Assembly (NCBI GenBank): GCA_017510785.1 | Contig: JAFWMH010000024.1 | Span: 1 to 64,000, forward strand | Source of the DNA: Atopobiaceae bacterium | GTDB lineage: Bacteria; Actinomycetota; Coriobacteriia; Coriobacteriales; Atopobiaceae | Reading direction: 5' to 3' | DNA: 64,000 nt | Program-made: the position numbers and the translations under genes | The notes under the pieces: model-generated | Seen by the model: the letters and a program-made list of their open reading frames with translations, nothing else | The model's database searches: none | What the model was told of the DNA's origin: nothing | In this document: positions 1 through 64,000 of the stretch, piece after piece | Numbering within the stretch: the stretch's first letter is position 1 | Layout: every line of letters begins with the position of its first letter

Positions 1-747
1 CAGAGTGCCCTTGCCGTCAGCCAGCGCATAAAAAATCCTGCGTACCGTGGCAGCTTCCGCAGGATGGATGATGTAGCCCTTTTTCGTTCTTCTGTAGCCG
101 TAAGGAACCTTTCCGCCCTTGTAGGTGCCTGCCTGAAAGCGGCGTCTTATGCTCCACTTCTGATTACTGGAAATAGACTGTGACTCGGATTCCGCGAAGG
201 CGGCCAGGAGCGTTAACAGGAACTCCGACTCCATCGTTTCCGTGTCGATGTTCTCCTTCTCGAAGATCAGCCGGATGCCGAGGCTCGTCAGTGTCCGCGC
301 CATCGAAAGGCACTCCGAGGTGTTGCGGGCAAACCGGCTGATAGATTTCGTGACGATGACATCCACGGCTCCGGCTTCGCAGTCCTGCATGAGCCTTTGC
401 AGCTCCGGTCTGGTATCCGCCTTCGTGCCGCTGACGCCGCTTTCCGCATAGATGCCCGCCAGCTCCCAGGCGGGATTGGCTTCGATAAGGGATTTGTAAT
501 GATCGCACTGGTTCTCGATGGAGGTCTCCTGCGAATCGAGGTCGGTGGAGACGCGGGCGTAGGCGGCCACGCGGAGCTTCCGCTGGATAACAGGCGCGGG
601 CGCGTTTATCTTTTCCACCTTCTGGCGAGTCTCGGCCCGCCGCTCCACTGTTTTCTCTTTGGGGCTGGCAGAAACCGCTTCCCATGTGGGCCGCGCCAGT
701 TCTTCCAGCATGCGGCTCCTACCGACCTGAACCTTCTTGCCACTCAT
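1..747 (-). CDS. Large serine recombinase, partial (C-terminus beyond window)
   Basis: The reading frame is open from an ATG at 747 to the window edge (249 codons). After a 55-residue leader it enters a resolvase fold: RVAAYARVSTDLDSQE carries the nucleophile serine (Ser67), followed by GIYAESGVSGTKADTRPEL and VDVIVTKSISRFARNT. The start of the recombinase domain (KWSIRRRFQAGTYKGGKVPYGY) comes last. Large serine recombinases integrate and excise prophages and conjugative elements. The ATG overlaps the upstream stop by ATGA, so translation is probably coupled. The C-terminal zinc/coiled-coil part cannot be judged because it lies outside the window. Identification as a serine recombinase is secure; its own attachment site is unknown. 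Confidence 0.92.
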   Translation of the reverse strand, partial: MSGKKVQVGRSRMLEELARPTWEAVSASPKEKTVERRAETRQKVEKINAPAPVIQRKLRVAAYARVSTDLDSQETSIENQCDHYKSLIEANPAWELAGIYAESGVSGTKADTRPELQRLMQDCEAGAVDVIVTKSISRFARNTSECLSMARTLTSLGIRLIFEKENIDTETMESEFLLTLLAAFAESESQSISSNQKWSIRRRFQAGTYKGGKVPYGYRRTKKGYIIHPAEAATVRRIFYALADGKGTL

Positions 748-1520
748 AAGGCCCTTCTTTCGCGCTGGCGTCTCCTGAACTCCGCCTCGTTCTCAGGCGT
801 CCTGAACGCCTTGTTGCCGGAAAGGGGAGCCAGCAGGATGCGTCTCGCCTCCTTGTACGCCTCCCCCTCCATGCCGAGATGCAGAAGCCATATCCGGAAG
901 ATGTGCCGCTCGTTGCTCCCGTCCACCTCCCGTGCCAGCACCCGCCCCTGCTGTATCGCCAGTGCGTTCATCATCGATGCCAGCTGCGTAAACGTCCTCG
1001 TGCGCGACGCGCTTTTCGTCTCAGGGAAACCCGTGAAGGTGAGCGCATCCCCCGTAAAAGCGATCCCCCTCAAATCCTCCCGAACCGCGTCGAGAAAGGC
1101 GGGGACCGTATCCGCCTCTTTCAGCTTCTCCATCTGGTCTGCCGAACAGGCGAACTCCCCGCCGGTCGACTTGCTGATGAGCCTGCCCCGGCCGTAGAGC
1201 ATGGCGGCGAGGTTTCTGAGGCTCCGCGCCGTATGGCCTTCCATCGGGAAGCTGACCTCCACCTTGGAGGGTTCCGGCTCTTTTTCGGTTTCCGGTTCAG
1301 GCTCCGGCGCGTATACCTTGATCATGCCCTCCATGAGCAGGGTTTCCACAACCTCCGCATCCGCTTCATCCCCGATGACAAGCGTGCCGTAACGCTCCAC
1401 TTTGAAATCGCCCACCACGAAGGCGCACTCTGGCATCCTGGTATAGACCGCCTTTGTGCCGGTCAGCCGCTCCAGCCGCTTCACCAGCACCTTCCTGTTT
1501 TCCATTGTTTTTATGTACAT
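744..1520 (-). CDS. Phage 'virulence-related' protein of unknown function
   Basis: A 258-residue protein. GGAAGGGAG about nine bases upstream supports the ATG at 1520. The N-terminal part (KVLVKRLERLTGTKAVYTRM...CAFVVGDFKVERYGTLVI) resembles the small proteins labelled 'virulence-related' that sit just upstream of serine recombinases in Firmicute and actinobacterial prophages. An acidic EPEPETEKEPEPSK hinge follows, then a longer domain with GRLISKSTGGEFACS and a helical, arginine-rich C-terminus. It overlaps the recombinase start by 4 bp, so the two are one operon. I know of no demonstrated function for the family; the label is historical. Confidence is high for the gene and moderate for the family. 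Confidence 0.75.
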   Translation of the reverse strand: MYIKTMENRKVLVKRLERLTGTKAVYTRMPECAFVVGDFKVERYGTLVIGDEADAEVVETLLMEGMIKVYAPEPEPETEKEPEPSKVEVSFPMEGHTARSLRNLAAMLYGRGRLISKSTGGEFACSADQMEKLKEADTVPAFLDAVREDLRGIAFTGDALTFTGFPETKSASRTRTFTQLASMMNALAIQQGRVLAREVDGSNERHIFRIWLLHLGMEGEAYKEARRILLAPLSGNKAFRTPENEAEFRRRQRERRAL

Positions 1521-1561
1521 GCTGTACTCCCTTCCGGCCGTAAGGGCCTGTTTTGGGTCAT
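1511..1561 (-). CDS. Possible 16-residue leader peptide
   Basis: A short frame, MTQNRPLRPEGSTACT, ends inside the first codons of the 258-residue phage gene. It contains that gene's Shine-Dalgarno sequence, as a translationally coupled leader would. Only a weak purine stretch precedes its own ATG. This may be chance; it is listed because the overlap geometry is suggestive. Confidence 0.2.
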   Translation of the reverse strand: MTQNRPLRPEGSTACT

Positions 1562-1634
1562 GGTATTACTCACTCTAAACGGCCTGAAAGTCAACGGTTA
1601 TAAGCCCTGTTTCGGCAGATTCTACCTATATATA

Positions 1635-2063
1635 CTAAGAAACGCTCGCGGATTTGACATGGCAGCTCCGGTCCGTCCTGACAAGGCCCCCGTTCCCATC
1701 GAGCGCGAGCATGGCGCACGGGCTATCCCGGTCTATCCGGTATACCCAGTCCCGCCCGGAAGCGTCCCAGGGAGCTATGGAAAGGAGCAGCAGCGCCTCC
1801 CGCGCCTGCGTGCTGTTCAGGCAGACGCTCGTGAAGAAGGACACCAGCTCCGCCACCTCCTGGGAGGTCATGTATGCGGCAGGTGTCCCAGGCTTTGCGA
1901 GCCGGATGTTAAGGAACAGCCAGCAGGACACGGCCATGCGGTCCTTTTGCGTAAGGTCGTAGAAATGATGAGCGTCCTGCCCGTATTCAACGATGGGCAC
2001 CGATATGCCATTCCGGGCTGCGTTTGCCCACAGCCTGTCTGACTGCGCCTTTTCAAGCCTCAT
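1635..2063 (-). CDS. Unrecognised prophage protein
   Basis: A 142-residue soluble protein. Its ATG follows a good GGGAGG site at seven bases, directly after the stop of the small-terminase gene (3-bp gap), so the pair is co-transcribed. I recognise no domain. The protein is helical, with three segments: DRLWANAARNGISVPIVEY, then DLTQKDRMAVSCWLFLNIRL, then SQEVAELVSFFTSVCLNSTQ. There is no signal peptide, membrane segment or metal motif. In an intact prophage the large terminase would be expected near this position. Its absence, and the proximity of the recombinase, indicate that the structural genes have been deleted. Confidence 0.6.
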   Translation of the reverse strand: MRLEKAQSDRLWANAARNGISVPIVEYGQDAHHFYDLTQKDRMAVSCWLFLNIRLAKPGTPAAYMTSQEVAELVSFFTSVCLNSTQAREALLLLSIAPWDASGRDWVYRIDRDSPCAMLALDGNGGLVRTDRSCHVKSASVS

Positions 2064-2066
2064 GCC

Positions 2067-2375
2067 TTAACCTCCCGACGCCGGTACCAGTCCAAGCTGC
2101 CCGGCAAATTCCTTCATGATGCCAAGGTACGTCTGCGCCACGGCCACCTGCGGCAGCGTCCGTCCGGACCCGTCCGTCGTGCCGTGCTCCGTGATGTATT
2201 CCTCCGCTTCCCGCCATCTGGCGTAAGCCTGGCAGTAGCCCGCGAAGATGGCCGTATGCTCCTCCGCCAGGTTGATCCGCCTCGCCAGCCTGCGCCATTC
2301 CCGCTTGGCTTCCGGGTCAAGCCATTTCGGACAGGCGGGCGTTTTCTTCTCTGTCCTTACTGCGCAGGTAAACAT
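2067..2375 (-). CDS. P27-family phage terminase small subunit, N-terminally truncated
   Basis: The 102-residue frame contains the central P27/Terminase_4 pattern: KWLDPEAKREWRRLARRI, then FAGYCQAYARWREAEEYI, then a glycine-rich turn and KEFAGQLGLVPAS. The small terminase recognises phage DNA for packaging. Family members are usually near 150 residues and start with a basic segment that is missing here. The only ATG available (2375) lies inside a 26-bp palindrome with a poor ribosome site. About 65 bp further out is a guaA-like attachment sequence. I infer that a recombination event at the island edge removed the 5' end, so the gene is probably a remnant. Confidence 0.72.
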   Translation of the reverse strand: MFTCAVRTEKKTPACPKWLDPEAKREWRRLARRINLAEEHTAIFAGYCQAYARWREAEEYITEHGTTDGSGRTLPQVAVAQTYLGIMKEFAGQLGLVPASGG

Positions 2376-2388
2376 ATGTTTACCTGCG
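2363..2388. repeat. 26-bp perfect palindrome
   Basis: Thirteen bases (CGCAGGTAAACAT) are followed immediately by their exact reverse complement. The centre CATATG supplies the ATG of the truncated terminase frame. It has no loop and no T-run, so it looks like a dimeric protein-binding site or a recombination junction rather than a terminator. It lies about 50 bp inside the island boundary at 2439-2453. Confidence 0.85.
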
Positions 2389-2438
2389 AAAACGTCGTGT
2401 TTTGCATCAGAGTGTGAAAGACCATTGCGAGGTCAAAA

Positions 2439-2453
2439 TCATTCCCACTCGAC
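2439..2453 (-). other. guaA 3'-end-like attachment sequence, copy 1
   Basis: On the minus strand this reads GTC GAG TGG GAA TGA, i.e. V-E-W-E-stop, the same peptide end as the resident guaA (7642-7656). The 12 bases ATTCCCACTCGA are identical to those at 4278-4289 and match guaA at 10 of 12. There is no gene body attached, only the end. The 3' end of guaA is a well-known target of genomic-island integrases, so this is best read as an att site. Confidence 0.7.
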
Positions 2454-2542
2454 AGACGCATGAAAACCTGCTCTCAAATCGTATCTGCATTCCCGCAGGT
2501 CAGAAACATGCAATTGCGACTTCCCTCGTCTTGGCAGTCTTG

Positions 2543-2564
2543 CTGGTACGAATCTGGTACGAAT
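2543..2564. repeat. Two tandem 11-bp repeats (CTGGTACGAAT)
   Basis: Two perfect head-to-tail copies begin about 90 bp from the attachment-like sequence at 2439-2453. Short direct repeats near an att core are typical arm-type binding sites of tyrosine integrases or their accessory factors. No integrase gene of that type is visible here, so this role is inference. Confidence 0.55.
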
Positions 2565-2616
2565 CGTGCATGGGCTCGAACTGCAGAGCAATGAACTGCC
2601 AGAGTCGGTAAGACCC

Positions 2617-2652
2617 TTGACAAAAATGCATCACATTGTATGTTGATGCATT
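2617..2652 (+). promoter_or_regulatory. Promoter with overlapping palindromic operator for the dinJ-like antitoxin
   Basis: A consensus TTGACA (2617-2622) and TATGTT (2639-2644) are 16 bp apart. A perfect 9-bp inverted repeat, AATGCATCA (2625-2633) and TGATGCATT (2644-2652), spans the -10 region. Antitoxins of the RelB/DinJ class bind such palindromes to repress their own operon, so this is probably the autoregulatory operator. Confidence 0.75.
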
Positions 2653-2676
2653 ACAAAGGAAGAAAAAATAGCTACA

Positions 2677-2940
2677 GTGACCACGAGCATACGCACCGAC
2701 GCACAACTGAAACAGGATGCGGACCAGCTCTTTACTGAACTCGGCATGAACTTCTCGACCGCGGTGAACATGTTCCTGCGCCAAGCGGTGCGCATGCAGG
2801 GCTTGCCGTTTCGACCCACCCGCGACGTGCCCAACGCCGTAACGGCTGCCGCCATGCGCGAGGCGGATCGCATAGCGACCGACCCCGAGGCCCAAGGCTT
2901 TGCGACCGTCGACGAGCTCTTCGCCGACCTGGACGCCTGA
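2677..2940 (+). CDS. RelB/DinJ-family antitoxin
   Basis: An 87-residue protein starting at GTG, with an AAAGGAAG ribosome site about 14 bases away. Residues 1-45 show the ribbon-helix-helix pattern of DinJ: TSIRTDAQLKQDADQLFTEL followed by GMNFSTAVNMFLRQAV. The C-terminal part (ADRIATDPEAQGFATVDELF) is the acidic toxin-wrapping region. It would neutralise a YafQ-type mRNA interferase and repress its own promoter. The toxin gene that should follow is broken after about 18 codons, so this antitoxin is now an orphan in this locus. Confidence 0.9.
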   Translation: MTTSIRTDAQLKQDADQLFTELGMNFSTAVNMFLRQAVRMQGLPFRPTRDVPNAVTAAAMREADRIATDPEAQGFATVDELFADLDA

Positions 2941-2942
2941 CC

Positions 2943-3035
2943 ATGCGCGAGATACGCCAGACATCCAGATTCAAGAAGGACCCGGCGTATCGAAGAAACA
3001 GGCACGGGGACTGCCCTCCATGCAGTCGGTCTTGA
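2943..3035 (+). pseudogene. Truncated YafQ-type toxin gene
   Basis: Two bases after the antitoxin stop, an ATG opens MREIRQTSRFKKDPAYR, the characteristic N-terminus of YafQ/RelE-family mRNA interferases (normally about 90 residues). After roughly 18 codons the frame runs into unrelated sequence and stops at codon 31, with none of the catalytic histidines. The sequence from about 2998 onward belongs to a different gene on the opposite strand. A deletion or recombination therefore joined the two. Confidence 0.75.
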
Positions 3036-3114
3036 ATCCCAGCTCGTCGCGCTAGAAGGCGACCGACCGCCCCATGTCTCTCACGTCCAGGCAGACGCAG
3101 GTGATCTTGCTCAT
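2998..3114 (-). pseudogene. VOC/glyoxalase-family gene fragment with in-frame stop
   Basis: From an ATG at 3114 the minus strand reads MSKITCVCLDVRDMGRSVAF, then stop, then RDELGFKTDCMEGSP. That is the first beta-alpha-beta unit of a vicinal-oxygen-chelate (glyoxalase/bleomycin-resistance) protein, in which the tyrosine of the usual AFYRDELGF motif has become TAG. The rest of the gene is missing at the junction with the broken toxin. A purine-rich ribosome site (GAGAAAGG) is still present upstream. Confidence 0.65.
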
Positions 3115-3546
3115 CCTCGAGCCTTTCTCTCCCACAATGTCGTTTTATGATTCCATCGTATTCCCCCGCAGACCCCGGCTAAAGCAGGGCCGAAGAGGCA
3201 CCCGACGATTTCGGCGGCGTCTCCAATCGAACGTCACCAACACGCTCACGCTGTAGCCATCTCGACATCGGTCTCCCGTCTTAATCGGCCCATAGCCCGT
3301 AATCACGTAGCTCAGAAAGTCGTCCATGTCACACGAGACGACGCTCATCACCAGCCCCTTCCATGATGGCGACATGCCCGAACTCGTCGAGGCCCGCAAA
3401 CGGCGATGCCGTCCCAACCCTCGGCCTTCGAGCGCTCGTACGCGAACGGAGGGCGCCGTGAGCTTCCAGACCGCTCGGAGCTCGTCAAGGCCGTCGTTTG
3501 CCGTGGCTGCAAGCCTGTATGCCCCTTGCGCGATGCGTTCGATGCG
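3115..3546. other. Decayed gene material, no intact gene
   Basis: No frame in this stretch has a convincing start and family signature. The minus strand gives fragments that look once-coding but switch frame (for example FAYERSKAEGWDGIAVCG in one frame and LDEFGHVAIMEG in another). This suggests a frameshifted pseudogene that I cannot name. No repeat or RNA gene was recognised. Confidence 0.4.
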
Positions 3547-3861
3547 TCAGGGCAGCATCTTGGTGAGGTCCCGGGCGCCGTATATGAAGCGCCGAACCTC
3601 CATCACATCATCGAACACCACGTAGAAGACCACATAGTTACCCACCGCGAACCAGTAGTACGGCACCGGTCTATTCCTCGTCGTCTTGTAGACCTGCGCC
3701 ATGGTTGGTGCCTTGGCATGCTCGAGGATAGCTGCCTCGGTTCGGTCGAGCAGACGATCTGCTGCAGCGGGGTTCTTGAGCACGTCACGGACGTAGAACA
3801 CGGCCTGCTCAAGGTCATCCCAGAAGAGCGGCAGGTACTGCAACCTATACTGCGTCGGCAC
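3547..3861 (-). CDS. RelE/ParE-family toxin
   Basis: A 104-residue basic protein with the RelE/ParE fold pattern: YRLQYLPLFWDDLEQAVFYV, then NPAAADRLLDRTEAAILEHA, then RNRPVPYYWFAVGNYVVFYV and a C-terminal VRRFIYGARDLTKML. Members cleave ribosome-bound mRNA or poison gyrase; the sequence does not separate the two. Its start overlaps the end of the antitoxin gene by 17 bp, the normal antitoxin-first arrangement. The frame is intact and of normal length, so this pair is probably functional. Confidence 0.9.
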   Translation of the reverse strand: MPTQYRLQYLPLFWDDLEQAVFYVRDVLKNPAAADRLLDRTEAAILEHAKAPTMAQVYKTTRNRPVPYYWFAVGNYVVFYVVFDDVMEVRRFIYGARDLTKMLP

Positions 3862-4111
3862 GATGCAGCTCCCCCCTCAGGGCACCAAACACCTCGTCGT
3901 GGGAATAACGCATCGTGGTGAACGCCGCTTGACGGTCCGCTGCGTCCAGCATCGCTTCGACGTTGCCCGTGAGGCTCTCGTACTGTTCCATGTTCATCAC
4001 GACCATCGAGCCGTATCCGTTCTTGGTGAGAAAGACCGGCCCCCCTGTGGCCACCGCCTCCTCTACTGCGGCGTAGTGGTTGCGCAGCTCTGACACCGGC
4101 ATGATCTGCAT
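3845..4111 (-). CDS. Phd/YefM-family antitoxin
   Basis: An 88-residue protein starting MQIMPVSELRNHYAAVEEAV, followed by TGGPVFLTKNGYGSMVVMNM, the classic Phd/YefM DNA-binding domain. The C-terminal half (EAMLDAADRQAAFTTMRYSH) is the toxin-binding tail. AAGGAGGT seven bases upstream gives a strong ribosome site, consistent with the high synthesis an unstable antitoxin needs. It is expected to repress the operon together with the toxin. Confidence 0.92.
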   Translation of the reverse strand: MQIMPVSELRNHYAAVEEAVATGGPVFLTKNGYGSMVVMNMEQYESLTGNVEAMLDAADRQAAFTTMRYSHDEVFGALRGELHRADAV

Positions 4112-4141
4112 CGTTACCTCCTTCTGGCAAATACTATCTGA

Positions 4142-4173
4142 ATTATATCATCAAATAGACCATGGCGTTTCAA
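4142..4173 (-). promoter_or_regulatory. Probable promoter of the phd-parE pair
   Basis: On the minus strand a perfect TATAAT lies at 4147-4142, about 30 bp before the antitoxin start. A TTGAAA lies at 4173-4168 with a spacing of 20 bp, longer than ideal. The region is notably AT-rich compared with its surroundings. Confidence 0.5.
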
Positions 4174-4275
4174 AGTGTTCCGAAGTGAGGCGTGGAGATT
4201 TATTATACAACCATTCTGACCTGCTGTTTTGTTGTTTTCAGTGAGAGAGCGTGCCAGAGTGTTGTGTGGCTCGTT

Positions 4276-4290
4276 TTATTCCCACTCGAT
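4276..4290 (-). other. guaA 3'-end-like attachment sequence, copy 2
   Basis: The minus strand reads ATC GAG TGG GAA TAA (I-E-W-E-stop), the commonest ending of bacterial GMP synthases, without any GMP synthase attached. It shares ATTCCCACTCGA exactly with the copy at 2441-2452. The plus strand immediately beyond it carries only the C-terminal end of a TetR-type regulator. The site therefore coincides with a gene-truncating junction. Confidence 0.72.
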
Positions 4291-4293
4291 GAT

Positions 4294-4437
4294 ATGAACA
4301 AAGCCTGCCCCCGCCTAAACGACAGTACGCTTGAACCCATTCTCTGGAACGGAATGATCTATAACACCTGTCGCATATGGATCAAGAGCGGAATGGAAGA
4401 GACGCCCTCCGAGATGACCGAACTTGTTAGACGATAG
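4294..4437 (+). pseudogene. C-terminal fragment of a TetR-family regulator
   Basis: The last 36 codons of this frame read LEPILWNGMIYNTCRIWIKS then GMEETPSEMTELVRR. This is the final helix pattern (W-x3-G...P-x-E-M) of TetR/AcrR regulators. There is no DNA-binding domain, because upstream of 4291 the sequence is the guaA-like attachment copy. I infer that integration or excision removed the rest. A TetR neighbour would fit the membrane protein that follows on the opposite strand. Confidence 0.6.
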
Positions 4438-4519
4438 CTTAAGATGCTAGGGATCAAGTTATCTGCGATTCAATAGCCGAGGAGGCAGATTGAGCCTTAG
4501 CTGTGCCACGCTGCGACAT

Positions 4520-5002
4520 CTATCCTAGGCGTCGCACGACCGCTCCGGAAACGGGACGCGCCACAAGAAGCGCCCACGCGAGCGCGAAGGGAAGGTTGCG
4601 CACGAAGGTGCCGAACCAGAGCGGAATCACGGTTGCGAACGTGGGGTGCTTGAAGGTAAGCGTGGCGACCATGCTCATGAGGGGACACATGGCGAGGCAG
4701 GTCACCGCTCCAAGGATGATGCCCGAAGGGATGGCGAGGTTGTTAGCGTCGCCAACCTTCGACATGACCCAACGGACGATGTGCCCGCCTAGGAGCTTCT
4801 CCACCACAAGCACCGCAAGCGCCATGGGTACGAGCTCGGAGAACGGGGCGAGAAGCGTGGCCGGCGTGAAAGAGGCACCCATGAGAAGATGGTTGTAGAG
4901 CTCCATGCCATAAGCCATGAGGACTGCCATGCAGACGGGAAATGCCGCGTCCGCCTTGCGCGACGTGCGGGAAGAGTTGACGGCGGGGTTTGTGCTGCTC
5001 AT
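4520..5002 (-). CDS. DUF2798-like integral membrane protein
   Basis: A 160-residue protein. The ATG at 5002 is chosen because GAAGGAG lies six bases upstream; the longer frame to 5050 has no ribosome site. After a short serine-rich cytoplasmic leader it has four membrane segments in two similar halves: FPVCMAVLMAYGMELYNHLL and LAPFSELVPMALAVLVVEKL, then IILGAVTCLAMCPLMSMVAT and FGTFVRNLPFALAWALLVAR. This matches the duplicated DUF2798 layout, whose function is unknown. DUF2798 genes commonly neighbour TetR regulators, consistent with the adjacent TetR fragment. Confidence 0.75.
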   Translation of the reverse strand: MSSTNPAVNSSRTSRKADAAFPVCMAVLMAYGMELYNHLLMGASFTPATLLAPFSELVPMALAVLVVEKLLGGHIVRWVMSKVGDANNLAIPSGIILGAVTCLAMCPLMSMVATLTFKHPTFATVIPLWFGTFVRNLPFALAWALLVARPVSGAVVRRLG

Positions 5003-5286
5003 ATTTTCTCCTTCGTTTGCGTTACGAACGAACGCGCATGCGTCCGGCAACCGGACTTACGCTCAATCAAGCAGCACATTGCGTGAGAGAGTATAGCGTG
5101 CTTGCGGACCCGGGGCACAGAAAGCGCATAAATGCCTCTCCCCCACATGAGCCGTTCTCGTCATTTTCGCCCTTATTATCATCTTGGACGTCGTCTTCGC
5201 ATTCGCCGTGATTGGGCCTTGAGGCTGCAGGCGCGCGGGCTTCTCTTCCCCTGCTTCCTCGCCCTTGTCGGCGTGTAAGGAGCTGT
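5003..5286. other. Intergenic, no gene
   Basis: Between the DUF2798-like gene and the MBL-fold remnant. No frame with a ribosome site or family signature was found. It should contain the promoter of the membrane protein, but no clear hexamers were recognised. Confidence 0.4.
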
Positions 5287-5988
5287 CTAAAGCTCCAGCG
5301 CCTCCAGGTCGTCCGGGACGAACAGGCCACCCGAAAAGTACGGGACGCCCTCCTCGGTATAGAGCTCCTTGCGCCGTGCCAGGTTGTGGTCCTCCGTGTG
5401 GTAGAGTAGCAGGTTCTTGACCTCCAAGCCCTCGGCCAGCTCGCAGGCGTCCTTTACCGTGGAGTGGTGCTTCTCGTAGGGATCGAATACATCAGCCTGG
5501 GAGTAGAGACAGAACGCTTCGTGTAGCAGCCACTCGGCGCCCTGCGCGTACGGCCGGCCGACGTCGGAAAGCGGCTCGTCGCCGCAGCACACCAGGCGCC
5601 TTCCCTCGCCAAGCTCCATCGAGAATCCGTATTGGGTGGCCTTGGTGGAACCGATGTCGAAGAAGGTGGTCGGGTGGCCGATGACGTTCAACGTCTCGCC
5701 GTTGTGGACCTCCATGAAGTGCAGGCGGTTTCCGATGAAGTGCGTCTCCTTGGCCCGCAGCAGCTTTTCCGCCATGTCGCGCAGGAGATCGAGCACTTCC
5801 TTGTGCGAGTAGATAAACGCCTCGCCCTTGTACTTGCCGTGGTCCATGAACTGGCAGATCATGCGCACCATCCACACGATGCCCAGCAGGTGGTCCACAT
5901 GCTTGTGGGTGACAAAGATGTGGCGCATGTCCATCCAGTCGTAGCCCGCGTGCCGAGTTCGTCCCGGACGTACCGTACGGCATCCCAT
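5287..5988 (-). pseudogene. Metallo-beta-lactamase-fold hydrolase lacking its N-terminus
   Basis: From about residue 15 the frame matches RNase Z-like MBL-fold hydrolases: MRHIFVTHKHVDHLLGIVWM contains the zinc-binding HxHxDH motif. Further ligands are plausible in VCCGDEPLSD, EKHHSTVKDA and NLLLYHTEDH. Full-length relatives begin with about 50 residues holding a first beta-strand and a GxGxAF-type turn. Here the first 14 residues (MGCRTVRPGRTRHA) are unrelated and no ribosome site precedes the ATG. In the next frame a different start, MAQTWDAVRYVRDELG, runs into the junction. This suggests a fusion with another lost gene. The catalytic core is intact, so residual expression cannot be excluded. 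Confidence 0.68.
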
Positions 5989-6215
5989 GTCTGTGCCATG
6001 GCCGAGGGTGGCTCGGAGTGGTCAGGCGGTCGCTCTCGTGTCCGTGCTGTCCGTCGTAACTCCAGATATCCTCCCTGCGGACGTCATAGCGACGTCACGG
6101 GCACCGATCTTGCACCGTGACGTCACCCGACTGCGTTTGCGCTGGCGGTGAGTCCGCTTCTGTCATTTTCTCCATGCGGACCAGACGCACGTGGCGTTTA
6201 CCAAGCTGGCCAGGC

Positions 6216-7545
6216 CTATCCAGAAACGCTCGCCCGCTGCTGTGCCCGCCATAGCGTCGTGCTTCCCATGGCATACAGCGGTATGTTGCGCATCCAGCTC
6301 TCGTCGCGATATCCCGAAAGAGAGAACCTCACCGGTTGCATCCCGGGGTTCGCCTAGGAGAACGCCCCGAGGCTCTTCGCGCGAAGATTCTCCTCGGCCT
6401 TGACTTCAATGGGGTAGGTCTCTCCGTCCGCCTGCACCAGGAAGTCAATCTCACCGCGAGAGTTCTCGGCGGACCATTAGTAGGGGCTGAGACCGCAGTC
6501 ATCGACGAGCTGCTGGCACACATACTGCTCGGCAAGGGCGCCTTTGAACTCCGTGAGGAGGCCGTTACCTCCAATCACATCCCTCTCACTCGTGCCCGCC
6601 ATCGCGCCGAGCAGCCCCACGTCGAGTAGGAACAGCTTGAATGCAGAGCCGTCAGCATATGCGGACAGGGGAACACCAGGCTTCGCAACCCGTCTAACCC
6701 TGGTTGCCAGCCCCGCCTGCGTGAGCCACGTGATCGCGGATCGGTAGTCGCGCGCGCGGGCCCCTTCTCGAATCTGTCCGAAGATGAACTTCTTGTTCTC
6801 GCGCGAAAGGTGCGCAGGAATGGAGTCAAACACGGCAAGAACGTGCTCAGTTTCGAGCGCAGAGAGGTGCTTTGAGACATCTAGGCGATAGTTGCGGAGT
6901 ATCTCCTGTTGGACCCCACGTGCGTCGTGAAGGCACCCCGGATTCGACGAACGCGGAGACCGCCTCTGGCATTCCGCCAACGAAGCAATACTGCCGAAGC
7001 AAAGGGACCAAACGTGACGCGAACGAATTGACGCTGATGGGGTCCCCCTCGTCGACGAGCTCTCTGAGCATACCGTTTCCCATGGCGTCCATGAACTCCC
7101 GGAACGTGAGTGGATGGAGGTCAAGCGTGTTCACCTTCCCCACGGGAAATCCCGTGCCCTGGTGAACCGCGAGCCCAAGAAGCGACCCCGCCGCCGAAAC
7201 ATGAAGGCCGGGCGCGTCCTCGCAGAAGTACTTCAGGGACGTGAGTGCCTTCGGGCATTCCTGCACCTCATCCAGAATGACGAGGGTCTCCCCCTCCACG
7301 ATTCGGGTTCCCGTTCCGGCCTGTATGTTCGTCAGCAGGCGGGGGATGTCATAGCCAGCCTCGAACACGGATGCCATGGCCGGATTCCCATCGAAGTTAA
7401 CGTAGGCAACATTCTCGAAGCGCGTAGCTCCAAACTCATTGAGGAGCCAGGTCTTCCCCACCTGCCTCGCACCGTTGAGGATGAGGGGCTTGCGCCTCGG
7501 GGATTGCTTCCAATCGTTCAGCTTGGACATGAGGTGACGGTCCAT
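6216..7545 (-). pseudogene. AAA ATPase with DUF4143 domain, frameshifted and with two stops
   Basis: The first part is intact: PLILNGARQVGKTWLLNEFG is the Walker A region, ETLVILDEVQECP is Walker B, and the AAA_14 core continues to RQYCFVGGMPEAVSAFVES. Near 6940 the frame shifts. The DUF4143 half resumes in another frame (GVQQEILRNYRLDVSKH, GLATRVRRVAKPG, FKLFLLDVGLLGAMAG). It is then interrupted by TAA at 6477-6479 (YYW-type motif) and TAG at 6354-6356, with conserved PD-(D/E)xK-like residues GEIDFLVQADGETYPIEVKA still readable between them. The frame ends at 6216. These ATPases are common, often mobile, and of uncertain function. Confidence 0.85.
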
Positions 7546-7562
7546 CAGCTGCCTCCAATCGA

Positions 7563-7610
7563 AATTACGTCCTTGTTTTGGCCATTTATGGTCAAAACAA
7601 GGACGTAATT
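7563..7610. repeat. 48-bp near-perfect inverted repeat between guaA and the ATPase pseudogene
   Basis: Two 21-bp arms (7563-7583 and 7590-7610) match at 20 positions around a 6-bp spacer ATTTAT. The inner part TGGCC...GGTCA adjoins runs of T and A, but there is no terminator-type T tract after the stem. It lies just upstream of the ATPase start, where an operator would be, and just downstream of guaA. It may serve as a regulatory site of the ATPase gene, as a guaA hairpin, or as an integration-associated palindrome. Confidence 0.75.
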
Positions 7611-7641
7611 CAATAAGATTTGGCGATTTTCCGCCTGAATA

Positions 7642-7656
7642 CTACTCCCACTCAAC
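7642..7656 (-). other. Resident guaA 3'-end integration target
   Basis: The final guaA codons GTT GAG TGG GAG TAG are the chromosomal counterpart of the two attachment-like copies at 4276-4290 and 2439-2453. All accessory genes in the window lie on the downstream side of this point. Confidence 0.65.
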
Positions 7657-8625
7657 CGTCGCAATGGGCTTCGGGCTCAGCTCGTAGCACACGCGGCAGA
7701 TGCCGGGAACCTCGGCGAGGATGCGATCGGTCATCTTCTTGAGCAGAGCCCAATCGAGCTCGGGCACCTCTGCCGTCATAACGTCCACGGTGTTGATGCA
7801 GCGAATGATGCAGGGCCACTCGAAGGCGCGCTTGCCGTCGCGCACACCCGTGGCACGATAGTCGGGCACCACGCAGAAGTACTGCCAAATGTCGAGACCG
7901 GCCGCATCAATCTCCTCGCGCACGATGGCGTCGGCCTCACGCAACGCATTCAGTCGGTCGCGCGTAATGGCGCCCGTGCAGCGCACGCCCAAGCCCGGGC
8001 CGGGGAACGGCTGGCGATCCACCATGTTTGCGGGCAAGCCAAGTTCGCGGCCAACCACGCGCACCTCGTCCTTAAAGAGCAGCTTTACGGGCTCAACGAG
8101 CTCCCAGTTAAGCTCCTCAGGCAGGCCGCCCACATTGTGGTGGGCCTTCACGCCTGCCTCGGACTCCAGGATGTCGGGGTAAATGGTGCCCTGGCCAAGG
8201 AAGCCGATGCCCTCGAGCTTCGCGGCCTCCTCGTCAAACACCTTGATGAACTCCTCGCCAATGATGTGACGCTTGGCCTCGGGATCGGCTTCGCCCGCCA
8301 AGAGGTCCAGAAAGCGGTCGGTGGCATCCACGTAGATGAGTTCGGCACCCAGCTGATTCCGGAATACGTCGATGACCTGCTCGGACTCGCCTTTGCGCAT
8401 CAATCCGTGATTCACGTGCACACACACGAGTTGCTTTCCAATTGCCTTAATGAGCAATGCGGCAACCACGCTGGAATCCACACCGCCCGAAAGTGCCAAA
8501 AGCACCTTGCCGTCGCCTACCTGCGCACGAATCGCTTCGACCGCCTCGTCGATAAACGCCTGCGCAAGCTCGGGGGTATTGATGCGCGCCATATGCGCCG
8601 GCCGTTTGTTAGAGGTAAAGTCCAT
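7642..8625 (-). CDS. guaA: GMP synthase ATP-pyrophosphatase subunit, without amidotransferase domain
   Basis: A 327-residue protein. ATG 8625 follows AGGAG at six bases. It catalyses ATP-dependent amination of XMP to GMP. The PP-loop KVLLALSGGVDSSVVAALLI is intact, and the C-terminal dimerisation domain contains NMVDRQPFPGPGLGVRCTG and ends KPIATVEWE. Most bacterial GuaA proteins are about 510 residues with an N-terminal class I glutamine amidotransferase; here that domain is wholly absent and nothing upstream encodes it. Archaea and some bacteria use a separate amidase subunit, so a split enzyme is the natural explanation. Alternatively the enzyme uses free ammonia. The 3' end is the probable attB of the adjacent islands. 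Confidence 0.93.
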   Translation of the reverse strand: MDFTSNKRPAHMARINTPELAQAFIDEAVEAIRAQVGDGKVLLALSGGVDSSVVAALLIKAIGKQLVCVHVNHGLMRKGESEQVIDVFRNQLGAELIYVDATDRFLDLLAGEADPEAKRHIIGEEFIKVFDEEAAKLEGIGFLGQGTIYPDILESEAGVKAHHNVGGLPEELNWELVEPVKLLFKDEVRVVGRELGLPANMVDRQPFPGPGLGVRCTGAITRDRLNALREADAIVREEIDAAGLDIWQYFCVVPDYRATGVRDGKRAFEWPCIIRCINTVDVMTAEVPELDWALLKKMTDRILAEVPGICRVCYELSPKPIATVEWE

Positions 8626-8749
8626 AACATGCTCCTTCGAAAGTTGGTTGCAATAGCATGTGACTTGTGAGTGTAGCAGACACCGCACGAGTCAACGAGA
8701 TTTCATAATTTGGTGAGATAGCTTCGGGAGTTTTTCTCACGGGGTTTTC

Positions 8750-9229
8750 TCACGTACCTTGCAGCTCGGCAACAAAGGTAACGCCGCACACATCAAGAAC
8801 GTCACCAGCACGCAGGGTTGCGCATCCTTCGAACTTGGAACCATTGACCAGCGCGGGATTGCGTGCACCAAGATCTTCAACCAGCAAGCAGTCACCCCCA
8901 ATCGCTATGCGAACGTGACGCCGAGAGACCGACCTCGCGTGCAGCACAACGTCGCACGACTCGCCACGCCCCACGACGAGTCCTTCGGTTGGCACGGCAA
9001 CGCGCACGTCAACAACGTCCGACTTCATGGCCAGCTGCCAGGTGCCAAGCGCACTTGCCTCCTCGGCGTACACGCCCTCGGGCACCACGTCCTCGTACTG
9101 AGCTTCGTCGCACCCAAACGCATGCAAGCACTCGAAGCACATGTCCATGTCCTCGAATAGCATTGCGCCGCACTGCGGACACGTCTTTTCGTGCATGCCC
9201 TCGTCGAGCACACCCTCATCCACAGCCAT
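8750..9229 (-). CDS. Zinc-ribbon and FHA-domain protein
   Basis: A 159-residue protein; ATG 9229 follows GAGGGGAG. Residues 15-35 form a zinc ribbon (CPQCGAMLFEDMDMCFECL). Residues 85-155 form a forkhead-associated phosphothreonine-binding domain, with GLVVGRGESCDVVLHA, then SVSRRHVRIAIGG and ARNPALVNGSKFEG. The canonical G-R, S-R-x-H and N-G residues are present. FHA domains read Ser/Thr kinase signals. It is downstream of the Tad operon in the same direction, and FHA proteins often accompany Tad loci. I infer a link between kinase signalling and pilus assembly; no kinase is encoded here. Confidence 0.87.
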   Translation of the reverse strand: MAVDEGVLDEGMHEKTCPQCGAMLFEDMDMCFECLHAFGCDEAQYEDVVPEGVYAEEASALGTWQLAMKSDVVDVRVAVPTEGLVVGRGESCDVVLHARSVSRRHVRIAIGGDCLLVEDLGARNPALVNGSKFEGCATLRAGDVLDVCGVTFVAELQGT

Positions 9230-9242
9230 CACTCCCCTCTTA

Positions 9243-9590
9243 CTATTCGCATCTTTCGCGCATCGTGGCAAACAGCCTGTCGCCCACCGCAGGCCACGGG
9301 CTCTTGGTCGTCGGACGCTCGAGAACATACGTTGCACCACGTGCGCCGACCAATCTTGCGGGCGGCACAGCACGGCATGATGCAAGAACGTGCCCGTCCC
9401 CGCTCACGAATGCCACGTCAATCGCATAGCGCATTCCCAACGTATGGATTGACGAGCATCCCACAAGTGCCACGGGACGAGCCCTCGCATCTGTCCCCAA
9501 AAGGCCGACGAGTCGCTCCCACCCCGTAGTGAGGGCTCTGCACACGAGCTCCCAGCCCGCGGAATTTGCAAATACCAGCTCCAAAGCCAT
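9243..9590 (-). CDS. DUF192 protein
   Basis: A 115-residue protein carrying the DUF192 core: GCSSIHTLGMRYAIDVAFVS, then a strand with HVLASCRAVPPARLVGARGA and TYVLERPTTKSPWPAVGDRL. The fold is a small beta-barrel-like domain of unknown function found in secreted and cytoplasmic proteins. No signal peptide is evident. Its ATG immediately follows the stop of the preceding pseudopilin gene (no gap), so it belongs to the Tad transcript. Confidence 0.85.
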   Translation of the reverse strand: MALELVFANSAGWELVCRALTTGWERLVGLLGTDARARPVALVGCSSIHTLGMRYAIDVAFVSGDGHVLASCRAVPPARLVGARGATYVLERPTTKSPWPAVGDRLFATMRERCE

Positions 9591-10091
9591 TTATATCACC
9601 ACTCCCGGTCGATACCGATCAACCACCAAACTTCGCTCGTGTCGCAAAGCGAAAGGCGCTTGGCACGAAACACCCGCGATCGAAAACGACGACGGCCACG
9701 GCCTAAACACCAGCGAACACCTAAACCTCGTAAGTAATGGGGAAACGCTCAGCCTGCGTCCACGCGCGGAATCGCGCACCGACTCCGCAGCAACCTCCAC
9801 CGAGCATGTTTGGGGTGCGTCAAGCGCACTCTCAATACAATCGCGCACCGACTCCGCTGCAACCAGCTTCGTTTGCGTTCCTGCCGGCGCAACTCCTTGC
9901 GATACCACGGCATCGAGCGACACCCTATCGAACGTCGCACAAAGCGCCACGAACCTGGCAAGGTTATAGGACACGAGCGTCACGACCAGCACCACCGGCA
10001 TGAGAACCGCCAGCTCCACAGAGGCTTGCCCCCGCACGCTATTGAGCTTTTCGGCCTTCGTGTCGTACCAACACCCGAAACCAGTTGCCAC
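9591..10091 (-). CDS. TadE-like pseudopilin (third of three)
   Basis: A 166-residue protein; GTG 10091 is chosen because AAGGAG lies 12 bases upstream and no ATG is in frame. Residues 26-50 read RGQASVELAVLMPVVLVVTL, a prepilin-type segment with glycine before the cleavage point and glutamate at +5, followed by a single membrane helix. The rest is extracytoplasmic and contains a duplicated motif, AAESVRDCIESALD and AAESVRDSARG. It would be processed by a prepilin peptidase that is not encoded in this window. It is the last pilus gene before DUF192. Confidence 0.7.
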   Translation of the reverse strand: MATGFGCWYDTKAEKLNSVRGQASVELAVLMPVVLVVTLVSYNLARFVALCATFDRVSLDAVVSQGVAPAGTQTKLVAAESVRDCIESALDAPQTCSVEVAAESVRDSARGRRLSVSPLLTRFRCSLVFRPWPSSFSIAGVSCQAPFALRHERSLVVDRYRPGVVI

Positions 10092-10117
10092 CCAACCGCA
10101 TTTCTCCTTGAGTTTCT

Positions 10118-12172
10118 CTACAAATCCCCAAGGTCCAGGGTGAGCGGCACACTCACACTGGTCCCCGGTATGGGCAGCTCCGCCAGCACGTCCCCAACGC
10201 CTCCTCTCTCGTCCCAAACCCAACAACCCAGCGCATGCGCCACCTCGAGCGCCGAGCCTTGGCTCGGCAACGACTGCACCATGGAGCGCAGCTTGCCCGT
10301 CGGTTCTATCCCAGCCTTGCGTAGCACCTGATCGGTTCCCACAAGGGCCGGCTTGCGCATGCGCATGTCCGCAGGCTCCAAGCCCAACGACCCCAACACC
10401 CACACGATTCTTCCCCTGAGCCATGATCCAACCGTCCCTCCAAACAATCCGTCCATGCTTCCGACGTACCCGTCCACCTCGCCCCGAAGCCCCTCGAATC
10501 TGTTGCCATATGCAACCAGCAGCCTGCCCCAGAGTCCGGCCACGCCTCCCAAAGCCGAACCTCCCGAGCTGCCTCCAACACCGTCGAAGAAGTGCGAGAG
10601 CACGTCGTTTCCCTTGGTTGCGTTGTCGGGCGCAAGCGCCGCGGCCGCAACAGCCACGCCCGCCGGCAATTCGCTCGCCGAGAGGAACGCGTCGGTAAGT
10701 TCCGACGGCACCGCAGTCCCTGCCGAACGCCGGACCACCGCTACACAACCCCATGCGCCCGGCGGACAAAGTCGTGGCCGTGGTGCGCCGAGCCGAGAAA
10801 GGGCCTCCTCAAACGCACGATCGCCCTCCTCCGCAATGCGCTGCATCTCGAGTTCCGCATCCGCCTGTTCGTTGCGCGCGCTCTGATACATCGGCGCCAC
10901 GTCGACAATAATTTGCCAGTAGTGCTCGTACCCGTTCGTTGCTGACGTCGAAATCGAGGCCACCGCTCCCAAGTCGTGTACGCTCATCCTACATTCCGGG
11001 CATTCGCGTACGGCACCTTCCTCCACGGCCGCCACGCTATCGGTGCCGGCATCCTCTCCTCGCGCGCCCGGACAGCTCCACGTCGAGTGCAGCGTACGAC
11101 CCACCTCCTCTTCCTCGGTACAAGGCCACCGGGCATCCCAATAGAGCCAGGTGTCGCGCATCTCGTTGGAGTTGCGAGCAAGATGCGGAACGTACAGGCT
11201 CACATGGCCATCTGCCTCGTGCATGCAATAGGCGCTGTACACTTCCCCCAAGGCATACTCGTAGAATGCCTCCCTCGCACGCGAATCGGTTATCGACTCA
11301 ATATCGGAGCCTTGCGGGGCCTCGTTCATGAAGCGTCGCTCGTAGTACGCCCGCGACCTGTTTATGGGAAATGAGAATCCCCAAGCCTCAGGTGTGTCCA
11401 CCCGAGGAACCTCCTCAACGCCAAGCCCAGCCAACGACGCCGCACGCGAGCACAAGCAACTCGGAGAGTCCACGCAATCCGCCTGCCATGCAATCCTTCG
11501 GGCCTCGTCTGCACGGGCCTTTGCCTCCTCCATGCGTCGCGTCGCATCGCGAAGCCTTTCCGCTCGATCAGCCACCTCGTCGCCGTCCAGCTCCGTTTCA
11601 ATAGACGAAAACCTCGACCGGGACTCCTGCGGGAACGGGACGGCAGCCCCCACGAGCGATACGCTGTTCGAACTGTTCGACGAAACGCACGAGGCCGAGT
11701 TCGCCACGATGAGGAAAGGCAGCGCTCCCTCAAGCTTGTGCAACCCCGACGCGGCGCTCTTGGCAAAGCGCTGTCGCGCACGCAGGATGTCCCTGCCCAT
11801 CGAAATCGTTTTTATTGAGACGGCCTGTGCACCGGGGATGGCCGCCGCGACGAGTCCAGCTCCCAGCACTGCCATGCCCGTAAGGCCCATGCTGAGCACG
11901 CTGGCGTCCACAACCTGGGCAATGGTGCAATACTTGGCAACGGTATTCTCGCCCGCCATGGCACAGGCATCCGCGACTGGCTGTACGTCCGCCGAGCGAG
12001 CAATCGTCCATTCCACAGCGGCGACCGAAAACACCAGCGAGATGCTCACAAGCAACGCCACTGCCGTCGCCACCGATGTATAGCCGTCCTCATCGGTGAA
12101 CAAGTTTCCACCCGACCGGGTTCCACAATGCGCCGTGAATACGCTAAGCACCCCACGCCTCCATCCATTCAT
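10118..12172 (-). CDS. Large TadG-like pilus-associated protein
   Basis: A 684-residue protein; ATG 12172 has GAGGTG at six bases (a GTG three codons earlier is possible). The N-terminus (EDGYTSVATAVALLVSISLV) is a TadG/TadE-like hydrophobic anchor, followed by a second hydrophobic stretch (MGLTGMAVLGAGLVAAAIPG). The bulk is predicted outside the cell. It has a helical, charged segment (ERLRDATRRMEEAKARADEA) and several paired cysteines (DCVDSPSCLCSR, CPECRMSV) likely to form disulfides. It also has glycine-rich stretches. No enzymatic motif was recognised. Its size and position suggest a minor tip or adhesin-like component of the pilus. It overlaps the upstream gene by 29 bp. Confidence 0.75.
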   Translation of the reverse strand: MNGWRRGVLSVFTAHCGTRSGGNLFTDEDGYTSVATAVALLVSISLVFSVAAVEWTIARSADVQPVADACAMAGENTVAKYCTIAQVVDASVLSMGLTGMAVLGAGLVAAAIPGAQAVSIKTISMGRDILRARQRFAKSAASGLHKLEGALPFLIVANSASCVSSNSSNSVSLVGAAVPFPQESRSRFSSIETELDGDEVADRAERLRDATRRMEEAKARADEARRIAWQADCVDSPSCLCSRAASLAGLGVEEVPRVDTPEAWGFSFPINRSRAYYERRFMNEAPQGSDIESITDSRAREAFYEYALGEVYSAYCMHEADGHVSLYVPHLARNSNEMRDTWLYWDARWPCTEEEEVGRTLHSTWSCPGARGEDAGTDSVAAVEEGAVRECPECRMSVHDLGAVASISTSATNGYEHYWQIIVDVAPMYQSARNEQADAELEMQRIAEEGDRAFEEALSRLGAPRPRLCPPGAWGCVAVVRRSAGTAVPSELTDAFLSASELPAGVAVAAAALAPDNATKGNDVLSHFFDGVGGSSGGSALGGVAGLWGRLLVAYGNRFEGLRGEVDGYVGSMDGLFGGTVGSWLRGRIVWVLGSLGLEPADMRMRKPALVGTDQVLRKAGIEPTGKLRSMVQSLPSQGSALEVAHALGCWVWDERGGVGDVLAELPIPGTSVSVPLTLDLGDL

Positions 12173-12671
12173 GGTACTCACCTCTCAGCCATTGGGGCCG
12201 CATTCGCTCGCTTACCCTCACCCGAATGCGAATGCCCTTCGAATCGGATTCGCCTAACAGCGAGGTAACAACGCCGAAGAGCGGCAGTGGTCGTAGGTGT
12301 CCCGAAATCTCCACGTCGCAGGTCCCTTGGCTCGGCAACCTTCTTACATCGACGCGCCAGTCGTCGTCCCCACCCACGTGGAAAAGGCTCGCCTCGGGAA
12401 CCGCCCGCAACCTGCGCATGGCAAAAGAGCGACAAACCTCGTCGCTTTTCGAGGTGGCTGCCACACGTGCTGTTTCGGCCGCGGCATGACGCATCACCAT
12501 ACGCGTATAGAGCACGCAAACCGGCTGCATAAGCAAGGCAAAGAGCAGCATGAGCACTGGCAGCACCACGGCAGCTTCCACCGAAGACTGGCCGCACTCG
12601 CCGCGGGATGCGCACGAACACCCAACGTTAACGTCGCTAATATGACGAAACGTCCTGCAAAAGCCCCACAT
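12144..12671 (-). CDS. tadE: TadE-like pseudopilin
   Basis: A 175-residue protein; ATG 12671 is preceded by GAGAAAGG at seven bases, whereas the longer frame has no ribosome site. The motif CGQSSVEAAVVLPVLMLLFA gives the Gly/Gln cleavage point, the +5 glutamate and the TadE membrane helix with a central proline. The exported part (TARVAATSKSDEVCRSF, then VDVRRLPSQGTCDVEISGHL) is the usual TadE beta-rich domain with two cysteines. TadE proteins are processed minor pilins needed for Flp assembly. The start overlaps the preceding small pseudopilin gene. Confidence 0.85.
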   Translation of the reverse strand: MWGFCRTFRHISDVNVGCSCASRGECGQSSVEAAVVLPVLMLLFALLMQPVCVLYTRMVMRHAAAETARVAATSKSDEVCRSFAMRRLRAVPEASLFHVGGDDDWRVDVRRLPSQGTCDVEISGHLRPLPLFGVVTSLLGESDSKGIRIRVRVSERMRPQWLRGEYHEWMEAWGA

Positions 12672-12846
12672 TGACGCCTTTCTCGGCATTATGTGACGAA
12701 GCGTCGCGCGCAATGCGCAGCAGCCTTCCCTCACGAGCTGCACCCCATACAACAGAAAGCGCAACCAACATCGAGAGAAAAGCAAGCAGCACGAGGGCAT
12801 ACTCAACCGTCGACTGGCCTTCCTCGGCCCATTGTTCACACGACAT
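12637..12846 (-). CDS. Small TadE/Flp-like pseudopilin
   Basis: A 69-residue protein beginning MSCEQWAEEGQSTVEYALVL. This prepilin motif is intermediate between Flp and TadE: Gly/Gln cleavage, glutamate at +5, tyrosine at +6. The helix continues LAFLSMLVALSVVWGAAREG, and a short polar tail follows. The start overlaps the end of the upstream gene, and its end overlaps the start of tadE, so all three are translationally coupled. It could be a second pilin or a minor initiation subunit. Confidence 0.78.
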   Translation of the reverse strand: MSCEQWAEEGQSTVEYALVLLAFLSMLVALSVVWGAAREGRLLRIARDASSHNAEKGVNVGLLQDVSSY

Positions 12847-13504
12847 TCTCCACCTCTCCCTCCTTGGACTCCAAACGCACCGATCGCACCACGCACATCT
12901 CGTCCTGAACCTCCTCCACCACGCATACGTCCACCCATCCTGGCCCCTCCGTAACGCATCCCCACACATTTCCCAGCAAATCGAGATATCCGGCTTGCAT
13001 CAGCAAACACGTCCCGTTGGCACGGTATTGCGCCAGCACCTCCTCGGCAGCGACCGGCAAAGCCTCCCGCACCCGCTCCACACTCACTTCCGTGCCCTCG
13101 TCGCTCGCGAGCGCGGAAAGGGAGTCTTCCACCACATGCCCCCGACGCGCATCACCGGTAACATCTTGTGATGTGCCCGCACTCTCCGCACCCATTGCAC
13201 TCTCCGCATCACTCACGTCATCCTCGCCGCTCGCGGCACCGTTCGACGCAGGCTCTTGGCTTTTCTCTGCGCCCGAAGCAACATCGTGCGAGTTCACGTC
13301 ATTCGGTACGTCATTCGGTCCCTCCCCATGGCCCTCGTCTGCCTTGAGGCCAACCTCGCAAGGTGGCACGTCGCGTGGTTTTGGAACCTGGGGCCCCGCC
13401 GCCCTCAACCAAGCTGCGAGGACGGCGAGGACGCATACAACGGCGAACCCTAGCACGACAACCGATGCGCGAACTCCACGACGGCTAGAGCGAGTTGATG
13501 CCAT
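12836..13504 (-). CDS. Anchored acidic Tad-locus protein of unknown function
   Basis: A 222-residue protein; ATG 13504 lies within the last codons of flp, so re-initiation is likely. It has a basic N-terminus, one membrane helix (ASVVVLGFAVVCVLAVLAAW), a proline/acidic low-complexity linker of about 90 residues, and a folded C-terminal domain (LPVAAEEVLAQYRANGTCLL, then LGNVWGCVTEGPGWVDVCVV). No family is recognised. The topology (cytoplasmic stub, one helix, outside domain) and the position directly after the major pilin suggest a role in assembly or attachment. Confidence 0.7.
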   Translation of the reverse strand: MASTRSSRRGVRASVVVLGFAVVCVLAVLAAWLRAAGPQVPKPRDVPPCEVGLKADEGHGEGPNDVPNDVNSHDVASGAEKSQEPASNGAASGEDDVSDAESAMGAESAGTSQDVTGDARRGHVVEDSLSALASDEGTEVSVERVREALPVAAEEVLAQYRANGTCLLMQAGYLDLLGNVWGCVTEGPGWVDVCVVEEVQDEMCVVRSVRLESKEGEVENVV

Positions 13505-13673
13505 CGCTAATTGCCTGCCAAAGCTCGGCAACCCTTCCCCTGAAGGCGATGATGGCGACGATGGCAATCACCACCAGCACGCCCACCAGGATTGCGTACT
13601 CCGTGGTCCCCTGGCCACGCTCGTCGCGTACGACCTTTGCGAGCTCCCCCTTGATGTTCGTTTTGCCTGCCAT
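13485..13673 (-). CDS. flp: Flp-type major pilin
   Basis: A 62-residue protein; ATG 13673 follows AAGGAG at six bases. DERGQGTTEYAILVGVLVVI contains the Flp signature: cleavage between G and Q, the invariant Glu-Tyr pair, then a hydrophobic helix. A short polar tail (RGRVAELWQAISDGINSL) ends the protein. It is the structural subunit of Tad/Flp pili. The strong ribosome site within the operon suits a major subunit. Confidence 0.93.
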   Translation of the reverse strand: MAGKTNIKGELAKVVRDERGQGTTEYAILVGVLVVIAIVAIIAFRGRVAELWQAISDGINSL

Positions 13674-13698
13674 GTTCTCTCCTTTCCAATCAACCGAC

Positions 13699-14346
13699 CT
13701 ATGCCATGCCGAGTGCGGGACCCAGCAACGGACCAAGTATGGTGAGCAGCATTGCGGGAACGATAAGTGTGCCGAGTGGTATTAGCATGCGAACCGGCAC
13801 ACGTTCGATTTCCTCCTCCACCTGCGATCGCTGCTCGTCTCGTATAACTTGCGCTTGCCGTTCGAGTGCACTGGCGAGAGGCGTACCAAAGGCCAGGGCA
13901 TCGGTCACCGTTGTGGCAAAGCGCTTCATTGCCGGAGAGGCCACCTCGCTTGCCAACACCCGCAACGCCTCGGCACGACCGCGCACCCCCATACGCCAAG
14001 AGAGCATCGCGTTGCGCATCATGTTCGCGAGAGGCGTTTGGTATCGCTCGCAGTACAGCTCAAGCGATGCGTCGAACGAAAGCCCGGCAGCAATGCCTAG
14101 CGTAACGATGTCGAGAAACACCGGCATGTCGCGCGTTGCACGCCGCGCCCGCTCGCGTCGTTCGGACTGCTCCCTCATCGAGCGCACAAGACGGGAGGCG
14201 CCCAATGCGTCAATAAGGCCATTGACTTCAGCGCGTCCCAACGTCTTGTGTCGCGACGTGCCACGCGAAGAGCCCACGGCGATCCAAGCACAACCGAAGC
14301 CAGCCAAACCCACTATCGCCGCGCATGCAACACGCAAAACGCTCAT
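13699..14346 (-). CDS. tadC: Tad pilus inner-membrane platform protein TadC
   Basis: A 215-residue protein. AAGGGGG lies seven bases before ATG 14346, and the start overlaps the tadB stop by ATGA. An N-terminal helix (VACAAIVGLAGFGCAWIAVG) precedes a T2SF (GspF-like) domain: ARRATRDMPVFLDIVTLGIA, AGLSFDASLELYCERYQTPL, then TTVTDALAFGTPLASALERQ. Two C-terminal helices (MLIPLGTLIVPAMLLTILGP) follow. With TadB it forms the platform on which the TadA motor extrudes pilin. Confidence 0.9.
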   Translation of the reverse strand: MSVLRVACAAIVGLAGFGCAWIAVGSSRGTSRHKTLGRAEVNGLIDALGASRLVRSMREQSERRERARRATRDMPVFLDIVTLGIAAGLSFDASLELYCERYQTPLANMMRNAMLSWRMGVRGRAEALRVLASEVASPAMKRFATTVTDALAFGTPLASALERQAQVIRDEQRSQVEEEIERVPVRMLIPLGTLIVPAMLLTILGPLLGPALGMA

Positions 14347-15284
14347 CGCAGAACCCCCTTTAGCATGGAGCGAATTGCAAGAAGCGCAACGCAGTCCATA
14401 AGCACCCCCACCGCCAAACAACCAATGCCCGCAGGCGTCCCAAGACCCTCCCGGAAGTCTGGGGAGATAAGCGAGAGCAGAACGACCATCGCTACCGGCA
14501 AGACGCATACGATGCGAACCGAAAGACGCACCTGGGCCGTCTTAACCGCAAGGGTCCGTTCGAACTCCCCTTGTTGCTCGACGAGAACAGCCGAACGCTG
14601 GAAAAGCTCTTTGAGAGGACAGCCCGTTCGTTGCGAGATGCTAAGCGCGCATACCATAAGCCCCGCTCCCGGCGCATCGAGCTCTGCGGCAAGCTTACCC
14701 AAGGCCTCTTCCGCCGACATGCCGCACCGCAACCTAAGCGACGCGTGCGCGAACGCCTCTGCGGCGGGACCACCCTCATGGAGCCCAACATAGTCGATAG
14801 CCTGCATAAGCGTGTGTCCCGCGCCCAGCGCCGTAGCCAGCGTGCGAAACACATCGGGCATTTGCTCGATTATCCTTCGCTCACGAGCCCGCTGAACCTG
14901 AGCGGCACGAATCGGAAAGGCGCATACTAATACTGGGATGGAAGCAACGCAGCCCACGGGTGACCACATGATTACTCCCGTACCAACACACGCAGCCATG
15001 CACGCCACGACGAGCAGCACGATGCACTCCTGCTGCGAGAACGCTCCGCCCGCCTTGTCCATCCGCACGCGCAATTCCTCGGCAACGACGCATACGGGCC
15101 TCCATCCCCCAAGCAACGCGCATGCCGACGACGAGGAAAGACGCGCTAGGACCCTCTTTGCCACATGCTCGAAGGCACGCATGCGTACGCCAACGCGTGC
15201 CGGAGGCAAAGCCTCGTACGAGAGCAGTACCCACGATGCCATCCACGCGAGTCCGCCACATGCTACGCAAACGAGTGCTCCCAC
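14343..15284 (-). CDS. tadB: Tad pilus inner-membrane platform protein TadB
   Basis: A 313-residue protein starting at GTG 15284, inside the end of tadA (22-bp overlap), with GAGGTGGAG upstream. It has two N-terminal helices and a central T2SF domain with MPDVFRTLATALGAGHTLMQ and GMSAEEALGKLAAELDAPGA. Two C-terminal helices follow. Pairs with TadC. Length and motif order are normal for monoderm TadB. Confidence 0.9.
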   Translation of the reverse strand: MGALVCVACGGLAWMASWVLLSYEALPPARVGVRMRAFEHVAKRVLARLSSSSACALLGGWRPVCVVAEELRVRMDKAGGAFSQQECIVLLVVACMAACVGTGVIMWSPVGCVASIPVLVCAFPIRAAQVQRARERRIIEQMPDVFRTLATALGAGHTLMQAIDYVGLHEGGPAAEAFAHASLRLRCGMSAEEALGKLAAELDAPGAGLMVCALSISQRTGCPLKELFQRSAVLVEQQGEFERTLAVKTAQVRLSVRIVCVLPVAMVVLLSLISPDFREGLGTPAGIGCLAVGVLMDCVALLAIRSMLKGVLR

Positions 15285-16585
15285 GTCTCCACCTCCTCCT
15301 GCTCAAGCAACCCTTCATTAACCGCCCTCGCCACAAAGGAGGGTGTGCGACGCAACTCCCACGAGCGCGTCGCGTCATCGAAGTGCACGCATTCAGCGAG
15401 GTCGATTGCAACATCTGTACCTTGGCGCACCTCGCTCAACGTGGTAATAAGACGTTTTCCGTCCGCAAAGCGTCGCGACATTACCACCAAGTCGAGTGCA
15501 GAAGCCACCTGCTGCTCAATGATGTCGGTTGGCAGGTCCATGCCGAAACGCGCCATCAGCACGAGTCGAGGCACGACTTCGCTCGTCTCGCCGGCATGTA
15601 AAGTTGTGAGCGACCCGTCATGTCCCGTATTCATGGCCTGTAGCATGTCGATGGCCTCTTCACCACGGACTTCCCCCACCACAATCCGGTCGGGACGCAT
15701 GCGCAGGGCATTTTTCACCAAATCGCGTATCGTTACCGCACCCGTTCCCTCAATGGAAGCATCACGCGCCTCGAGACGCACCACATTGGGATGCGACTCA
15801 AAACGAAGCTCCGCCGAGTCCTCAATGGTTACGATGCGCTCTCGTGGGTTAATTTCGCACGAGAGCGCGTTAAGAAGGGTGGTTTTCCCCGATCCCGTTC
15901 CACCGGCGACGGCAATGTCCTGGCGAGTACGCACCGCCCAGCTAAGCAGCGTGGCGTACCAGTCCGGCAACGCCCCCAGCTCCACGAGCCGCGCGAGCGA
16001 GGTGATGCGATTCGAGAACTTGCGAATGGTCACTGCTGGCCCGTCTATGGCGATGGGCGCGGCAACGGCGTTCACTCGGTCGCCATTCGCGAGGCGCGCG
16101 TTCACGATGGGACTGGCTTTGTCCAGCCTGCGTCCCAAAGGCGCCAGAATGCGATCGATCACCAGCATGATTTGCTCCGAGGACTCAAACACGCGTTCGG
16201 CCGCATGAAGCTCGCCACCGCGCTCGAAAAAGAGGCGATCGCAGCCGTTGACCATAACCTCCGTGATTTCGGGATTCTCGAGTAGTGGCTGCAAAGGGCC
16301 CAGACCGCACACCTCGTCGAGTACCTGCCGCACCACTAGCTCGCGCGCCTCGGACGCAAGCGATCCATAGTCGCCCGTGTTGAGCACCGTCTGGCATGCC
16401 ACGCCGATTTCGTCGCGCGCAGAATCAATGTGGTTGTTCGTTGCCATCGCAGCTATGGCAGAGAGCCCCAGCCGTTCAACAAGGTCGCGCTTAAGGCGTT
16501 CGCGCGCTTGGGTAAGCTCTATGTTGCCCGATACGATTGGCTCGGAAGTCTGTTCTTGTTCTCGTACCCTCTCGAGCACAGACAT
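15263..16585 (-). CDS. tadA: Tad pilus assembly ATPase TadA (CpaF)
   Basis: A 440-residue secretion/pilus motor ATPase. The N-terminal all-alpha domain contains ITEVMVNGCDRLFFERGGEL. The ATPase core has Walker A GGTGSGKTT (residues 228-236), an Asp box (RIVTIEDSAELRF), Walker B-like RPDRIVVGEVRGEEAIDMLQ and a His box (MNTGHDGSLTTLHAG). It hydrolyses ATP in the cytoplasm to drive Flp polymerisation through TadB/C. It lies one base downstream of tadZ. Confidence 0.96.
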   Translation of the reverse strand: MSVLERVREQEQTSEPIVSGNIELTQARERLKRDLVERLGLSAIAAMATNNHIDSARDEIGVACQTVLNTGDYGSLASEARELVVRQVLDEVCGLGPLQPLLENPEITEVMVNGCDRLFFERGGELHAAERVFESSEQIMLVIDRILAPLGRRLDKASPIVNARLANGDRVNAVAAPIAIDGPAVTIRKFSNRITSLARLVELGALPDWYATLLSWAVRTRQDIAVAGGTGSGKTTLLNALSCEINPRERIVTIEDSAELRFESHPNVVRLEARDASIEGTGAVTIRDLVKNALRMRPDRIVVGEVRGEEAIDMLQAMNTGHDGSLTTLHAGETSEVVPRLVLMARFGMDLPTDIIEQQVASALDLVVMSRRFADGKRLITTLSEVRQGTDVAIDLAECVHFDDATRSWELRRTPSFVARAVNEGLLEQEEVETWEHSFA

Positions 16586-16586
16586 G

Positions 16587-18101
16587 CTACACCGCCTCCC
16601 TCATCCGTCCGAATGTCCAACGAGAACGTTGCGTGCGTCGCTCGCACAAGCGCTTCGCCTCGGGCACATCGGGCAAACAGCCCAGCTCGCCAAGCATTTT
16701 TGCCAGCGACTCGGCCGATGACTCGGCAAATCTGGAGCCTAAATCGAAGAGGTCGCGCACCCTGCCCTCAGCCAAACAATCCGAGACCTCCGCGCCGCCA
16801 TCGAATACGCGAAGGGGACGTGCCGTCTCGAGTCCCACCTCACCACGATTGATAGTGGGCTCCGCTCGTCTCCCACATCGGTTGGCCAGGCGAGCAATGC
16901 GGGTTCGCGCCACGCCCAAACGCACGGCGAGTCCCCCAAGACGCGCCTGTGCAACGGACGATCCCGGTCGTCCGTCCACCACCAACACGAGCCGATCGCA
17001 TTGCTGGGCGGCCTGTGCGACGGCATCGGTAAACGTAGCAGGGGTATCTACCAACACCAAATCGTGCCTTCGCGCAAGAACGTCGAGCAGGCGCTCCGTA
17101 TGCGGATACACGGCATCGGCCATCTCGGGACGATCGCACGATCCCCACAGCGTGACGCGCTCGCTCACCGCGTTTCCACACGACATGAGCATATCCTCGT
17201 CGATGGTCTCCGCATGCGCGAGTCTGCCCAAATCGGCAGCACCGGCAGCTCCAAAACAGCTATAGAGATTTCCACACGTAAGATCGAGGTCGCACGCCGC
17301 GACGTTCATGTTCCACGAGGCGGCAGCGGAGGCCATCGCCGCAAGCACCGACGTTTTGCCCACACCTCCCCTTCCCGAGACGAGCACAATGATGGGCGCA
17401 TGGTTTTGAGGCTCGCCATGGTTCAATCGCTGCATTCTGGTCACATTGGACTTCGCATGCTCGTCGTTCCCCCGGATGCCCGCTTGGGGAGATGGTGCTT
17501 TCCCGTTTGCTGGAGTCGGCACAAACTGAGGCGCAGGCACGGAAGGCAACATCACTTCTGTAACTGGTTCGCTTGCGGGCGTCTCGCTTTGCACAGGCAT
17601 TGCATGCCCTACCACAGTTCGATTGGTCGCATTGTGCGGCTGCCTTTCGGTTTCCTCTGGACGGGGGATAACCGGAATCGACCTGAGCCGCTGAGGCGTC
17701 GCGACGTCCATTACCAGCGTAGGGATCTCGTCACTCACAAATATCGGCTCATCTATGTTATCGGCTGGCTCCCGCCCATCCAGGTTAAGCTCTATGACGG
17801 CATCGGCTCCGAGCAGGTTCGCCTTACGCCCAAACTCCTCATCGGGGCAGGAGCACACGAGCACCACCTCGCTTGCCCGACCATCACGTGCCACGGCAGC
17901 GGCCACATTGAGCGCCGAGAATCCCTCGCCCAAGGGGCCAATAGCCACATGCGCACCTGGTGCCGCATCGCGCGCCCACGACCGTAACTCAGCAGCAGAA
18001 TCCACAAACAGCACGTTTGCGTCGGGCGCGTACTGGCACACCGCCCTCCTCATCGCGTCGCGCACGTCCTTCTTGGCAAGGCATACCCACAACCGCGTCA
18101 T
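16587..18101 (-). CDS. tadZ: TadZ/CpaE-like localisation ATPase
   Basis: A 504-residue protein; ATG 18101 follows AAGGGGAG. Residues 1-110 form a receiver-like atypical domain (MTRLWVCLAKKDVRDAMRRA). A proline-rich linker of about 130 residues follows, then a MinD/ParA-type ATPase with a deviant Walker A, IIVLVSGRGGVGKTSVLAAM. The signature AACDLDLTCGNLYSCFG and the segment DLVLVDTPATFTDAVAQAA are also present. TadZ proteins place the pilus machine at the cell pole. The start is separated from the cpaB stop by one base, so the genes form one transcription unit. Confidence 0.9.
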   Translation of the reverse strand: MTRLWVCLAKKDVRDAMRRAVCQYAPDANVLFVDSAAELRSWARDAAPGAHVAIGPLGEGFSALNVAAAVARDGRASEVVLVCSCPDEEFGRKANLLGADAVIELNLDGREPADNIDEPIFVSDEIPTLVMDVATPQRLRSIPVIPRPEETERQPHNATNRTVVGHAMPVQSETPASEPVTEVMLPSVPAPQFVPTPANGKAPSPQAGIRGNDEHAKSNVTRMQRLNHGEPQNHAPIIVLVSGRGGVGKTSVLAAMASAAASWNMNVAACDLDLTCGNLYSCFGAAGAADLGRLAHAETIDEDMLMSCGNAVSERVTLWGSCDRPEMADAVYPHTERLLDVLARRHDLVLVDTPATFTDAVAQAAQQCDRLVLVVDGRPGSSVAQARLGGLAVRLGVARTRIARLANRCGRRAEPTINRGEVGLETARPLRVFDGGAEVSDCLAEGRVRDLFDLGSRFAESSAESLAKMLGELGCLPDVPEAKRLCERRTQRSRWTFGRMREAV

Positions 18102-18102
18102 G

Positions 18103-18819
18103 CTACTCCCCTTCCCGGGCGTCTTTGCCCTCGCTCTTCGGCAATGGCTCCACCGAAACTTCGGACCCTGTTCGCGTCGACGCAAAGCTCTTCACGTCAT
18201 CCGCTGGGCACACTATGCGCAGGTCGCCCGAGGCGCTCGCCGTGAGCACGGAAGGAACGTCTTCGGCCGTTACGGCAATCGTGATGCTCCCCCTTCCCAT
18301 CGAGCCCGATCCTCCGGGCACCGCAAGCACCGTCGCGTCGCCGCCAATGATTTCGGCACCGTCTTCTGTGGCCCTGTACGTCACCACGTGCGTTCCCGTC
18401 GCTATCCCATACGTCACGCCAAGCTTTTCGGTTATTGGAACCGAGACGGCAACGTGGCCCGACGGAATCTCTGCCATCTCAGTAGGATCCCTAAAGTTCA
18501 ACTCCGTAAGTGGCGCACCAGCACACGCCGGCACACTCACTTCTCTGCCAACGACGTCATCCATGCTCGTTTGGGCTCCCTCTGGCGCAAGCGATGCCAA
18601 CCAGTCGCGCACTTCGACGTCTCCCGCGGCAACAGACTCGCCCGCTTCGATGCCTCTCGTCGCAACGACCAGCGAGACCACCTCCCCACCGTAACGCCTC
18701 ATAGCCTCTGTTCTCGTTCTCTCGGCCTCATCACGCACGTGCCCGGTGTACCCAAGGCACACAAGAGCTGCCAAAACGGCACATCCCGACGAGAGCACGA
18801 TTCTCGTTCGCTTCGACAT
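18103..18819 (-). CDS. cpaB: CpaB/RcpC-like Tad assembly protein (SAF domain)
   Basis: A 238-residue protein; GGGAGGTG precedes ATG 18819. One N-terminal membrane helix (IVLSSGCAVLAALVCLGYTG) is followed by a SAF domain: VVSLVVATRGIEAGESVAAG, then DVEVRDWLASLAPEG, then a CpaB-type C-terminal domain with SGHVAVSVPITEKLGVTYGI. In diderms this protein works with the secretin. In monoderms it is retained and probably interacts with cell-wall material. It is the first gene of the leftward pilus operon. Confidence 0.88.
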   Translation of the reverse strand: MSKRTRIVLSSGCAVLAALVCLGYTGHVRDEAERTRTEAMRRYGGEVVSLVVATRGIEAGESVAAGDVEVRDWLASLAPEGAQTSMDDVVGREVSVPACAGAPLTELNFRDPTEMAEIPSGHVAVSVPITEKLGVTYGIATGTHVVTYRATEDGAEIIGGDATVLAVPGGSGSMGRGSITIAVTAEDVPSVLTASASGDLRIVCPADDVKSFASTRTGSEVSVEPLPKSEGKDAREGE

Positions 18820-19183
18820 GCACACCTCCCAACACCGCCAGCAGCGGCCTCCCCGTTTCCGTACGAACATTGTGCGTGGCGTCGCAACAAAACGACGCGA
18901 GCATTTCGTGCCAGGTAACAGCCAACTTGCGGATATTGAGCAGCAATTGAGCGAAAACCTGCATTTTCGCAGGTAGAAAAGGTGCCGGATTCATGGACAA
19001 TTGTCGTGCAAAACCCCAACAAGTCCCAAACTCATCGTGTTTGCCCATATAACGACGAAACCGTATTCACGCTCCTCCCGAATCGTCCGTTTTTTCCCGA
19101 ACAAACGAAAGTTGCACAAAACAAGCACCTCACAATGCGCTAGAGTAAACAAGTCACGTTTTCATCAACTGAGCGAGGTGCCC
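18820..19183. promoter_or_regulatory. Divergent intergenic region of the Tad operon and the zinc-ribbon gene
   Basis: This 364-bp stretch separates cpaB (leftward) from the zinc-ribbon gene (rightward) and must hold both promoters. It contains a short palindrome, ACCTGC then ATTTTC then GCAGGT (18957-18974), and is otherwise AT-richer than its flanks. I see no convincing sigma-70 pair and no RNA gene. Confidence 0.5.
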
Positions 19184-20344
19184 ATGAAGTGTCCGAACTG
19201 CGGTTCACTCATCGACGACAATTCAAAATTCTGCGTTGCGTGTGGAAGCCCCATCACACCCGCAGGCGAATCCTCGTTTAGGGACGTCGCAGGCTCGTCT
19301 ATACACAGCGGCGAATCGTCCTTCTCGCAGCCTCCCATAGCAAGTACCTCTCTGCTCGACAGCAGCACATTCTCCGCAAAGGTATGTCCATACTGCGGTT
19401 ATGAGGTCGATTTCGGCCAGTCGCAATGCACTCAATGTGGCAGACGCATTCCCACTTCAATTGACGACTTCCCCACTTCCGAAACGAAGGGTTCCACAAG
19501 CAAAATAGATGGAGCTGCCCAGCCCTCCTCATGGTTACAATCCCAACAGAGCCAGTCATACAACATGGATTCGGCTTTTGGTAAATCGAGCACCACGCTT
19601 AGCCTCGACGAGGCAAACGGGCACAACCCCGCGCCACCCGTCGAGCACATCGAACAAACGCCGGCCCGCAATAACCACCGCATCGCCGCCATTGTTGGAG
19701 CCGTCGTAGCCGTTGTTGCGCTTCTTGCGGTGGGCATTGTATTTCTTGCGAATCCTGCACCCCAGCCCAAGTCCGAGCCAACCCCAAAAGAGGAATCTGC
19801 AGCTCAGCCTTCGTACGAACCAGGATCGCTCGTCGGCCATTTCACAATGAGCGATGCCGACTATGGAACGGCAGATTACACCGACGCCATAGTCCTCGAC
19901 GCAAGCGAGAACGGCGATGCAACACTGCTTTATCGTGGCAACATGGTGTCTGGAAAGCTCCAGCAGGCATCCGAAACGGAAGACACCTTTGTGTACAAGT
20001 TGCGCAACCTTAAAGACGATACAGGCAAAGAGCTGCCCAACGCTGTGGTAACCATGGAGGTGCCCAAAACATTTACTCCCAACAACCTCGCGGGCATGTG
20101 GCGCATGTGTTACCGCAACGAGGACGATCAAACCTCCATTAGCGACTGGGCGGTTGTTAACGACGACGGCGAAACGGGCGTTGCGGGCTTTAGCAATAGT
20201 TTCGACATCTTCAGCGTGAGTCGTGAGTACGTACAACAGAACTCCTCGCGCAGGGCTTGGACAAAAAACGGCGAGGGAAAGTACCGCATCACCGCCCCCG
20301 ACAAGAACGGCGTGGAGCGCATCATTTACATCTCCGGCAATTAA
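19184..20344 (+). CDS. Double zinc-ribbon, single-pass membrane protein
   Basis: A 386-residue protein. Residues 1-22 hold a first zinc ribbon (CPNCGSLIDDNSKFCVACG) and residues 68-88 a second (CPYCGYEVDFGQSQCTQCG). A disordered Ser/Gln-rich linker leads to a membrane helix near 165-190 (IAAIVGAVVAVVALLAVGIV). An extracytoplasmic domain of about 180 residues follows (GSLVGHFTMSDADYGTADYT, TFTPNNLAGMWRMCYRNEDD). Cytosolic zinc ribbons linked to an outside sensor-like domain are common in Coriobacteriia; the function is unknown. Its stop overlaps the stop of the convergent acyltransferase gene by three bases. Confidence 0.85.
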   Translation: MKCPNCGSLIDDNSKFCVACGSPITPAGESSFRDVAGSSIHSGESSFSQPPIASTSLLDSSTFSAKVCPYCGYEVDFGQSQCTQCGRRIPTSIDDFPTSETKGSTSKIDGAAQPSSWLQSQQSQSYNMDSAFGKSSTTLSLDEANGHNPAPPVEHIEQTPARNNHRIAAIVGAVVAVVALLAVGIVFLANPAPQPKSEPTPKEESAAQPSYEPGSLVGHFTMSDADYGTADYTDAIVLDASENGDATLLYRGNMVSGKLQQASETEDTFVYKLRNLKDDTGKELPNAVVTMEVPKTFTPNNLAGMWRMCYRNEDDQTSISDWAVVNDDGETGVAGFSNSFDIFSVSREYVQQNSSRRAWTKNGEGKYRITAPDKNGVERIIYISGN

Positions 20345-21447
20345 CCCTTGCGCAAACCTTTGCGCAAGGAAACCATATGCCTCACGTATGTGGCGAGCCA
20401 AAACACACCGCGACGCACGAGGTCAACACCCACACAGGCCGCAAACACCCCAACCACCACGGCAACGGTACGCGGAAGCCAAAACGGCGATGCATATGTT
20501 GCGCCGAACGGCAACCATGAGTCCCAGAGCACGCCTTTTATGACGGGATGCTCATGCAGCAAATACACTCCTACGGTAGATGGCGCCACGAAGTTTATTG
20601 CGCGGCTCTGGATGCGCAGCCTCGCAAAAACGAGCAGCAGCCCCAGAGCCTCGCCCATCACTAACACCCCACCCGGTGACCATTCCCACCGCATGGGGTC
20701 GTTGTTCGAAATGCTCATGGGAAAGAGCTTCACCAGCACACCCAAACCAACGCCAAGAGCAAGCGAGCCGATGAAGAGCGCCCAACCCATACCGGGGCGT
20801 TCGAGCACGGGAGATGGATACCATCGTACGTAACTCACTACAACTGCCAGCGCAAAGAACGCGGTGAGGGAGCTAACCGGAAGGGACGCAAACGAGAGCA
20901 TGGGCAACGTCCCCACCACAACGACGACAACGTACACGAGTTGCGCATGCATATGCCGTCCCAGCGAGTGCAAGCCATGCAGCAAAAAAGGTAGGAACAG
21001 CAGCAGCACCGCATATGTAGTCATAAACCACCACAAAGACGAAATTGTGGGGAAAAGCGAACGCAGGAAGAAATACTGAGGCCCGTCGCAGTGCAGTGCA
21101 AACTTCGACACAAAGAACAGAGGCATGCTATAGCTAAGAAGCACAGCCTCCGTCTTTATGAGGTGCCTGCGCACCTCGTGCACCGTTAGGTTTCGCTGTG
21201 TGAGGAACCAGAGCGAAATGCCTAGGAACACCGCCACGCCCACCTCACCGCCCGTCTCGAGCACGAAGAAGAACAGCCATCGAACGCCAAGTGGGTATGC
21301 GTCAAGCGGCGGGTTTGCATACCTCACAAAATGGTGCGCCACCACCATAAGCATGGCCACGATGCGCAATAGCTCCATGTTCGATTGTCGCGGTGCCTTC
21401 GGGCTTTTCTCCACCCGTTTTGGTTTATACAAACGCGATTGCGTCAT
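20341..21447 (-). CDS. Acyltransferase 3 family membrane protein
   Basis: A 368-residue protein; ATG 21447 has AAGGTGG upstream, while the frame to 21540 lacks a ribosome site. About ten membrane helices are visible. The family signature is present near residue 35: NMELLRIVAMLMVVAHHFVR, with the catalytic-type histidine pair. The late motif TVGVYLLHEHPVIK is also typical. Such enzymes O-acetylate or otherwise acylate surface polysaccharides or peptidoglycan. The stop codon shares bases with that of the convergent zinc-ribbon gene, leaving no intergenic space. Confidence 0.88.
   Translation of the reverse strand: MTQSRLYKPKRVEKSPKAPRQSNMELLRIVAMLMVVAHHFVRYANPPLDAYPLGVRWLFFFVLETGGEVGVAVFLGISLWFLTQRNLTVHEVRRHLIKTEAVLLSYSMPLFFVSKFALHCDGPQYFFLRSLFPTISSLWWFMTTYAVLLLFLPFLLHGLHSLGRHMHAQLVYVVVVVVGTLPMLSFASLPVSSLTAFFALAVVVSYVRWYPSPVLERPGMGWALFIGSLALGVGLGVLVKLFPMSISNNDPMRWEWSPGGVLVMGEALGLLLVFARLRIQSRAINFVAPSTVGVYLLHEHPVIKGVLWDSWLPFGATYASPFWLPRTVAVVVGVFAACVGVDLVRRGVFWLATYVRHMVSLRKGLRKG
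20346..20369. terminator. 11-bp perfect hairpin inside convergent gene ends
   Basis: CCTTGCGCAAA and TTTGCGCAAGG flank a 2-bp spacer, one base past the zinc-ribbon gene stop. No T tract follows. The hairpin also encodes the duplicated C-terminal peptide LRKGLRKG of the opposing acyltransferase, so it is coding on one strand and probably a transcription barrier for the other. Confidence 0.55.
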
Positions 21448-21542
21448 GTGCCACCTTCTCATCGTTTCACATTGGGCGTGTAACATACGCCAAGACGAGC
21501 TGTTAAACCGCGGGCCCGCGCGGCAGCAACTGAAATGCACAC

Positions 21543-22640
21543 CTATGAGTCGCCCGAGCTCGAGGCGTCCACCTCGAAGCTTACCTCGTCAAGACCTTCC
21601 ACATGAAGCCGAATCAGTCGCTCGATTTGCCTCTTCTGAGCCTCGCTCAGCTCGTTTTTCGAACAAACTGTGGCAATAACGCTCTCCACGAGTGCGCCTT
21701 GCTTCTTGTCGTACGAATGCAGTCGTCCGATGCGATAATCCGTAACATCGGTACACACGATGCCCAACTCCATGGTCGTGAGCTCGGTATCGTAGATATC
21801 TGCCACCTCGAACACATTTCCGTTTTCAGCAACAGCCTTTCGAATCACTTGAGCCGTAAAGAAAACACAGGGAAGTGCGAGCAGCAGCGCTCCAACTATG
21901 AAGCCACGACTCATCGCACGGGACCTCTCACGCGCGGTCTTCATCTCCTCCACCGAAACGATGCCATCGTAATCGAGATCGGCGTGCACGGGAAGCCGCA
22001 GCATCATGAGAACACAATACGCGCCAAAGGCAATGAACACGACGTTTATCAAAAACTCGTAGAATCCCGATATCCCAACGGCAATATCGCGTGTCGCGAT
22101 TCCATATCCGGAAGCACACAGCGGTGGCATGAGCGCCGTAGCCACGGCAACACCTGCTATGAGCGTCGATGGCTCCTGCTTGCGCGACGTGCCCAAGGCG
22201 CCTGCAAAGCCACCCACAAATGCAATCATTACGTCCCAAATCGTGGCATTCGTGTTTGTTTCCAACGAAGCCGTCGCGCGCGAAATGGGCGAAAGCACGA
22301 AATACAAGGCCGATGTTGCGAGGCAAACGATGACTTGCACAGCGAGACCAAGTACCGCCTCTTTCAAAAATTCGCGATCAGCCGTAGCGACGGCATAGGA
22401 AATGGCGAGCACCGAACCCATGAGAGGGCATATGAGCATGGCACCAATAATCGCCTCCGTAGAGTCAAGGTTGAGCCCTATGCAGGCAATTATCATGGCT
22501 GCCATCAACTGCAAAACATGAATGCCATGGATGTTCGCACCTTCAACAATGCGCTTGCGGATGGTTTTGTATCGAGCTCGTCCCTCTCCCACGTTAAAGA
22601 AGCGCATAACCGTGCTTTTGAGCTTTCGTGACGAATCCAT
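21543..22640 (-). CDS. DUF389 membrane protein with a cytoplasmic EF-hand loop
   Basis: A 365-residue protein; GGAGG precedes ATG 22640. The DUF389 core has the conserved segments LNLDSTEAIIGAMLICPLMG and ATALMPPLCASGYGIAT across six or so membrane helices. Between helices, residues 221-232 read DLDYDGIVSVEE, a full-consensus EF-hand calcium loop (Asp 1, 3, 5; Gly 6; hydrophobic 8; Glu 12). A C-terminal soluble domain of about 110 residues follows one more helix. DUF389 function is not established; the calcium site suggests gating or signalling by divalent cations. Confidence 0.88.
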   Translation of the reverse strand: MDSSRKLKSTVMRFFNVGEGRARYKTIRKRIVEGANIHGIHVLQLMAAMIIACIGLNLDSTEAIIGAMLICPLMGSVLAISYAVATADREFLKEAVLGLAVQVIVCLATSALYFVLSPISRATASLETNTNATIWDVMIAFVGGFAGALGTSRKQEPSTLIAGVAVATALMPPLCASGYGIATRDIAVGISGFYEFLINVVFIAFGAYCVLMMLRLPVHADLDYDGIVSVEEMKTARERSRAMSRGFIVGALLLALPCVFFTAQVIRKAVAENGNVFEVADIYDTELTTMELGIVCTDVTDYRIGRLHSYDKKQGALVESVIATVCSKNELSEAQKRQIERLIRLHVEGLDEVSFEVDASSSGDS

Positions 22641-22667
22641 GTAAGCCTCCTTTCGCCTTTCGCAGCG

Positions 22668-23729
22668 TCATGCGGGTGGCGTTATGCCCACATGCTCGAA
22701 TGCGGCTAACGTTGCCTGACGCCCTTGTGGCGTACGCACGATTAGCCCCTGCTGTAGCAAATACGGCTCATACACGTCCTCGAGCGTGGCGGGATCTTCG
22801 GCAACGGCACTTGCTATGGTGGTGAGCCCAACCGGTCGTCCCCTAAACGTTTGCGTGAGTACCGTGAGGATTTTGGTATCCATCCAGTCGAGCCCAAGCT
22901 CGTCAATCTCGAAGAACGAAAGTGCCTCGGCAGCAACTTTCCATGTAATAAGGCCGTTCGCCTTTACCTGTGCGTAATCGCGCACGCGCTTGAGCAGTCT
23001 GTTCGCCAAGCGTGGGGTACCGCGACTTCGCGACGCAATCTCGGCGGAAGCATCCTCGTCAACACTCGTTCCCAAAATTCTAGCTGAGCGACGCACGATT
23101 TGTGCCAACTCGTCCACCGAGTAATAGTCCAAGCGGTACGAAATGCCAAAGCGATCGCGTAGCGGTCCGGTAAGCAATCCGGTACGTGTTGTAGCGCCCA
23201 CTAGGGTAAAGTGCGGCACGTCCAGACGAATCGAACGTGCGGCAGGGCCCTTGCCAATAACGATATCGAGATAAAAGTCCTCCATAGCAGGATACAACAC
23301 CTCCTCAACCTGATGGTTGAGGCGATGAATCTCGTCAACGAAGAGTACGTCACCCTCCTCGAGATTCGTTAGTATCGCCGCAAGGTCGCCGGTACGTTCA
23401 ATGGCAGGACCCGACGTAGCCCGCATGCGAGCACCCATCTCGTTCGCCACGATGCCCGCCAAAGTCGTTTTTCCCAATCCGGGAGGACCCGAAAAGATTA
23501 CATGGTCGAGCGACTCGTGACGTTCCTTCGCCGCCTGCATGAGCACCCTCAAGTTGTCGCGCACACGCGCTTGCCCTAGGTAGTCGTCGAGTGTTTGCGG
23601 ACGCAGGGTTCGATCAACATCTAGGTCCTCGCCCGTAAGCTCGCCCGTTACCGAACGGGCCGCACCACTCGTGTGCATGGGCTGCCCCATTGCATTGGCA
23701 AACAGATCGCCGGAATCCGCCTCCCACAT
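22668..23729 (-). CDS. ruvB: Holliday junction branch-migration helicase RuvB
   Basis: A 353-residue AAA+ ATPase. It begins a normal RuvB domain at [20 protein letters not shown]. Walker A is [13 protein letters not shown], Walker B is [13 protein letters not shown], and sensor 1 is [20 protein letters not shown]. The C-terminal winged-helix domain has [20 protein letters not shown] and ends with [17 protein letters not shown]. RuvB hexamers drive branch migration with RuvA. The gene is three bases from ruvA and GGGGATAATCC precedes its ATG. Confidence 0.98.
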
Positions 23730-23732
23730 GGA

Positions 23733-24362
23733 TTATCCCCTTCCCCCCATGCGCTTGAGCGCATATGCCAATGCCTGCTCAACAGTCGTGGCACCGGCCT
23801 GCTCGTGCCCCTCAAGCGCAAGCTGAGCCTCTTGCCGCGTAAAGCCCATCGAAAGCATAGCCTCGGTAACATCGGCCTCCACACCCGTTGCCCCGTTCGA
23901 GACCGCAGGTTTAGCTTCCGCCGGCATCTCGGGTGCGAGCGTGCTCAGCACAACATCTTTTTTGAACACATCAGCCAGCTCGATAATGAGCCTGGCTGCA
24001 GTTTTTTTGCCCACGCCCGGCACCTTAGCCATACGCGTTGCATCTTGGTCCTGTACCACGCCCATGAGTATTTGCGGACTGAAGGTAGAGAGCACCGAGA
24101 GCGCAAGCTTAGGCCCCACGCCCGATATTTGCACCAAGCGGTCGAACAATGTTCGCTCGGCCACAGAGGCAAAGCCGTAAAGATCAATGGCACCCTCGCG
24201 CACCACCAGTCGCGTGAGCACGGTTACATCGCGCGTTCCCACCGGCGGTAGCGACGATGCCGCCATGGAAGACACGCCCATCTCATAGCCAACACCCCCC
24301 ACATCAAGCACCACGCGTGTGGGCTCAACATGCAAGAGCCTTCCCGTAAGCGATACTATCAT
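23733..24362 (-). CDS. ruvA: Holliday junction-binding protein RuvA
   Basis: A 209-residue protein with the three RuvA domains. The OB-fold starts MIVSLTGRLLHVEPTRVVLD. The tandem helix-hairpin-helix region contains LFDRLVQISGVGPKLALSVL and MAKVPGVGKKTAARLIIELA. After an acidic linker, the RuvB-contacting C-terminal domain is EAMLSMGFTRQEAQLALEGH. It overlaps ruvC by four bases. Confidence 0.97.
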   Translation of the reverse strand: MIVSLTGRLLHVEPTRVVLDVGGVGYEMGVSSMAASSLPPVGTRDVTVLTRLVVREGAIDLYGFASVAERTLFDRLVQISGVGPKLALSVLSTFSPQILMGVVQDQDATRMAKVPGVGKKTAARLIIELADVFKKDVVLSTLAPEMPAEAKPAVSNGATGVEADVTEAMLSMGFTRQEAQLALEGHEQAGATTVEQALAYALKRMGGRG

Positions 24363-25012
24363 GCAGAGGACCTCCTACTCTGGCGAAGCCGACCAACGGA
24401 GTTGTTTCCAGATGCCCCGCCACCTCGGTGTGCAGCGCTAGCAGCCGCCGTTAGTTGTCGTGCCGCCTCGCGATTCGCAGCATGCTGCGCCTCTTCTTGC
24501 TCAAGCATTTGCGCCGCCGCATGGTCGCGCGTAATTGCTCGCGTACGGATGAGGTTCGCGTGACAAACGGCACAAGCGAGGGCATCGGCCGCGTGATCGG
24601 GACGAGGATCGTGATCGAGCGCAAGCACATTGCGTACCATATAGATTACTTGGCGCTTATCGGCAGCACCCGTACCAACCACAGCCTGCTTGATTTGCAT
24701 GGGCGTGTATTCTCCCACCTCGAGTCCTGCATTGGCGCACGCCACAATGGCGACGCCACGCGCCTGGGCCGTCGCCATAGCCGAGCGAACATTGTCGCCA
24801 AAGAAGACCTTCTCGATTGCAAGCTGGGTAGGACCAAAACGCTCTATGGCCTCGCTCAACTCATTGAAGATTGCTCCCAAACGCTCGGCGAGAGGCTGCG
24901 ACGCCTTGGTAGTGACGCAGCCGTAGGCACGCGCACGGCACAAAGAACCCCGGGTTTCCACAACACCCCAACCAGTGTGCGCCAAACCAGGGTCAACACC
25001 AAGAATAATCAT
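24359..25012 (-). CDS. ruvC: Crossover junction endodeoxyribonuclease RuvC
   Basis: A 217-residue Holliday-junction resolvase; ATG 25012 follows GGAGGTG. The RNase H-like catalytic acids are in ILGVDPGLAHTGWGVVE, TQLAIEKVFFGDNVRSAMAT and DHDPRPDHAADALACAVCHA. The core ends near residue 160, and an Ala/Arg-rich tail of about 45 residues follows, longer than in most RuvC proteins. It is first gene of ruvCAB. Confidence 0.96.
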   Translation of the reverse strand: MIILGVDPGLAHTGWGVVETRGSLCRARAYGCVTTKASQPLAERLGAIFNELSEAIERFGPTQLAIEKVFFGDNVRSAMATAQARGVAIVACANAGLEVGEYTPMQIKQAVVGTGAADKRQVIYMVRNVLALDHDPRPDHAADALACAVCHANLIRTRAITRDHAAAQMLEQEEAQHAANREAARQLTAAASAAHRGGGASGNNSVGRLRQSRRSSA

Positions 25013-25068
25013 GCCACCTCCATCCCCACGCGCGAACGGCCGTTCTATACTACCACAAAGCTCGGCAC

Positions 25069-25124
25069 TTTGGGGGATGCTCCCCGAGCATCTCGTACGA
25101 GTTGCCCGGGGAGCATCCCCCAAA
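25069..25124. repeat. Long intergenic hairpin with 18-bp stem
   Basis: Arms 25069-25086 and 25107-25124 are perfectly complementary (TTTGGGGGATGCTCCCCG). The 20-bp loop contains a second palindrome, CTCGTACGAG (25092-25101). It lies between the DUF4012 gene end and the ruvC start, both leftward, so it would be transcribed downstream of DUF4012 gene start regions only by read-through. It resembles the stem-variable palindromes at 54965 and 58543 in architecture but not in loop sequence. Confidence 0.8.
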
Positions 25125-25141
25125 AGACATTTGCGCATACC

Positions 25142-27109
25142 CTACACGTGGCAGAGCGGTGATGTGCGCACTGTTGGTTTCGCGGGGATATCGGCAGGCA
25201 TGGTAAGCTTAAACGTCGCAGTGGTATCTCCCTCGACGTCGATGTGGATTTGCGTACGACGCGTGTCGCGATCGTATACCCGCATCGCACCATGTGCCCA
25301 TGCAGGAATCTCCTCAAGAAGCGGGCTGTCCATATGCACTTCAAACTCGCTAATGGTACCTCCAAGCGGGGCCATGAGGAATATGGTATCAATCATGTCA
25401 CCACGGCTACGCTTGTCGGGATTGTTACCGCGAACGTATACGGGAGCATCGTCAGCCTCCGCAGCTGTCATGTTGTTGTGGAAATGTGCCGTCACGTTAT
25501 ACGTTATTGACCCATCTTCGTTGCGTACCCCGTCATCTATATCTGCCCAAATGTTGAGGTACCACGAAATCTTCGACCAAGTATTGTCGTTCGCGTATAC
25601 GCCAAGCTCGGGTTTGGAGCGATCAGTCGAGAGCTCTCCCGATATCCCAATCCTACGTAAGAGCTCTTCCTCTTGCGGATCGGCCATCCATGCCTGCGCA
25701 TGCCTATCCTCGCCTGAACGCGTAATAACGTCGAAGAACGCGTCGAAATCCACATTCCCCATGCTGGAGAGTATCTTCTCGGCAGATTTATGAGCGACGT
25801 CGTTGAAGAACGCGTCCTCTTCCTCCGCAGTGCCATCCTCGTAGTCGTCGCCATAGCGCCAATACACGGCACTCAATACCTCCGCCGCGGCGTTGTCGCC
25901 GTTAATCTCGGTGCCATCCTCGGCAACGATGCCACCCGTAACGCCGAGCATACGTTGGACAAAAACGGGATCGAGCCCAAACACGCCATCGATGTGCTCG
26001 CCATACGAGGCTTCCCAAAAGTCCCTCAGGAGCTCGCCCGAACGAAGGAAATTGGGCGTGTACGTAATGGCAGCGGGATCCGCTGCGAGCGAATCGTAAA
26101 ACGCAACAATCTCTTCCTCGGACGCACCACCGCGAACGTCCTTCTCCGTGGCCGCGGTTTTAAGATCGTAAATCGAAACGAAATCGCCCAGCTCTATGTT
26201 GCCATTATTTATGGTAAGTCGGCCGACGGATCCTGGGAAACCACCCGCCGATCGAATCTCGCTGTTCGCCTGCGCCACAAGCACGTAGGTGCGTGTTTGT
26301 CCGCCATCGCCAAGGATGCGCAAAAGCGTCGTGAACAAACCGTCGGCGTCGCTAAGCAAACCGCTTGCATCGGCTATGGGACCACGCACTTTTCCAATAA
26401 GTTCGTTAACGCTACCAATAGACCCATTGGGAAGACTCGAAATGGTATCCGCATCTTTTACGATCACCGGTGCCGCAGCAACCACGGAATCGCGCATCCG
26501 TCGAATAACATCGGTGTTTATACGCCCGTTATCCATCAGGCTCGAAAACTTAATACCCGCAAGACCGTCCACGAGAGGCGTAAGCGCGTTATCCGAGAGG
26601 TCTTCGGCACAAGAAACAATAGTGCGGACGTTCTTAACATCGGTACCCACGACGGGAACCATCTCGCCTGCGGCCCATAGCGGCGAGGAAACCTCAGCGT
26701 CCATGGCTTTAATATCGTCTTGAATAGACGCGGCCGTCGAACGAAGCGCCTCCTCATCACCCTCAAGGAACGCATCTTTGAGCATCGGTGCCTTGTCTTG
26801 CACATTGTATGCAATCGCCTTCACGTTGTTGGCGGAGCCATAGAGCATAAAACCGCCCACTGCTCCCACCGCAACGAGCAAAATAACAACCGCAACTAAC
26901 ACCTTAATTACTACGCCGCGTCTTCGGGCACGCGTCTCATCCTCAATATCGATGGTTTGAGTACTTGGAATCTCAACCTGAACGGGTTCGACCGGAGGTT
27001 GAACATCGCTGCTCCACGAACGGCCATCAATGGAATCGGGGTCGCGCAGTAAGCCCATCTCGTCCTCTGTGTAGCCCTCCGGGACGTCGTACTCTGTGTT
27101 GTCCGCCAT
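25142..27109 (-). CDS. DUF4012 surface protein
   Basis: A 655-residue protein; ATG 27109 has AGGGGTG upstream. A cytoplasmic acidic leader (EYDVPEGYTEDEMGLLRDPD) precedes one membrane helix (GVVIKVLVAVVILLVAVGAV). The long outside region carries the DUF4012 pattern: YVLVAQANSEIRSAGGFPGS, then IELGDFVSIYDL and DGVFGLDPVFVQRMLGVTGG. DUF4012 proteins are found in actinobacteria and are often near surface-polysaccharide genes. The fold shares features with LytR-CpsA-Psr-associated proteins. A cell-envelope role is inferred; no catalytic residues are established. It ends with a short beta-rich domain and no sorting signal. Confidence 0.82.
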   Translation of the reverse strand: MADNTEYDVPEGYTEDEMGLLRDPDSIDGRSWSSDVQPPVEPVQVEIPSTQTIDIEDETRARRRGVVIKVLVAVVILLVAVGAVGGFMLYGSANNVKAIAYNVQDKAPMLKDAFLEGDEEALRSTAASIQDDIKAMDAEVSSPLWAAGEMVPVVGTDVKNVRTIVSCAEDLSDNALTPLVDGLAGIKFSSLMDNGRINTDVIRRMRDSVVAAAPVIVKDADTISSLPNGSIGSVNELIGKVRGPIADASGLLSDADGLFTTLLRILGDGGQTRTYVLVAQANSEIRSAGGFPGSVGRLTINNGNIELGDFVSIYDLKTAATEKDVRGGASEEEIVAFYDSLAADPAAITYTPNFLRSGELLRDFWEASYGEHIDGVFGLDPVFVQRMLGVTGGIVAEDGTEINGDNAAAEVLSAVYWRYGDDYEDGTAEEEDAFFNDVAHKSAEKILSSMGNVDFDAFFDVITRSGEDRHAQAWMADPQEEELLRRIGISGELSTDRSKPELGVYANDNTWSKISWYLNIWADIDDGVRNEDGSITYNVTAHFHNNMTAAEADDAPVYVRGNNPDKRSRGDMIDTIFLMAPLGGTISEFEVHMDSPLLEEIPAWAHGAMRVYDRDTRRTQIHIDVEGDTTATFKLTMPADIPAKPTVRTSPLCHV

Positions 27110-27214
27110 GAGCACCCCTGTCTTCGATACGTACGTGGACATACCACCATACCATACTTCGTCACATTTCTGCAAACGTACTATTTGGCGATGAGATGGT
27201 CTTCGAGAGGTGTG

Positions 27215-29089
27215 TTAGTTTTCAGAGAATGGGCTACCCCAGGTGAGCGGTCCAAAGGGGGCATCCCCCGCCGTAGGAGCACCGCCGCCACTTTGGATAA
27301 TATCGCGAATCAGCCCAAGCAGCTCGCCCACCTGGCGATCCGCGTCGGCTCCGCCCGTCATCTTGGGCATCTGCTCGGAGAATTCCTCCTGCAACTGTTC
27401 AAGAAGGGCTGCAATCTCTGCCGCAACAGGGTCCTCTTCACTAATAGAGACGCTACTGGATTCGCCTTCGCCTAACCCAGATGCTCCCCGCATCAGCTCA
27501 TCTAGCTTCGAGGCCGCTCGTTCAAGAGCAAACCTACCCATGCGCTCGTTTTCGCTTCGTACGCGATCGCGCCAAGCCATACCGAACGGCGCATCGGCCT
27601 CATGCAGCGTGCAGGACGAAACGACGATGCAGGGGGCCAAGGTCGCACGTGCAACCCGGTTGTTGTGCAAGGTGTTTATGATGTGCTCGCTCAACAGCCG
27701 ATTACCCTGCCGCGACACGACGTCGGAAATCGAGCATCCCCACTCAAGATACGTCGCAAGAGTAACGTCTATACGTTCGAGACGAGCCTCTGCAGTCGGT
27801 CCCGCCTCCTCTATGCCTTCAACCGCAGGCACATCGTAGGCACGCAACGACTCGGATGCGATGACTGGCGATATCGTGTTGCGAAGACGCCCAAGGCGCA
27901 TCACATCCGTACGATACACATCGCCAAGCGGCGCTAACGACGCAGAGTCGCATCGAACACGATCCAACTCAACGGCACATGCGGTTTTATCTGCCGATGA
28001 GAGTACCAAAGAACCCGTCGCCCGCGCCAACGAGGCTAGCCGTACCTGCGTGAGGTCGCACAACAATTGCGCATCGGCATCGGGCGGAGCCGAAACGCCA
28101 CACTCTTCACTCAACGAAACGTGTAGCGAACGCGCGAATTCGACGGCACGACGCCTACCATCTTCGCTTGCCGCTGCATCCACAACCACGTGCACACGCG
28201 TAGGTCCAAGAGCGTCGGTTGCCAACGCAGCCAGCACGCTCGAGTCGAGCCTCCCATCGAGCGCAAGCGCTACGTCCGCATTACCCGACTTTTCGATGTG
28301 ATCGCGCAAGCCAAGCGTCAAAGCTTCCCATAAGTGCAGCGAACGGTCATAAAGCTCCGGCTCAAGCGGCTCGGCGACGGGCTCCTCCGCATGCTGGCCC
28401 ACTTCGGCAAGGATAAGCGCCTCCTCAAATGCAGGCGCACAGGCAACGAGCTCACCTCGTGGACTAATAACAAAACTGGAGCCGGTGAACACTTGCAGGT
28501 CGTAGCATCCAAGAGGTCCCACGCCCACAATCCAAGCATCGAACGCCCATGCGTCATCGCGAAAGCGGTTCTCGGCAAGCGACGCACCTAGCGCGCTTGA
28601 TGGGTCGTCAAGCGCAAAGCCCGCACTCTCAAAAAAGAGTATCGCATCAATCTTGGCATCGCGCGCCTCAAGCAAGTCGAAGTCGTCGTAATCGAAGGCA
28701 ATGCCAAACTGCACGCCTCCTTGTTCGAATACGACGCACCCCTCGTTTTCGGCTTCCTTAACGAGTGCGAGCATTCGAAGCGGATGAAAGCCATCGCGTT
28801 GAACCAGCATTACCTCAGGCTTGTTGTCGGACACAACCCCCGTTCCGATCGGGATGATGCAAGGACACGCAACCCGCTGCGAAAGCTCGCCGAGCATGGC
28901 GTAGAGGTCCATTCCGAAGCCCTCCAAATCACCTTGATCGGGCACCCGCTGGCCAACAACGGCAACGGACGGCAAAACAAGCAGCTCGGCACCCTCACCA
29001 ACCGCACGCGCCGCAAGCTCCACGACGCGTTCCGTAGTTGCAGCAAAGTCGCCCGCACGGGTACTGATTTGTGCCACGGCAATCTTCAT
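27215..29089 (-). CDS. NadE-like (nitrilase plus NAD synthetase) protein with degenerate catalytic motifs
   Basis: A 624-residue protein with the two-domain layout of glutamine-dependent NAD+ synthetase: nitrilase-like amidase (1-235) and PP-loop ATPase (245-540). The usual catalytic residues are altered. The PE of the nitrilase Glu motif is LPSVAVVG (Ser41). The FDE-type lysine motif is VKEAENEGCVVFEQGG, and the cysteine segment reads ILFFESAGF with no Cys. The PP-loop SGGxDS is DGRLDS (278-283). The GNKSE loop is SSADKTACAVELDRVRCD. A C-terminal extension of about 80 acidic residues is unusual. I infer a pseudoenzyme or repurposed enzyme; a true NadE should exist elsewhere. Confidence 0.75.
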   Translation of the reverse strand: MKIAVAQISTRAGDFAATTERVVELAARAVGEGAELLVLPSVAVVGQRVPDQGDLEGFGMDLYAMLGELSQRVACPCIIPIGTGVVSDNKPEVMLVQRDGFHPLRMLALVKEAENEGCVVFEQGGVQFGIAFDYDDFDLLEARDAKIDAILFFESAGFALDDPSSALGASLAENRFRDDAWAFDAWIVGVGPLGCYDLQVFTGSSFVISPRGELVACAPAFEEALILAEVGQHAEEPVAEPLEPELYDRSLHLWEALTLGLRDHIEKSGNADVALALDGRLDSSVLAALATDALGPTRVHVVVDAAASEDGRRRAVEFARSLHVSLSEECGVSAPPDADAQLLCDLTQVRLASLARATGSLVLSSADKTACAVELDRVRCDSASLAPLGDVYRTDVMRLGRLRNTISPVIASESLRAYDVPAVEGIEEAGPTAEARLERIDVTLATYLEWGCSISDVVSRQGNRLLSEHIINTLHNNRVARATLAPCIVVSSCTLHEADAPFGMAWRDRVRSENERMGRFALERAASKLDELMRGASGLGEGESSSVSISEEDPVAAEIAALLEQLQEEFSEQMPKMTGGADADRQVGELLGLIRDIIQSGGGAPTAGDAPFGPLTWGSPFSEN

Positions 29090-29115
29090 GTTGGCTCCTC
29101 ACTCTGCTTTGGTGC

Positions 29116-32100
29116 TTACATCAGCATAACATTGCCTTCCCGGCCAAGAACGTCGTGAACCTCGGCCAGCATGAGTGCGTTGCGTGCGTCAACACGTGAG
29201 GGCAACGCCAGCCGCATGGTATCGCCCGTTTCGGAACGCACGCAAATCTCCACGCGGTCAAGCCCTCCGTAGCGCGAAAACACCGAACCCAGCTGTTCCA
29301 TGCGACCACGGCTCAAGCGATACGATGGTAACACGACCTCCATTATTTTGGGCCGATTGGTAGCCTCGCTTAACTCAAGCGCTTCCACCGACGAGCAAAT
29401 CACCTGGTTCCCACGATCGCTGCGCTCGAGCTTCCCCACGATTTTAACGAAGATGTCGCCCTCGCTTTCGCCCGTCTCCAGGTTAACCTCGCCCGCAAGG
29501 GTTGCCGCACACTCTTCGTAAAGATTGGGAAACACCACACAGCTTATTTCGCCTTCCATGTCCTCGAGCGTAACGATGGCCATGGCCTTCCCCGTCTTAG
29601 TGTTCTTTTTCGCAACGCCCGAAACCATCCCCGCGAGACGAATCGACTTGCCCTCCTCCACGCGCGGCACCGACGTCGTTTGCCCAGTACGTGCGTCAAC
29701 AATCTCGTCCGTTGCCTCAAGATCGGATATTTGATAATCGCGTGCCTGTGCAAGCGCATACTCAAACGGCCCGAGAGGGTGATCGGAAACGTAGCGTCCG
29801 AGCACTTCCTTCTCCATGGCAAGCTTAATCGAGCGGTCCCATTCCACGCCATCGGGCTCGGGTACGTCTTGGTCGAAGCCAGAACCCTCCACCGACCCAA
29901 ACATGTCGAACAACGACACCTGGCCCGACGCCCGGTCGCGCTGACGTTTGGACGCTGCGTCGAGAATGTTCTCTGGATTGAGCTTGTCGACAAAGAACAT
30001 AAGTTGACGCCGGGTGTAGCCCGTTGAGTCGAACGCACCGCTCTTTATGAGCGCTTCCACTACGCGACGATTCGCGACGCTCGAGTCCACACGTTCCACA
30101 AAGTCGTGCAGCGTGGCAAACGGACCTCCCTTCTCGCGTTCGGCGAGAATCGCCTCGCCCACGCCCTCGCCCACGCCACGGATGCCAGCGAAACCGAAGC
30201 GGATGCCCTCGGGCACAGCCGTGAAGTCCTTGCCTGACTCATTGATGTCGGGCGGGAGAATATCTATGCCCTCATGACGGCATGCGCTGAGGTAGTGCAC
30301 AATCTTGTCGGTTTTGCCCATGTAGCTCGTGAGCACCGAGGCCATGTACTCACGCGGGTAGTATGCCTTGAGCCACGCCGTTTGCATAACGAGAATGGCA
30401 TAACCCGCGGAGTGCGACTTGTTGAACGCGTAGGAGGCGAACTCGAGAACGTCGTCCCAAATGCGTTGCGCAATCTCGCGCGTGTAGCCGTTCTTCACGG
30501 CACCGTTCATCCAGTGGTCGTACGTCGTCTCGTCGGAGCCATCTTCCCAGTGGAACACTGTACTCGTAAGAAGCTTGATCTTTTTCTTTGCCACGGGCTT
30601 GCGAATACGCGAGTCCGACTCGCCCGCCGAGAAGCCGCACATGTGCATGCTTATTTGCATGACCTGCTCTTGGTACACCATGGTACCGTAGGTTTCCTCC
30701 AGAATGTCGGAGAGGCGGTTGTCGTAGAACGCAACCTCCTTGCGCCCGTTCATGCGGTCGATGTAGTCGCTCACCATACCCGCACCCAAAGGACCCGGGC
30801 GATACAGAGCGATAAGTGCCACCACGTGCTTGAATTCGCGCGGCTGCATGCCCTTGATGGTCGCCGTCATGCCACCCGACTCGATTTGGAAGACGCCTGC
30901 CGTATGACCTCGCCCCATCAGCTCGAAAATCTTCGGGTCGTCGAAGGGGATTTTATCTACGTCGATTTCCACACCGGTACTGCCAGGTTTGAGCGTGGAA
31001 CGCACACGCTCCGGAGCCGCGGCCGCCGCCTCCGCCGTCGCGTTGTTGGCAAGGATGTTGCGCAACGCCTTGGTAATAACGGTAAGCGTGCGCAGGCCCA
31101 AGAAGTCCATTTTGAGCAGGCCCATGTCGGCCACCGAATGGCCTTCGTACTGGGTGATCTCCACACCGCCCTTGGTGTCGAGCTTCGTGGGAACGTGATC
31201 GTTTACGGGCGTGGGAGCAATGAGCACGGCACAGGCGTGCACGCCCTCGCCACGCGTAAGACCCTCCACCGAAAGCGCCGCATCGATGATGCGCCGGTCC
31301 TCCTGATCGTTGTTGTAGGCATCCACGAAGTCCTGGCTGTACAGGTCTTCCTTGCCCTCCGTCTTGTTGAGGGTGAACTTGAGCTTCGCCGAGGGGCTCG
31401 GCGACACCATTTTGGAGAGACGCTGCGCCTTGTACACCGGAAAGTCGAGCACGCGTGCGGAGTCGTTAATGGCCTGCTTCGCCTTGATGGTGGAGTAGGT
31501 TATGACGTGACACACGCGATCGGCGCCGTAGAGCTCGCGAACGTGTTGGATTACCTCCAGCCTTCGCTCATCGTCGAAGTCCATGTCGATATCGGGCATC
31601 TCGGAGCGTTCCACCGAGAGGAAGCGCTCGAACATGAGGCCATTCTCTAACGGGTCGAAGGTGGTGATGTCCATGGCATATGCCACGATGGCGCCCGCCG
31701 CCGAACCACGACCCGGACCCACGCCGATGCCATTTTGCTTTGCCCAACGCACGTATTCCTGCACGATGAGGAAGTAGTCGGCGAAGCCCTTCGTGCAAAT
31801 TACGTCGTACTCGTATTCGAAGCGCTCGCGGATGTCCACGCCGTTCACTGACTTTCCGTCCCAGTCGTCGCCATAGCGAATGGCAAGACCCGCCTCACAC
31901 TCGGCGCGGAAGCGCTCCTCGCTCGTCTCGCCAGGCTTGAGGTCGGGGAACTTCGGGAGGAACATCGACGACCAGTCGAGCTCGTAGTTGCACTTCGCCG
32001 CTACCTCGAGGGTATTCTCGCATGCCTCGGGACACCACGAGAAGATGGCGCGCATCTCGTCCTCGGTTTTCATGTAGAACTCCGAGCCCTCCATGCGCTT

Positions 32101-33006
32101 GCGATCCGTCTGGTCGATTTTCGAGTTGGTGCCGATGCAGTTAAGTGTATCCTGCACCGGAGCGTCCTCGCGCACCAAGTAATGAATGTCGTTGGTGGCA
32201 ACAACCTTTATGCCGAGCTTGCCGGCAAGTCGCACGAGGTGTTCCGAGAGCTTGCGATCGTCGTATCCATTGCGAAAATGGAGGCCGTGATCTTGAATCT
32301 CGATGTAGAAGTCCTCGCCAAAAATCTCTTGGAACGTACGGGCCCAGCGCTCCGCCTCGGCAAAGTTATTATCTAAAATGAACTGCGGAATAATACCCTG
32401 CACGCAAGCGCTTTGACAAATAATGCCCTCGTGGTATTCGCGCAACATGTCGAGCGTGGTACGGGGCTTGTAGTAATACATCTCGTTCGCGGCCTTTGAC
32501 ATCATCTTCATGAGGTTAACGTAGCCGCGCTCGTCCTTCGCAAGCAGTATGAGGTGGAAGCGGCGTTGCTTGGTGCCTCGCTCGATTTGGTCGTCGGTAA
32601 TGAAGTACGCCTCGCAACCAAAGATGGGTTTGATGAGCGGCGCAGGTTTGTTGGCCTTTACGGCATCCAAGTCGTGCGTGGCGTTCCACGTGGCGACGTC
32701 GCGCTCCCATTGCGCATGGACGCGGTCGTGCGGCTTGGCGTCGGGCGCGTCGGGTGCCGGCTCCTCAAGGTCCCACCCCTTGGTAAAGCACTCCACGTCG
32801 TGCGACCACTGCTTGAAGTCGGCCTGTGCGGTGTTGTAGCCCCTGCACGCGAGGTCGAAGTTAGGCACACCAAACATGTAGCCGTGGTCGGTGAGCGCCA
32901 CCGCCGGCATCTCGAGCTCAACCGCGCGCCGTACGAGGTCGTCCACCCGTGTTGCGCCGTCCAAAATGGAAAAGTCCGTGTGATTATGCAAGTGTACGAA
33001 CGCCAT
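29116..33006 (-). CDS. dnaE: DNA polymerase III alpha subunit (DnaE)
   Basis: A 1296-residue replicative polymerase. ATG 33006 follows GGGGGCGAGG; the frame starting at 33039 lacks an equally good site. The PHP domain opens MAFVHLHNHTDFSILDGATR. The catalytic PolC-type aspartates lie in EMPDIDMDFDDERR, preceded by the GPGRGSAAGAIVAYAMDITT motif. A tandem helix-hairpin-helix (FGFAGIRGVGEGVGEAILAE) and an OB-fold (IRLAGMVSGVAKKNTKTGKA) end the protein. It is longer than the E. coli enzyme because of inserts in the PHP region (ECFTKGWDLEEPAPDAPDAK). It synthesises the genome with the beta clamp. Confidence 0.97.
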   Translation of the reverse strand: MAFVHLHNHTDFSILDGATRVDDLVRRAVELEMPAVALTDHGYMFGVPNFDLACRGYNTAQADFKQWSHDVECFTKGWDLEEPAPDAPDAKPHDRVHAQWERDVATWNATHDLDAVKANKPAPLIKPIFGCEAYFITDDQIERGTKQRRFHLILLAKDERGYVNLMKMMSKAANEMYYYKPRTTLDMLREYHEGIICQSACVQGIIPQFILDNNFAEAERWARTFQEIFGEDFYIEIQDHGLHFRNGYDDRKLSEHLVRLAGKLGIKVVATNDIHYLVREDAPVQDTLNCIGTNSKIDQTDRKRMEGSEFYMKTEDEMRAIFSWCPEACENTLEVAAKCNYELDWSSMFLPKFPDLKPGETSEERFRAECEAGLAIRYGDDWDGKSVNGVDIRERFEYEYDVICTKGFADYFLIVQEYVRWAKQNGIGVGPGRGSAAGAIVAYAMDITTFDPLENGLMFERFLSVERSEMPDIDMDFDDERRLEVIQHVRELYGADRVCHVITYSTIKAKQAINDSARVLDFPVYKAQRLSKMVSPSPSAKLKFTLNKTEGKEDLYSQDFVDAYNNDQEDRRIIDAALSVEGLTRGEGVHACAVLIAPTPVNDHVPTKLDTKGGVEITQYEGHSVADMGLLKMDFLGLRTLTVITKALRNILANNATAEAAAAAPERVRSTLKPGSTGVEIDVDKIPFDDPKIFELMGRGHTAGVFQIESGGMTATIKGMQPREFKHVVALIALYRPGPLGAGMVSDYIDRMNGRKEVAFYDNRLSDILEETYGTMVYQEQVMQISMHMCGFSAGESDSRIRKPVAKKKIKLLTSTVFHWEDGSDETTYDHWMNGAVKNGYTREIAQRIWDDVLEFASYAFNKSHSAGYAILVMQTAWLKAYYPREYMASVLTSYMGKTDKIVHYLSACRHEGIDILPPDINESGKDFTAVPEGIRFGFAGIRGVGEGVGEAILAEREKGGPFATLHDFVERVDSSVANRRVVEALIKSGAFDSTGYTRRQLMFFVDKLNPENILDAASKRQRDRASGQVSLFDMFGSVEGSGFDQDVPEPDGVEWDRSIKLAMEKEVLGRYVSDHPLGPFEYALAQARDYQISDLEATDEIVDARTGQTTSVPRVEEGKSIRLAGMVSGVAKKNTKTGKAMAIVTLEDMEGEISCVVFPNLYEECAATLAGEVNLETGESEGDIFVKIVGKLERSDRGNQVICSSVEALELSEATNRPKIMEVVLPSYRLSRGRMEQLGSVFSRYGGLDRVEICVRSETGDTMRLALPSRVDARNALMLAEVHDVLGREGNVMLM

Positions 33007-33066
33007 GCCTCGCCCCCTCGTTTGTTTTCCGCATTCCATAATACCTCACGCGTGGGACAAGCAAAA

Positions 33067-33462
33067 TCACACCTGCCGCACGGCCTCGGATCCATCGGCG
33101 AGCACGCCATCGCGCAACGCATCGAGCGGCAGGCCCTCCTCGATGGCCATGAGGGCCGAAATGGCCATTGGCAGGTTGAGTCCGCCAAACGCCACGAAGC
33201 GTCCCGCCACACCAAGCGACTCCAACATCGACACGGTGCTTACAAGCGGCGATCCGCCGGCGATGTCGCCTAGCACCACAACCTCGTCTAGGGACGTAAG
33301 CACTTCGAGTCGCTCCGCCAAATCCGCCCGAAACGCATCCGGCCCTCCCTGGGCACTCATGCCGCACACCACGATGTTCTCGCGTGGCCCCATGAGCATC
33401 TCGAGTGCCTCGCGCACTCCTTCGGCCAATGGCGCGTGACTCACCAGCAACAAATACCTCAT
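33067..33462 (-). CDS. Stand-alone PTS EIIA component, mannose family
   Basis: A 131-residue cytoplasmic protein; GAGGAG precedes ATG 33462. LLLVSHAPLAEGVREALEML holds the phospho-accepting His9. VVVLGDIAGGSPLVSTVSML and FVAFGGLNLPMAISALMAIE are the other EIIA(Man) signatures. No EIIB, C or D gene is nearby, so it may serve a permease encoded elsewhere or act in regulation. It lies 60 bp upstream of dnaE in the same direction. Confidence 0.88.
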   Translation of the reverse strand: MRYLLLVSHAPLAEGVREALEMLMGPRENIVVCGMSAQGGPDAFRADLAERLEVLTSLDEVVVLGDIAGGSPLVSTVSMLESLGVAGRFVAFGGLNLPMAISALMAIEEGLPLDALRDGVLADGSEAVRQV

Positions 33463-33566
33463 GTGTTCTCCTCAGCTCGCCGGGGCAAACGCCCGTTTCG
33501 TAACAGGCATAGTATACAGGGAACCATCCCCGCACACCTCAAATCCTGCAGAACGGGGAGTAAACA

Positions 33567-33671
33567 ATGCCAAGTAACCCACCCATACTGCTTCTCGATA
33601 CCAATGTTTGGCTCGATATTTGCCGCTCCATCGTTGGCTTGCATACTGCACTTCATAGCGCATTGAAATAG
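33567..33671 (+). pseudogene. Truncated PIN-domain (VapC-like) gene broken by a 13-bp duplication
   Basis: GGGGAG six bases before ATG opens MPSNPPILLLDTNVWLDICR, the first strand and catalytic Asp of a PIN-domain ribonuclease. The frame stops after 34 codons inside a perfect 13-bp tandem duplication (33655-33667 and 33668-33680, ATAGCGCATTGAA). Removing one copy would let the frame continue to about 33750 (SLVNASSDAPTVFFHSKELG), still far short of a full 130-residue PIN domain. It lies in the otherwise gene-free leader of the suf operon. Confidence 0.62.
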
Positions 33672-33731
33672 CGCATTGAACTCCCTAGTAAACGCTTCGA
33701 GCGACGCGCCTACGGTCTTTTTCCACAGCAA

Positions 33732-33780
33732 GGAATTAGGTCTTGCATTTTAATTCCTAGTAATTACTATGAATTAGGAA
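33732..33780 (+). promoter_or_regulatory. suf operon promoter with Rrf2-type operator repeats
   Basis: TTGCAT (33743-33748) and TACTAT (33765-33770), 16 bp apart, form a plausible promoter. GAATTAGG occurs at 33733-33740 and again at 33771-33778. Between them lies the inverted form TAATTCCTA (33751-33759). TTCCTA (33754-33759) and TAGGAA (33775-33780) make an inverted repeat across the -10. This is the expected geometry of an autoregulating Fe-S-sensing repressor, presumably the Rrf2 protein encoded at the end of the operon. Confidence 0.65.
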
Positions 33781-33810
33781 CGAAACGCAACGAACAGGGA
33801 GAGATGCCCT

Positions 33811-34578
33811 ATGCAACACCAACTCCTCCGCGTACAAGGACTGTGCGCGGGAACGGAAGACAAGCCCATCCTGCACAACATCGACCTCACCGTCGGCGCC
33901 GGAGAAACACACGTGCTCATGGGGCCAAACGGCGCGGGAAAGTCAACACTCGGGCACGTCATAATGGGCGACCCCGCCTACATGGTAAGCACGGGCTCCA
34001 TCGAGTTTGACGGTACCGACGTTACCGACGAGGCGGCCGACAAACGCTCGCTGGCAGGCATCTTCTTGAGTTACCAGGCGCCCGTTGAGGTGCCAGGCGT
34101 TCCCCTATACTCTTATTTGCGTACCATAACGCAAAAACGTCCCGAACTCAAGATGACAGCCCGCAAGTTCCGCGCCCGCGTGGGCGAAATGGCTGAGCAG
34201 CTCGATATGGACAGCTCGTTCCTCACCCGCGAACTCAACGTGGGCTTCTCAGGCGGCGAAAAAAAGAAAATCGAGATGCTTCAGCTCCTGCTGCTCAAGC
34301 CCAAGCTCGCCATTATGGACGAAACGGACTCCGGCCTCGACGTGGACGCACTCAGCGTGGTGAGCCGCGGCATTGAGGCGTATCGCGCCGAATGCGACGG
34401 AGCGCTTCTTGTGATCACGCATAACACGCGAATCCTCGAGCGGCTTACCGTGGATCGCACGCACGTTATGGTGCAGGGACGTCTTGTGGCCGAAGGCCCC
34501 GCATCCCTCATCGACGACATCGACGCACATGGCTTCGAGCAGTTCGAGCACCCACAGGCCAACGGGAGCGGTGAGTAG
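33811..34578 (+). CDS. sufC: Fe-S cluster assembly ATPase SufC
   Basis: A 255-residue ABC ATPase. Walker A is HVLMGPNGAGKSTLGHVIMG, the signature is NVGFSGGEKKKIEMLQLLLL, Walker B is KLAIMDETDSGLDVDALSVV, and the H-loop is ALLVITHNTRI. SufC drives conformational change in the SufBCD scaffold. It is the first gene of the operon, 31 bp from the operator repeats; GGGAGAG lies nine bases before the ATG. Confidence 0.97.
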   Translation: MQHQLLRVQGLCAGTEDKPILHNIDLTVGAGETHVLMGPNGAGKSTLGHVIMGDPAYMVSTGSIEFDGTDVTDEAADKRSLAGIFLSYQAPVEVPGVPLYSYLRTITQKRPELKMTARKFRARVGEMAEQLDMDSSFLTRELNVGFSGGEKKKIEMLQLLLLKPKLAIMDETDSGLDVDALSVVSRGIEAYRAECDGALLVITHNTRILERLTVDRTHVMVQGRLVAEGPASLIDDIDAHGFEQFEHPQANGSGE

Positions 34579-34579
34579 C

Positions 34580-36004
34580 GTGAGCGAGAGAACCAAGAAG
34601 CGCACGCAGGTTGCCGACGTGGATCGCTCGCTGTACGACTTCACGTACAGCGAGGAAGGATACGAGCGCTACGACGACGGCCTCACGCCCGACATCGTGC
34701 GTGCCATAAGCGAAAAGAAGGACGAGCCAGAGTGGATGCTCAACATGCGCTTGGCCGCCCTCGATACGTACCATGCCAAAGAGATGGCCTCCAACTGGGG
34801 CCCATCCATTGCGGGCCTCGACATGGATCACATCTCCACCTACGTGAGTCCGCGCACCAAGCAGGCCAAGAGCTGGGACGACGTACCCGACGACATCAAG
34901 AACACCTTCGAACGACTCGGCATTCCCGAGGCGGAGCGCGAAAGTCTCGCCGGCGTGGGTGCCCAGTACGACTCCGAAATCGTGTATCACAACATGCGAG
35001 AGGAAGTCGCCAAGGAAGGCGTGGTATACACCACCATTGAGGACGCTCTGCACGACCCTCAATGGGAGCCCATAGTGCACGAGTACTTCGGAACACTCAT
35101 CCCGCCTGCCGACCACAAGTTTGCGGCACTGCACTATGCCGTATGGAGCGGCGGGTCGTTCGTTTACGTACCTGCCGGCGTTACGGTGGACTACCCCCTG
35201 CAGAGTTACTTCCGTCTTAACGCCGAAGGAGCAGGCCAATTCGAACACACGCTCATAATCGTGGAGGAGGGAGCCAACCTGCACTTCATCGAGGGTTGCT
35301 CGGCCCCCAAGTATTATGAGGCCAACCTGCACGCAGGCGCGGTGGAGCTTTTCGTTAAGGACGGCGCACGCCTGCGCTACTCGACCATTGAGAACTGGTC
35401 GAAGAACATGTACAACCTCAACACCAAGCGCGCGCGGGTTGGCGCCGACGCCAAGATGGAATGGGTTTCGGGATCGTTCGGCAGCCACGTGAGCTACCTC
35501 TACCCCACCACCATATTGCAGGGCGACCGCTCGAGCTGCGAGTTTAGCGGCATCACCTTTGCGGGAGCCACGCAGGACCTCGACACAGGTTGCAAGGTTA
35601 TTCTTAACGGGGCAAACACCACGGCCACCGTCGACACCAAGTCCATTAGCAAGGATGGCGGTTGCAACACCTTCCGCAGCTCAGTCGTGGTGGGACGACG
35701 TGCGGCCAATGCACGCTGCTCCGTGAGCTGCCAATCCCTTATGCTCGACGACATCAGCAGGTCCGACACCATTCCCGCCATGGATGTGCGCAACGCCACC
35801 GCAAGCGTAGGGCACGAGGCGACCATCGGACGCATCTCCGACGACACGGTGCTGTACCTCATGAGCCGCGGTTGTTCGGAGGCTGAGGCCCGCACCATGG
35901 TAGTGGGTGGATTTGCCAACCCCGTGAGCAAGGAGCTCCCCTTGGAATACGCCGTCGAGATGAACAACCTCATCAAGCTCGAGATGGAAGGGGCAATAGG
36001 ATGA
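34580..36004 (+). CDS. sufB: Fe-S cluster scaffold protein SufB
   Basis: A 474-residue protein. The GTG at 34580 is chosen: it follows GGTGAG and lies one base after the sufC stop, and the encoded MSERTKKRTQVADVDRSLYD begins a normal SufB N-terminus. Conserved segments include YDSEIVYHNMREEVAKEGVV, KFAALHYAVWSGGSFVYVPA and NLHFIEGCSAPKYYEANLHA. The beta-helix core follows, with the late GHEATIGRISDDTVLYLMSR motif. It builds the nascent cluster with SufD and SufC. The end overlaps sufD by four bases. Confidence 0.97.
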   Translation: MSERTKKRTQVADVDRSLYDFTYSEEGYERYDDGLTPDIVRAISEKKDEPEWMLNMRLAALDTYHAKEMASNWGPSIAGLDMDHISTYVSPRTKQAKSWDDVPDDIKNTFERLGIPEAERESLAGVGAQYDSEIVYHNMREEVAKEGVVYTTIEDALHDPQWEPIVHEYFGTLIPPADHKFAALHYAVWSGGSFVYVPAGVTVDYPLQSYFRLNAEGAGQFEHTLIIVEEGANLHFIEGCSAPKYYEANLHAGAVELFVKDGARLRYSTIENWSKNMYNLNTKRARVGADAKMEWVSGSFGSHVSYLYPTTILQGDRSSCEFSGITFAGATQDLDTGCKVILNGANTTATVDTKSISKDGGCNTFRSSVVVGRRAANARCSVSCQSLMLDDISRSDTIPAMDVRNATASVGHEATIGRISDDTVLYLMSRGCSEAEARTMVVGGFANPVSKELPLEYAVEMNNLIKLEMEGAIG

Positions 36005-37074
36005 GCGTTAACGACGAACGCATTGCCTTGGAGAGGGTCAATACCCCTCCCGCACAAACGTGGAACTACTTGCGCACCAACGACATCACCCTCACCGTGC
36101 CAGCGCACTCGCGCAAGGGCGACGTGTTTTTTGCCTTGCCTCGCCTGTTCGAACAGGTCGAATGTGGCATGGGCCCAAAGGTTACGGAGTGGGTTGAGTC
36201 GCAGGCAGCGGATGCCCATTACGTTGAGGTGCGTGCCGGAGTCCAGCGCGCAGAACCCATCATCGCCGAAGACGATACCGGCGTGATGGTGCGTGCCGGA
36301 GCCGAGGCGACCATTGTGATTGGCGCGTCCCCCACAGAGGAGGCTCTCGATACGTCGGCATCGCTCGTGCGCATCATCGCAGAACGCGACACAACGGTAC
36401 ATGTGCTCGAGTTCGTGGCCGAGAATGCCGACCAGCATGTGCATTCTGTGGGCATCACCGCAGGCGCAAACGCACGCATCGACGTAAGGCAGTTCTTCCT
36501 CGCGGCAGGGACCACCGCCGCCGGCCTCACCGTCGCCCTTGACGGCGACCACGCGCGACTCGACCTTTCGTGTCGCTACCTCGGCCGTGAACACGACGTA
36601 CTCGACATCAACCACGTCGTCCGCCAGCGTGGGCGCCAAACCCGAGCCAACGTGCGCGAGTCGGGCGTGCTCGACGGCCACGCTCGCAAAGCACTGCGCG
36701 CAACGATTGACCTTATCCACGGTTCCTCAGGCTCGGAAGGTGCCGAGCTCGAGTCGGTTCTCGTGCTTTCGGACGACGTCACCAACAAAACGATGCCCGT
36801 CATCCTGTGCGACGAGGATGACGTAGCCGGCAACCACGGGGCGTCCATCGGCTCCATCGCGCCAGAACAAATTCAGTATTTGCGCGACCGCGGGCTCTCG
36901 CTTGAGGAAGCAGAGGCGCTTTACCAGCGCGCCTTGTTTGACGAGGCGCTCATCGCAGCACCCACAGCAGGGATTCGCCACACCGTACTCGCACGGGCAA
37001 CCGCAGTGCTGGGGGCCGACGTTGCGAATGATCTTGTGGCCGGCCTTGGTCTCGACGAAGCGAAAGAGGTTTAA
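36001..37074 (+). CDS. sufD: Fe-S cluster assembly protein SufD
   Basis: A 357-residue protein related to SufB but shorter. It carries the beta-helix repeats and the family C-terminal block: GHARKALRATIDLIHGSSGS, EDDVAGNHGASIGSIAPEQI and QYLRDRGLSLEEAEALYQRA. The start is within the ATGA overlap with sufB. SufD completes the SufBCD complex and is thought to help iron entry. The N-terminal part is weakly conserved, as usual. Confidence 0.95.
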   Translation: MSVNDERIALERVNTPPAQTWNYLRTNDITLTVPAHSRKGDVFFALPRLFEQVECGMGPKVTEWVESQAADAHYVEVRAGVQRAEPIIAEDDTGVMVRAGAEATIVIGASPTEEALDTSASLVRIIAERDTTVHVLEFVAENADQHVHSVGITAGANARIDVRQFFLAAGTTAAGLTVALDGDHARLDLSCRYLGREHDVLDINHVVRQRGRQTRANVRESGVLDGHARKALRATIDLIHGSSGSEGAELESVLVLSDDVTNKTMPVILCDEDDVAGNHGASIGSIAPEQIQYLRDRGLSLEEAEALYQRALFDEALIAAPTAGIRHTVLARATAVLGADVANDLVAGLGLDEAKEV

Positions 37075-37076
37075 CC

Positions 37077-38348
37077 ATGTGCGCCGCGCTAACTGCCGAG
37101 CAACTCATCGTCATCGAGCGCAGTCCTTACAAGCAGGACTTTCCCCTGCTCGCAAACAACCCCAATCTTACCTTCCTCGATAGCGCGGCCACGGCGCAGC
37201 GTCCTGCCGACGTGCTTGACGCCGAGAGGCGGTTCTACGAAACGATGAATGCCAACCCGTTGCGCGGCCTGTATCGCCTCTCCACGGAAGCGACGCAGAG
37301 CATTGCCAACGCACGGGCCCACATTGCGCGCTTTATTGGTGCCCTCGACGATGCGGGAAACCCTGAGAACGATGCCATCGTATTCACGCGCAACGCGAGC
37401 GAAGCGCTCAATCTCCTTGCACGCACAGTACCCGAGGTTGTGAGGCTTGGACCTGGCGACGAAGTCGTCATCTCCATTATGGAGCATCATTCCAACCTCA
37501 TACCTTGGCAGCAGGTATGCGCGGCAACAGGTGCGAAGCTTGTGTACTTGAGGCTCGAGGACTTCTCGATTCCTGCCGCCGAGCTCGAAGCAAAGATTGG
37601 ACCACATACCAAAATCGTTTCGGTAACCCATGTGTCCAACGTGCTCGGCGTTCAAAACAACGTGGCCGCCATTGCAGCTCGTGCGCACGAGGTTGGGGCC
37701 CTATGCATCGTGGACGGTGCGCAATCCGTGCCGCACATTGCCGTGGACGTTCGCTCCCTCGGATGTGACTTCCTGGCCTTTAGCGCCCACAAGCTAGGAG
37801 GCCCAATGGGCATAGGAGTGCTCTGGGGCAAGCCTGAGCTTCTCGAGGCAATGCCTCCCTTCCTCGTGGGCGGTGAGATGATCGATTCCGTTACCGAAAC
37901 GGATGCCGTATGGTCGCAGGTACCTCAAAAATTCGAGGCGGGCACACAAGATGCGGCGGGTTCGTTCGCAACCGACGCCGCACTCACCTATTTGGAGAAG
38001 CATGGCATGGAGGCGCTTGAAGAGCGCGAACGACTCCTCGCCAGCTATTTGTGCGAGCAGCTGCAAACGCGCGAGTACATCACCATCGTGGGACCCAGCG
38101 AGCCCCATCGCCATGTAGGGGCAGTCGCCTTCGACGTGCGCAACATCCATCCTCACGACGTCGCCTCCATACTCGACATGAGCGACGTGTGCATTCGCGC
38201 TGGTCATCATTGCGCACAACCGCTACTCTCGTATCTTGGATGGCACAGCACCTGCCGCGCAAGCGTTGCGTTTTACAACGACAAAGCCGATATCGACCGC
38301 CTGATGGAGGGTCTCGACACCGTTTGGGGGATATTTAATGGACGTTAG
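37077..38348 (+). CDS. sufS: Cysteine desulfurase SufS
   Basis: A 423-residue PLP enzyme that releases sulfur from cysteine. VVISIMEHHSNLIPWQQV marks the cofactor-stacking histidine, DFLAFSAHKLGGPMGIGVLW contains the PLP lysine, and DVCIRAGHHCAQPLLSYLGW holds the catalytic cysteine in the short SufS-type loop. These place it in group II (SufS), which needs SufU or SufE; sufU follows directly. The start is two bases after sufD and the end overlaps sufU by 11 bp. Confidence 0.97.
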   Translation: MCAALTAEQLIVIERSPYKQDFPLLANNPNLTFLDSAATAQRPADVLDAERRFYETMNANPLRGLYRLSTEATQSIANARAHIARFIGALDDAGNPENDAIVFTRNASEALNLLARTVPEVVRLGPGDEVVISIMEHHSNLIPWQQVCAATGAKLVYLRLEDFSIPAAELEAKIGPHTKIVSVTHVSNVLGVQNNVAAIAARAHEVGALCIVDGAQSVPHIAVDVRSLGCDFLAFSAHKLGGPMGIGVLWGKPELLEAMPPFLVGGEMIDSVTETDAVWSQVPQKFEAGTQDAAGSFATDAALTYLEKHGMEALEERERLLASYLCEQLQTREYITIVGPSEPHRHVGAVAFDVRNIHPHDVASILDMSDVCIRAGHHCAQPLLSYLGWHSTCRASVAFYNDKADIDRLMEGLDTVWGIFNGR

Positions 38349-38775
38349 CAGCCTGTATAACGAGCAATTCATGGATCACGTTACGCATCCAGATTACAAA
38401 TACGTGCTTGAGGGCGCCACGCACGAGCACGACGGTGTCAATCCCTCGTGCGGCGACGAGTTACATCTTTCGATTCGTCTCGGTGATGACGGGCGCATCG
38501 AAGAGTGCGCCTACACCGGCCACGGCTGCGCCGTTTCCATGGCGTCCGCCGACATGATGAGCGATCTTATGGTGGGCAAGACTCCTGCCGAGGCGCTTGA
38601 ACTATGTGCGCTGTTCAAGAGTATGGTGACGGGAGCAGAGAAGGACGACAACAAACTCGAGGAAGAACTCGACGAGGCCGCCATGCTCAAAGACGTAAGC
38701 CATATGCCCGCCCGCGTGAAGTGTGCCGAGCTCGCATGGCGCACCCTCGCAGAAATGATGCACGAGAGCGAATAG
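38338..38775 (+). CDS. sufU: Sulfur-transfer zinc protein SufU
   Basis: A 145-residue protein. The cysteines that bind zinc and accept sulfur from SufS are in GVNPSCGDELHLSIRLGDDG, CAYTGHGCAVSMASADMM and MPARVKCAELAWRTLAEMMH, with the Asp of SCGDE. The 18-residue insertion typical of SufU versus IscU is present. It overlaps sufS and ends two bases before the regulator gene. Confidence 0.95.
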   Translation: MDVSSLYNEQFMDHVTHPDYKYVLEGATHEHDGVNPSCGDELHLSIRLGDDGRIEECAYTGHGCAVSMASADMMSDLMVGKTPAEALELCALFKSMVTGAEKDDNKLEEELDEAAMLKDVSHMPARVKCAELAWRTLAEMMHESE

Positions 38776-38777
38776 CC

Positions 38778-39185
38778 ATGGCGGGGATGTTCTCTACAAA
38801 GGGGCAATACGCCCTGCGCGCCATGGCCGATTTGGCGCAACATGATGGCTGGGTGTCGCTCGGCGACGTGGCCAAGCGACAGAACATCTCACGCAAGTAC
38901 CTGGAACAGGTCATTTCGCTCATGAGCCGCGCAGGCTACGTGAAGAGTCTGCGCGGCAAGGGTGGCGGTTATCGGCTTACTCGCAAACCGGAAGACTATA
39001 CGCTCGGCCAAATCCTCCGCGCCGCAGAAGGATCGCTTGCTCCAGTCGACTGCTTGGACTGCACGCGCGGCGACATTTGCCCCGTCGTTGACACCTGCTC
39101 CACCATTTCGGTGTGGCGAGAGCTGGGCAAGGTCACGTCCGAGTATCTCGATAGCAAAACCTTGGCCGATATTATCCGCGAGTAG
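38778..39185 (+). CDS. Rrf2-family Fe-S-sensing transcription regulator
   Basis: A 135-residue protein. The winged helix-turn-helix is MFSTKGQYALRAMADLAQHD through RQNISRKYLEQVISLMSRAG with wing LRGKGGGYRLTRKPEDYTLG. A cysteine cluster, CLDCTRGDICPVVDTC, matches the Fe-S ligand region of IscR/SufR/RsrR-type regulators. It is expected to repress suf when its cluster is present, most simply at the repeats at 33732-33780. The ribosome site is weak, which fits low production of an operon-terminal regulator. Confidence 0.93.
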   Translation: MAGMFSTKGQYALRAMADLAQHDGWVSLGDVAKRQNISRKYLEQVISLMSRAGYVKSLRGKGGGYRLTRKPEDYTLGQILRAAEGSLAPVDCLDCTRGDICPVVDTCSTISVWRELGKVTSEYLDSKTLADIIRE

Positions 39186-39195
39186 ATAAATGATA

Positions 39196-39242
39196 AATGC
39201 ACCCCAACCCCAATACGCAACGGATTGGGGTTGGGGTGCATT
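39196..39242. terminator. Bidirectional hairpin, 19-bp perfect stem
   Basis: Arms 39196-39214 and 39224-39242 are fully complementary around a 9-base loop (ACGCAACGG). The stem is built from C-A-rich repeats. It lies between the convergent suf regulator gene and the ChW-repeat gene and is followed rightward by TCTGCTTTT, a modest T-rich tail. Confidence 0.85.
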
Positions 39243-39252
39243 CTGCTTTTAG

Positions 39253-40983
39253 CTACGCAACGCTAACGTTGCCAATCCAGCCCCACTTTACTGGAACCGA
39301 TGCGCCATAGTAGTTCATCCATTCCTCTAAGGTGCTTGTGCGCACGTACCCGTACACGCTATCGCGCACCGTCCCGTCGCCTACGTAAATGCCAACATGG
39401 CCCCAAATGCTGCCCGCAGTCGTATGCGGATGCGTGGACACGCTAACGATCATGCCCACCTTCAAATCGGCGAGGTCCGCCGAGAAGCAATACTCGTGGT
39501 ACAAGTCGCGTGCATCACCATAGAACCGGCCGAATCCAGCATTGGCATACACGTCCTCAACCCACTGTGCACAATACCCCGCCGGTGCCGAAGGCGTGGA
39601 GTACGACGATTGCACGAGACGCTGCTGAGCCGCATTGGCATCGGCAAGCGACTGTCCCTCCGTTACCACGGGTTCATCGGCCTTGTCTACAAAGCAGCCG
39701 TATTGGGCGGTTCCCACGCCTTCGGGCTCCATCCCCTTGGGAAGCACCTTGGTTTCGATGCTTTCGCATCGCAGAGAATACCCAGCCGTACCGGCCTTCT
39801 CGCCGTTCTTCGCCCAGTCGAGCCACCCGAAACGCTGTACATGCATCCGGTACCACACGTCGTAGTAATCGGCCGCTTCACCGGAGAGACGCATCGTCAT
39901 CGCCTCAACGCGCTTGGACTGCCCACTTGTGCCAGCCAGGCCACCGTTCGAAGCCTCGTCCTGCCAGCCTATGCCCTGCACGTGAGCACTATAGCACACA
40001 TCCCCCGCATGGTTGCCTCCAGCTAACTTTGCCTTGATGGCTTCCATGCGCAGACTCTGCCCAACCGTCCCAACCGTCCCTTTGCCACTTTTCCAGCCAA
40101 TACGCTGAACATGCCCATCGAGCGCAATGTATGCCGTACCATCCACGAACGGTTCTACGTCGGTTTGTTCTGGCGCAGGGCTACCCTTCGGAAGGATGGT
40201 TACGCACAGCGCCTCAACACGTCGTGAAACGCCGGCAGACCCGCAAGGCTCACCATTCTTGGCCCATCCAAGCCAGCCGAAGGTTTGCACATGCGCCTGA
40301 TACCACACGTCATACGACTTTGCGAGCTCATCGGAAAGCTTTATGCGAATCGCTTCGGCGCGCAGGGACCGACGTTCCGTACCAGCCAACGCACCATCGC
40401 TTACCCAATCCTGCCAGCCAATGGTTTGCACGTGCGTTCGGTAGCTTATGCCTTTGATTTGTTTGCCCTGGGCATCGCGTAGCTCGATTCTAAATGATTC
40501 CAAGCGAAGCGACCTGCCGAACGTACCCGTCGCTTCCCCATCACTCGACCAATCCTGCCATCCAATCGTTTGTACATGCGAGCGGTAGCGCACCGTTGGG
40601 ACTTGGTCCGCCTGCGGCTCGAGGCTCACACCCTGGTCCGGCGTGTTGCCCTCATCGGCATCTTCGCTTGCAGGCTTTTCTGTGGTTCGACCTTCTTGGA
40701 GCGATTGTGGTTCTTCCTCTTGTAGAGCTTCCTCGTCAGCCTCGGTCTCTGCCGCGGCTTCAGCAGCCTCAATTTCCTGCAACTCAACTTGCTCAGTATG
40801 TTCGCCCTGCTCCGCTTCTACGCCTTCCAGCTCCGCAGGCACTTCCGACGTCGTTTCTGGCTCGGATGGTAACGCCACGTCACTTGGTAGCGCAATACTC
40901 GGCGTCTCCTGCGCAAACGCTATGCTCGAACAAAGGGTAAGTAGTAAGAGAAACGTCGAAACTAGCCTTGCTGCCTTCTTCAT
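39253..40983 (-). CDS. Secreted six-ChW-repeat protein with C-terminal CHAP amidase-like domain
   Basis: A 576-residue protein. A signal peptide (MKKAARLVSTFLLLLTLCSS, cleavage near AFA-QE) precedes an acidic Glu/Ala-rich linker to about residue 125. Six ChW repeats of about 45 residues follow, each with a core such as SHVQTIGWQDWSSDG, THVQTIGWQDWVSDG or MHVQRFGWLDWAKNG. The fourth repeat is atypical (GHVQRIGWKSGKG, no second Trp). The last 120 residues contain PAGYCAQWVEDVYANAGFG and IWGHVGIYVGDGTVRDS, a Cys/His papain-like amidase layout (CHAP or NlpC/P60). ChW repeats attach proteins to clostridial-type cell surfaces. Probably a wall hydrolase or adhesin. Confidence 0.85.
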   Translation of the reverse strand: MKKAARLVSTFLLLLTLCSSIAFAQETPSIALPSDVALPSEPETTSEVPAELEGVEAEQGEHTEQVELQEIEAAEAAAETEADEEALQEEEPQSLQEGRTTEKPASEDADEGNTPDQGVSLEPQADQVPTVRYRSHVQTIGWQDWSSDGEATGTFGRSLRLESFRIELRDAQGKQIKGISYRTHVQTIGWQDWVSDGALAGTERRSLRAEAIRIKLSDELAKSYDVWYQAHVQTFGWLGWAKNGEPCGSAGVSRRVEALCVTILPKGSPAPEQTDVEPFVDGTAYIALDGHVQRIGWKSGKGTVGTVGQSLRMEAIKAKLAGGNHAGDVCYSAHVQGIGWQDEASNGGLAGTSGQSKRVEAMTMRLSGEAADYYDVWYRMHVQRFGWLDWAKNGEKAGTAGYSLRCESIETKVLPKGMEPEGVGTAQYGCFVDKADEPVVTEGQSLADANAAQQRLVQSSYSTPSAPAGYCAQWVEDVYANAGFGRFYGDARDLYHEYCFSADLADLKVGMIVSVSTHPHTTAGSIWGHVGIYVGDGTVRDSVYGYVRTSTLEEWMNYYGASVPVKWGWIGNVSVA

Positions 40984-41100
40984 GGCGTAATCCTCACTGG
41001 GTCCATCGGGCTTATCGCATTCCATATAGCCACAAACTATACCAGCAATCTTTATAATCCTTGGATTTTACGCATGGCGATGCATGCCAAGCACAACAAA

Positions 41101-41126
41101 ACGCCCCGAGCCGAAACCCGGGGCGT
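41101..41126 (-). terminator. Rho-independent terminator of fba
   Basis: ACGCCCCG (41101-41108) pairs with CGGGGCGT (41119-41126). Read leftward, the stem is followed by TTTTGTTGTG, a normal terminator tail. It lies about 20 bp past the duplicated fba 3' end. Confidence 0.75.
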
Positions 41127-41147
41127 CCGCACTTACGTGCAACTATT

Positions 41148-41275
41148 GCTTACGCCCAGCCCTTGCCGTCGCAGCCGAAGTTTGTGCAACGCGGCCAAGA
41201 CCGGGCCGCGCGCATACTTCGCCTGCGACGCCCGGCCTTCAGCTTACGCCCAGCCCTTGCCGTCGCAGCCGAAGT
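41148..41275. repeat. 34-bp direct repeat of the fba 3' end flanking 60 bp
   Basis: The last 30 or so coding bases of fba, its stop and two further bases (41242-41275) recur exactly at 41148-41181. The 60 bp between the copies is GC-rich and contains GCGGCC-AAGACC-GGGCCGC, a potential hairpin. The outer copy is followed by the fba terminator. Either a 94-bp tandem duplication or insertion of a small element with duplication of the target would give this. Confidence 0.9.
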
Positions 41276-42116
41276 CTACGATGAGCTCCTTGGCGCGATC
41301 GACGATGGCGTCGAAGCCAGGCTTGAGGAGCTTGCGCGGGTCGTAGTTCTTGCCCTTCTTGGCCTCGCCAGACTCGACGAAGTCCCACGTAGCCTTAGCC
41401 ATGGCAACCTGGAGGTCGGTGTTCACGTTAATCTTGGCGATGCCGTTGTCGATGGCTTCCTGAACCATAGCGGTCGGGATGCCGGTGCCGCCGTGAAGAA
41501 CGAGCGGGAGGTCGCCCGTGAGAGCCTTGATCTCGGCCAGACGATCCATGGAGAGGCCAGCCCAGTCGTCGGGATACAGGCCATGGATGTTGCCAATGCC
41601 GCAGGCGAGGAAGTCAACGCCGAGGTCGGCGATGGCCTTGCACTCTTCGGGATCGGCGAGCTCGCCGTTGGAGGCAACGCCGTCCTCGACGCCACCAATG
41701 CCGCCAACCTCAGCCTCGACGGAGATGCCCTTGCCGTGGCAGAGCTTCACGATCTCGGCGGTGCGCTCGAGGTTCATCTCGAACGTGGGCTCGTGGGAGC
41801 CATCATACATGATGGAGGTGAAGCCAGCGTCGATGGCCTTGAAGCAATCCTCATAGGAGCCGTGATCGAGGTGCATGGCAACGGGAACTGTGATGTTCAT
41901 GTAGTCAACGAGGTCGGCAACGACGTCGCGAACAACCTTGAAGCCCATCTGCCACTTGGCAGCACCAGCGGTGCACTGGATGATGACGGGAGCCTGGAGC
42001 TCCTCGGCGGCCAGAAGAATGGAGCGCGTCCACTCGAGGTCGTTGGTGTTGAAAGCGGCGATGCCGTAGTGGCCCTTTACGGCGGCGTCGAGCATGTACT
42101 TAGCGTTAACGAGCAT
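41244..42116 (-). CDS. fba: Class II fructose-bisphosphate aldolase
   Basis: A 290-residue zinc aldolase; GGGAGG precedes ATG 42116. VPVAMHLDHGSYEDCFKAID carries the zinc histidine and catalytic Asp, EVGGIGGVEDGVAS the active-site loop, and PLVLHGGTGIPTAMVQEAID another zinc ligand and phosphate loop. INVNTDLQVAMA completes the signature. It interconverts fructose-1,6-bisphosphate and triose phosphates in glycolysis. Its 3' end is partly duplicated downstream. Confidence 0.96.
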   Translation of the reverse strand: MLVNAKYMLDAAVKGHYGIAAFNTNDLEWTRSILLAAEELQAPVIIQCTAGAAKWQMGFKVVRDVVADLVDYMNITVPVAMHLDHGSYEDCFKAIDAGFTSIMYDGSHEPTFEMNLERTAEIVKLCHGKGISVEAEVGGIGGVEDGVASNGELADPEECKAIADLGVDFLACGIGNIHGLYPDDWAGLSMDRLAEIKALTGDLPLVLHGGTGIPTAMVQEAIDNGIAKINVNTDLQVAMAKATWDFVESGEAKKGKNYDPRKLLKPGFDAIVDRAKELIVDFGCDGKGWA

Positions 42117-42168
42117 GTGAAACCTCCCGACAAAACATGTGGCGTACCAGCGGTACCTTACTTGTGGC

Positions 42169-42174
42169 ATCATA
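42169..42174 (-). promoter_or_regulatory. Probable -10 element of fba
   Basis: TATGAT on the minus strand, about 53 bp upstream of the fba ATG. A short palindrome (GTACC-AGC-GGTAC, 42145-42157) follows it in the leader. No clear -35 was found. Confidence 0.4.
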
Positions 42175-42353
42175 GCGCGCTTCGCCACACTTGAGGGGAA
42201 AGGATTGGTGAGCGGTAGGTTGCAACCATGGGACGGCGCCACAATTGCCTGCTCACGCAAAAGCAATGCCGAAAAACACCCATTGCGCCCGTGTCGACAG
42301 AGCCGAAAACCTGTACCATGTGTACGGCCAAGTCCACTTTTAAGGAGGAACAT

Positions 42354-43754
42354 ATGGAACGACCGATTGCATGGAAGAAGTACGTCGACACACAAATCGC
42401 CGAACTCGAAACGTTCGCCCGCGATTACGCCGATTTTATCAGCGACAACAAAACTGAGCGCGAGTGCGTACGAACCTGCATCGCACTCGCCGAGGCGGCT
42501 GGGTATCGCAACCTCGACGATGTGGTCGCGGCGAACCAGCCCCTCGAGCCAGGCGCGCGCGTGTACGCCTCGATGAGGGGCAAGTCCCTCATCCTCATCG
42601 AACTCGGGACGCGTCCGCTTACGGAGGGCTTCAACATCCTAGGAGCTCACGTGGACTCCCCTCGCCTCGACATCAAGCAAAACCCGCTCGAGGAGAAAAA
42701 CGACCTTGCGTTTCTCGACACACACTACTATGGTGGCGTGAAGAAATACCAGTGGGTAACGCTGCCGCTCGCCCTGCACGGCGTGTTCGCGAAACGCGAC
42801 GGAAGCATCGTGCCGATTTGCGTCGGCGAAGAGCCGACGGACCCCGTGTTCGTAGTTAGCGACCTTCTTATCCACCTCTCTCAGGAGCAGCTTCAAAAGA
42901 AGGCCTCCGAGGTGATTGACGGCGAGATGCTCGACGTGCTGTGCGGCCATCGCCCGCTCAAGGTCGATGCCGACGACGAAAAGGCCGAGAAAAACCCCGT
43001 CGTGGGATATTTGCTCCAACTGCTTCGCGACACGTACGGAATCGAGGAGGAGGACTTCCTCTCGGCCGAAATCGAAGTCGTACCCGCAGGCCCAGCACGC
43101 GACCTGGGGTTCGATCGCTCCATGATACTAGGCTATGGTCACGACGACCGCTCCTGCGCCTATCCCAGTCTGCGCGCACAACTCGGGCTCACACAGGTGC
43201 CTGAGCGCTCTGCCCTCACGATTTTGGTCGACAAAGAAGAGATTGGTTCGGTTGGTGCAACCGGCATGACCAGTCGCTTCTTCGAAAACGTCGTCGCCGA
43301 GGTGCTTGCACTTGCCGGCTATGGCGAAAGCTCGCTCGCACTACGTCGTTGCCTCACGAATTCGCGCATGCTCTCAAGCGACGTATCCGCAGGCTTCGAC
43401 CCGACGTTTGCAAGCTCATTCGAACCGAAGAATGCGTCGTATCTTGGTCGTGGCCTCACCTTCAACAAGTTTACCGGCTCGCGCGGCAAGTCCGGCTCCA
43501 ACGATGCCGACGCCGAGTACGTGGCATTCGTCCGCAACGTAATGGATACGCACGACGTGAGCTGGCAAACGGCGGAGCTCGGCAAGGTGGGCCTCGGGGG
43601 CGGCGGGACCATCGCCTACATCCTTGCGAAATACGGCATGCAGGTTATTGACTGCGGCCTTCCCGTCCTCTCCATGCACGCGCCTTGGGAGGTCATCTCG
43701 AAGGCCGACCTCTATGAAGCCCTTCGCGGATACCGCGCCTTCCTCGCATCATAG
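42354..43754 (+). CDS. M18-family aspartyl aminopeptidase
   Basis: A 466-residue dinuclear zinc peptidase; AAGGAGG lies six bases before ATG 42354. NILGAHVDSPRLDIKQNPL includes the first metal histidine and catalytic aspartate. ILVDKEEIGSVGATGMTSRF holds the Glu pair, and CGLPVLSMHAPWEVISKADL the last metal histidine. It removes acidic N-terminal residues from peptides in the cytoplasm. Length is normal for the family. Confidence 0.95.
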   Translation: MERPIAWKKYVDTQIAELETFARDYADFISDNKTERECVRTCIALAEAAGYRNLDDVVAANQPLEPGARVYASMRGKSLILIELGTRPLTEGFNILGAHVDSPRLDIKQNPLEEKNDLAFLDTHYYGGVKKYQWVTLPLALHGVFAKRDGSIVPICVGEEPTDPVFVVSDLLIHLSQEQLQKKASEVIDGEMLDVLCGHRPLKVDADDEKAEKNPVVGYLLQLLRDTYGIEEEDFLSAEIEVVPAGPARDLGFDRSMILGYGHDDRSCAYPSLRAQLGLTQVPERSALTILVDKEEIGSVGATGMTSRFFENVVAEVLALAGYGESSLALRRCLTNSRMLSSDVSAGFDPTFASSFEPKNASYLGRGLTFNKFTGSRGKSGSNDADAEYVAFVRNVMDTHDVSWQTAELGKVGLGGGGTIAYILAKYGMQVIDCGLPVLSMHAPWEVISKADLYEALRGYRAFLAS

Positions 43755-43774
43755 GAGCCATCGTACAGCACAAT

Positions 43775-43811
43775 CCCCGGGAGGCGTTTCACCACAAACG
43801 ACCTCCCGGGG
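43775..43811. terminator. Bidirectional hairpin between convergent genes
   Basis: CCCCGGGAGGCGTTT pairs with AAACG-A-CCTCCCGGGG, with one bulged A, around a 6-base loop. It is placed between the M18 peptidase stop and the lipoprotein stop. There is no T tract on either side. Confidence 0.75.
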
Positions 43812-43835
43812 GCCGTGCGTCACGCACGCTGTAGT

Positions 43836-44765
43836 CTAGTTCCTGGTTCCCTCCACCGTGCGGCCGACGTCGTAGCCCACGGTCGCGGAATCCGAGAAGT
43901 CGCCCTCCTCCTCGCGCTTCGCCCTTTCCTCGGCCAGCTGCTCTTCGGTTTTTCGCAAGTCCTTGTCCCAAGGGTCGAGCAGCTCAAACGAAAGACTCGT
44001 GGCAACCTTGCCCACCTTGTTCCAATCGTACGTCACGTTGCCGTAAACGGTGGCGTGCATGTCGTACATCATGCTTTCTAAAAGGCTCACATGATACTCA
44101 ACGATCGTCTTGTTTTCGAGCAAGGCGCTCTCGTCGTTGCAGCCAAGTACCGTGAGCAACTTGTCGAGGTCGGAGTCGCGATCGATTCCAATCTTGCTCT
44201 CGAAGGCTACGAAGGAATCGACCGGCCGAATGGTAAGGCCAACCACCGTAAGATTTTTCCACGGAACCACCTCGTTGGAAACGTTACGCAGCTTTACCAT
44301 GATGTTGTAGTTCGCATCGCCCTCGTGCCACATCCCAATGTCATACGAGAAACCAGGGTCGTACTTCATGTTGTCGTCGTAGATGTATCCCTGCTCCAGC
44401 TGCCATCCTTTTTCCAAAAACGTGTTTATTGGACAAGGAAGCTCAAATTCCTCCCCTTCAATGGTGAACGTGAATATGTCGCGCGCAACAATCTTTTCCA
44501 CCAAAGGGTTGCCGTGTTCATCTGCAAACCGCTTCGAAATGGTACCCAAGCAGGTGGAGAGCACATCGTGATCGCTCTCCTTCGTTTTTTTGGAGGAACC
44601 TCGTTTGCTCTCCTCTTCCTCGTCCGGATCCATCTTCGTAATCGTAACTTTAGGCTGCTTTTCCGCCTCGCTAGACTGCGAGGAGCCAGCCCCACACCCT
44701 GCCAATACGAGGCATAGCGCGAGTGCTGTTGCGCATATGGTGGCACAAGTGCCATTCATCTTCAT
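43836..44765 (-). CDS. Secreted lipoprotein of unknown function
   Basis: A 309-residue protein. GGGAGAAG precedes the ATG. The N-terminus MKMNGTCATICATALALCLV then LAGCGAG is a lipoprotein signal with the lipobox LAGC (Cys24). A charged linker (DPDEEEESKRGSSKKTKESD) leads to a beta-rich domain with FTFTIEGEEFELPCPINTFL, MVKLRNVSNEVVPWKNLTVV and a KTEEQLAEERAKREEE helix at the end. No enzymatic motif was recognised. The fold could be an immunoglobulin-like module of the DUF4352/DUF5067 kind, but this is uncertain. Confidence 0.78.
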   Translation of the reverse strand: MKMNGTCATICATALALCLVLAGCGAGSSQSSEAEKQPKVTITKMDPDEEEESKRGSSKKTKESDHDVLSTCLGTISKRFADEHGNPLVEKIVARDIFTFTIEGEEFELPCPINTFLEKGWQLEQGYIYDDNMKYDPGFSYDIGMWHEGDANYNIMVKLRNVSNEVVPWKNLTVVGLTIRPVDSFVAFESKIGIDRDSDLDKLLTVLGCNDESALLENKTIVEYHVSLLESMMYDMHATVYGNVTYDWNKVGKVATSLSFELLDPWDKDLRKTEEQLAEERAKREEEGDFSDSATVGYDVGRTVEGTRN

Positions 44766-45060
44766 CGCGCTTCTCCCAGCATCCTACCGATAGACACTCA
44801 GAATCCTATCACTCCTAATTCGGCAATAACCCCATTTTGATATGCAATCGTACGACTCCACATTCTACGGGCGTATCCTAAAGGAATCTGACATCCCTGC
44901 ACATACCGGCGCAGGCCAAGTCAGAGAAGTATACCAAAGTGTGGAAACACCACGTTTGTTTGGAGCGAACCTTGCGCAGATTTGTGGGATGCGCGATATG
45001 CGCCACTCCAAACGGGTAACATGACTACCTGTTGTGCCTAGCACTGGAGATGAGGGCAAT
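44766..45060. promoter_or_regulatory. Divergent intergenic region of the lipoprotein and L,D-transpeptidase genes
   Basis: About 295 bp without a gene. GTGG-AAACA-CCAC forms a small palindrome near 44940, and GTTTGGAG...CTCCAAAC a looser inverted pair between about 44956 and 45014. Both promoters must lie here; neither is clear. Confidence 0.35.
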
Positions 45061-47415
45061 ATGCAGACAAACTCCAACGGTAGATTCATACGATCCTCGG
45101 GAGGATCGTTTTGGGGTAAACGGAAAACCGAAGAACCCGCCGCGATCGTTCCGGCCGAGGAGCCAACCACTCATGACGCCACGACCGAAGGTGCTGCGAC
45201 TCCCGCGGAAGACAATACCGCCCCAGAGGAAGTTGCCGCACACGCCAAGCATTTCGCGTCATCCGTCTCCGACGCCATAGACGAGGCGGATGGCGTGCAT
45301 AGGGTAACAGGCAAGCACGCACGGCCAGAGGTTGCCGAAAACGCTGAGGAGGCACCCGCAGAAGAGCCGCAAAGCGCTCCAGACGAGGATTCTGACGAGG
45401 CTGAGCCCATCAACGAAGAGCCCATCGAAGACAAAATCGCCGAGGAACCCGCAAAGAGGGAGATTCCTTTACCTGACGAGTCGGAGGACGAAGTCGGTCT
45501 CGAGCACGAAGAAGAGCCCGAGGACGCAGCTGAGGCCCAACCAAAACACGAAGACGATGCGCCCGAAGGTGACGCCATCGACGCTCCAGGCGTCGACGAG
45601 CCCGAAGTCGACGAGCCCGAAGAAGACACCGAGGGTTCTTTCGAGGATGAGCAGTTCGAGACGCCGGACGACCTCGAGGCCCACGATGAGGCTGACGCCA
45701 AGCGGGAAGCAACGCCCAAGCCCAAGCCCATGGCAAAGCCCGCAACAAAGGCTTCCCCCCAGCGCAGGAAGCCAACTCCGAGGGTGAGCAAGCCAAGCAA
45801 CGCCACTGCAACCAAGCCATCCGAAGCGAAGCCAAAGGAATCCAACACAAAGCCCGCTCCTTCTGTGAAGTCGGCCTTCAAATCCTTTACTGCGAAGTTC
45901 GCAGCACCCAAAAAGAAGAAGAAGGCGAAGAAGGTCAAGCGCACGCCCAAGCTGCCAAAGTTCCTCGAGAACTCTCCGGCAGCACAAAAGTTCCTCGCAC
46001 TTTGGATCAACCATCGAGCAGCGACCATTGCGGTAACCGCAACGGTGCTCGTTGTCGTAGCTACCTATGTTGGCGGCGGCGTGTTTTTCTCCACGCACTT
46101 CCTGCCGCATACCACGGTTAACGGCAACGACGTCTCGCTCCTCACGAAGAACGCCTTTGCCCAGCGCAGCGCCCACGAAGCACAAAACTATACGGCAACT
46201 ATTACCGGCGACGGTGTGAATCTCACAATCGCGGGCAGTGACGCAAACCTCGTGATGGACACCAACGTATACGTCGACGCCGCGGCATCGCAGGTTCCCG
46301 CATGGACGTGGCCCGTCGCGATTTTCTCCGAGCAGCAATACACCGTGGACAGCGGCGTTTCCCTTGACGAAAACAAAGTGAAGGAGCTTTTGTCTGCACA
46401 AATCTCCAAGGTCAACCAAGACCCAACGCCCACGACGAACGCAACGATTGCCTACGACCCCGATACCAGCGACTTCGTTGCGGTAAAGGAAAAACTCGGC
46501 ACCGAGATTGACGCAGACGCGGCGCTGGCTAAAGTTTCCACCAACATGAAGGGACTCAACGCCACGATCGACCTTGGCGATGACGAGCTCGTACAGCCCA
46601 AAATAACCGTAAACGACGCAAAGTTTAAGGAGGCCCTGAGTTCGGCCCGCAGCTTCCCCGACCTCAAGATTCCCCTTACGCTCGCTGGCGATACCACGGT
46701 GACCCTCGATCCCGATCTTGTGCGCAGCTGGCTCGTAGTGGGAAGCGACTCCGAAATCACGGGTGACCTTGACGCCATCACCTATTACACGCTCAACACG
46801 CTCTCGCCTAAGCTCGACAGCGTTTCGGGATACCGCACCTATACTCGGCCCGATGGGAAGACCATCCAAATAAACGACGGGACCTATGGTTGGAGCATCG
46901 ACAGCGGCGAACTTGCCAAGGTAATCGCAGCACGCATCGAATCGCAGTCGGATAAGCCCATCGAAATCCCCTGCAAGAGCAAGGCTGCCGTATACAACCC
47001 TGGTGGTGCCGACTGGGGCAACCGCTACATCGACGTGGACATTACGGAGCAATATGCACGTATGTACGACGATAACGGCAGCCTCATTTGGGAGTCCGAA
47101 TGCGTTTCGGGCGGCCCCGCCGAAGACAACGATACCGTAACGGGTGTGTTTTACATCGAGGACAAGGTATCCCCCATGAAGCTCATTGGGCTCGACAGCA
47201 ACGGCGACGGCGAGCCCGACTACGAAAACGACGTAACGTACTGGATGCCATTCTGGGGAGGATACGGCTTCCACGATGCCACGTGGCGCTATTCCTTCGG
47301 AGGCTCAGAGTACCTCTACGATGGCAGTCATGGGTGCGTTAACCTCCCATACGCTGCCGCTGAGCTACTCTATTACAACGTCGAAGTTGGAGATCCCGTC
47401 GTTGTACACACATAA
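45061..47415 (+). CDS. Membrane-anchored L,D-transpeptidase with long charged cytoplasmic region
   Basis: A 784-residue protein; the ATG at 45061 is preferred over an upstream GTG because of GATGAGG upstream. Residues 1-220 are Glu/Asp/Pro-rich and 225-320 Lys/Pro/Ala-rich with AAPKKKKKAKKVKRTPKLPK. One membrane helix (ATIAVTATVLVVVATYVGGG) follows. The outside region has repeated peptidoglycan-binding-like modules and ends in a YkuD catalytic domain with DGSHGCVNLPYAAAELLYYN, holding the Cys and His. YkuD enzymes make 3-3 cross-links in peptidoglycan. The 320-residue cytoplasmic part is far larger than in typical members and lacks a known domain. Confidence 0.88.
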   Translation: MQTNSNGRFIRSSGGSFWGKRKTEEPAAIVPAEEPTTHDATTEGAATPAEDNTAPEEVAAHAKHFASSVSDAIDEADGVHRVTGKHARPEVAENAEEAPAEEPQSAPDEDSDEAEPINEEPIEDKIAEEPAKREIPLPDESEDEVGLEHEEEPEDAAEAQPKHEDDAPEGDAIDAPGVDEPEVDEPEEDTEGSFEDEQFETPDDLEAHDEADAKREATPKPKPMAKPATKASPQRRKPTPRVSKPSNATATKPSEAKPKESNTKPAPSVKSAFKSFTAKFAAPKKKKKAKKVKRTPKLPKFLENSPAAQKFLALWINHRAATIAVTATVLVVVATYVGGGVFFSTHFLPHTTVNGNDVSLLTKNAFAQRSAHEAQNYTATITGDGVNLTIAGSDANLVMDTNVYVDAAASQVPAWTWPVAIFSEQQYTVDSGVSLDENKVKELLSAQISKVNQDPTPTTNATIAYDPDTSDFVAVKEKLGTEIDADAALAKVSTNMKGLNATIDLGDDELVQPKITVNDAKFKEALSSARSFPDLKIPLTLAGDTTVTLDPDLVRSWLVVGSDSEITGDLDAITYYTLNTLSPKLDSVSGYRTYTRPDGKTIQINDGTYGWSIDSGELAKVIAARIESQSDKPIEIPCKSKAAVYNPGGADWGNRYIDVDITEQYARMYDDNGSLIWESECVSGGPAEDNDTVTGVFYIEDKVSPMKLIGLDSNGDGEPDYENDVTYWMPFWGGYGFHDATWRYSFGGSEYLYDGSHGCVNLPYAAAELLYYNVEVGDPVVVHT

Positions 47416-47484
47416 TGTGATATAACTGTTACGCAGGTACGATTTCGACAAGCGAATGGTTCACTAGTTGCGGAGGGAGACGCT

Positions 47485-48468
47485 TTGGATATTAACGATA
47501 TCGCTCAGAAAGCAGGCGTCTCCCGCGCAACGGTTTCCCGTTTCCTCAACAATGGCTATGTGTCGCAGGAAAAGCGCGACTTGATTCAGCGCATCATCGA
47601 CGAGACCGGCTTCGTTCCCTCCCGCAGAGCTAGGCAACTACGCACCGGCAAAACAAATCTTGTTGCCATCATTATTCCAAAAATAAACTCTCAGTCGGTT
47701 AGTCGTATGGTAGCCGGCATCACCGAAGTCCTCTCGGCAAATGAGTATCAAGCGTTGCTTGCCGATACCAGTGGAAACGAGCATGCAGAGCTCGACTACT
47801 TGCGGCTCTTCAGCAATCAGCAACAGGTTGACGGCATCATCTTGCTTGCCACGGTGTTTACCCCAGAGCATAAGAGCGCAATAGATAAGCTGCGGATTCC
47901 CCTTGTAGTGCTCGGACAACACCTTGAAGGTCATACCAGCGTGTACCACAACGACTACGGCGCAATCCATGATGTGACGGCCCGTCTTTTGCCCAAAGCA
48001 CGCGCCATAGCATACCTTGGAGTGCGCGAAGAGGACGAGGCGGCCGGCGCCTTACGACATCGAGGGTTCATTGACGCGTGTGCGGAGGCAGGCGTCTGTG
48101 TGCCCGAAGAGGCACAACAGCAGGTTGAGTTTAGTTCGGATGCAGGATTCTTCGGCGCCGAGCAATTCCTCGACGCTTTCCCCGATCTCGACACCATCGT
48201 ATGCGCAACCGACGATATTGCCTTTGGCGCAATGATGTGCGCACGCGAGTATGGAAAGCGCGTACCCGACGACATCCAAATCTCCGGTCTCGGCGATAGC
48301 ATGCTCAGCCAGATTATTCATCCCTCGCTCACCACCGTACACCTCTCGTATAAGACGGGTGGCCGCAGAGCGGCGGAGCTGCTTCTTGAGCGCATGGCGA
48401 ATCGCACCGCACCCGTTACCGAGGTGAAGCTCGGCCATATGGTGTTCATACGCAACTCCACGCGATAG
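47485..48468 (+). CDS. scrR: LacI-family regulator of the sucrose genes
   Basis: A 327-residue protein starting at TTG 47485 after GGAGGGAG. The LacI helix-turn-helix is DINDIAQKAGVSRATVSRFL with hinge RARQLRTGKTNLVAIIIPKI. The periplasmic-binding-like effector domain follows (GITEVLSANEYQALLADTSG, VCATDDIAFGAMMCAREYGK). Position directly upstream of a sucrose-type EIIBCA gene on the same strand suggests it is the ScrR repressor. Candidate operators are at 48572-48585 and 50883-50898. The TTG start would keep its level low. Confidence 0.88.
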   Translation: MDINDIAQKAGVSRATVSRFLNNGYVSQEKRDLIQRIIDETGFVPSRRARQLRTGKTNLVAIIIPKINSQSVSRMVAGITEVLSANEYQALLADTSGNEHAELDYLRLFSNQQQVDGIILLATVFTPEHKSAIDKLRIPLVVLGQHLEGHTSVYHNDYGAIHDVTARLLPKARAIAYLGVREEDEAAGALRHRGFIDACAEAGVCVPEEAQQQVEFSSDAGFFGAEQFLDAFPDLDTIVCATDDIAFGAMMCAREYGKRVPDDIQISGLGDSMLSQIIHPSLTTVHLSYKTGGRRAAELLLERMANRTAPVTEVKLGHMVFIRNSTR

Positions 48469-48571
48469 TTACTCTCTCTTGCCTTCTCCATCCCAATTTG
48501 GACCTATTGTCCACCGATTTTTCATTTCTCAACAAAATAACGTGGATAACGTAGTACTATATGGAACTGCG

Positions 48572-48585
48572 TGAGAACGATTCCA
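48572..48585. promoter_or_regulatory. LacI-type operator-like palindrome upstream of the sucrose permease
   Basis: TGAGAACGATTCCA has the central CG and outer TG...CA dyad of LacI-family operators (8 of 14 positions symmetric). It lies 12 bases after a TACTAT hexamer (48555-48560) that could be the -10, so a bound repressor would overlap the transcription start. Confidence 0.5.
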
Positions 48586-48683
48586 TAGCTTTCTGGCCGA
48601 TGGCAGAATCGCAGAAGGGCTCGCGCACACTGTAAATCGCGCAACAGCGCACACAGAAAGGGAAAGGAAAGGGAGGTTTTCTT

Positions 48684-50708
48684 ATGGCAGCTGAGCACGA
48701 GCAAGCAGCACGAGAAATCCTAGCAGCCATCGGCGGTGCCGAAAACGTCGTCTCCGCCGCACACTGCGCCACTCGCCTTCGTCTCGTCATCGCCGACGAC
48801 TCTAAGGTGAACATGGACGCCGTGGAGGATTGCACCTTGGCAAAGGGCAACTTCCAGGCATCCGGACAGCTCCAGGTGATTTACGGCACCGGAACCGTCA
48901 ATAAGGTGTTCGAGGAGTTCTGCAAGCAGGGCAACATCTCTGTAGGCTCCACCGACGACGCCAAGGCAGCAGCCGCTGCCAAGGGTAACCCCTTCCAGCG
49001 CGCCATCAAGGCACTCGGCGACGTATTCGTCCCCATCATCCCCGCCATCGTGGCCTCCGGCCTCCTTATGGGCCTCACCGAGGGCCTCAACAACGCCGTC
49101 GGCGGTGCAATGAGCACCAACAACTGGTGGATTCTCATTCACGCGTTCTCCAACGCTTCGTTCGTATTCCTGCAAATCCTCATCGGCTTCTCCGCTGCTC
49201 GCGTCTTTGGCGGCAATGAGTTCCTCGGTGGCGTCATTGGCATGATCATGAACCACACCGGCCTCATCAATGCATGGAGCCTCCCGGCCGACAGGAGCAT
49301 GTACTTCGTAGTTGGTTCCGAGAAGGCTGCTGACTTCATCAACGCGCACAATGCGGCCACCTTCATCGAGCCCTCCGTCGTCGATGCTTCTGGCGCCACG
49401 GCCGACGCCATCATCGCCGCGGGCGGCGCACCCCAGGTCTCGCTCTTTGGCCTGCTCAACGTAACCCTTCAGGGCTATCAGGGCCACGTCATCCCCGTCG
49501 TCGTCGCCGTGTTCCTCATGTGCGTCATCGAGAAGTGGCTCCACGCTCACGTGCCCGACATGCTCGACCTCTTCGTCACCCCGCTGTGCACCGTTCTCGT
49601 AACCGGCCTCGCCACGATGATCGTAATTGGCCCCATCTTCTCGCTCTTCGAAGAGTACGTCATGGAGTTCTTCAAGATTCTGCTTGGCATACCATTTGGT
49701 ATTGGTGGTGCATTGGCTGGCGCAATATACCCAGTCACGGTTGTTCTTGGTGTACACCACATGTTCAACGCGCTTGAGGCTGGCCTCGTAGCAAATGGTG
49801 CCGACACCTTTAATCCCATCATCTCCGCCGCTAACGTGGCACAGGGCGCCGCCTGCTTCGCAGTCTTCGTGAAGACCGCCTCCGCAAAGAAGAAGGGCCT
49901 CGCACTTCCCTCCGGCATCTCCTCGCTCCTCGGCATCACCGAGCCCGCTATCTACGGTGTTAACCTTCCTGCTATGAAGCCGTTCATCGCAGCTATCTGC
50001 GGTGCTGCTGCTGGTGGCGCAATTGCAGCCTTCACCGGCCTGTACTCCATCGCTTACGGCATTACTGGTCTCTTCGGCTACCTCATCACTGCCGACCCCA
50101 TCAAGTACACCATCGTTATCGCCGTTGCCTTCGCCGTCTCCTTCGCCGTTACCATGGTGCTTTACACCGACGACGAGAAGACCAAGGCCGCCGCTGCCCG
50201 CGAGGCTGCCAAGGCCGCCGCTCCTGCGACGCCTGCTGAGGTTGCTGCCGACTACGCTCCCATGACGGTTGTTGCTCCCATGACTGGTGAGGCCATCGAC
50301 ATGACCACCGTTCCCGATCCCGTTTTCGCTTCCCTCGCCATGGGCAACGGCGTTGCCATCGAGCCCACTGAGGGCGGCATCTACGCTCCCGTAACCGGTA
50401 CCATCAGCATGCTGGCTGGCACCGGCCACGCCGTAGGCCTCATGGCCGACGACGGCACCGAGATTCTCATTCACGCCGGCATCGACACCGTCGAGCTCAA
50501 CGGCGAGCCCTTCGACGTCAAGGTTGCCGCTATGGATCAGGTCAAGGCTGGCCAGCTCCTCATCGAGGCCGACCTCGACGCCATCAAGGCCGCGGGCAAG
50601 CCGGCCACCACGATGGTCATCGTTACCAACACCGACGACTATAAGTCCGTCGAGCAGAACTACGGTCCGTGCAAGGCCGGCCAAAAGGTCATCACCCTCT
50701 CCAAGTAG
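48684..50708 (+). CDS. scrA: Sucrose-type PTS permease EIIBCA
   Basis: A 674-residue protein; GGGAGG precedes the ATG. Order is EIIB (1-85, phospho-cysteine in SAAHCATRLRLVIADD, Cys28), EIIC (about 105-480, with GDVFVPIIPAIVASGLLMGL and GITEPAIYGVNLP) and EIIA (about 530-674, TGHAVGLMADDGTEI then LIHAGIDTVELNG holding the active histidine). An Ala-rich linker joins C and A. It imports sucrose, or a related beta-fructoside or glucoside, as the 6-phosphate. Linkage to GH32 and fructokinase makes sucrose the likely substrate. It ends 19 bp before a strong terminator, so the following genes have their own promoter. Confidence 0.92.
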   Translation: MAAEHEQAAREILAAIGGAENVVSAAHCATRLRLVIADDSKVNMDAVEDCTLAKGNFQASGQLQVIYGTGTVNKVFEEFCKQGNISVGSTDDAKAAAAAKGNPFQRAIKALGDVFVPIIPAIVASGLLMGLTEGLNNAVGGAMSTNNWWILIHAFSNASFVFLQILIGFSAARVFGGNEFLGGVIGMIMNHTGLINAWSLPADRSMYFVVGSEKAADFINAHNAATFIEPSVVDASGATADAIIAAGGAPQVSLFGLLNVTLQGYQGHVIPVVVAVFLMCVIEKWLHAHVPDMLDLFVTPLCTVLVTGLATMIVIGPIFSLFEEYVMEFFKILLGIPFGIGGALAGAIYPVTVVLGVHHMFNALEAGLVANGADTFNPIISAANVAQGAACFAVFVKTASAKKKGLALPSGISSLLGITEPAIYGVNLPAMKPFIAAICGAAAGGAIAAFTGLYSIAYGITGLFGYLITADPIKYTIVIAVAFAVSFAVTMVLYTDDEKTKAAAAREAAKAAAPATPAEVAADYAPMTVVAPMTGEAIDMTTVPDPVFASLAMGNGVAIEPTEGGIYAPVTGTISMLAGTGHAVGLMADDGTEILIHAGIDTVELNGEPFDVKVAAMDQVKAGQLLIEADLDAIKAAGKPATTMVIVTNTDDYKSVEQNYGPCKAGQKVITLSK

Positions 50709-50726
50709 TTCTTAGCAATACCTTCT

Positions 50727-50764
50727 AAAAGGGAGCGGTCGTTCGCGCGGCTGCTCCCTTTTTT
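50727..50764 (+). terminator. Rho-independent terminator of the permease gene
   Basis: AAAAGGGAGC pairs with GCTCCCTTTT and is followed by TTTT. The loop contains GCGCGGCTG, and the shared GCGCGGCTGCTCC also occurs in the element at 58543-58619. Confidence 0.88.
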
Positions 50765-50882
50765 GCTTTCCAATCAAGGCACGCACCTTTAGGACGGACG
50801 CGTGCACCGCCTCCCTACCAGTTGCCAACGGTCACGAATACACCGCACAATAGAGAGGCAAAATAGCGTACTATGTACCAAT

Positions 50883-50898
50883 GTGGGAACGTTTTCAC
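50883..50898. promoter_or_regulatory. LacI-type operator-like palindrome upstream of fructokinase
   Basis: GTGGGAACGTTTTCAC has a symmetric core AACGTT and outer GTG...CAC. It lies just after a TACTAT hexamer (50871-50876) and 22 bp before the fructokinase ATG, a position that would block transcription. Confidence 0.62.
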
Positions 50899-50920
50899 CT
50901 ATCGAAAGGGGCACGACATC

Positions 50921-51880
50921 ATGTTCTCTGTTACAGCACTGGGCGAGGTTCTTATCGACTTCACGGATCACGGCGTTTCGGCAAACGGACAAAAGCTCTT
51001 TGAGCGCAACCCCGGCGGAGCACCCGCCAACGTTCTCGTTGCTCTTCAAAAGCTCGGCCACAAGACGGCCTTTATTGGCAAGGTTGGCACCGACATGCAC
51101 GGAGCGTTCCTCCGCCAAACCATCGAGGAGAACGGCATCGATTGCAGTGGACTCATTTCCGACCCCGAGTTCTTCACGACGCTTGCGTTCGTAGCTCTCG
51201 ACGAGAATGGCGACCGTTCCTTCTCGTTCGCGCGCAAGCCTGGCGCCGATACCCAGCTTAGGGTTGAGGATTTGCCCAAGGACGTTCTCACCAACACCAA
51301 GGTATTCCACGTTGGATCGCTCTCCCTCACCGATGAGCCCGCTCGCTCCGCCACTGTGGAGGCCCTCAAAATCGCCAAGGACGCCGGTGCAGTAATGAGC
51401 TACGACCCCAACTACCGCGATAGCCTCTGGACCGGTGCCGACGCCGCTTCGGAGCAAATGAAGTCCATTCTCCCCTACATGGACCTCATCAAGATTTCCG
51501 CCGAGGAGTGCCCGCTCGTTACGAGCAGCACCGAGCCCGCAGAGGCCGCCAAGGAGCTGCTCGCTGGTGGGGCAAGCGTCGTCGTGGTCACTCTCGATGC
51601 CGATGGCGCCTATGTGGCCACCAAGGACGGCGCTGGTCTCGTTGAGAGCTTTAGGGTGGACGCCGTCGATACCACGGGTGCGGGCGACTCCTTCTGGGGT
51701 GGCTTCCTCACCGCCTTCTGCGAGAGCGGCAAGACGCCCGCCGAGCTTACGTTTGAGGATGCGTCCAAGTTCGCCCTGTTCGGCAATGCCGTTGCAAGCC
51801 TCTGCGTCCGCAAGCGCGGTGCCATTCCCGCCATGCCTGAGCGCGACGCCGTTGAGGCGCTCCTCGCCGAGCTTGGTTAA
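50921..51880 (+). CDS. scrK: Fructokinase (PfkB family)
   Basis: A 319-residue ribokinase-fold sugar kinase. It opens FSVTALGEVLIDFTDHG, with the substrate loop NPGGAPANVLVALQKLGHKT and the C-terminal signature VDTTGAGDSFWGGFLTAFCE that holds the catalytic Asp and anion hole. It phosphorylates the fructose freed from sucrose-6-phosphate. AAAGGGG lies about 11 bases upstream. The gene is 11 bp from the hydrolase gene and shares its transcript. Confidence 0.93.
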   Translation: MFSVTALGEVLIDFTDHGVSANGQKLFERNPGGAPANVLVALQKLGHKTAFIGKVGTDMHGAFLRQTIEENGIDCSGLISDPEFFTTLAFVALDENGDRSFSFARKPGADTQLRVEDLPKDVLTNTKVFHVGSLSLTDEPARSATVEALKIAKDAGAVMSYDPNYRDSLWTGADAASEQMKSILPYMDLIKISAEECPLVTSSTEPAEAAKELLAGGASVVVVTLDADGAYVATKDGAGLVESFRVDAVDTTGAGDSFWGGFLTAFCESGKTPAELTFEDASKFALFGNAVASLCVRKRGAIPAMPERDAVEALLAELG

Positions 51881-51891
51881 GGAGCAGCTCT

Positions 51892-53421
51892 ATGCAGATG
51901 CACGTTAACCTCGATTACCGTCAGCACAACTGGCGCCTCGGCTTTCACCTCCAAACAGCCGTAGGCTGGCTGAGCGATCCCAACGGCCTGTGCCAGTTCA
52001 ATGGCGAGTATCACATTTTCCATCAGTACGCACCGCGTTGGCCATGGCCGGGCCACGGCTGGGGACATTGGACCAGCAAGGACCTCACCACGTGGGAGTT
52101 CCACCGCGGAGCCATTATCCCTGAGATGGAGCTCGACGCAAACGGCTCGTATTCCGGTTCTGCTGTTATTCGCGACGGCGAAATGTGGTGCTACTATACC
52201 GGCAATGTGTTGGAACCAGGCGAGCACAACTACGACTACGATGGTCGCCAGGCAAATGAGACGCTCGTCATAAGTAAGGATGGCCGTACCTTTAGCGACC
52301 GCAAACTTGTTTTGGGCAACGACGGATACCCCGACTACTGCTCGTGCCACGTGCGCGACCCCAAGGTATGGTGGCAACAGGACCGCTGGAACATGCTGCT
52401 CGGCGCCCGTACCATGGACGACCATCCCGCCATGCTGCTCTACACCAGTCCAGACGGCGTAAACGATTGGACGCTTGCTGGCAGTTGCACAACAATCTCC
52501 GGTGAACCCTTTGGCTACATGTGGGAGTGCCCCAACATCGTTACCTTTGGCGACAAAGAGTTCTTCTTCGTGTGCCCGCAGGGCGTTCCAAGCCAGGTGA
52601 CGAAGTTCCAAAACAACTTCAACTCCGGCTACTTCCCCGTCGAAGGCAGCGTTATTGACCTGCTAGAAGGCGATGAAGGCCTTATGGACGCCGACGCCCC
52701 TTATGGATGCATCGACGAAAACACGTTCGTTGAGCTCGACTACGGCTTCGACTTCTATGCACCACAGGTGTTCACCGATGAGCAGGGTCGCCAAGTCCTC
52801 GTTGGCTGGATGGGCTTGCCCGACATTGAGATGCAATACCAGGTACCAACCTATGAGTGGCTCCACACGCTCACGTGGCTGCGCGAGCTCTCCCTCAACG
52901 ATGCCGGCAAGATTTGCCAGTGGCCTCTTCCCGAGTATGATGCCCTGCATGGCAAGCGGGTTGACTTCACGCACGAGGGCGCGGCCGATTCCTGCGGCAA
53001 ACTCGGCACTAGTAACTACGATGCGTTCTGCGTTTGTGGCGCAACCGGCGCCAAGTTTGCCAATGGTACGGCCGATGTGTTTCTTGAGGGCATCGAGGGC
53101 GAGGGACGCCTCATGCTCAACGCCGACCTTGAGCTCGTAGTGCTTGGCAACATGATCGAGCTTGCCTTCCATGGCATAGCCGGCGGCTATCGCACGGTAC
53201 GTCGCCTGCCCGTAACAGAACTCTCCGCAGGCAAGCTTGAGAGCCTACGTATGGTGGTAGATACGAGCGCCATTGAGATATACCTCAACGGTGGCGAACA
53301 CACCATGTCGACGCGCTGGTGGCCGCAAGAGATTACCAACCTGAGCGTTACCTCCACCTTCAAGGCGAAGGATACCTATGCCTACGAGATGGGTCGTTTC
53401 GAATTCCTCAACGTGTGCTAA
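51892..53421 (+). CDS. scrB: GH32 sucrose-6-phosphate hydrolase
   Basis: A 509-residue beta-propeller glycosidase; AAGGAG precedes the ATG. The nucleophile is in VGWLSDPNGLCQFNGEYHIF, the transition-state stabiliser in CHVRDPKVWWQQ, and the acid/base in GYMWECPNIVTF. The C-terminal beta-sandwich (MVVDTSAIEIYLNGGEHTMS) is complete. It splits sucrose-6-phosphate into glucose-6-phosphate and fructose. There is no signal peptide, which fits a PTS-linked intracellular enzyme. Confidence 0.95.
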   Translation: MQMHVNLDYRQHNWRLGFHLQTAVGWLSDPNGLCQFNGEYHIFHQYAPRWPWPGHGWGHWTSKDLTTWEFHRGAIIPEMELDANGSYSGSAVIRDGEMWCYYTGNVLEPGEHNYDYDGRQANETLVISKDGRTFSDRKLVLGNDGYPDYCSCHVRDPKVWWQQDRWNMLLGARTMDDHPAMLLYTSPDGVNDWTLAGSCTTISGEPFGYMWECPNIVTFGDKEFFFVCPQGVPSQVTKFQNNFNSGYFPVEGSVIDLLEGDEGLMDADAPYGCIDENTFVELDYGFDFYAPQVFTDEQGRQVLVGWMGLPDIEMQYQVPTYEWLHTLTWLRELSLNDAGKICQWPLPEYDALHGKRVDFTHEGAADSCGKLGTSNYDAFCVCGATGAKFANGTADVFLEGIEGEGRLMLNADLELVVLGNMIELAFHGIAGGYRTVRRLPVTELSAGKLESLRMVVDTSAIEIYLNGGEHTMSTRWWPQEITNLSVTSTFKAKDTYAYEMGRFEFLNVC

Positions 53422-53444
53422 CGTGCCCTTCCTTCTCCCTTGCG

Positions 53445-53479
53445 AAGAGGGCTGCGGGATACAACCCGCAGCCCTCTTT
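53445..53479 (+). terminator. Terminator hairpin after the sucrose operon
   Basis: AAGAGGGCTGCGGG pairs perfectly with CCCGCAGCCCTCTT around ATACAA, followed by a short T run. It also lies beyond the stop of the convergent HAD gene and can serve both. Confidence 0.88.
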
Positions 53480-53512
53480 GCGTTATTATTCAAATTCCAA
53501 GGGTGGTGTTTT

Positions 53513-54316
53513 CTACACCATGCGCTCGAGGATTTGCGCCACGGCATCCTCCTCCACAGGGCCAATCTCAACAGAGGCGGCAGCCTTTGCCGCAGGAGTG
53601 GCATTCTGCACCACTACAGCGTTCTCGAGGGCACTCAAAATCGCAAGGTCGTTATCTGCATCGCCGAACATCGCGACCTCATCCTTCGTAATGCCGAGAC
53701 GCTCCACAAGCCACTCGAGCGCCGTACCCTTGTTCACGCCCTTGGGCACAATGTCGGTCCACTTGGCAGACGGACGCACGAAGTCGAACTCAGGGCACAG
53801 CTCTTTTCCACGTTCAATGATTTCGAGCATCATGCTCTCCTCATGCGGGCATGCAATCGTGGCGCCAAGCACCTCAACATCGGGGAACTCGTCAACTACC
53901 ATTGGCCTAAACGAGAACTTCTCGGCCCAGGGAGCTATTTCCTCCTCCGTTGCACCAACGCAATAGATGTCGTTTTCAGGCGTTGCCTCCAATGGATACG
54001 CCGTAACGAACGTCTCTGGATATTCAGCAATGAGCTTGGCCATTCGATTGAGGCCGTCGTTATCGAGTAGCGTGAGCCGCACGACCTCGCCATCCACCTT
54101 GATCTTCTTTCCGTTGGAGAGAATACCCGTCTCGAATGGCTCGCTATGGCCTTCAAACTGCCTGAGGAGCTCCATTTCGTCGCGTCCCGTTGCCAATCCG
54201 AAGCGAATGCCCCCTTTCCGCAGCCGATGTATTGCCGCAAGCGTTCTCGCACTCGCATGCTCCTCGCCAAAGGGCACTAACGTCCCGTCCACATCCGACA
54301 ACACGAGTTTTATCAT
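53513..54316 (-). CDS. Cof-type HAD-superfamily phosphatase
   Basis: A 267-residue protein; AAGGAGG precedes the ATG. Motif I is LVLSDVDGTLVPFGEEH, motif II lies in FGLATGRDEMELL, and motifs III/IV are NKGTALEWLVERLG and EVAMFGDADNDLAILSALEN. The C2-type cap is present between them. Enzymes of this group remove phosphate from sugar phosphates, flavin precursors or other metabolites; the substrate cannot be read from sequence. Two paralogues lie 2.7-4.4 kb downstream. Confidence 0.92.
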   Translation of the reverse strand: MIKLVLSDVDGTLVPFGEEHASARTLAAIHRLRKGGIRFGLATGRDEMELLRQFEGHSEPFETGILSNGKKIKVDGEVVRLTLLDNDGLNRMAKLIAEYPETFVTAYPLEATPENDIYCVGATEEEIAPWAEKFSFRPMVVDEFPDVEVLGATIACPHEESMMLEIIERGKELCPEFDFVRPSAKWTDIVPKGVNKGTALEWLVERLGITKDEVAMFGDADNDLAILSALENAVVVQNATPAAKAAASVEIGPVEEDAVAQILERMV

Positions 54317-54377
54317 GTGCTTCCTCCTTACTCACTCAATAAGCGTTACCATTTTGGCACAAAGAAAGGACCTTGGC

Positions 54378-54950
54378 ATGCTCAACATCGTACTCGTACA
54401 ACCCGAAATCCCCGCCAACACCGGCAACATCGGCCGCACGTGCGTCCTTACCGGCTCGCGCCTCCACTTGGTAGGTCCCTTGGGCTTCGACCTCAGTGAT
54501 CGCGCCGTGCAACGCGCAGGCCTTGCCTATTGGCAGAGTCTCGATGTACGCACCTATGTGGATTGGGCCGAATTCGAAACAAAAGCCTTGCATGGCTCAT
54601 ACGAGGGCGTCCATCTCCTCACGAAAGCCGGATCGCTCGTATATACGGAGGCCGCCTATCACGACGAAGACTGGCTTGTATTTGGACGAGAGTCTTCGGG
54701 CCTCAGTCGCACCATCCTCGACGCGCACCCGAGTCGTTGCGAAAGAATCCCCATGTTGAATGACGACGCGCTCAGCAACGCACGCGACTGGCACGCACGC
54801 CACGACGAGCTGCATCCGGAATTGCGCCGCGACATTTGCGGTAACTTCGTCGACGAGCGCGAAGGACGCATCACATCCCTCAACCTCTCAAACGCCGTCG
54901 CCATCGTTGCCTACGAGGCGCTACGGCAACTCTCCTATCCCAATATGTGA
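54378..54950 (+). CDS. trmL: tRNA (cytidine/uridine-34 2'-O)-methyltransferase TrmL
   Basis: A 190-residue SPOUT methyltransferase. LNIVLVQPEIPANTGNIGRT, LVFGRESSGLSRTILDAHPS and ITSLNLSNAVAIVAYEALRQ are the three SPOUT motifs that form the trefoil knot and bind S-adenosylmethionine. It methylates the wobble ribose of certain leucine tRNAs. A C-terminal-half insertion (DALSNARDWHARHDELHPEL) makes it about 35 residues longer than E. coli TrmL. Confidence 0.93.
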   Translation: MLNIVLVQPEIPANTGNIGRTCVLTGSRLHLVGPLGFDLSDRAVQRAGLAYWQSLDVRTYVDWAEFETKALHGSYEGVHLLTKAGSLVYTEAAYHDEDWLVFGRESSGLSRTILDAHPSRCERIPMLNDDALSNARDWHARHDELHPELRRDICGNFVDEREGRITSLNLSNAVAIVAYEALRQLSYPNM

Positions 54951-54964
54951 GGGCACACAGGAAG

Positions 54965-55054
54965 GGATGGGGCAGGCACGGTGGGCGTTCGTGCTCAAAC
55001 AGCCGCGCGTTGCGCGGAACTGCGCGCGAAGCGCCCACCGTGCCTGCCCCATCC
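54965..55054. repeat. Stem-variable hairpin element, copy A
   Basis: Perfect 23-bp arms (54965-54987 and 55032-55054) enclose 44 bp. The enclosed core 54990-55028 aligns without gaps to 58561-58599 of copy B at 29 of 39 positions. It starts CGTGCTCA and ends GCGGAACTGCGCGCG in both. The arms of the two copies are unrelated. It sits between the convergent trmL and AI-2E-type permease genes. Confidence 0.85.
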
Positions 55055-55072
55055 TATCAGCTCACGAAACGT

Positions 55073-56233
55073 TCACCGCTCCGCAGCTTCTTGCTCCGCG
55101 GCCTCTTGCTCCGCGGCCTCGCTCTTCGCACGGCGACGATTCAAATCGATGAGCACGAGTTGCCGAATGGTCGATGCCGTAGGAATGGCTACGAGCATAC
55201 CGACGAAGCCAGCCACGCCACCGCCAATCGTAACCCCAATGGTAGTCCACACCGGCGGCAACACCGTGCGAGGGTCACCAATATGAGGCAATACGAACGT
55301 AGCTTCGAGCATTTGCGCAAAGCCTACCACGATTATGTACACGAGTGCCATCCATGGATTCGAAATCACGACCATGAACGCACCCGCAATAAGTCCCACC
55401 GGATAACCCACAATGGGCACCAACGCCGCCAAACCCATGAGAACGCCTACACCCAAGGCATAGTCGTATCCCATCACAAGTAGCGCCACCGTACCAACCG
55501 TCCCCAAAATGGCTGCCTCAAGGAATTGACGAACGATGAAGTTATGAAACGAGGAGTCTGCCACGCCCATCACGAGCGCAAGCTTCTCGGTTCGTTCCCT
55601 GCCGGCATATATTTCAATGACGTTCATGACGCTCAGGCCAACACCCGTAGTATCGGTAAGGAGTATGAACGAGAAGAGAAGGCCAAAGAATCCCGTCATA
55701 ATCACACTCACGACACCGAACAGCTGGGTGCCAAAAGAGGCCACGGTGCCTCCCATGGCGCCTTGAAAAAAGCCAACGATATCGAGCGAGGTAATGGTCT
55801 TCATGATGTCGCCATGCATAAACTCTTCAACAGGAGCCTTCACCGGCTCCAAGAGAGGATACCGTAGCAGCATTTCGATGAACACCGTGCTTCGCTTTTG
55901 CACCATGGCCATTGTCTCAACAAAAGCGGGTATGAACACAGAAGATGCCAAGAACAGGCCTACAAGTATGAGCATAATGGCTGTAATGAGGCTCACGGGC
56001 TTTCTAAGAGCACTCACGGCCTTCGACCGCGAATTCGGCAACAAGTGTCGCTCGATGAACCCGGTTGGAATTGAAACAACGTACGCGATGGCGGCGCCCA
56101 AAATGAGCGGGATGATTGCCGTCAAAACGATACCGATAAATCCCACTATTGCATCCCAGCTTCGCACGATGATGAGCGCAAGCATCACCAAGCCACCATA
56201 GATGGCAATTTGCCTGGTCGTGAGTTTTTGCAT
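55073..56233 (-). CDS. AI-2E-type (PerM/TqsA) permease
   Basis: A 386-residue protein with about eight membrane helices; AGGAGG precedes the ATG. The family block VGVLMGLAALVPIVGYPVGL and VVGFAQMLEATFVLPHIGDP is present. Such proteins export small molecules or ions; few have proven substrates. The C-terminal tail encodes three near-identical EAAEQ repeats from a 15-bp tandem repeat, so its length may vary between strains. Confidence 0.88.
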   Translation of the reverse strand: MQKLTTRQIAIYGGLVMLALIIVRSWDAIVGFIGIVLTAIIPLILGAAIAYVVSIPTGFIERHLLPNSRSKAVSALRKPVSLITAIMLILVGLFLASSVFIPAFVETMAMVQKRSTVFIEMLLRYPLLEPVKAPVEEFMHGDIMKTITSLDIVGFFQGAMGGTVASFGTQLFGVVSVIMTGFFGLLFSFILLTDTTGVGLSVMNVIEIYAGRERTEKLALVMGVADSSFHNFIVRQFLEAAILGTVGTVALLVMGYDYALGVGVLMGLAALVPIVGYPVGLIAGAFMVVISNPWMALVYIIVVGFAQMLEATFVLPHIGDPRTVLPPVWTTIGVTIGGGVAGFVGMLVAIPTASTIRQLVLIDLNRRRAKSEAAEQEAAEQEAAER

Positions 56234-56241
56234 TGAGCCTC

Positions 56242-57099
56242 CTATCCGCGTCCCATAAACGTTGGCAACGTACGCGTTCGCGCGGCGTCGGCGATTTGGA
56301 ACAGGGCGTCGGCCACTGCGTCATCGGCACTCGCCCCAATGTGCCAGCGCGCGGCACGCGCAACCTCTTCGCTTGCATTCGAGACCGCCACCGAATTAGG
56401 CACCGCTTCGATCATTGCGAGGTCATTCTCGGAATCCCCGAAAACCGCAACCTCGTCGAGCGTTATGCCCAGTTCCTTGGCTAAGAACTGCACCGCAGTA
56501 CCCTTGGTCCAACCTGCAGGCATAATGTCGATGAGCGGAGCCGTGGGACTTGGAAACACGAATTCCATGCTGGGATACTCCTCGCGCAGCATGTCGCGCA
56601 CCTCCGTAACATGCTCACGACTGCCTGCGCACCAAATGTTCGCCTTTACGTACGTAGGCTCATCGAGGCGTAGTGCATCGCCCCGTATGTGTGGAAACGC
56701 CTCATGGCACTCGGCGAGATGCTTGCGATCGGGCGAGACGAAGTAGCCCGCATCATCCTCAACAGGTGCATTAATATCGTAGATGGTAAGCACGCATTGC
56801 GGTATGTGCGAGAGCATCTCCGCGATGCTGTTGAGCTCGGGACCGTCAAGTCGTTCCACGTGTACGAGTTCGCCATCGAGGTAGATTATTTGGCCATTGG
56901 AATACGCCGCTGTAGCATAGCATGCCTCATCGTTATTGAACATCCACCCCATCGCACGAGGAATGCGCCCCGATACGGGCCCGAAGTGAAGACCGGCATC
57001 CAACATGGCATGTATGCCCTCCAACGCATGATCGGTCGCACGGGGCAGGCCATTGCGAATGAGTGTGTCGTCAAGGTCCGTTAGAACGAGCTTAATCAT
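56242..57099 (-). CDS. Cof-type HAD-superfamily phosphatase (paralogue 2)
   Basis: A 285-residue protein; GAGGAG precedes the ATG. Motif I is LVLTDLDDTLIRNGLP, with Asp in place of the usual Gly. The downstream motifs are TKGTAVQFLAKELG and EVAVFGDSENDLAMIEAVPN. The cap differs strongly from the 53513 protein. It is eight bases from the permease gene and 22 bases from the third paralogue, so the three form an operon. Confidence 0.9.
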   Translation of the reverse strand: MIKLVLTDLDDTLIRNGLPRATDHALEGIHAMLDAGLHFGPVSGRIPRAMGWMFNNDEACYATAAYSNGQIIYLDGELVHVERLDGPELNSIAEMLSHIPQCVLTIYDINAPVEDDAGYFVSPDRKHLAECHEAFPHIRGDALRLDEPTYVKANIWCAGSREHVTEVRDMLREEYPSMEFVFPSPTAPLIDIMPAGWTKGTAVQFLAKELGITLDEVAVFGDSENDLAMIEAVPNSVAVSNASEEVARAARWHIGASADDAVADALFQIADAARTRTLPTFMGRG

Positions 57100-57121
57100 T
57101 GGCTCTCCTCACATTAGCGAA

Positions 57122-57961
57122 TCAATCATGCATGTAGGCCGGCATCTCGCCCGTGCCTGCGGCTGCCACAATATCGAGCAACGCACTGGCAACCGCATCG
57201 TCGGCGCTCGAACCAATGTGCCAACGTGCGGCTTCGGCAGCCGCGGGAGTCGCGTTTGCCATTGCGGCGGAGTTTGGCACATAGCGCAGCACGTCGAGGT
57301 CGTTTTCGGCGTCACCAAACACAGCGACCTCGTCGAGACCAATGCCCAGCTCGCGCACAAGCACCTCAACGCCCTTCGCCTTGCTCCAGCCCTTTGAGGC
57401 AACATCGATGTAGTTGACGTGCGGATTCGGATACACGAAATCGAGCTCCGGGACCAAGTGCATAAGCTGGCGCCGCACCTCATGCAAACGCTTTTTATCT
57501 CCCACAACGCGAATGTTCGCCTTGTAGATCGGTCGGTCCTCCGGGATGCGCACACGTACATTGCCAATACGCCCGAACTCGGCATAATATTGGCCAATTT
57601 CCTGCGCCGAAATACCCACCGAATAACGATTGCCAAAATCGTTTATCATCAACGCTGTACCTGGGAAGTCATACACCGTGTTCGCAACCTTTTGCAACCC
57701 TTCGTGCGGAATGGGCTTGTCGAACACCAGCTCTCCGTCGATGTACACAAGCTGACCATTTACGGTAACTCCCGTTCGGTACGCCGCGCTATCCTCGGCA
57801 AACAGCAGGTGCAGGTCCCACGGCACACGACCTGTGCACGGACCAAAGCGAAGCCCGGCGTCGAGCATGGCGTGGATGGCTTCTAGCGCGTGGCGCGTGG
57901 CGTGCGGAAGGCCGACGCGGATAAGTGAATCGTCAAGATCGGTAAGCGCGAGCTTAATCAT
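57122..57961 (-). CDS. Cof-type HAD-superfamily phosphatase (paralogue 3)
   Basis: A 279-residue protein; the ATG at 57961 has GAAAGG upstream and encodes MIKLALTDLDDSLIRVGLPH. Later motifs are SKAKGVEVLVRELG and EVAVFGDAENDLDVLRYVPN. It is closely similar to its neighbour at 56242 (same RVGLPHATRHALEAIHAMLD-type segment), which points to a tandem duplication followed by divergence of the cap. The substrate is unknown. Confidence 0.9.
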   Translation of the reverse strand: MIKLALTDLDDSLIRVGLPHATRHALEAIHAMLDAGLRFGPCTGRVPWDLHLLFAEDSAAYRTGVTVNGQLVYIDGELVFDKPIPHEGLQKVANTVYDFPGTALMINDFGNRYSVGISAQEIGQYYAEFGRIGNVRVRIPEDRPIYKANIRVVGDKKRLHEVRRQLMHLVPELDFVYPNPHVNYIDVASKGWSKAKGVEVLVRELGIGLDEVAVFGDAENDLDVLRYVPNSAAMANATPAAAEAARWHIGSSADDAVASALLDIVAAAGTGEMPAYMHD

Positions 57962-58037
57962 GGCATGCCTTTCGTGAGTGTAATACACGTAAGAGTGTAT
58001 CATGAAGGTAGTGTACATCTATGCGAAAGGACCTACT

Positions 58038-58502
58038 ATGAAGCTGGCAATTGGAAACGACCATGCCGCCGTCGAGCTCAAGAACATTGTGATGGCACAC
58101 CTCGAGGAGCGCGGCATAGAGCTCGTTAACGTTGGCACCGATACTACGGAAAGCTTCGACTATCCCATCAGCGGTTATCGCGTAGGCAAACTCGTTGCGT
58201 CGGGTGAGGTAGATGGCGGCGTGTTGATATGCGGAACTGGCGTAGGCATAAGCCTCGCCGCAAACAAGGTGGAAGGCGTGCGCGCATGCGTGTGCTCGGA
58301 GCCTTATTCGGCCGCGCTCTCGAAACGGCACAACAACACGAACGTCATTTGCTTCGGTGCACGCGTCGTTGGCGACGAAATGGCCAAGCTCATCGTCGAC
58401 TCGTGGCTCGATGCCACGTACGAGGGCGGAAGGCACGATCGGCGTGTCGCCATGCTCAACGAAATCGATCGCACCGGCTCGCTCGCGGTGGCAGACGCAT
58501 AG
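58038..58502 (+). CDS. rpiB: Ribose-5-phosphate isomerase B
   Basis: A 154-residue RpiB/LacAB-fold isomerase. AIGNDHAAVELKNIVMAHLE and the catalytic loop GVLICGTGVGISLAANKVEG (Cys as base) are followed by SKRHNNTNVICFGARVVGDE. It interconverts ribose-5-phosphate and ribulose-5-phosphate in the pentose phosphate pathway. AAAGGA lies six bases before the ATG. It diverges from the HAD operon. Its stop codon begins an 18-bp repeat described separately. Confidence 0.94.
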   Translation: MKLAIGNDHAAVELKNIVMAHLEERGIELVNVGTDTTESFDYPISGYRVGKLVASGEVDGGVLICGTGVGISLAANKVEGVRACVCSEPYSAALSKRHNNTNVICFGARVVGDEMAKLIVDSWLDATYEGGRHDRRVAMLNEIDRTGSLAVADA

Positions 58503-58661
58503 CCTCTTTCGCACGCCCCCAAAGATTTGTCAAATGTCCCGTAAGTGGCCCGGAGAGCGCCGTGCTCACACAGTCCTCGTTCCTGCGGAACTGCGCGCGG
58601 CTGCTCCTCCGGGCCACTTTGCGATTTGACGCATCTTTAGGAGTAGCCTCTTTCGCACGCC
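58500..58661. repeat. 18-bp direct repeats bracketing a hairpin element
   Basis: TAGCCTCTTTCGCACGCC at 58500-58517 begins with the last bases of rpiB and recurs exactly at 58644-58661. The hairpin element copy B lies between. This resembles insertion of a small palindromic element with target duplication. Confidence 0.85.
58543..58619. repeat. Stem-variable hairpin element, copy B
   Basis: Arms AAGTGGCCCGGAG (58543-58555) and its complement (58607-58619) are perfect over 13 bp. An outer 7-bp pair (GTCAAAT, 58529-58535 and 58624-58630) extends the symmetry. The core 58561-58599 matches copy A at 29 of 39 positions. It lies between the convergent rpiB and CDF-GNAT genes. Confidence 0.82.
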
Positions 58662-58666
58662 GTGCC

Positions 58667-60394
58667 TCAGCAAACCCACTTGTTCACAATTGTGGGCTCG
58701 GGATAGCCCCAGTCTTCCTCGATGTAACGACCGGTTCGTATGAAGTCTGCCTTTTCGAGCACGCGTGCCGATGCCGTGTTCTCCACCATGGTACTTGCCG
58801 TAGCTATCTCTATGCTGGTTTTGGCATAGAGATAGCCCACCATAAGACGCGTTACCTCAGTAGCAATCCCCTGTCCCCACCAGCACCTGCGCAGTCTACA
58901 GCCTATGCTCACCTTGCGTAGGTTATCGCGAAGGCCGTAGAACTCAGCCAAACCAACGAACTCTCCGGTTTCTCGTATGCGAATAGCAAGGATGAGCGAC
59001 TCACTGTTGCTAAAGAGGTCGCCATAAGCATGACCGATTGCTTCTCTCGCATCAGTGTATTGTCTCTCAAACAAATACCTTGGCAACCAGCGTTGAACCA
59101 TTTGGTCGTCGCGCATGTGCTGCAGGGCATCAGCATCGGCATCCACAAGTCTGTCGAGCACAATACGCCTGCCCACAATGCAAGGGACCTCGTCAAACAA
59201 GCCCTTTCGCTCGTTTGCAGCGGCAGGTGTCGACGAGGTTTCCTCGCAGTACGCACGTGCAAGCTCCGCACGACGCCTCGCGCCATTCGCACGCAACTGC
59301 TCCTCGCGTTCGTCGAGTCTCCACCCGCCGCTCCCGTGCTCCTGCAACAGCTTCTCTTTTTCGTATGCCTCAAACTGAAGCCTGCGATCGCGCCGTTGGC
59401 GACTCACCTGGTTAAGACTTTCCGCCTCAATAAAAATACGCGTCGCTTGAGAATACTCACCAATGACCTCGTCCTCAATGCGGTCGATTGCCATGAGCAC
59501 TCCGCCCTCCGCTAAGTCATCGTTAAAGGTTACGTCGAGGTTAATGAGCAAGTCTTCCGGCCCCAGATACAGCGAAAGAACACGACCGCACTTCACAACA
59601 TCCGGGTCGCTCTCCACAATCGAAACAACATCGTTGACCTCTTCCAATGTCAACCCCTCGCCAATGAGCAGTCCGCGCGTCTCGCGCAAGAGCACAAGGG
59701 CAATGAGGGCCATTATCGCGCCAATAACGATTGATGCCCACGCATCGATTATGTAGTTCCCCGTTACCTGCGACGCAATGTTGCCCGCGAGTGCAACCAC
59801 CATGCCTGCTACCGCCGCAGTGTCTTCCAAGAACACCGTAATGTTCGTGGGACTCTTCGACTCGCGAATGTACGCAAAGATGCGCATGTCGCCACGCTCT
59901 TTGTTAACCGTGCGTACTGCCACCGATAAGGAAAAACCCTCGAACACAATGCCAATAACAAGCACCACATAATTTATGAGTGGGTTTTCGATGGGACGTC
60001 CACCAGCAAGAACTCCTTGGATGCCTTCGTAAATGACGAAGCCTCCTCCAAGCACGAATATAACGAGAGCGACCGCAAGGCTGTAAAAATACAATTCGGA
60101 ACCATAGCCAAAAGGATGCTGTACGTCCGGCTTGCGCTTCGAAAGCCTGTTGCCCACAAGCAAGAGCGAATCGTTGATGGCATCAACCATTGAGTGAATG
60201 CCTTCCGAAAACATGGCCGAGGAACCCGTTATTGCCGCAGCAAAGAACTTGACGGCAGAAACGATGGCGCCCGCCCCAACGGCCACCACCACGGCAGTGT
60301 TCTCGCCCAGCCGCTCGGCAGCATTGCGGTTTGCCCGTTTCTCACGCTGACGCTCCGCTCGTGCCTTTACGTCCTGCGTAACGTCATCGGTCAT
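58667..60394 (-). CDS. Cation diffusion facilitator fused to a GNAT acetyltransferase
   Basis: A 575-residue fusion. Residues 1-345 are a CDF transporter of the ZnT9/SLC30A9-like type: ITGSSAMFSEGIHSMVDAIN gives the metal-site H-x3-D, DVQHPFGYGSELYFYSLAVA is diagnostic, and VFLEDTAAVAGMVVALAGNI the second acidic site. A cytoplasmic domain (EVNDVVSIVESDPDVVKCGR) follows. A charged helical linker leads to a RimJ/RimL-type GNAT at about 405-575 (RRIVLDRLVDADADALQHMR, WWGQGIATEVTRLMVGYLYA, NTASARVLEKADFIRTG). The frame is continuous, with no internal ribosome site noticed. Metal transport joined to acetylation is unusual. Confidence 0.88.
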   Translation of the reverse strand: MTDDVTQDVKARAERQREKRANRNAAERLGENTAVVVAVGAGAIVSAVKFFAAAITGSSAMFSEGIHSMVDAINDSLLLVGNRLSKRKPDVQHPFGYGSELYFYSLAVALVIFVLGGGFVIYEGIQGVLAGGRPIENPLINYVVLVIGIVFEGFSLSVAVRTVNKERGDMRIFAYIRESKSPTNITVFLEDTAAVAGMVVALAGNIASQVTGNYIIDAWASIVIGAIMALIALVLLRETRGLLIGEGLTLEEVNDVVSIVESDPDVVKCGRVLSLYLGPEDLLINLDVTFNDDLAEGGVLMAIDRIEDEVIGEYSQATRIFIEAESLNQVSRQRRDRRLQFEAYEKEKLLQEHGSGGWRLDEREEQLRANGARRRAELARAYCEETSSTPAAANERKGLFDEVPCIVGRRIVLDRLVDADADALQHMRDDQMVQRWLPRYLFERQYTDAREAIGHAYGDLFSNSESLILAIRIRETGEFVGLAEFYGLRDNLRKVSIGCRLRRCWWGQGIATEVTRLMVGYLYAKTSIEIATASTMVENTASARVLEKADFIRTGRYIEEDWGYPEPTIVNKWVC

Positions 60395-60435
60395 CCCCCG
60401 CCCCCAATGCTATACTGCCATCGTCCATACGTTCG

Positions 60436-61545
60436 TTACGTGCTAAATGAGGTCTGCGCAATCTCACACGCCTTGTGCACGGCCTCTAACGTGAACGCGC
60501 CAGCACGGAGACGCTCCCCTACCTTACGGGCGTTATTCACCATAACAACGTATGCTTCCTCGGTAACTCCCGCCAATGCGTCATGCAAGTCGTACAGGCT
60601 CTCAACACACAGGCCAACACCCTCGTCGCGAATCACGTCGGCAATTGCCGCTTTGCTCCACGATACAACAGGCAAGCCGGACGCAAGATACAGTGACGTC
60701 TTGTGCGGATTGTTGATGGTTAGGTACGTACCGTACACACCCGAGCAAGTCGTCCCTTGTGGGCCATCCCATACCAAACCGAACCCGCCATCAAGTTTGC
60801 TAGGCAATTCGTCCGCAGGGAACGAACCCCTATACGTCACCCGCGGCCGGCTTTCGTTTGGCTCGTATCCATCGCCAAAGTACTCAAAGTCCACGTCATC
60901 GGGAATGTCGTACAAATACCCGGCTTTGTCTCTTCGCAAGTTGCCGGCTACAATAACCTTACGAAAACCGACCGACGCAGCCTGGTAGACCGGGACTCCC
61001 ATTGGGGCATCGGGCACGAGGTAGTCGAACAGCCGCAACGAGACGATGCGTTCCCGCGGATACCCTAAGTGCTCGGCCACGAAATCGGCCATATGATCGT
61101 TGTGGACGATAATAGCCTGCGCATACGAGAATACTGCCGATTCCTCCAGTTTGAAACGTTGCGCCTGCGCAAACGACACATCTCCCGTGAGTCCGAGCCG
61201 CACCGACTCAAGATCGTGCACAAGCAATATGAGACGAATGTCCTTCTTTTGCAACGCAGTAACCACTTTGCCAAACCAAATGGTGTGGCAAGCAAAGGGA
61301 ACCTGCATTACCACGCCGTCCCCTTTCTTAAGACTGCTCACCGCCTCGAGCCATCTATTCTTTGCCACACGATGGCCCTTGAGCTTGGCCAAGGCCCCTC
61401 CCACATCACGCCGCTCAACATCGCGCAACCCAAGGCGCGTGAAGCCTGCCTGCGCAAGAATAGCACTCACATCAGCCGGAGCCTTCGCACCTGCGTTTCG
61501 GGCCTCGCCGTCATCCGCCTCCGTTTGCACGTAATACCACTCCAT
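60436..61545 (-). CDS. Gtf3-like glycosyltransferase
   Basis: A 369-residue cytoplasmic protein; ATG 61545 follows AAGGATG, although a TTG six codons earlier is possible. It resembles Gtf3/galactofuranosyltransferase-type enzymes: GDGVVMQVPFACHTIWFGKV, IRLILLVHDLESVRLG, AIIVHNDHMADFVAEHLGYP, then VIVAGNLRRDKAGYLYDIPD and the nucleotide-sugar region GTTCSGVYGTYLTINNPHKT. The donor and acceptor are not readable. Co-direction with the flippase gene 24 bp upstream places it in a surface polysaccharide operon. Confidence 0.85.
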   Translation of the reverse strand: MEWYYVQTEADDGEARNAGAKAPADVSAILAQAGFTRLGLRDVERRDVGGALAKLKGHRVAKNRWLEAVSSLKKGDGVVMQVPFACHTIWFGKVVTALQKKDIRLILLVHDLESVRLGLTGDVSFAQAQRFKLEESAVFSYAQAIIVHNDHMADFVAEHLGYPRERIVSLRLFDYLVPDAPMGVPVYQAASVGFRKVIVAGNLRRDKAGYLYDIPDDVDFEYFGDGYEPNESRPRVTYRGSFPADELPSKLDGGFGLVWDGPQGTTCSGVYGTYLTINNPHKTSLYLASGLPVVSWSKAAIADVIRDEGVGLCVESLYDLHDALAGVTEEAYVVMVNNARKVGERLRAGAFTLEAVHKACEIAQTSFST

Positions 61546-61569
61546 GCAGCTCACATCCTTCAAGGATTG

Positions 61570-63021
61570 TTATTCTTTCCAGTACGCCAGACGGCCAAAC
61601 ACACGCGCAAAGTCCTCATTGCGCGTAACCATGCACCAGCCAAGCGATGCAACCAAATAGAACAACGCCGCCACCACAAACTCCACAAGCACACCAACAA
61701 CCGTGGGAGCAGTACTTCCAAGCAACTGTGCCACCATGCGCATGATCGCAATCATGGCGACGCCAATGCATGCAAAGGGAATGGCGCCAAACAGATTGGC
61801 GCGCAACTCGAACTCCTTGCGCACCACCACCGCTTGATACACAAGTACGGCCACCTCCGCCGCAATCGTGGCGATTGCGGCTCCCATCGCACCCATGGCG
61901 GTAATCGCAAACACATTTATTCCAAGATTGATAACTGCACCTGCACTCACCGAAAGCGTGAAGTCTCGATCACGATGATGTGGCAACAGGTATTGAACGC
62001 CTATAACGTTCGTTGCGCAAATGAGCGGAATAACCAGAGAAAGAACCCGCATGAGCGCCACGCACGGCTCGAATCCCGGCCCAAAGAACACGGGCACAAA
62101 CTCTGGCGCAATGCCAGCAATACCGCATGTTAGGGCAAACGCACACGCAAGCATAAACCACATGGTGGAGCGCACGAGCTGCTTGCCCTCCTCGACTCGA
62201 CCCGCAGCAATTACCTCACTCATCTTCGGCAACACCACCGAACCAAGGGCAGTAATTACGGCCAAAGGCATCTTCGCAATCTTCTCTGCGTAATCGTACA
62301 TGCCAGTTTGATCCATGCCAGCCATTGCGCCGAGCATGACCTTGTCGAGAAGTACATAGAGACTCGACGCTATTACCGGAACGAAGAGTGCAAGGTTTGG
62401 CTTAAGATGGCTTATGACTTTGGGCCAGGTAGGTCGCACCCAATCCACATAGCGCCCTACGAACGGCCAAATGAGCGCGGTATTCATGAGGAACGCGCCC
62501 GCAATAGCCGTAACATATGCCCAAATGTCGGTAGCGTCACGCACGAAGACGAAGATAAAAACTACCGACGCCAAACGAGTGATGAAGTTCCGGATGGTGG
62601 GCACCCGAAACTCCTGCATTCCGAACATAAGCCACGAGACGTCGCCCACCGAACCAATAATCCACATGCTCCAAAGCACCCATAGGAGCAACTGCTCTTG
62701 GCCCCACAGGACCACATATCCCGCGTAAGCCACAAGCACAATCGTCCCAACCAGGCAATTCATGGCAAACGCGTTCCAAAACAAGTCGGATCGAGCGGCA
62801 CGATCGTCACCACATTCGGCAACGCTTCGCACACCATAATTTGCCATACCGAGCATGGCAAACAGCACGAAGTAGTTTACAATAGATTGTGTATACGTAA
62901 ATATGCCATCGCCTTCCGCACCGATAACTCGGGAGAGATACGGTGTGGTTACGATGGGAGTAAGCACCAAAAGAATCTGGTATGCAGAGCTATAGATAAA
63001 GTTCTTGCGAATGCCCGCCAT
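61570..63021 (-). CDS. Wzx-type polysaccharide flippase
   Basis: A 483-residue protein with about 12-14 membrane helices of the MOP/MATE-like exporter family. It begins FIYSSAYQILLVLTPIVTTP followed by YLSRVIGAEGDGIFTYTQSI, the typical Wzx opening, and contains KVMLGAMAGMDQTGMYDYAE. It moves lipid-linked oligosaccharide units across the membrane. Its start overlaps the upstream gene stop (TGATG), so the genes are coupled. Confidence 0.93.
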   Translation of the reverse strand: MAGIRKNFIYSSAYQILLVLTPIVTTPYLSRVIGAEGDGIFTYTQSIVNYFVLFAMLGMANYGVRSVAECGDDRAARSDLFWNAFAMNCLVGTIVLVAYAGYVVLWGQEQLLLWVLWSMWIIGSVGDVSWLMFGMQEFRVPTIRNFITRLASVVFIFVFVRDATDIWAYVTAIAGAFLMNTALIWPFVGRYVDWVRPTWPKVISHLKPNLALFVPVIASSLYVLLDKVMLGAMAGMDQTGMYDYAEKIAKMPLAVITALGSVVLPKMSEVIAAGRVEEGKQLVRSTMWFMLACAFALTCGIAGIAPEFVPVFFGPGFEPCVALMRVLSLVIPLICATNVIGVQYLLPHHRDRDFTLSVSAGAVINLGINVFAITAMGAMGAAIATIAAEVAVLVYQAVVVRKEFELRANLFGAIPFACIGVAMIAIMRMVAQLLGSTAPTVVGVLVEFVVAALFYLVASLGWCMVTRNEDFARVFGRLAYWKE

Positions 63022-64000
63022 CAGCCGTCACCCGCTCTACACGCAGAACAAACAAGGAGCAAAAGTGCGATGCCCGCTCCCAGTACACCAATGGAGAGCG
63101 CGAAAAAAATCGCAAGTTCCGTCTCGCCACGGTCGATGCGCTCGCACTTGATTTCGCCATACCGAAGAGTGAATTTGTTCTTCACCATCCACGACACCTT
63201 GCTAGCCACCCTTACGGCTTGTCGGGCAAACTTCATCGAACCCTCTTCATCGAATGAGGTACAATGCATCTCCACGCCATCGGCCAGAATCGATGCCTCC
63301 GTAAGGTATTGGTCGGAGTCTTTTATGCCCAACTGTGACGTCGTAGTAAGATGAACGCTTTGCGATCCCAGAATGTATACCACGTGATCGAGACTATAAG
63401 CATCGGTTATGAGCTTGTTGTCTTTTAAGCTGCGAACTTCCACGTTCGTACGGGCCACGTACGAAGCCGGAAGCACGCTCGAGCCAACAACATACATACC
63501 CGCACCCGCAAGTAGTGCAATCCCGCAGGTGGCACAAACGGCTGCCACAATATCGCCAATTCGAAACCTGGTCACACATCGCGGAGCAGGTCCGCCAGCG
63601 AACGACGTTCTGTTGACGAATAGTATGGTTTCGCCCAAGCCCATCCCGAGCACCGCCATCGAAATCGGCAGGTACGTAACCACCGTTACCGCCCACATGA
63701 CGGCATACACCACACCGAAGTACGTTAGCTTGGGCTTTTTGCGCAAGAAGAAACCCACAAGGCCCAGCGCATAGCTCGCAAAAAGCACAATGCCGCCAAA
63801 GGCCAGCACTTGCATTATGGTGTTGCTCATACCGGTGTTGTTGATTCTAAAGCCTGCCATCTGGTTAAGGATGGCTTGGTCGGACTTGAGTCCATTGCCC
63901 AAAAGCGGACTCTTCTGCCACGCACGAAAACCAGCCACATAGTCGTCCATGCGAATCGCCCACGAGGGTGAAGTAATCTTCTTTCCCACCACCACAACAA
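63021..64000 (-). CDS. Wzy-like polymerase C-terminus joined to a Wzz-like module, partial
   Basis: The frame enters from beyond the window. The first visible part (MDDYVAGFRAWQKSPLLGNG, then NTGMSNTIMQVLAFGGIVLF) is the last periplasmic loop and helices of an O-antigen polymerase/ligase (Wzy/WaaL) protein. After two more helices near LPISMAVLGMGLGETILFVN there is a new helix (DIVAAVCATCGIALLAGAGM). An outside domain follows (YVARTNVEVRSLKDNKLITD, DQYLTEASILADGVEMHCTS) and a final helix (AIFFALSIGVLGAGIALLLL), a Wzz/chain-length-like layout. The join is in one open frame. Whether it is one protein needs the missing 5' part. Confidence 0.7.
   Translation of the reverse strand, partial: VVVVGKKITSPSWAIRMDDYVAGFRAWQKSPLLGNGLKSDQAILNQMAGFRINNTGMSNTIMQVLAFGGIVLFASYALGLVGFFLRKKPKLTYFGVVYAVMWAVTVVTYLPISMAVLGMGLGETILFVNRTSFAGGPAPRCVTRFRIGDIVAAVCATCGIALLAGAGMYVVGSSVLPASYVARTNVEVRSLKDNKLITDAYSLDHVVYILGSQSVHLTTTSQLGIKDSDQYLTEASILADGVEMHCTSFDEEGSMKFARQAVRVASKVSWMVKNKFTLRYGEIKCERIDRGETELAIFFALSIGVLGAGIALLLLVCSACRAGDG

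Follow-up and report, generated by a model that had tools for sequence, protein, structure and literature searches.

A CDF metal transporter joined to a GNAT acetyltransferase in one reading frame in gut Coriobacteriia

Known members of the CDF family of metal transporters work as a dimer. An HxxxD or DxxxD motif in transmembrane domain (TMD) V defines the Zn-, Fe/Zn- and Mn-CDF groups, and the ZnT9-like cluster is the exception, with a histidine in TMD II and VxxxD in TMD V, according to the consulted sections of Montanini et al. 2007 (PMC1868760). In those sections, the ZnT9-like cluster is the sole mixed prokaryotic–eukaryotic cluster, has bacterial members and was without biochemical characterization at that time; the word "acetyltransferase" does not occur in that paper. 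The protein described here has the same His in TMD II, the same VxxxD in TMD V and a full CDF domain, and differs from the cluster in its added C-terminal GNAT domain. Among solved structures, YiiP/FieF and ZnT7 share the fold of its residues about 25–332 (Z about 19–21), but are about 16–18% identical to it, have another TM5 metal motif and lack an enzyme domain. RimJ/RimL-type GNATs, including RimJ, RimL, 3fbu, 2fck and PA3944 of Pseudomonas aeruginosa, share the fold of residues about 400–575 (Z about 15–17.5) and, unlike the fusion, come without a transporter.

The fusion gene lies at 58667–60394 (−) of the window, a 64,000-nucleotide stretch from an Atopobiaceae bacterium, and is a single open frame of 575 codons that begins with ATG and ends with TGA, with Pfam hits in both halves and full-length orthologues. 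The CDF half, residues 31–325 (59420–60304, −), comprises the membrane helices and a cytoplasmic α/β domain. It matches Pfam Cation_efflux (PF01545) over residues 36–243 (4.6e-36, 124.9 bits versus a cut-off of 26.6) and the NCBIfam CDF model TIGR01297 over residues 34–327 (6.1e-39, 134 bits versus 82.35), and thus belongs to the CDF family by both curated cut-offs, as well as by the helix bundle and cytoplasmic α/β domain of its structure model. The GNAT half, residues 397–575 (58670–59206, −), was delimited by Pfam, an alignment of relatives and a fold match. Residues 410–551 match Acetyltransf_3 (PF13302) over profile positions 1–137 of 138 (3.1e-22, 80.2 bits versus a cut-off of 25.4), and this near-complete match, together with the fold match to GNATs including RimJ and RimL, bears out the initial annotation of a complete RimJ/RimL-type GNAT.

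An artefact, whether a missed stop, a frameshift or a chimeric contig, is ruled out by eight further genomes with a full-length frame. These copies are about 67–82% identical to the fusion of the window, and because they stand in other genomes, chance or sequencing error is excluded. The uninterrupted frame that had been proposed is therefore present without an internal stop, none is hidden between the domains, and single frames in nine genomes of two families refute the possibility that orthologues are always split in two. Judged from sequence, the fusion is a genuine single polypeptide. Two proteins could still be made from the one frame through an internal start before the GNAT, in an operon-like manner, and several copies carry candidate GTG or TTG codons with purine-rich stretches near the GNAT start. 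We consider this improbable, as the candidate codons do not fall at one conserved position and the frame runs open through the linker in 8/8 full-length copies translated.

The full-length fusion occurs in at least 9 of 395 genomes of the order, representing three genera and two families. When 100 genomes were searched with the whole protein, at least six carried it, all of them belonging to the genus of the window, where they account for 6 of 16 genomes with the source genome counted in. The second family contributes G411 and G460 (genus g101) and G396 (g104), found in samples of the class (n = 396) and the order (n = 395); in G370 the fusion is interrupted by a contig end. Among the candidates scored in a phylum sample of 396 genomes, only the window's own genome had the fusion, and none of 88 matching records among 72,556 plasmid records covered 80% of it. 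At most three candidates were scored per genome in the alignment searches, so that all these counts are lower bounds. Stand-alone GNATs of the same family are found in most genomes of the genus, whereas unfused ZnT9-like CDFs are not listed there, only CDFs about 20–28% identical. Genomes of g101 and g104 (G411, G366, G370, G396 and G459) do have an unfused ZnT9-like CDF besides. Three other long open frames were rejected as further fusions, since Pfam finds the GNAT alone in L038 (344 aa) and L045 (359 aa) and the CDF alone in L050 (1228 aa); the long frames of L059, L064 and L067 were judged by eye.

No characterized protein of this design, as had been supposed, is described in the literature searched. 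That search found no description of a CDF–GNAT fusion, and because UniProt, InterPro and subscription journals lay outside it, the combination may already stand in some automatic domain-architecture list.

The metal site assigns the transporter half to its group. TM2 carries H67xxxD71 (60182–60196, −) and TM5 carries V187xxxD191 (59822–59836, −), which is neither HxxxD nor DxxxD and places the fusion outside the Zn-, Fe/Zn- and Mn-CDF groups. All 14 CDFs that were aligned share H67, D71, E190 and D191. Because H67 and the VxxxD motif match the ZnT9-like pattern as defined in the sections of PMC1868760 cited above, the name "ZnT9-like" is right by motif pattern. The initial annotation had also spoken of both metal-site motifs, and this phrase is half right: the TM2 motif stands, while in TM5 neither a His nor an Asp is found four residues before D191.

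A monomeric structure model of the fusion, built from a 28-row alignment, is of middling confidence (mean pLDDT 74, pTM 0.44). It predicts long helices in the membrane and a CDF-type cytoplasmic domain that extends to residue 325; the GNAT fold begins near residue 400, and two helices, 327–352 and 361–386, fall in the region between. The charged helical linker described earlier is in this respect borne out. Its two parts differ in conservation: the CDF tail helix, residues 326–350 (59345–59419, −), is strongly conserved, and residues 351–396 (59207–59344, −), which contain the second helix, are variable.

The catalytic features of the GNAT appear intact. Residues 506–509, W-G-Q-G (58868–58879, −), which we take to be the acetyl-CoA loop, include W506, G507 and G509, and these, like the conserved N539, are invariant in 20 aligned relatives and kept equally in fused and unfused copies. 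Among solved structures, PA3944 gives the best sequence match (2e-4). NCBIfam lists no GNAT model for the fusion, which reaches no GNAT cut-off there, including the equivalog cut-off for RimJ/RimL ribosomal-protein acetyltransferases, and its relatives fall far short, for example 29.9 versus 190 bits. The stand-alone GNATs of the genus are about 49–69% identical to the enzyme half of the fusion, and some share its helix at their N-terminus.

Codon comparison of eight full-length copies in six pairs, in several of which synonymous sites are near saturation, gave pN/pS values of 0.05–0.19 for the CDF, 0.05–0.25 for the tail helix (326–350), 0.44–0.77 for the linker (351–396) and 0.18–0.30 for the GNAT. 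Both halves are under purifying selection, and the middle part of the linker is a spacer under loose constraint, as follows from the low values in the halves against those in the linker. In intact copies the CDF is conserved even more strongly than the GNAT, and this could also be a sign that coupling between them matters. One form of coupling, raised in the initial annotation alongside acetylation of a buffer of the transported ion, is metal regulation, in which cation binding at the CDF cytoplasmic domain would alter the tail helix and thereby turn the attached GNAT on or off. The helix directly follows that domain and is strongly conserved where the rest of the linker is not, and titles in the reference list of PMC7170241, in the portion consulted, refer to cation-induced conformational changes of the CDF cytoplasmic domain. 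We nevertheless regard this as unlikely: unfused sister CDFs have the tail helix just as well, which means that no GNAT is needed to explain why it is conserved; the variable middle linker argues against finely tuned transmission; and GNATs of the family without a CDF are common.

A second form of coupling would have the GNAT tune transport by acetylating the transporter, at its lysines or N-terminus, or the transporter's partners. The tethered enzyme would lie near the charged N-terminal region, whose Arg/Lys-rich stretch is kept in fused copies. That stretch is, however, among the less conserved parts of the protein (pN/pS 0.24–0.58), and stand-alone GNATs of the family occur in genomes of the genus where no ZnT9-like CDF was found, making such self-modification a rather improbable explanation of the fusion.

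The history of the fusion can be approached from each half. In the CDF tree, all 10 fused members tested fall into a single clade (100/100 support), whose sister is a small unfused set (G350, G278, G098 and G081). Since the fused CDFs form one clade, the join in gut Coriobacteriia probably happened once, and two independent fusions are not supported on the CDF side. The unfused sisters end in ESLNQVYRQRxDRxxAFEE or a close variant, the same helix that opens the fusion linker. For this reason, the first linker helix would most simply be the transporter's own tail. Several stand-alone GNATs also start with what looks to be this helix.

The GNAT tree, of 48 rows, contains a 27-row clade (97/96) uniting the fused GNATs with stand-alone GNATs that have an N-terminal extension; it also takes in two cut rows, L024 and L113, and the unextended L114. 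Within this clade the 11 fused GNATs do not form a clade of their own, and their forced monophyly was rejected (AU p 0.0115; p 0.0225 with an earlier 42-row set), in a test whose group was chosen with earlier trees already in view and on a tree whose inner branches are weak. L024 and L113, as cut frames, and L026, with its unclear start, were excluded from trait counts; L073 was excluded from all trees, and L121 was dropped from the final tree for its very long branch.

The N-terminal extensions of 12 stand-alone GNATs were compared with the tails of unfused CDFs only, in ungapped alignments with 1500 shuffles each. Shuffled sequences matched the CDF tail as well in 0 cases for G424, 2 for the paralogue in the window's own genome (G000:C12), 4 for G421 and 24 for G001. 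The remaining 8/12 extensions were not significant alone (133 to 1461 of 1500), and three charged control stretches gave 267, 382 and 439 of 1500. By eye, the best alignment is in the same register for 11/12 extensions, which does not amount to eleven independent results because the sequences are related to one another.

Damaged copies in three genomes, all draft assemblies in which assembly errors are therefore possible, show the transporter half failing while the GNAT stays whole. In G458, the front residues (1–67 of G396) and a middle CDF piece lie in different frames and are separated by deletions that, measured against G396, remove about 460 and 377 bases; the GNAT that comes after them is intact, at 84% DNA identity to G396. 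In G459, about 20 residues of the usual front come first; the cytoplasmic part of the CDF, the linker and the GNAT then continue in a different frame, and the membrane part is missing. In G366, the match sets in near residue 173 of the model, the sequence ahead of it is unrelated, and the GNAT, linker and part of the CDF are kept. A clear start codon of the GNAT frame was not established in G458 or G459. The opposite case, an intact fused CDF with a broken GNAT, was found in none of the copies examined, G370 not being judgeable at its contig end. Upstream of stand-alone GNATs, 17 loci gave weak matches to CDF remnants (E ≥ 0.76), of which the strongest is the own-genome paralogue's tail helix; clear CDF remnants are confined to G458 and to G459, the latter having a short piece of the front recognized by eye.

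The GNAT tree, the CDF-tail-like extensions and the damaged copies together favour repeated loss of the CDF, and it seems from these comparisons that one fusion was followed by repeated loss of the transporter half while the GNAT was kept. The reverse order, in which a GNAT with the helix came first and later joined a CDF with a similar tail, is possible.

The surroundings of the gene are not shared among copies, and no neighbour common to all of them was found. In the window, the fusion is neighboured by glycosyltransferase-like and flippase-like genes; the upstream glycosyltransferase-like frame, with a Pfam match under its cut-off, ends 41 bases before the fusion start, and rpiB converges on the fusion gene from the other side. 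UvrB lies downstream of the fusion in G014, G010 and, by ORF family, G009, and a PARG-like gene lies upstream in G014. Several of the stand-alone GNATs, which come without a transporter, adjoin other membrane genes: an MscS-type channel in G014, with the same ORF family near in G011 and G004; BrkB in G001, with the same ORF family in G002; and an ABC ATPase beside the own-genome paralogue. These neighbours hint, but no more than hint, at a membrane-linked role of the GNAT family.

In G015 and G013 (L043:4782–8634 and L044:3677–7524), a stand-alone GNAT directly follows a gene for an SNF2-type helicase, and in G014, G010 and G009 a member of that helicase ORF family is located some kilobases away from the fusion. 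The second GNAT of this protein family in the own genome (L045:7299–8375, G000:C12) has a CDF-tail-like start and, ahead of the enzyme domain, a Pro-, Val- and Gly-rich insert of roughly 100 residues, in whose DNA TRF found no tandem repeat.

Just beyond the 3′ end of the fusion lies a strongly palindromic intergenic repeat of about 128 bases (58515–58642), with an RNA fold of −74 kcal/mol (z −8.8). At least 40 further matching stretches occur in the same genome at 81–94% identity (40 of 113 candidates scored). The repeat is flanked by exact 18-bp direct repeats (58500–58517 and 58644–58661), whose length is not matched in four other copies examined: two have matching flanks of 10 and 13 bp, and two have none. 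Rfam gave no match in 54000–64000. Further along the same side are three related hydrolase genes of one ORF family (53513–54316, 56242–57099 and 57122–58018, −), the first two of which are separated by a long membrane-protein-like frame; the third, the only one of the three searched, is a HAD-type Hydrolase_3 by Pfam.

The losses of the CDF half in several genomes, the patchy distribution and the absence of conserved neighbours would fit a neutral accident, in which gene loss and mobility left the fusion behind without any benefit to function. The purifying selection that both halves show in comparisons across genera, and full-length copies in at least nine genomes, make this the least probable of the explanations weighed here.

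The reading that we favour, and hold to be reasonably probable, is that a ZnT9-like transporter, probably a homodimer, tethers an intact-looking GNAT, that the two were joined once, and that the halves have largely separate jobs. The cytoplasmic C-terminal helix of the CDF would lead through the flexible charged linker into the acetyltransferase. The main effect would most likely be tethering, with two GNAT domains kept at the membrane's inner face by the transporter dimer. The CDF half would export divalent cations, and the GNAT half would acetylate an amine on a protein N-terminus or a small molecule. Tight coupling is opposed by the stand-alone GNATs in most genomes of the genus and by three genomes in which an intact GNAT accompanies a damaged CDF; since the GNAT can occur and be retained with no transporter attached, the tasks of the halves are probably largely distinct.

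A bolder possibility, suggested by the geometry of the protein and in our estimation a long shot, is a metal-gated, membrane-bound acetyltransferase, in which the C-terminal domain of the CDF would read cytoplasmic divalent cation and the conserved tail helix would signal to the paired GNATs. If true, this would be a direct bacterial link from metal level to the acetylation of proteins or metabolites, and acetylation dependent on metal would be a new kind of metal signalling. Both domains are ordinary; their combination and its history are not. Related gut bacteria hold a natural series of intact, damaged and separated forms of the fusion, and the purpose of the fusion is thereby directly testable by comparing fused and split forms of the same family.
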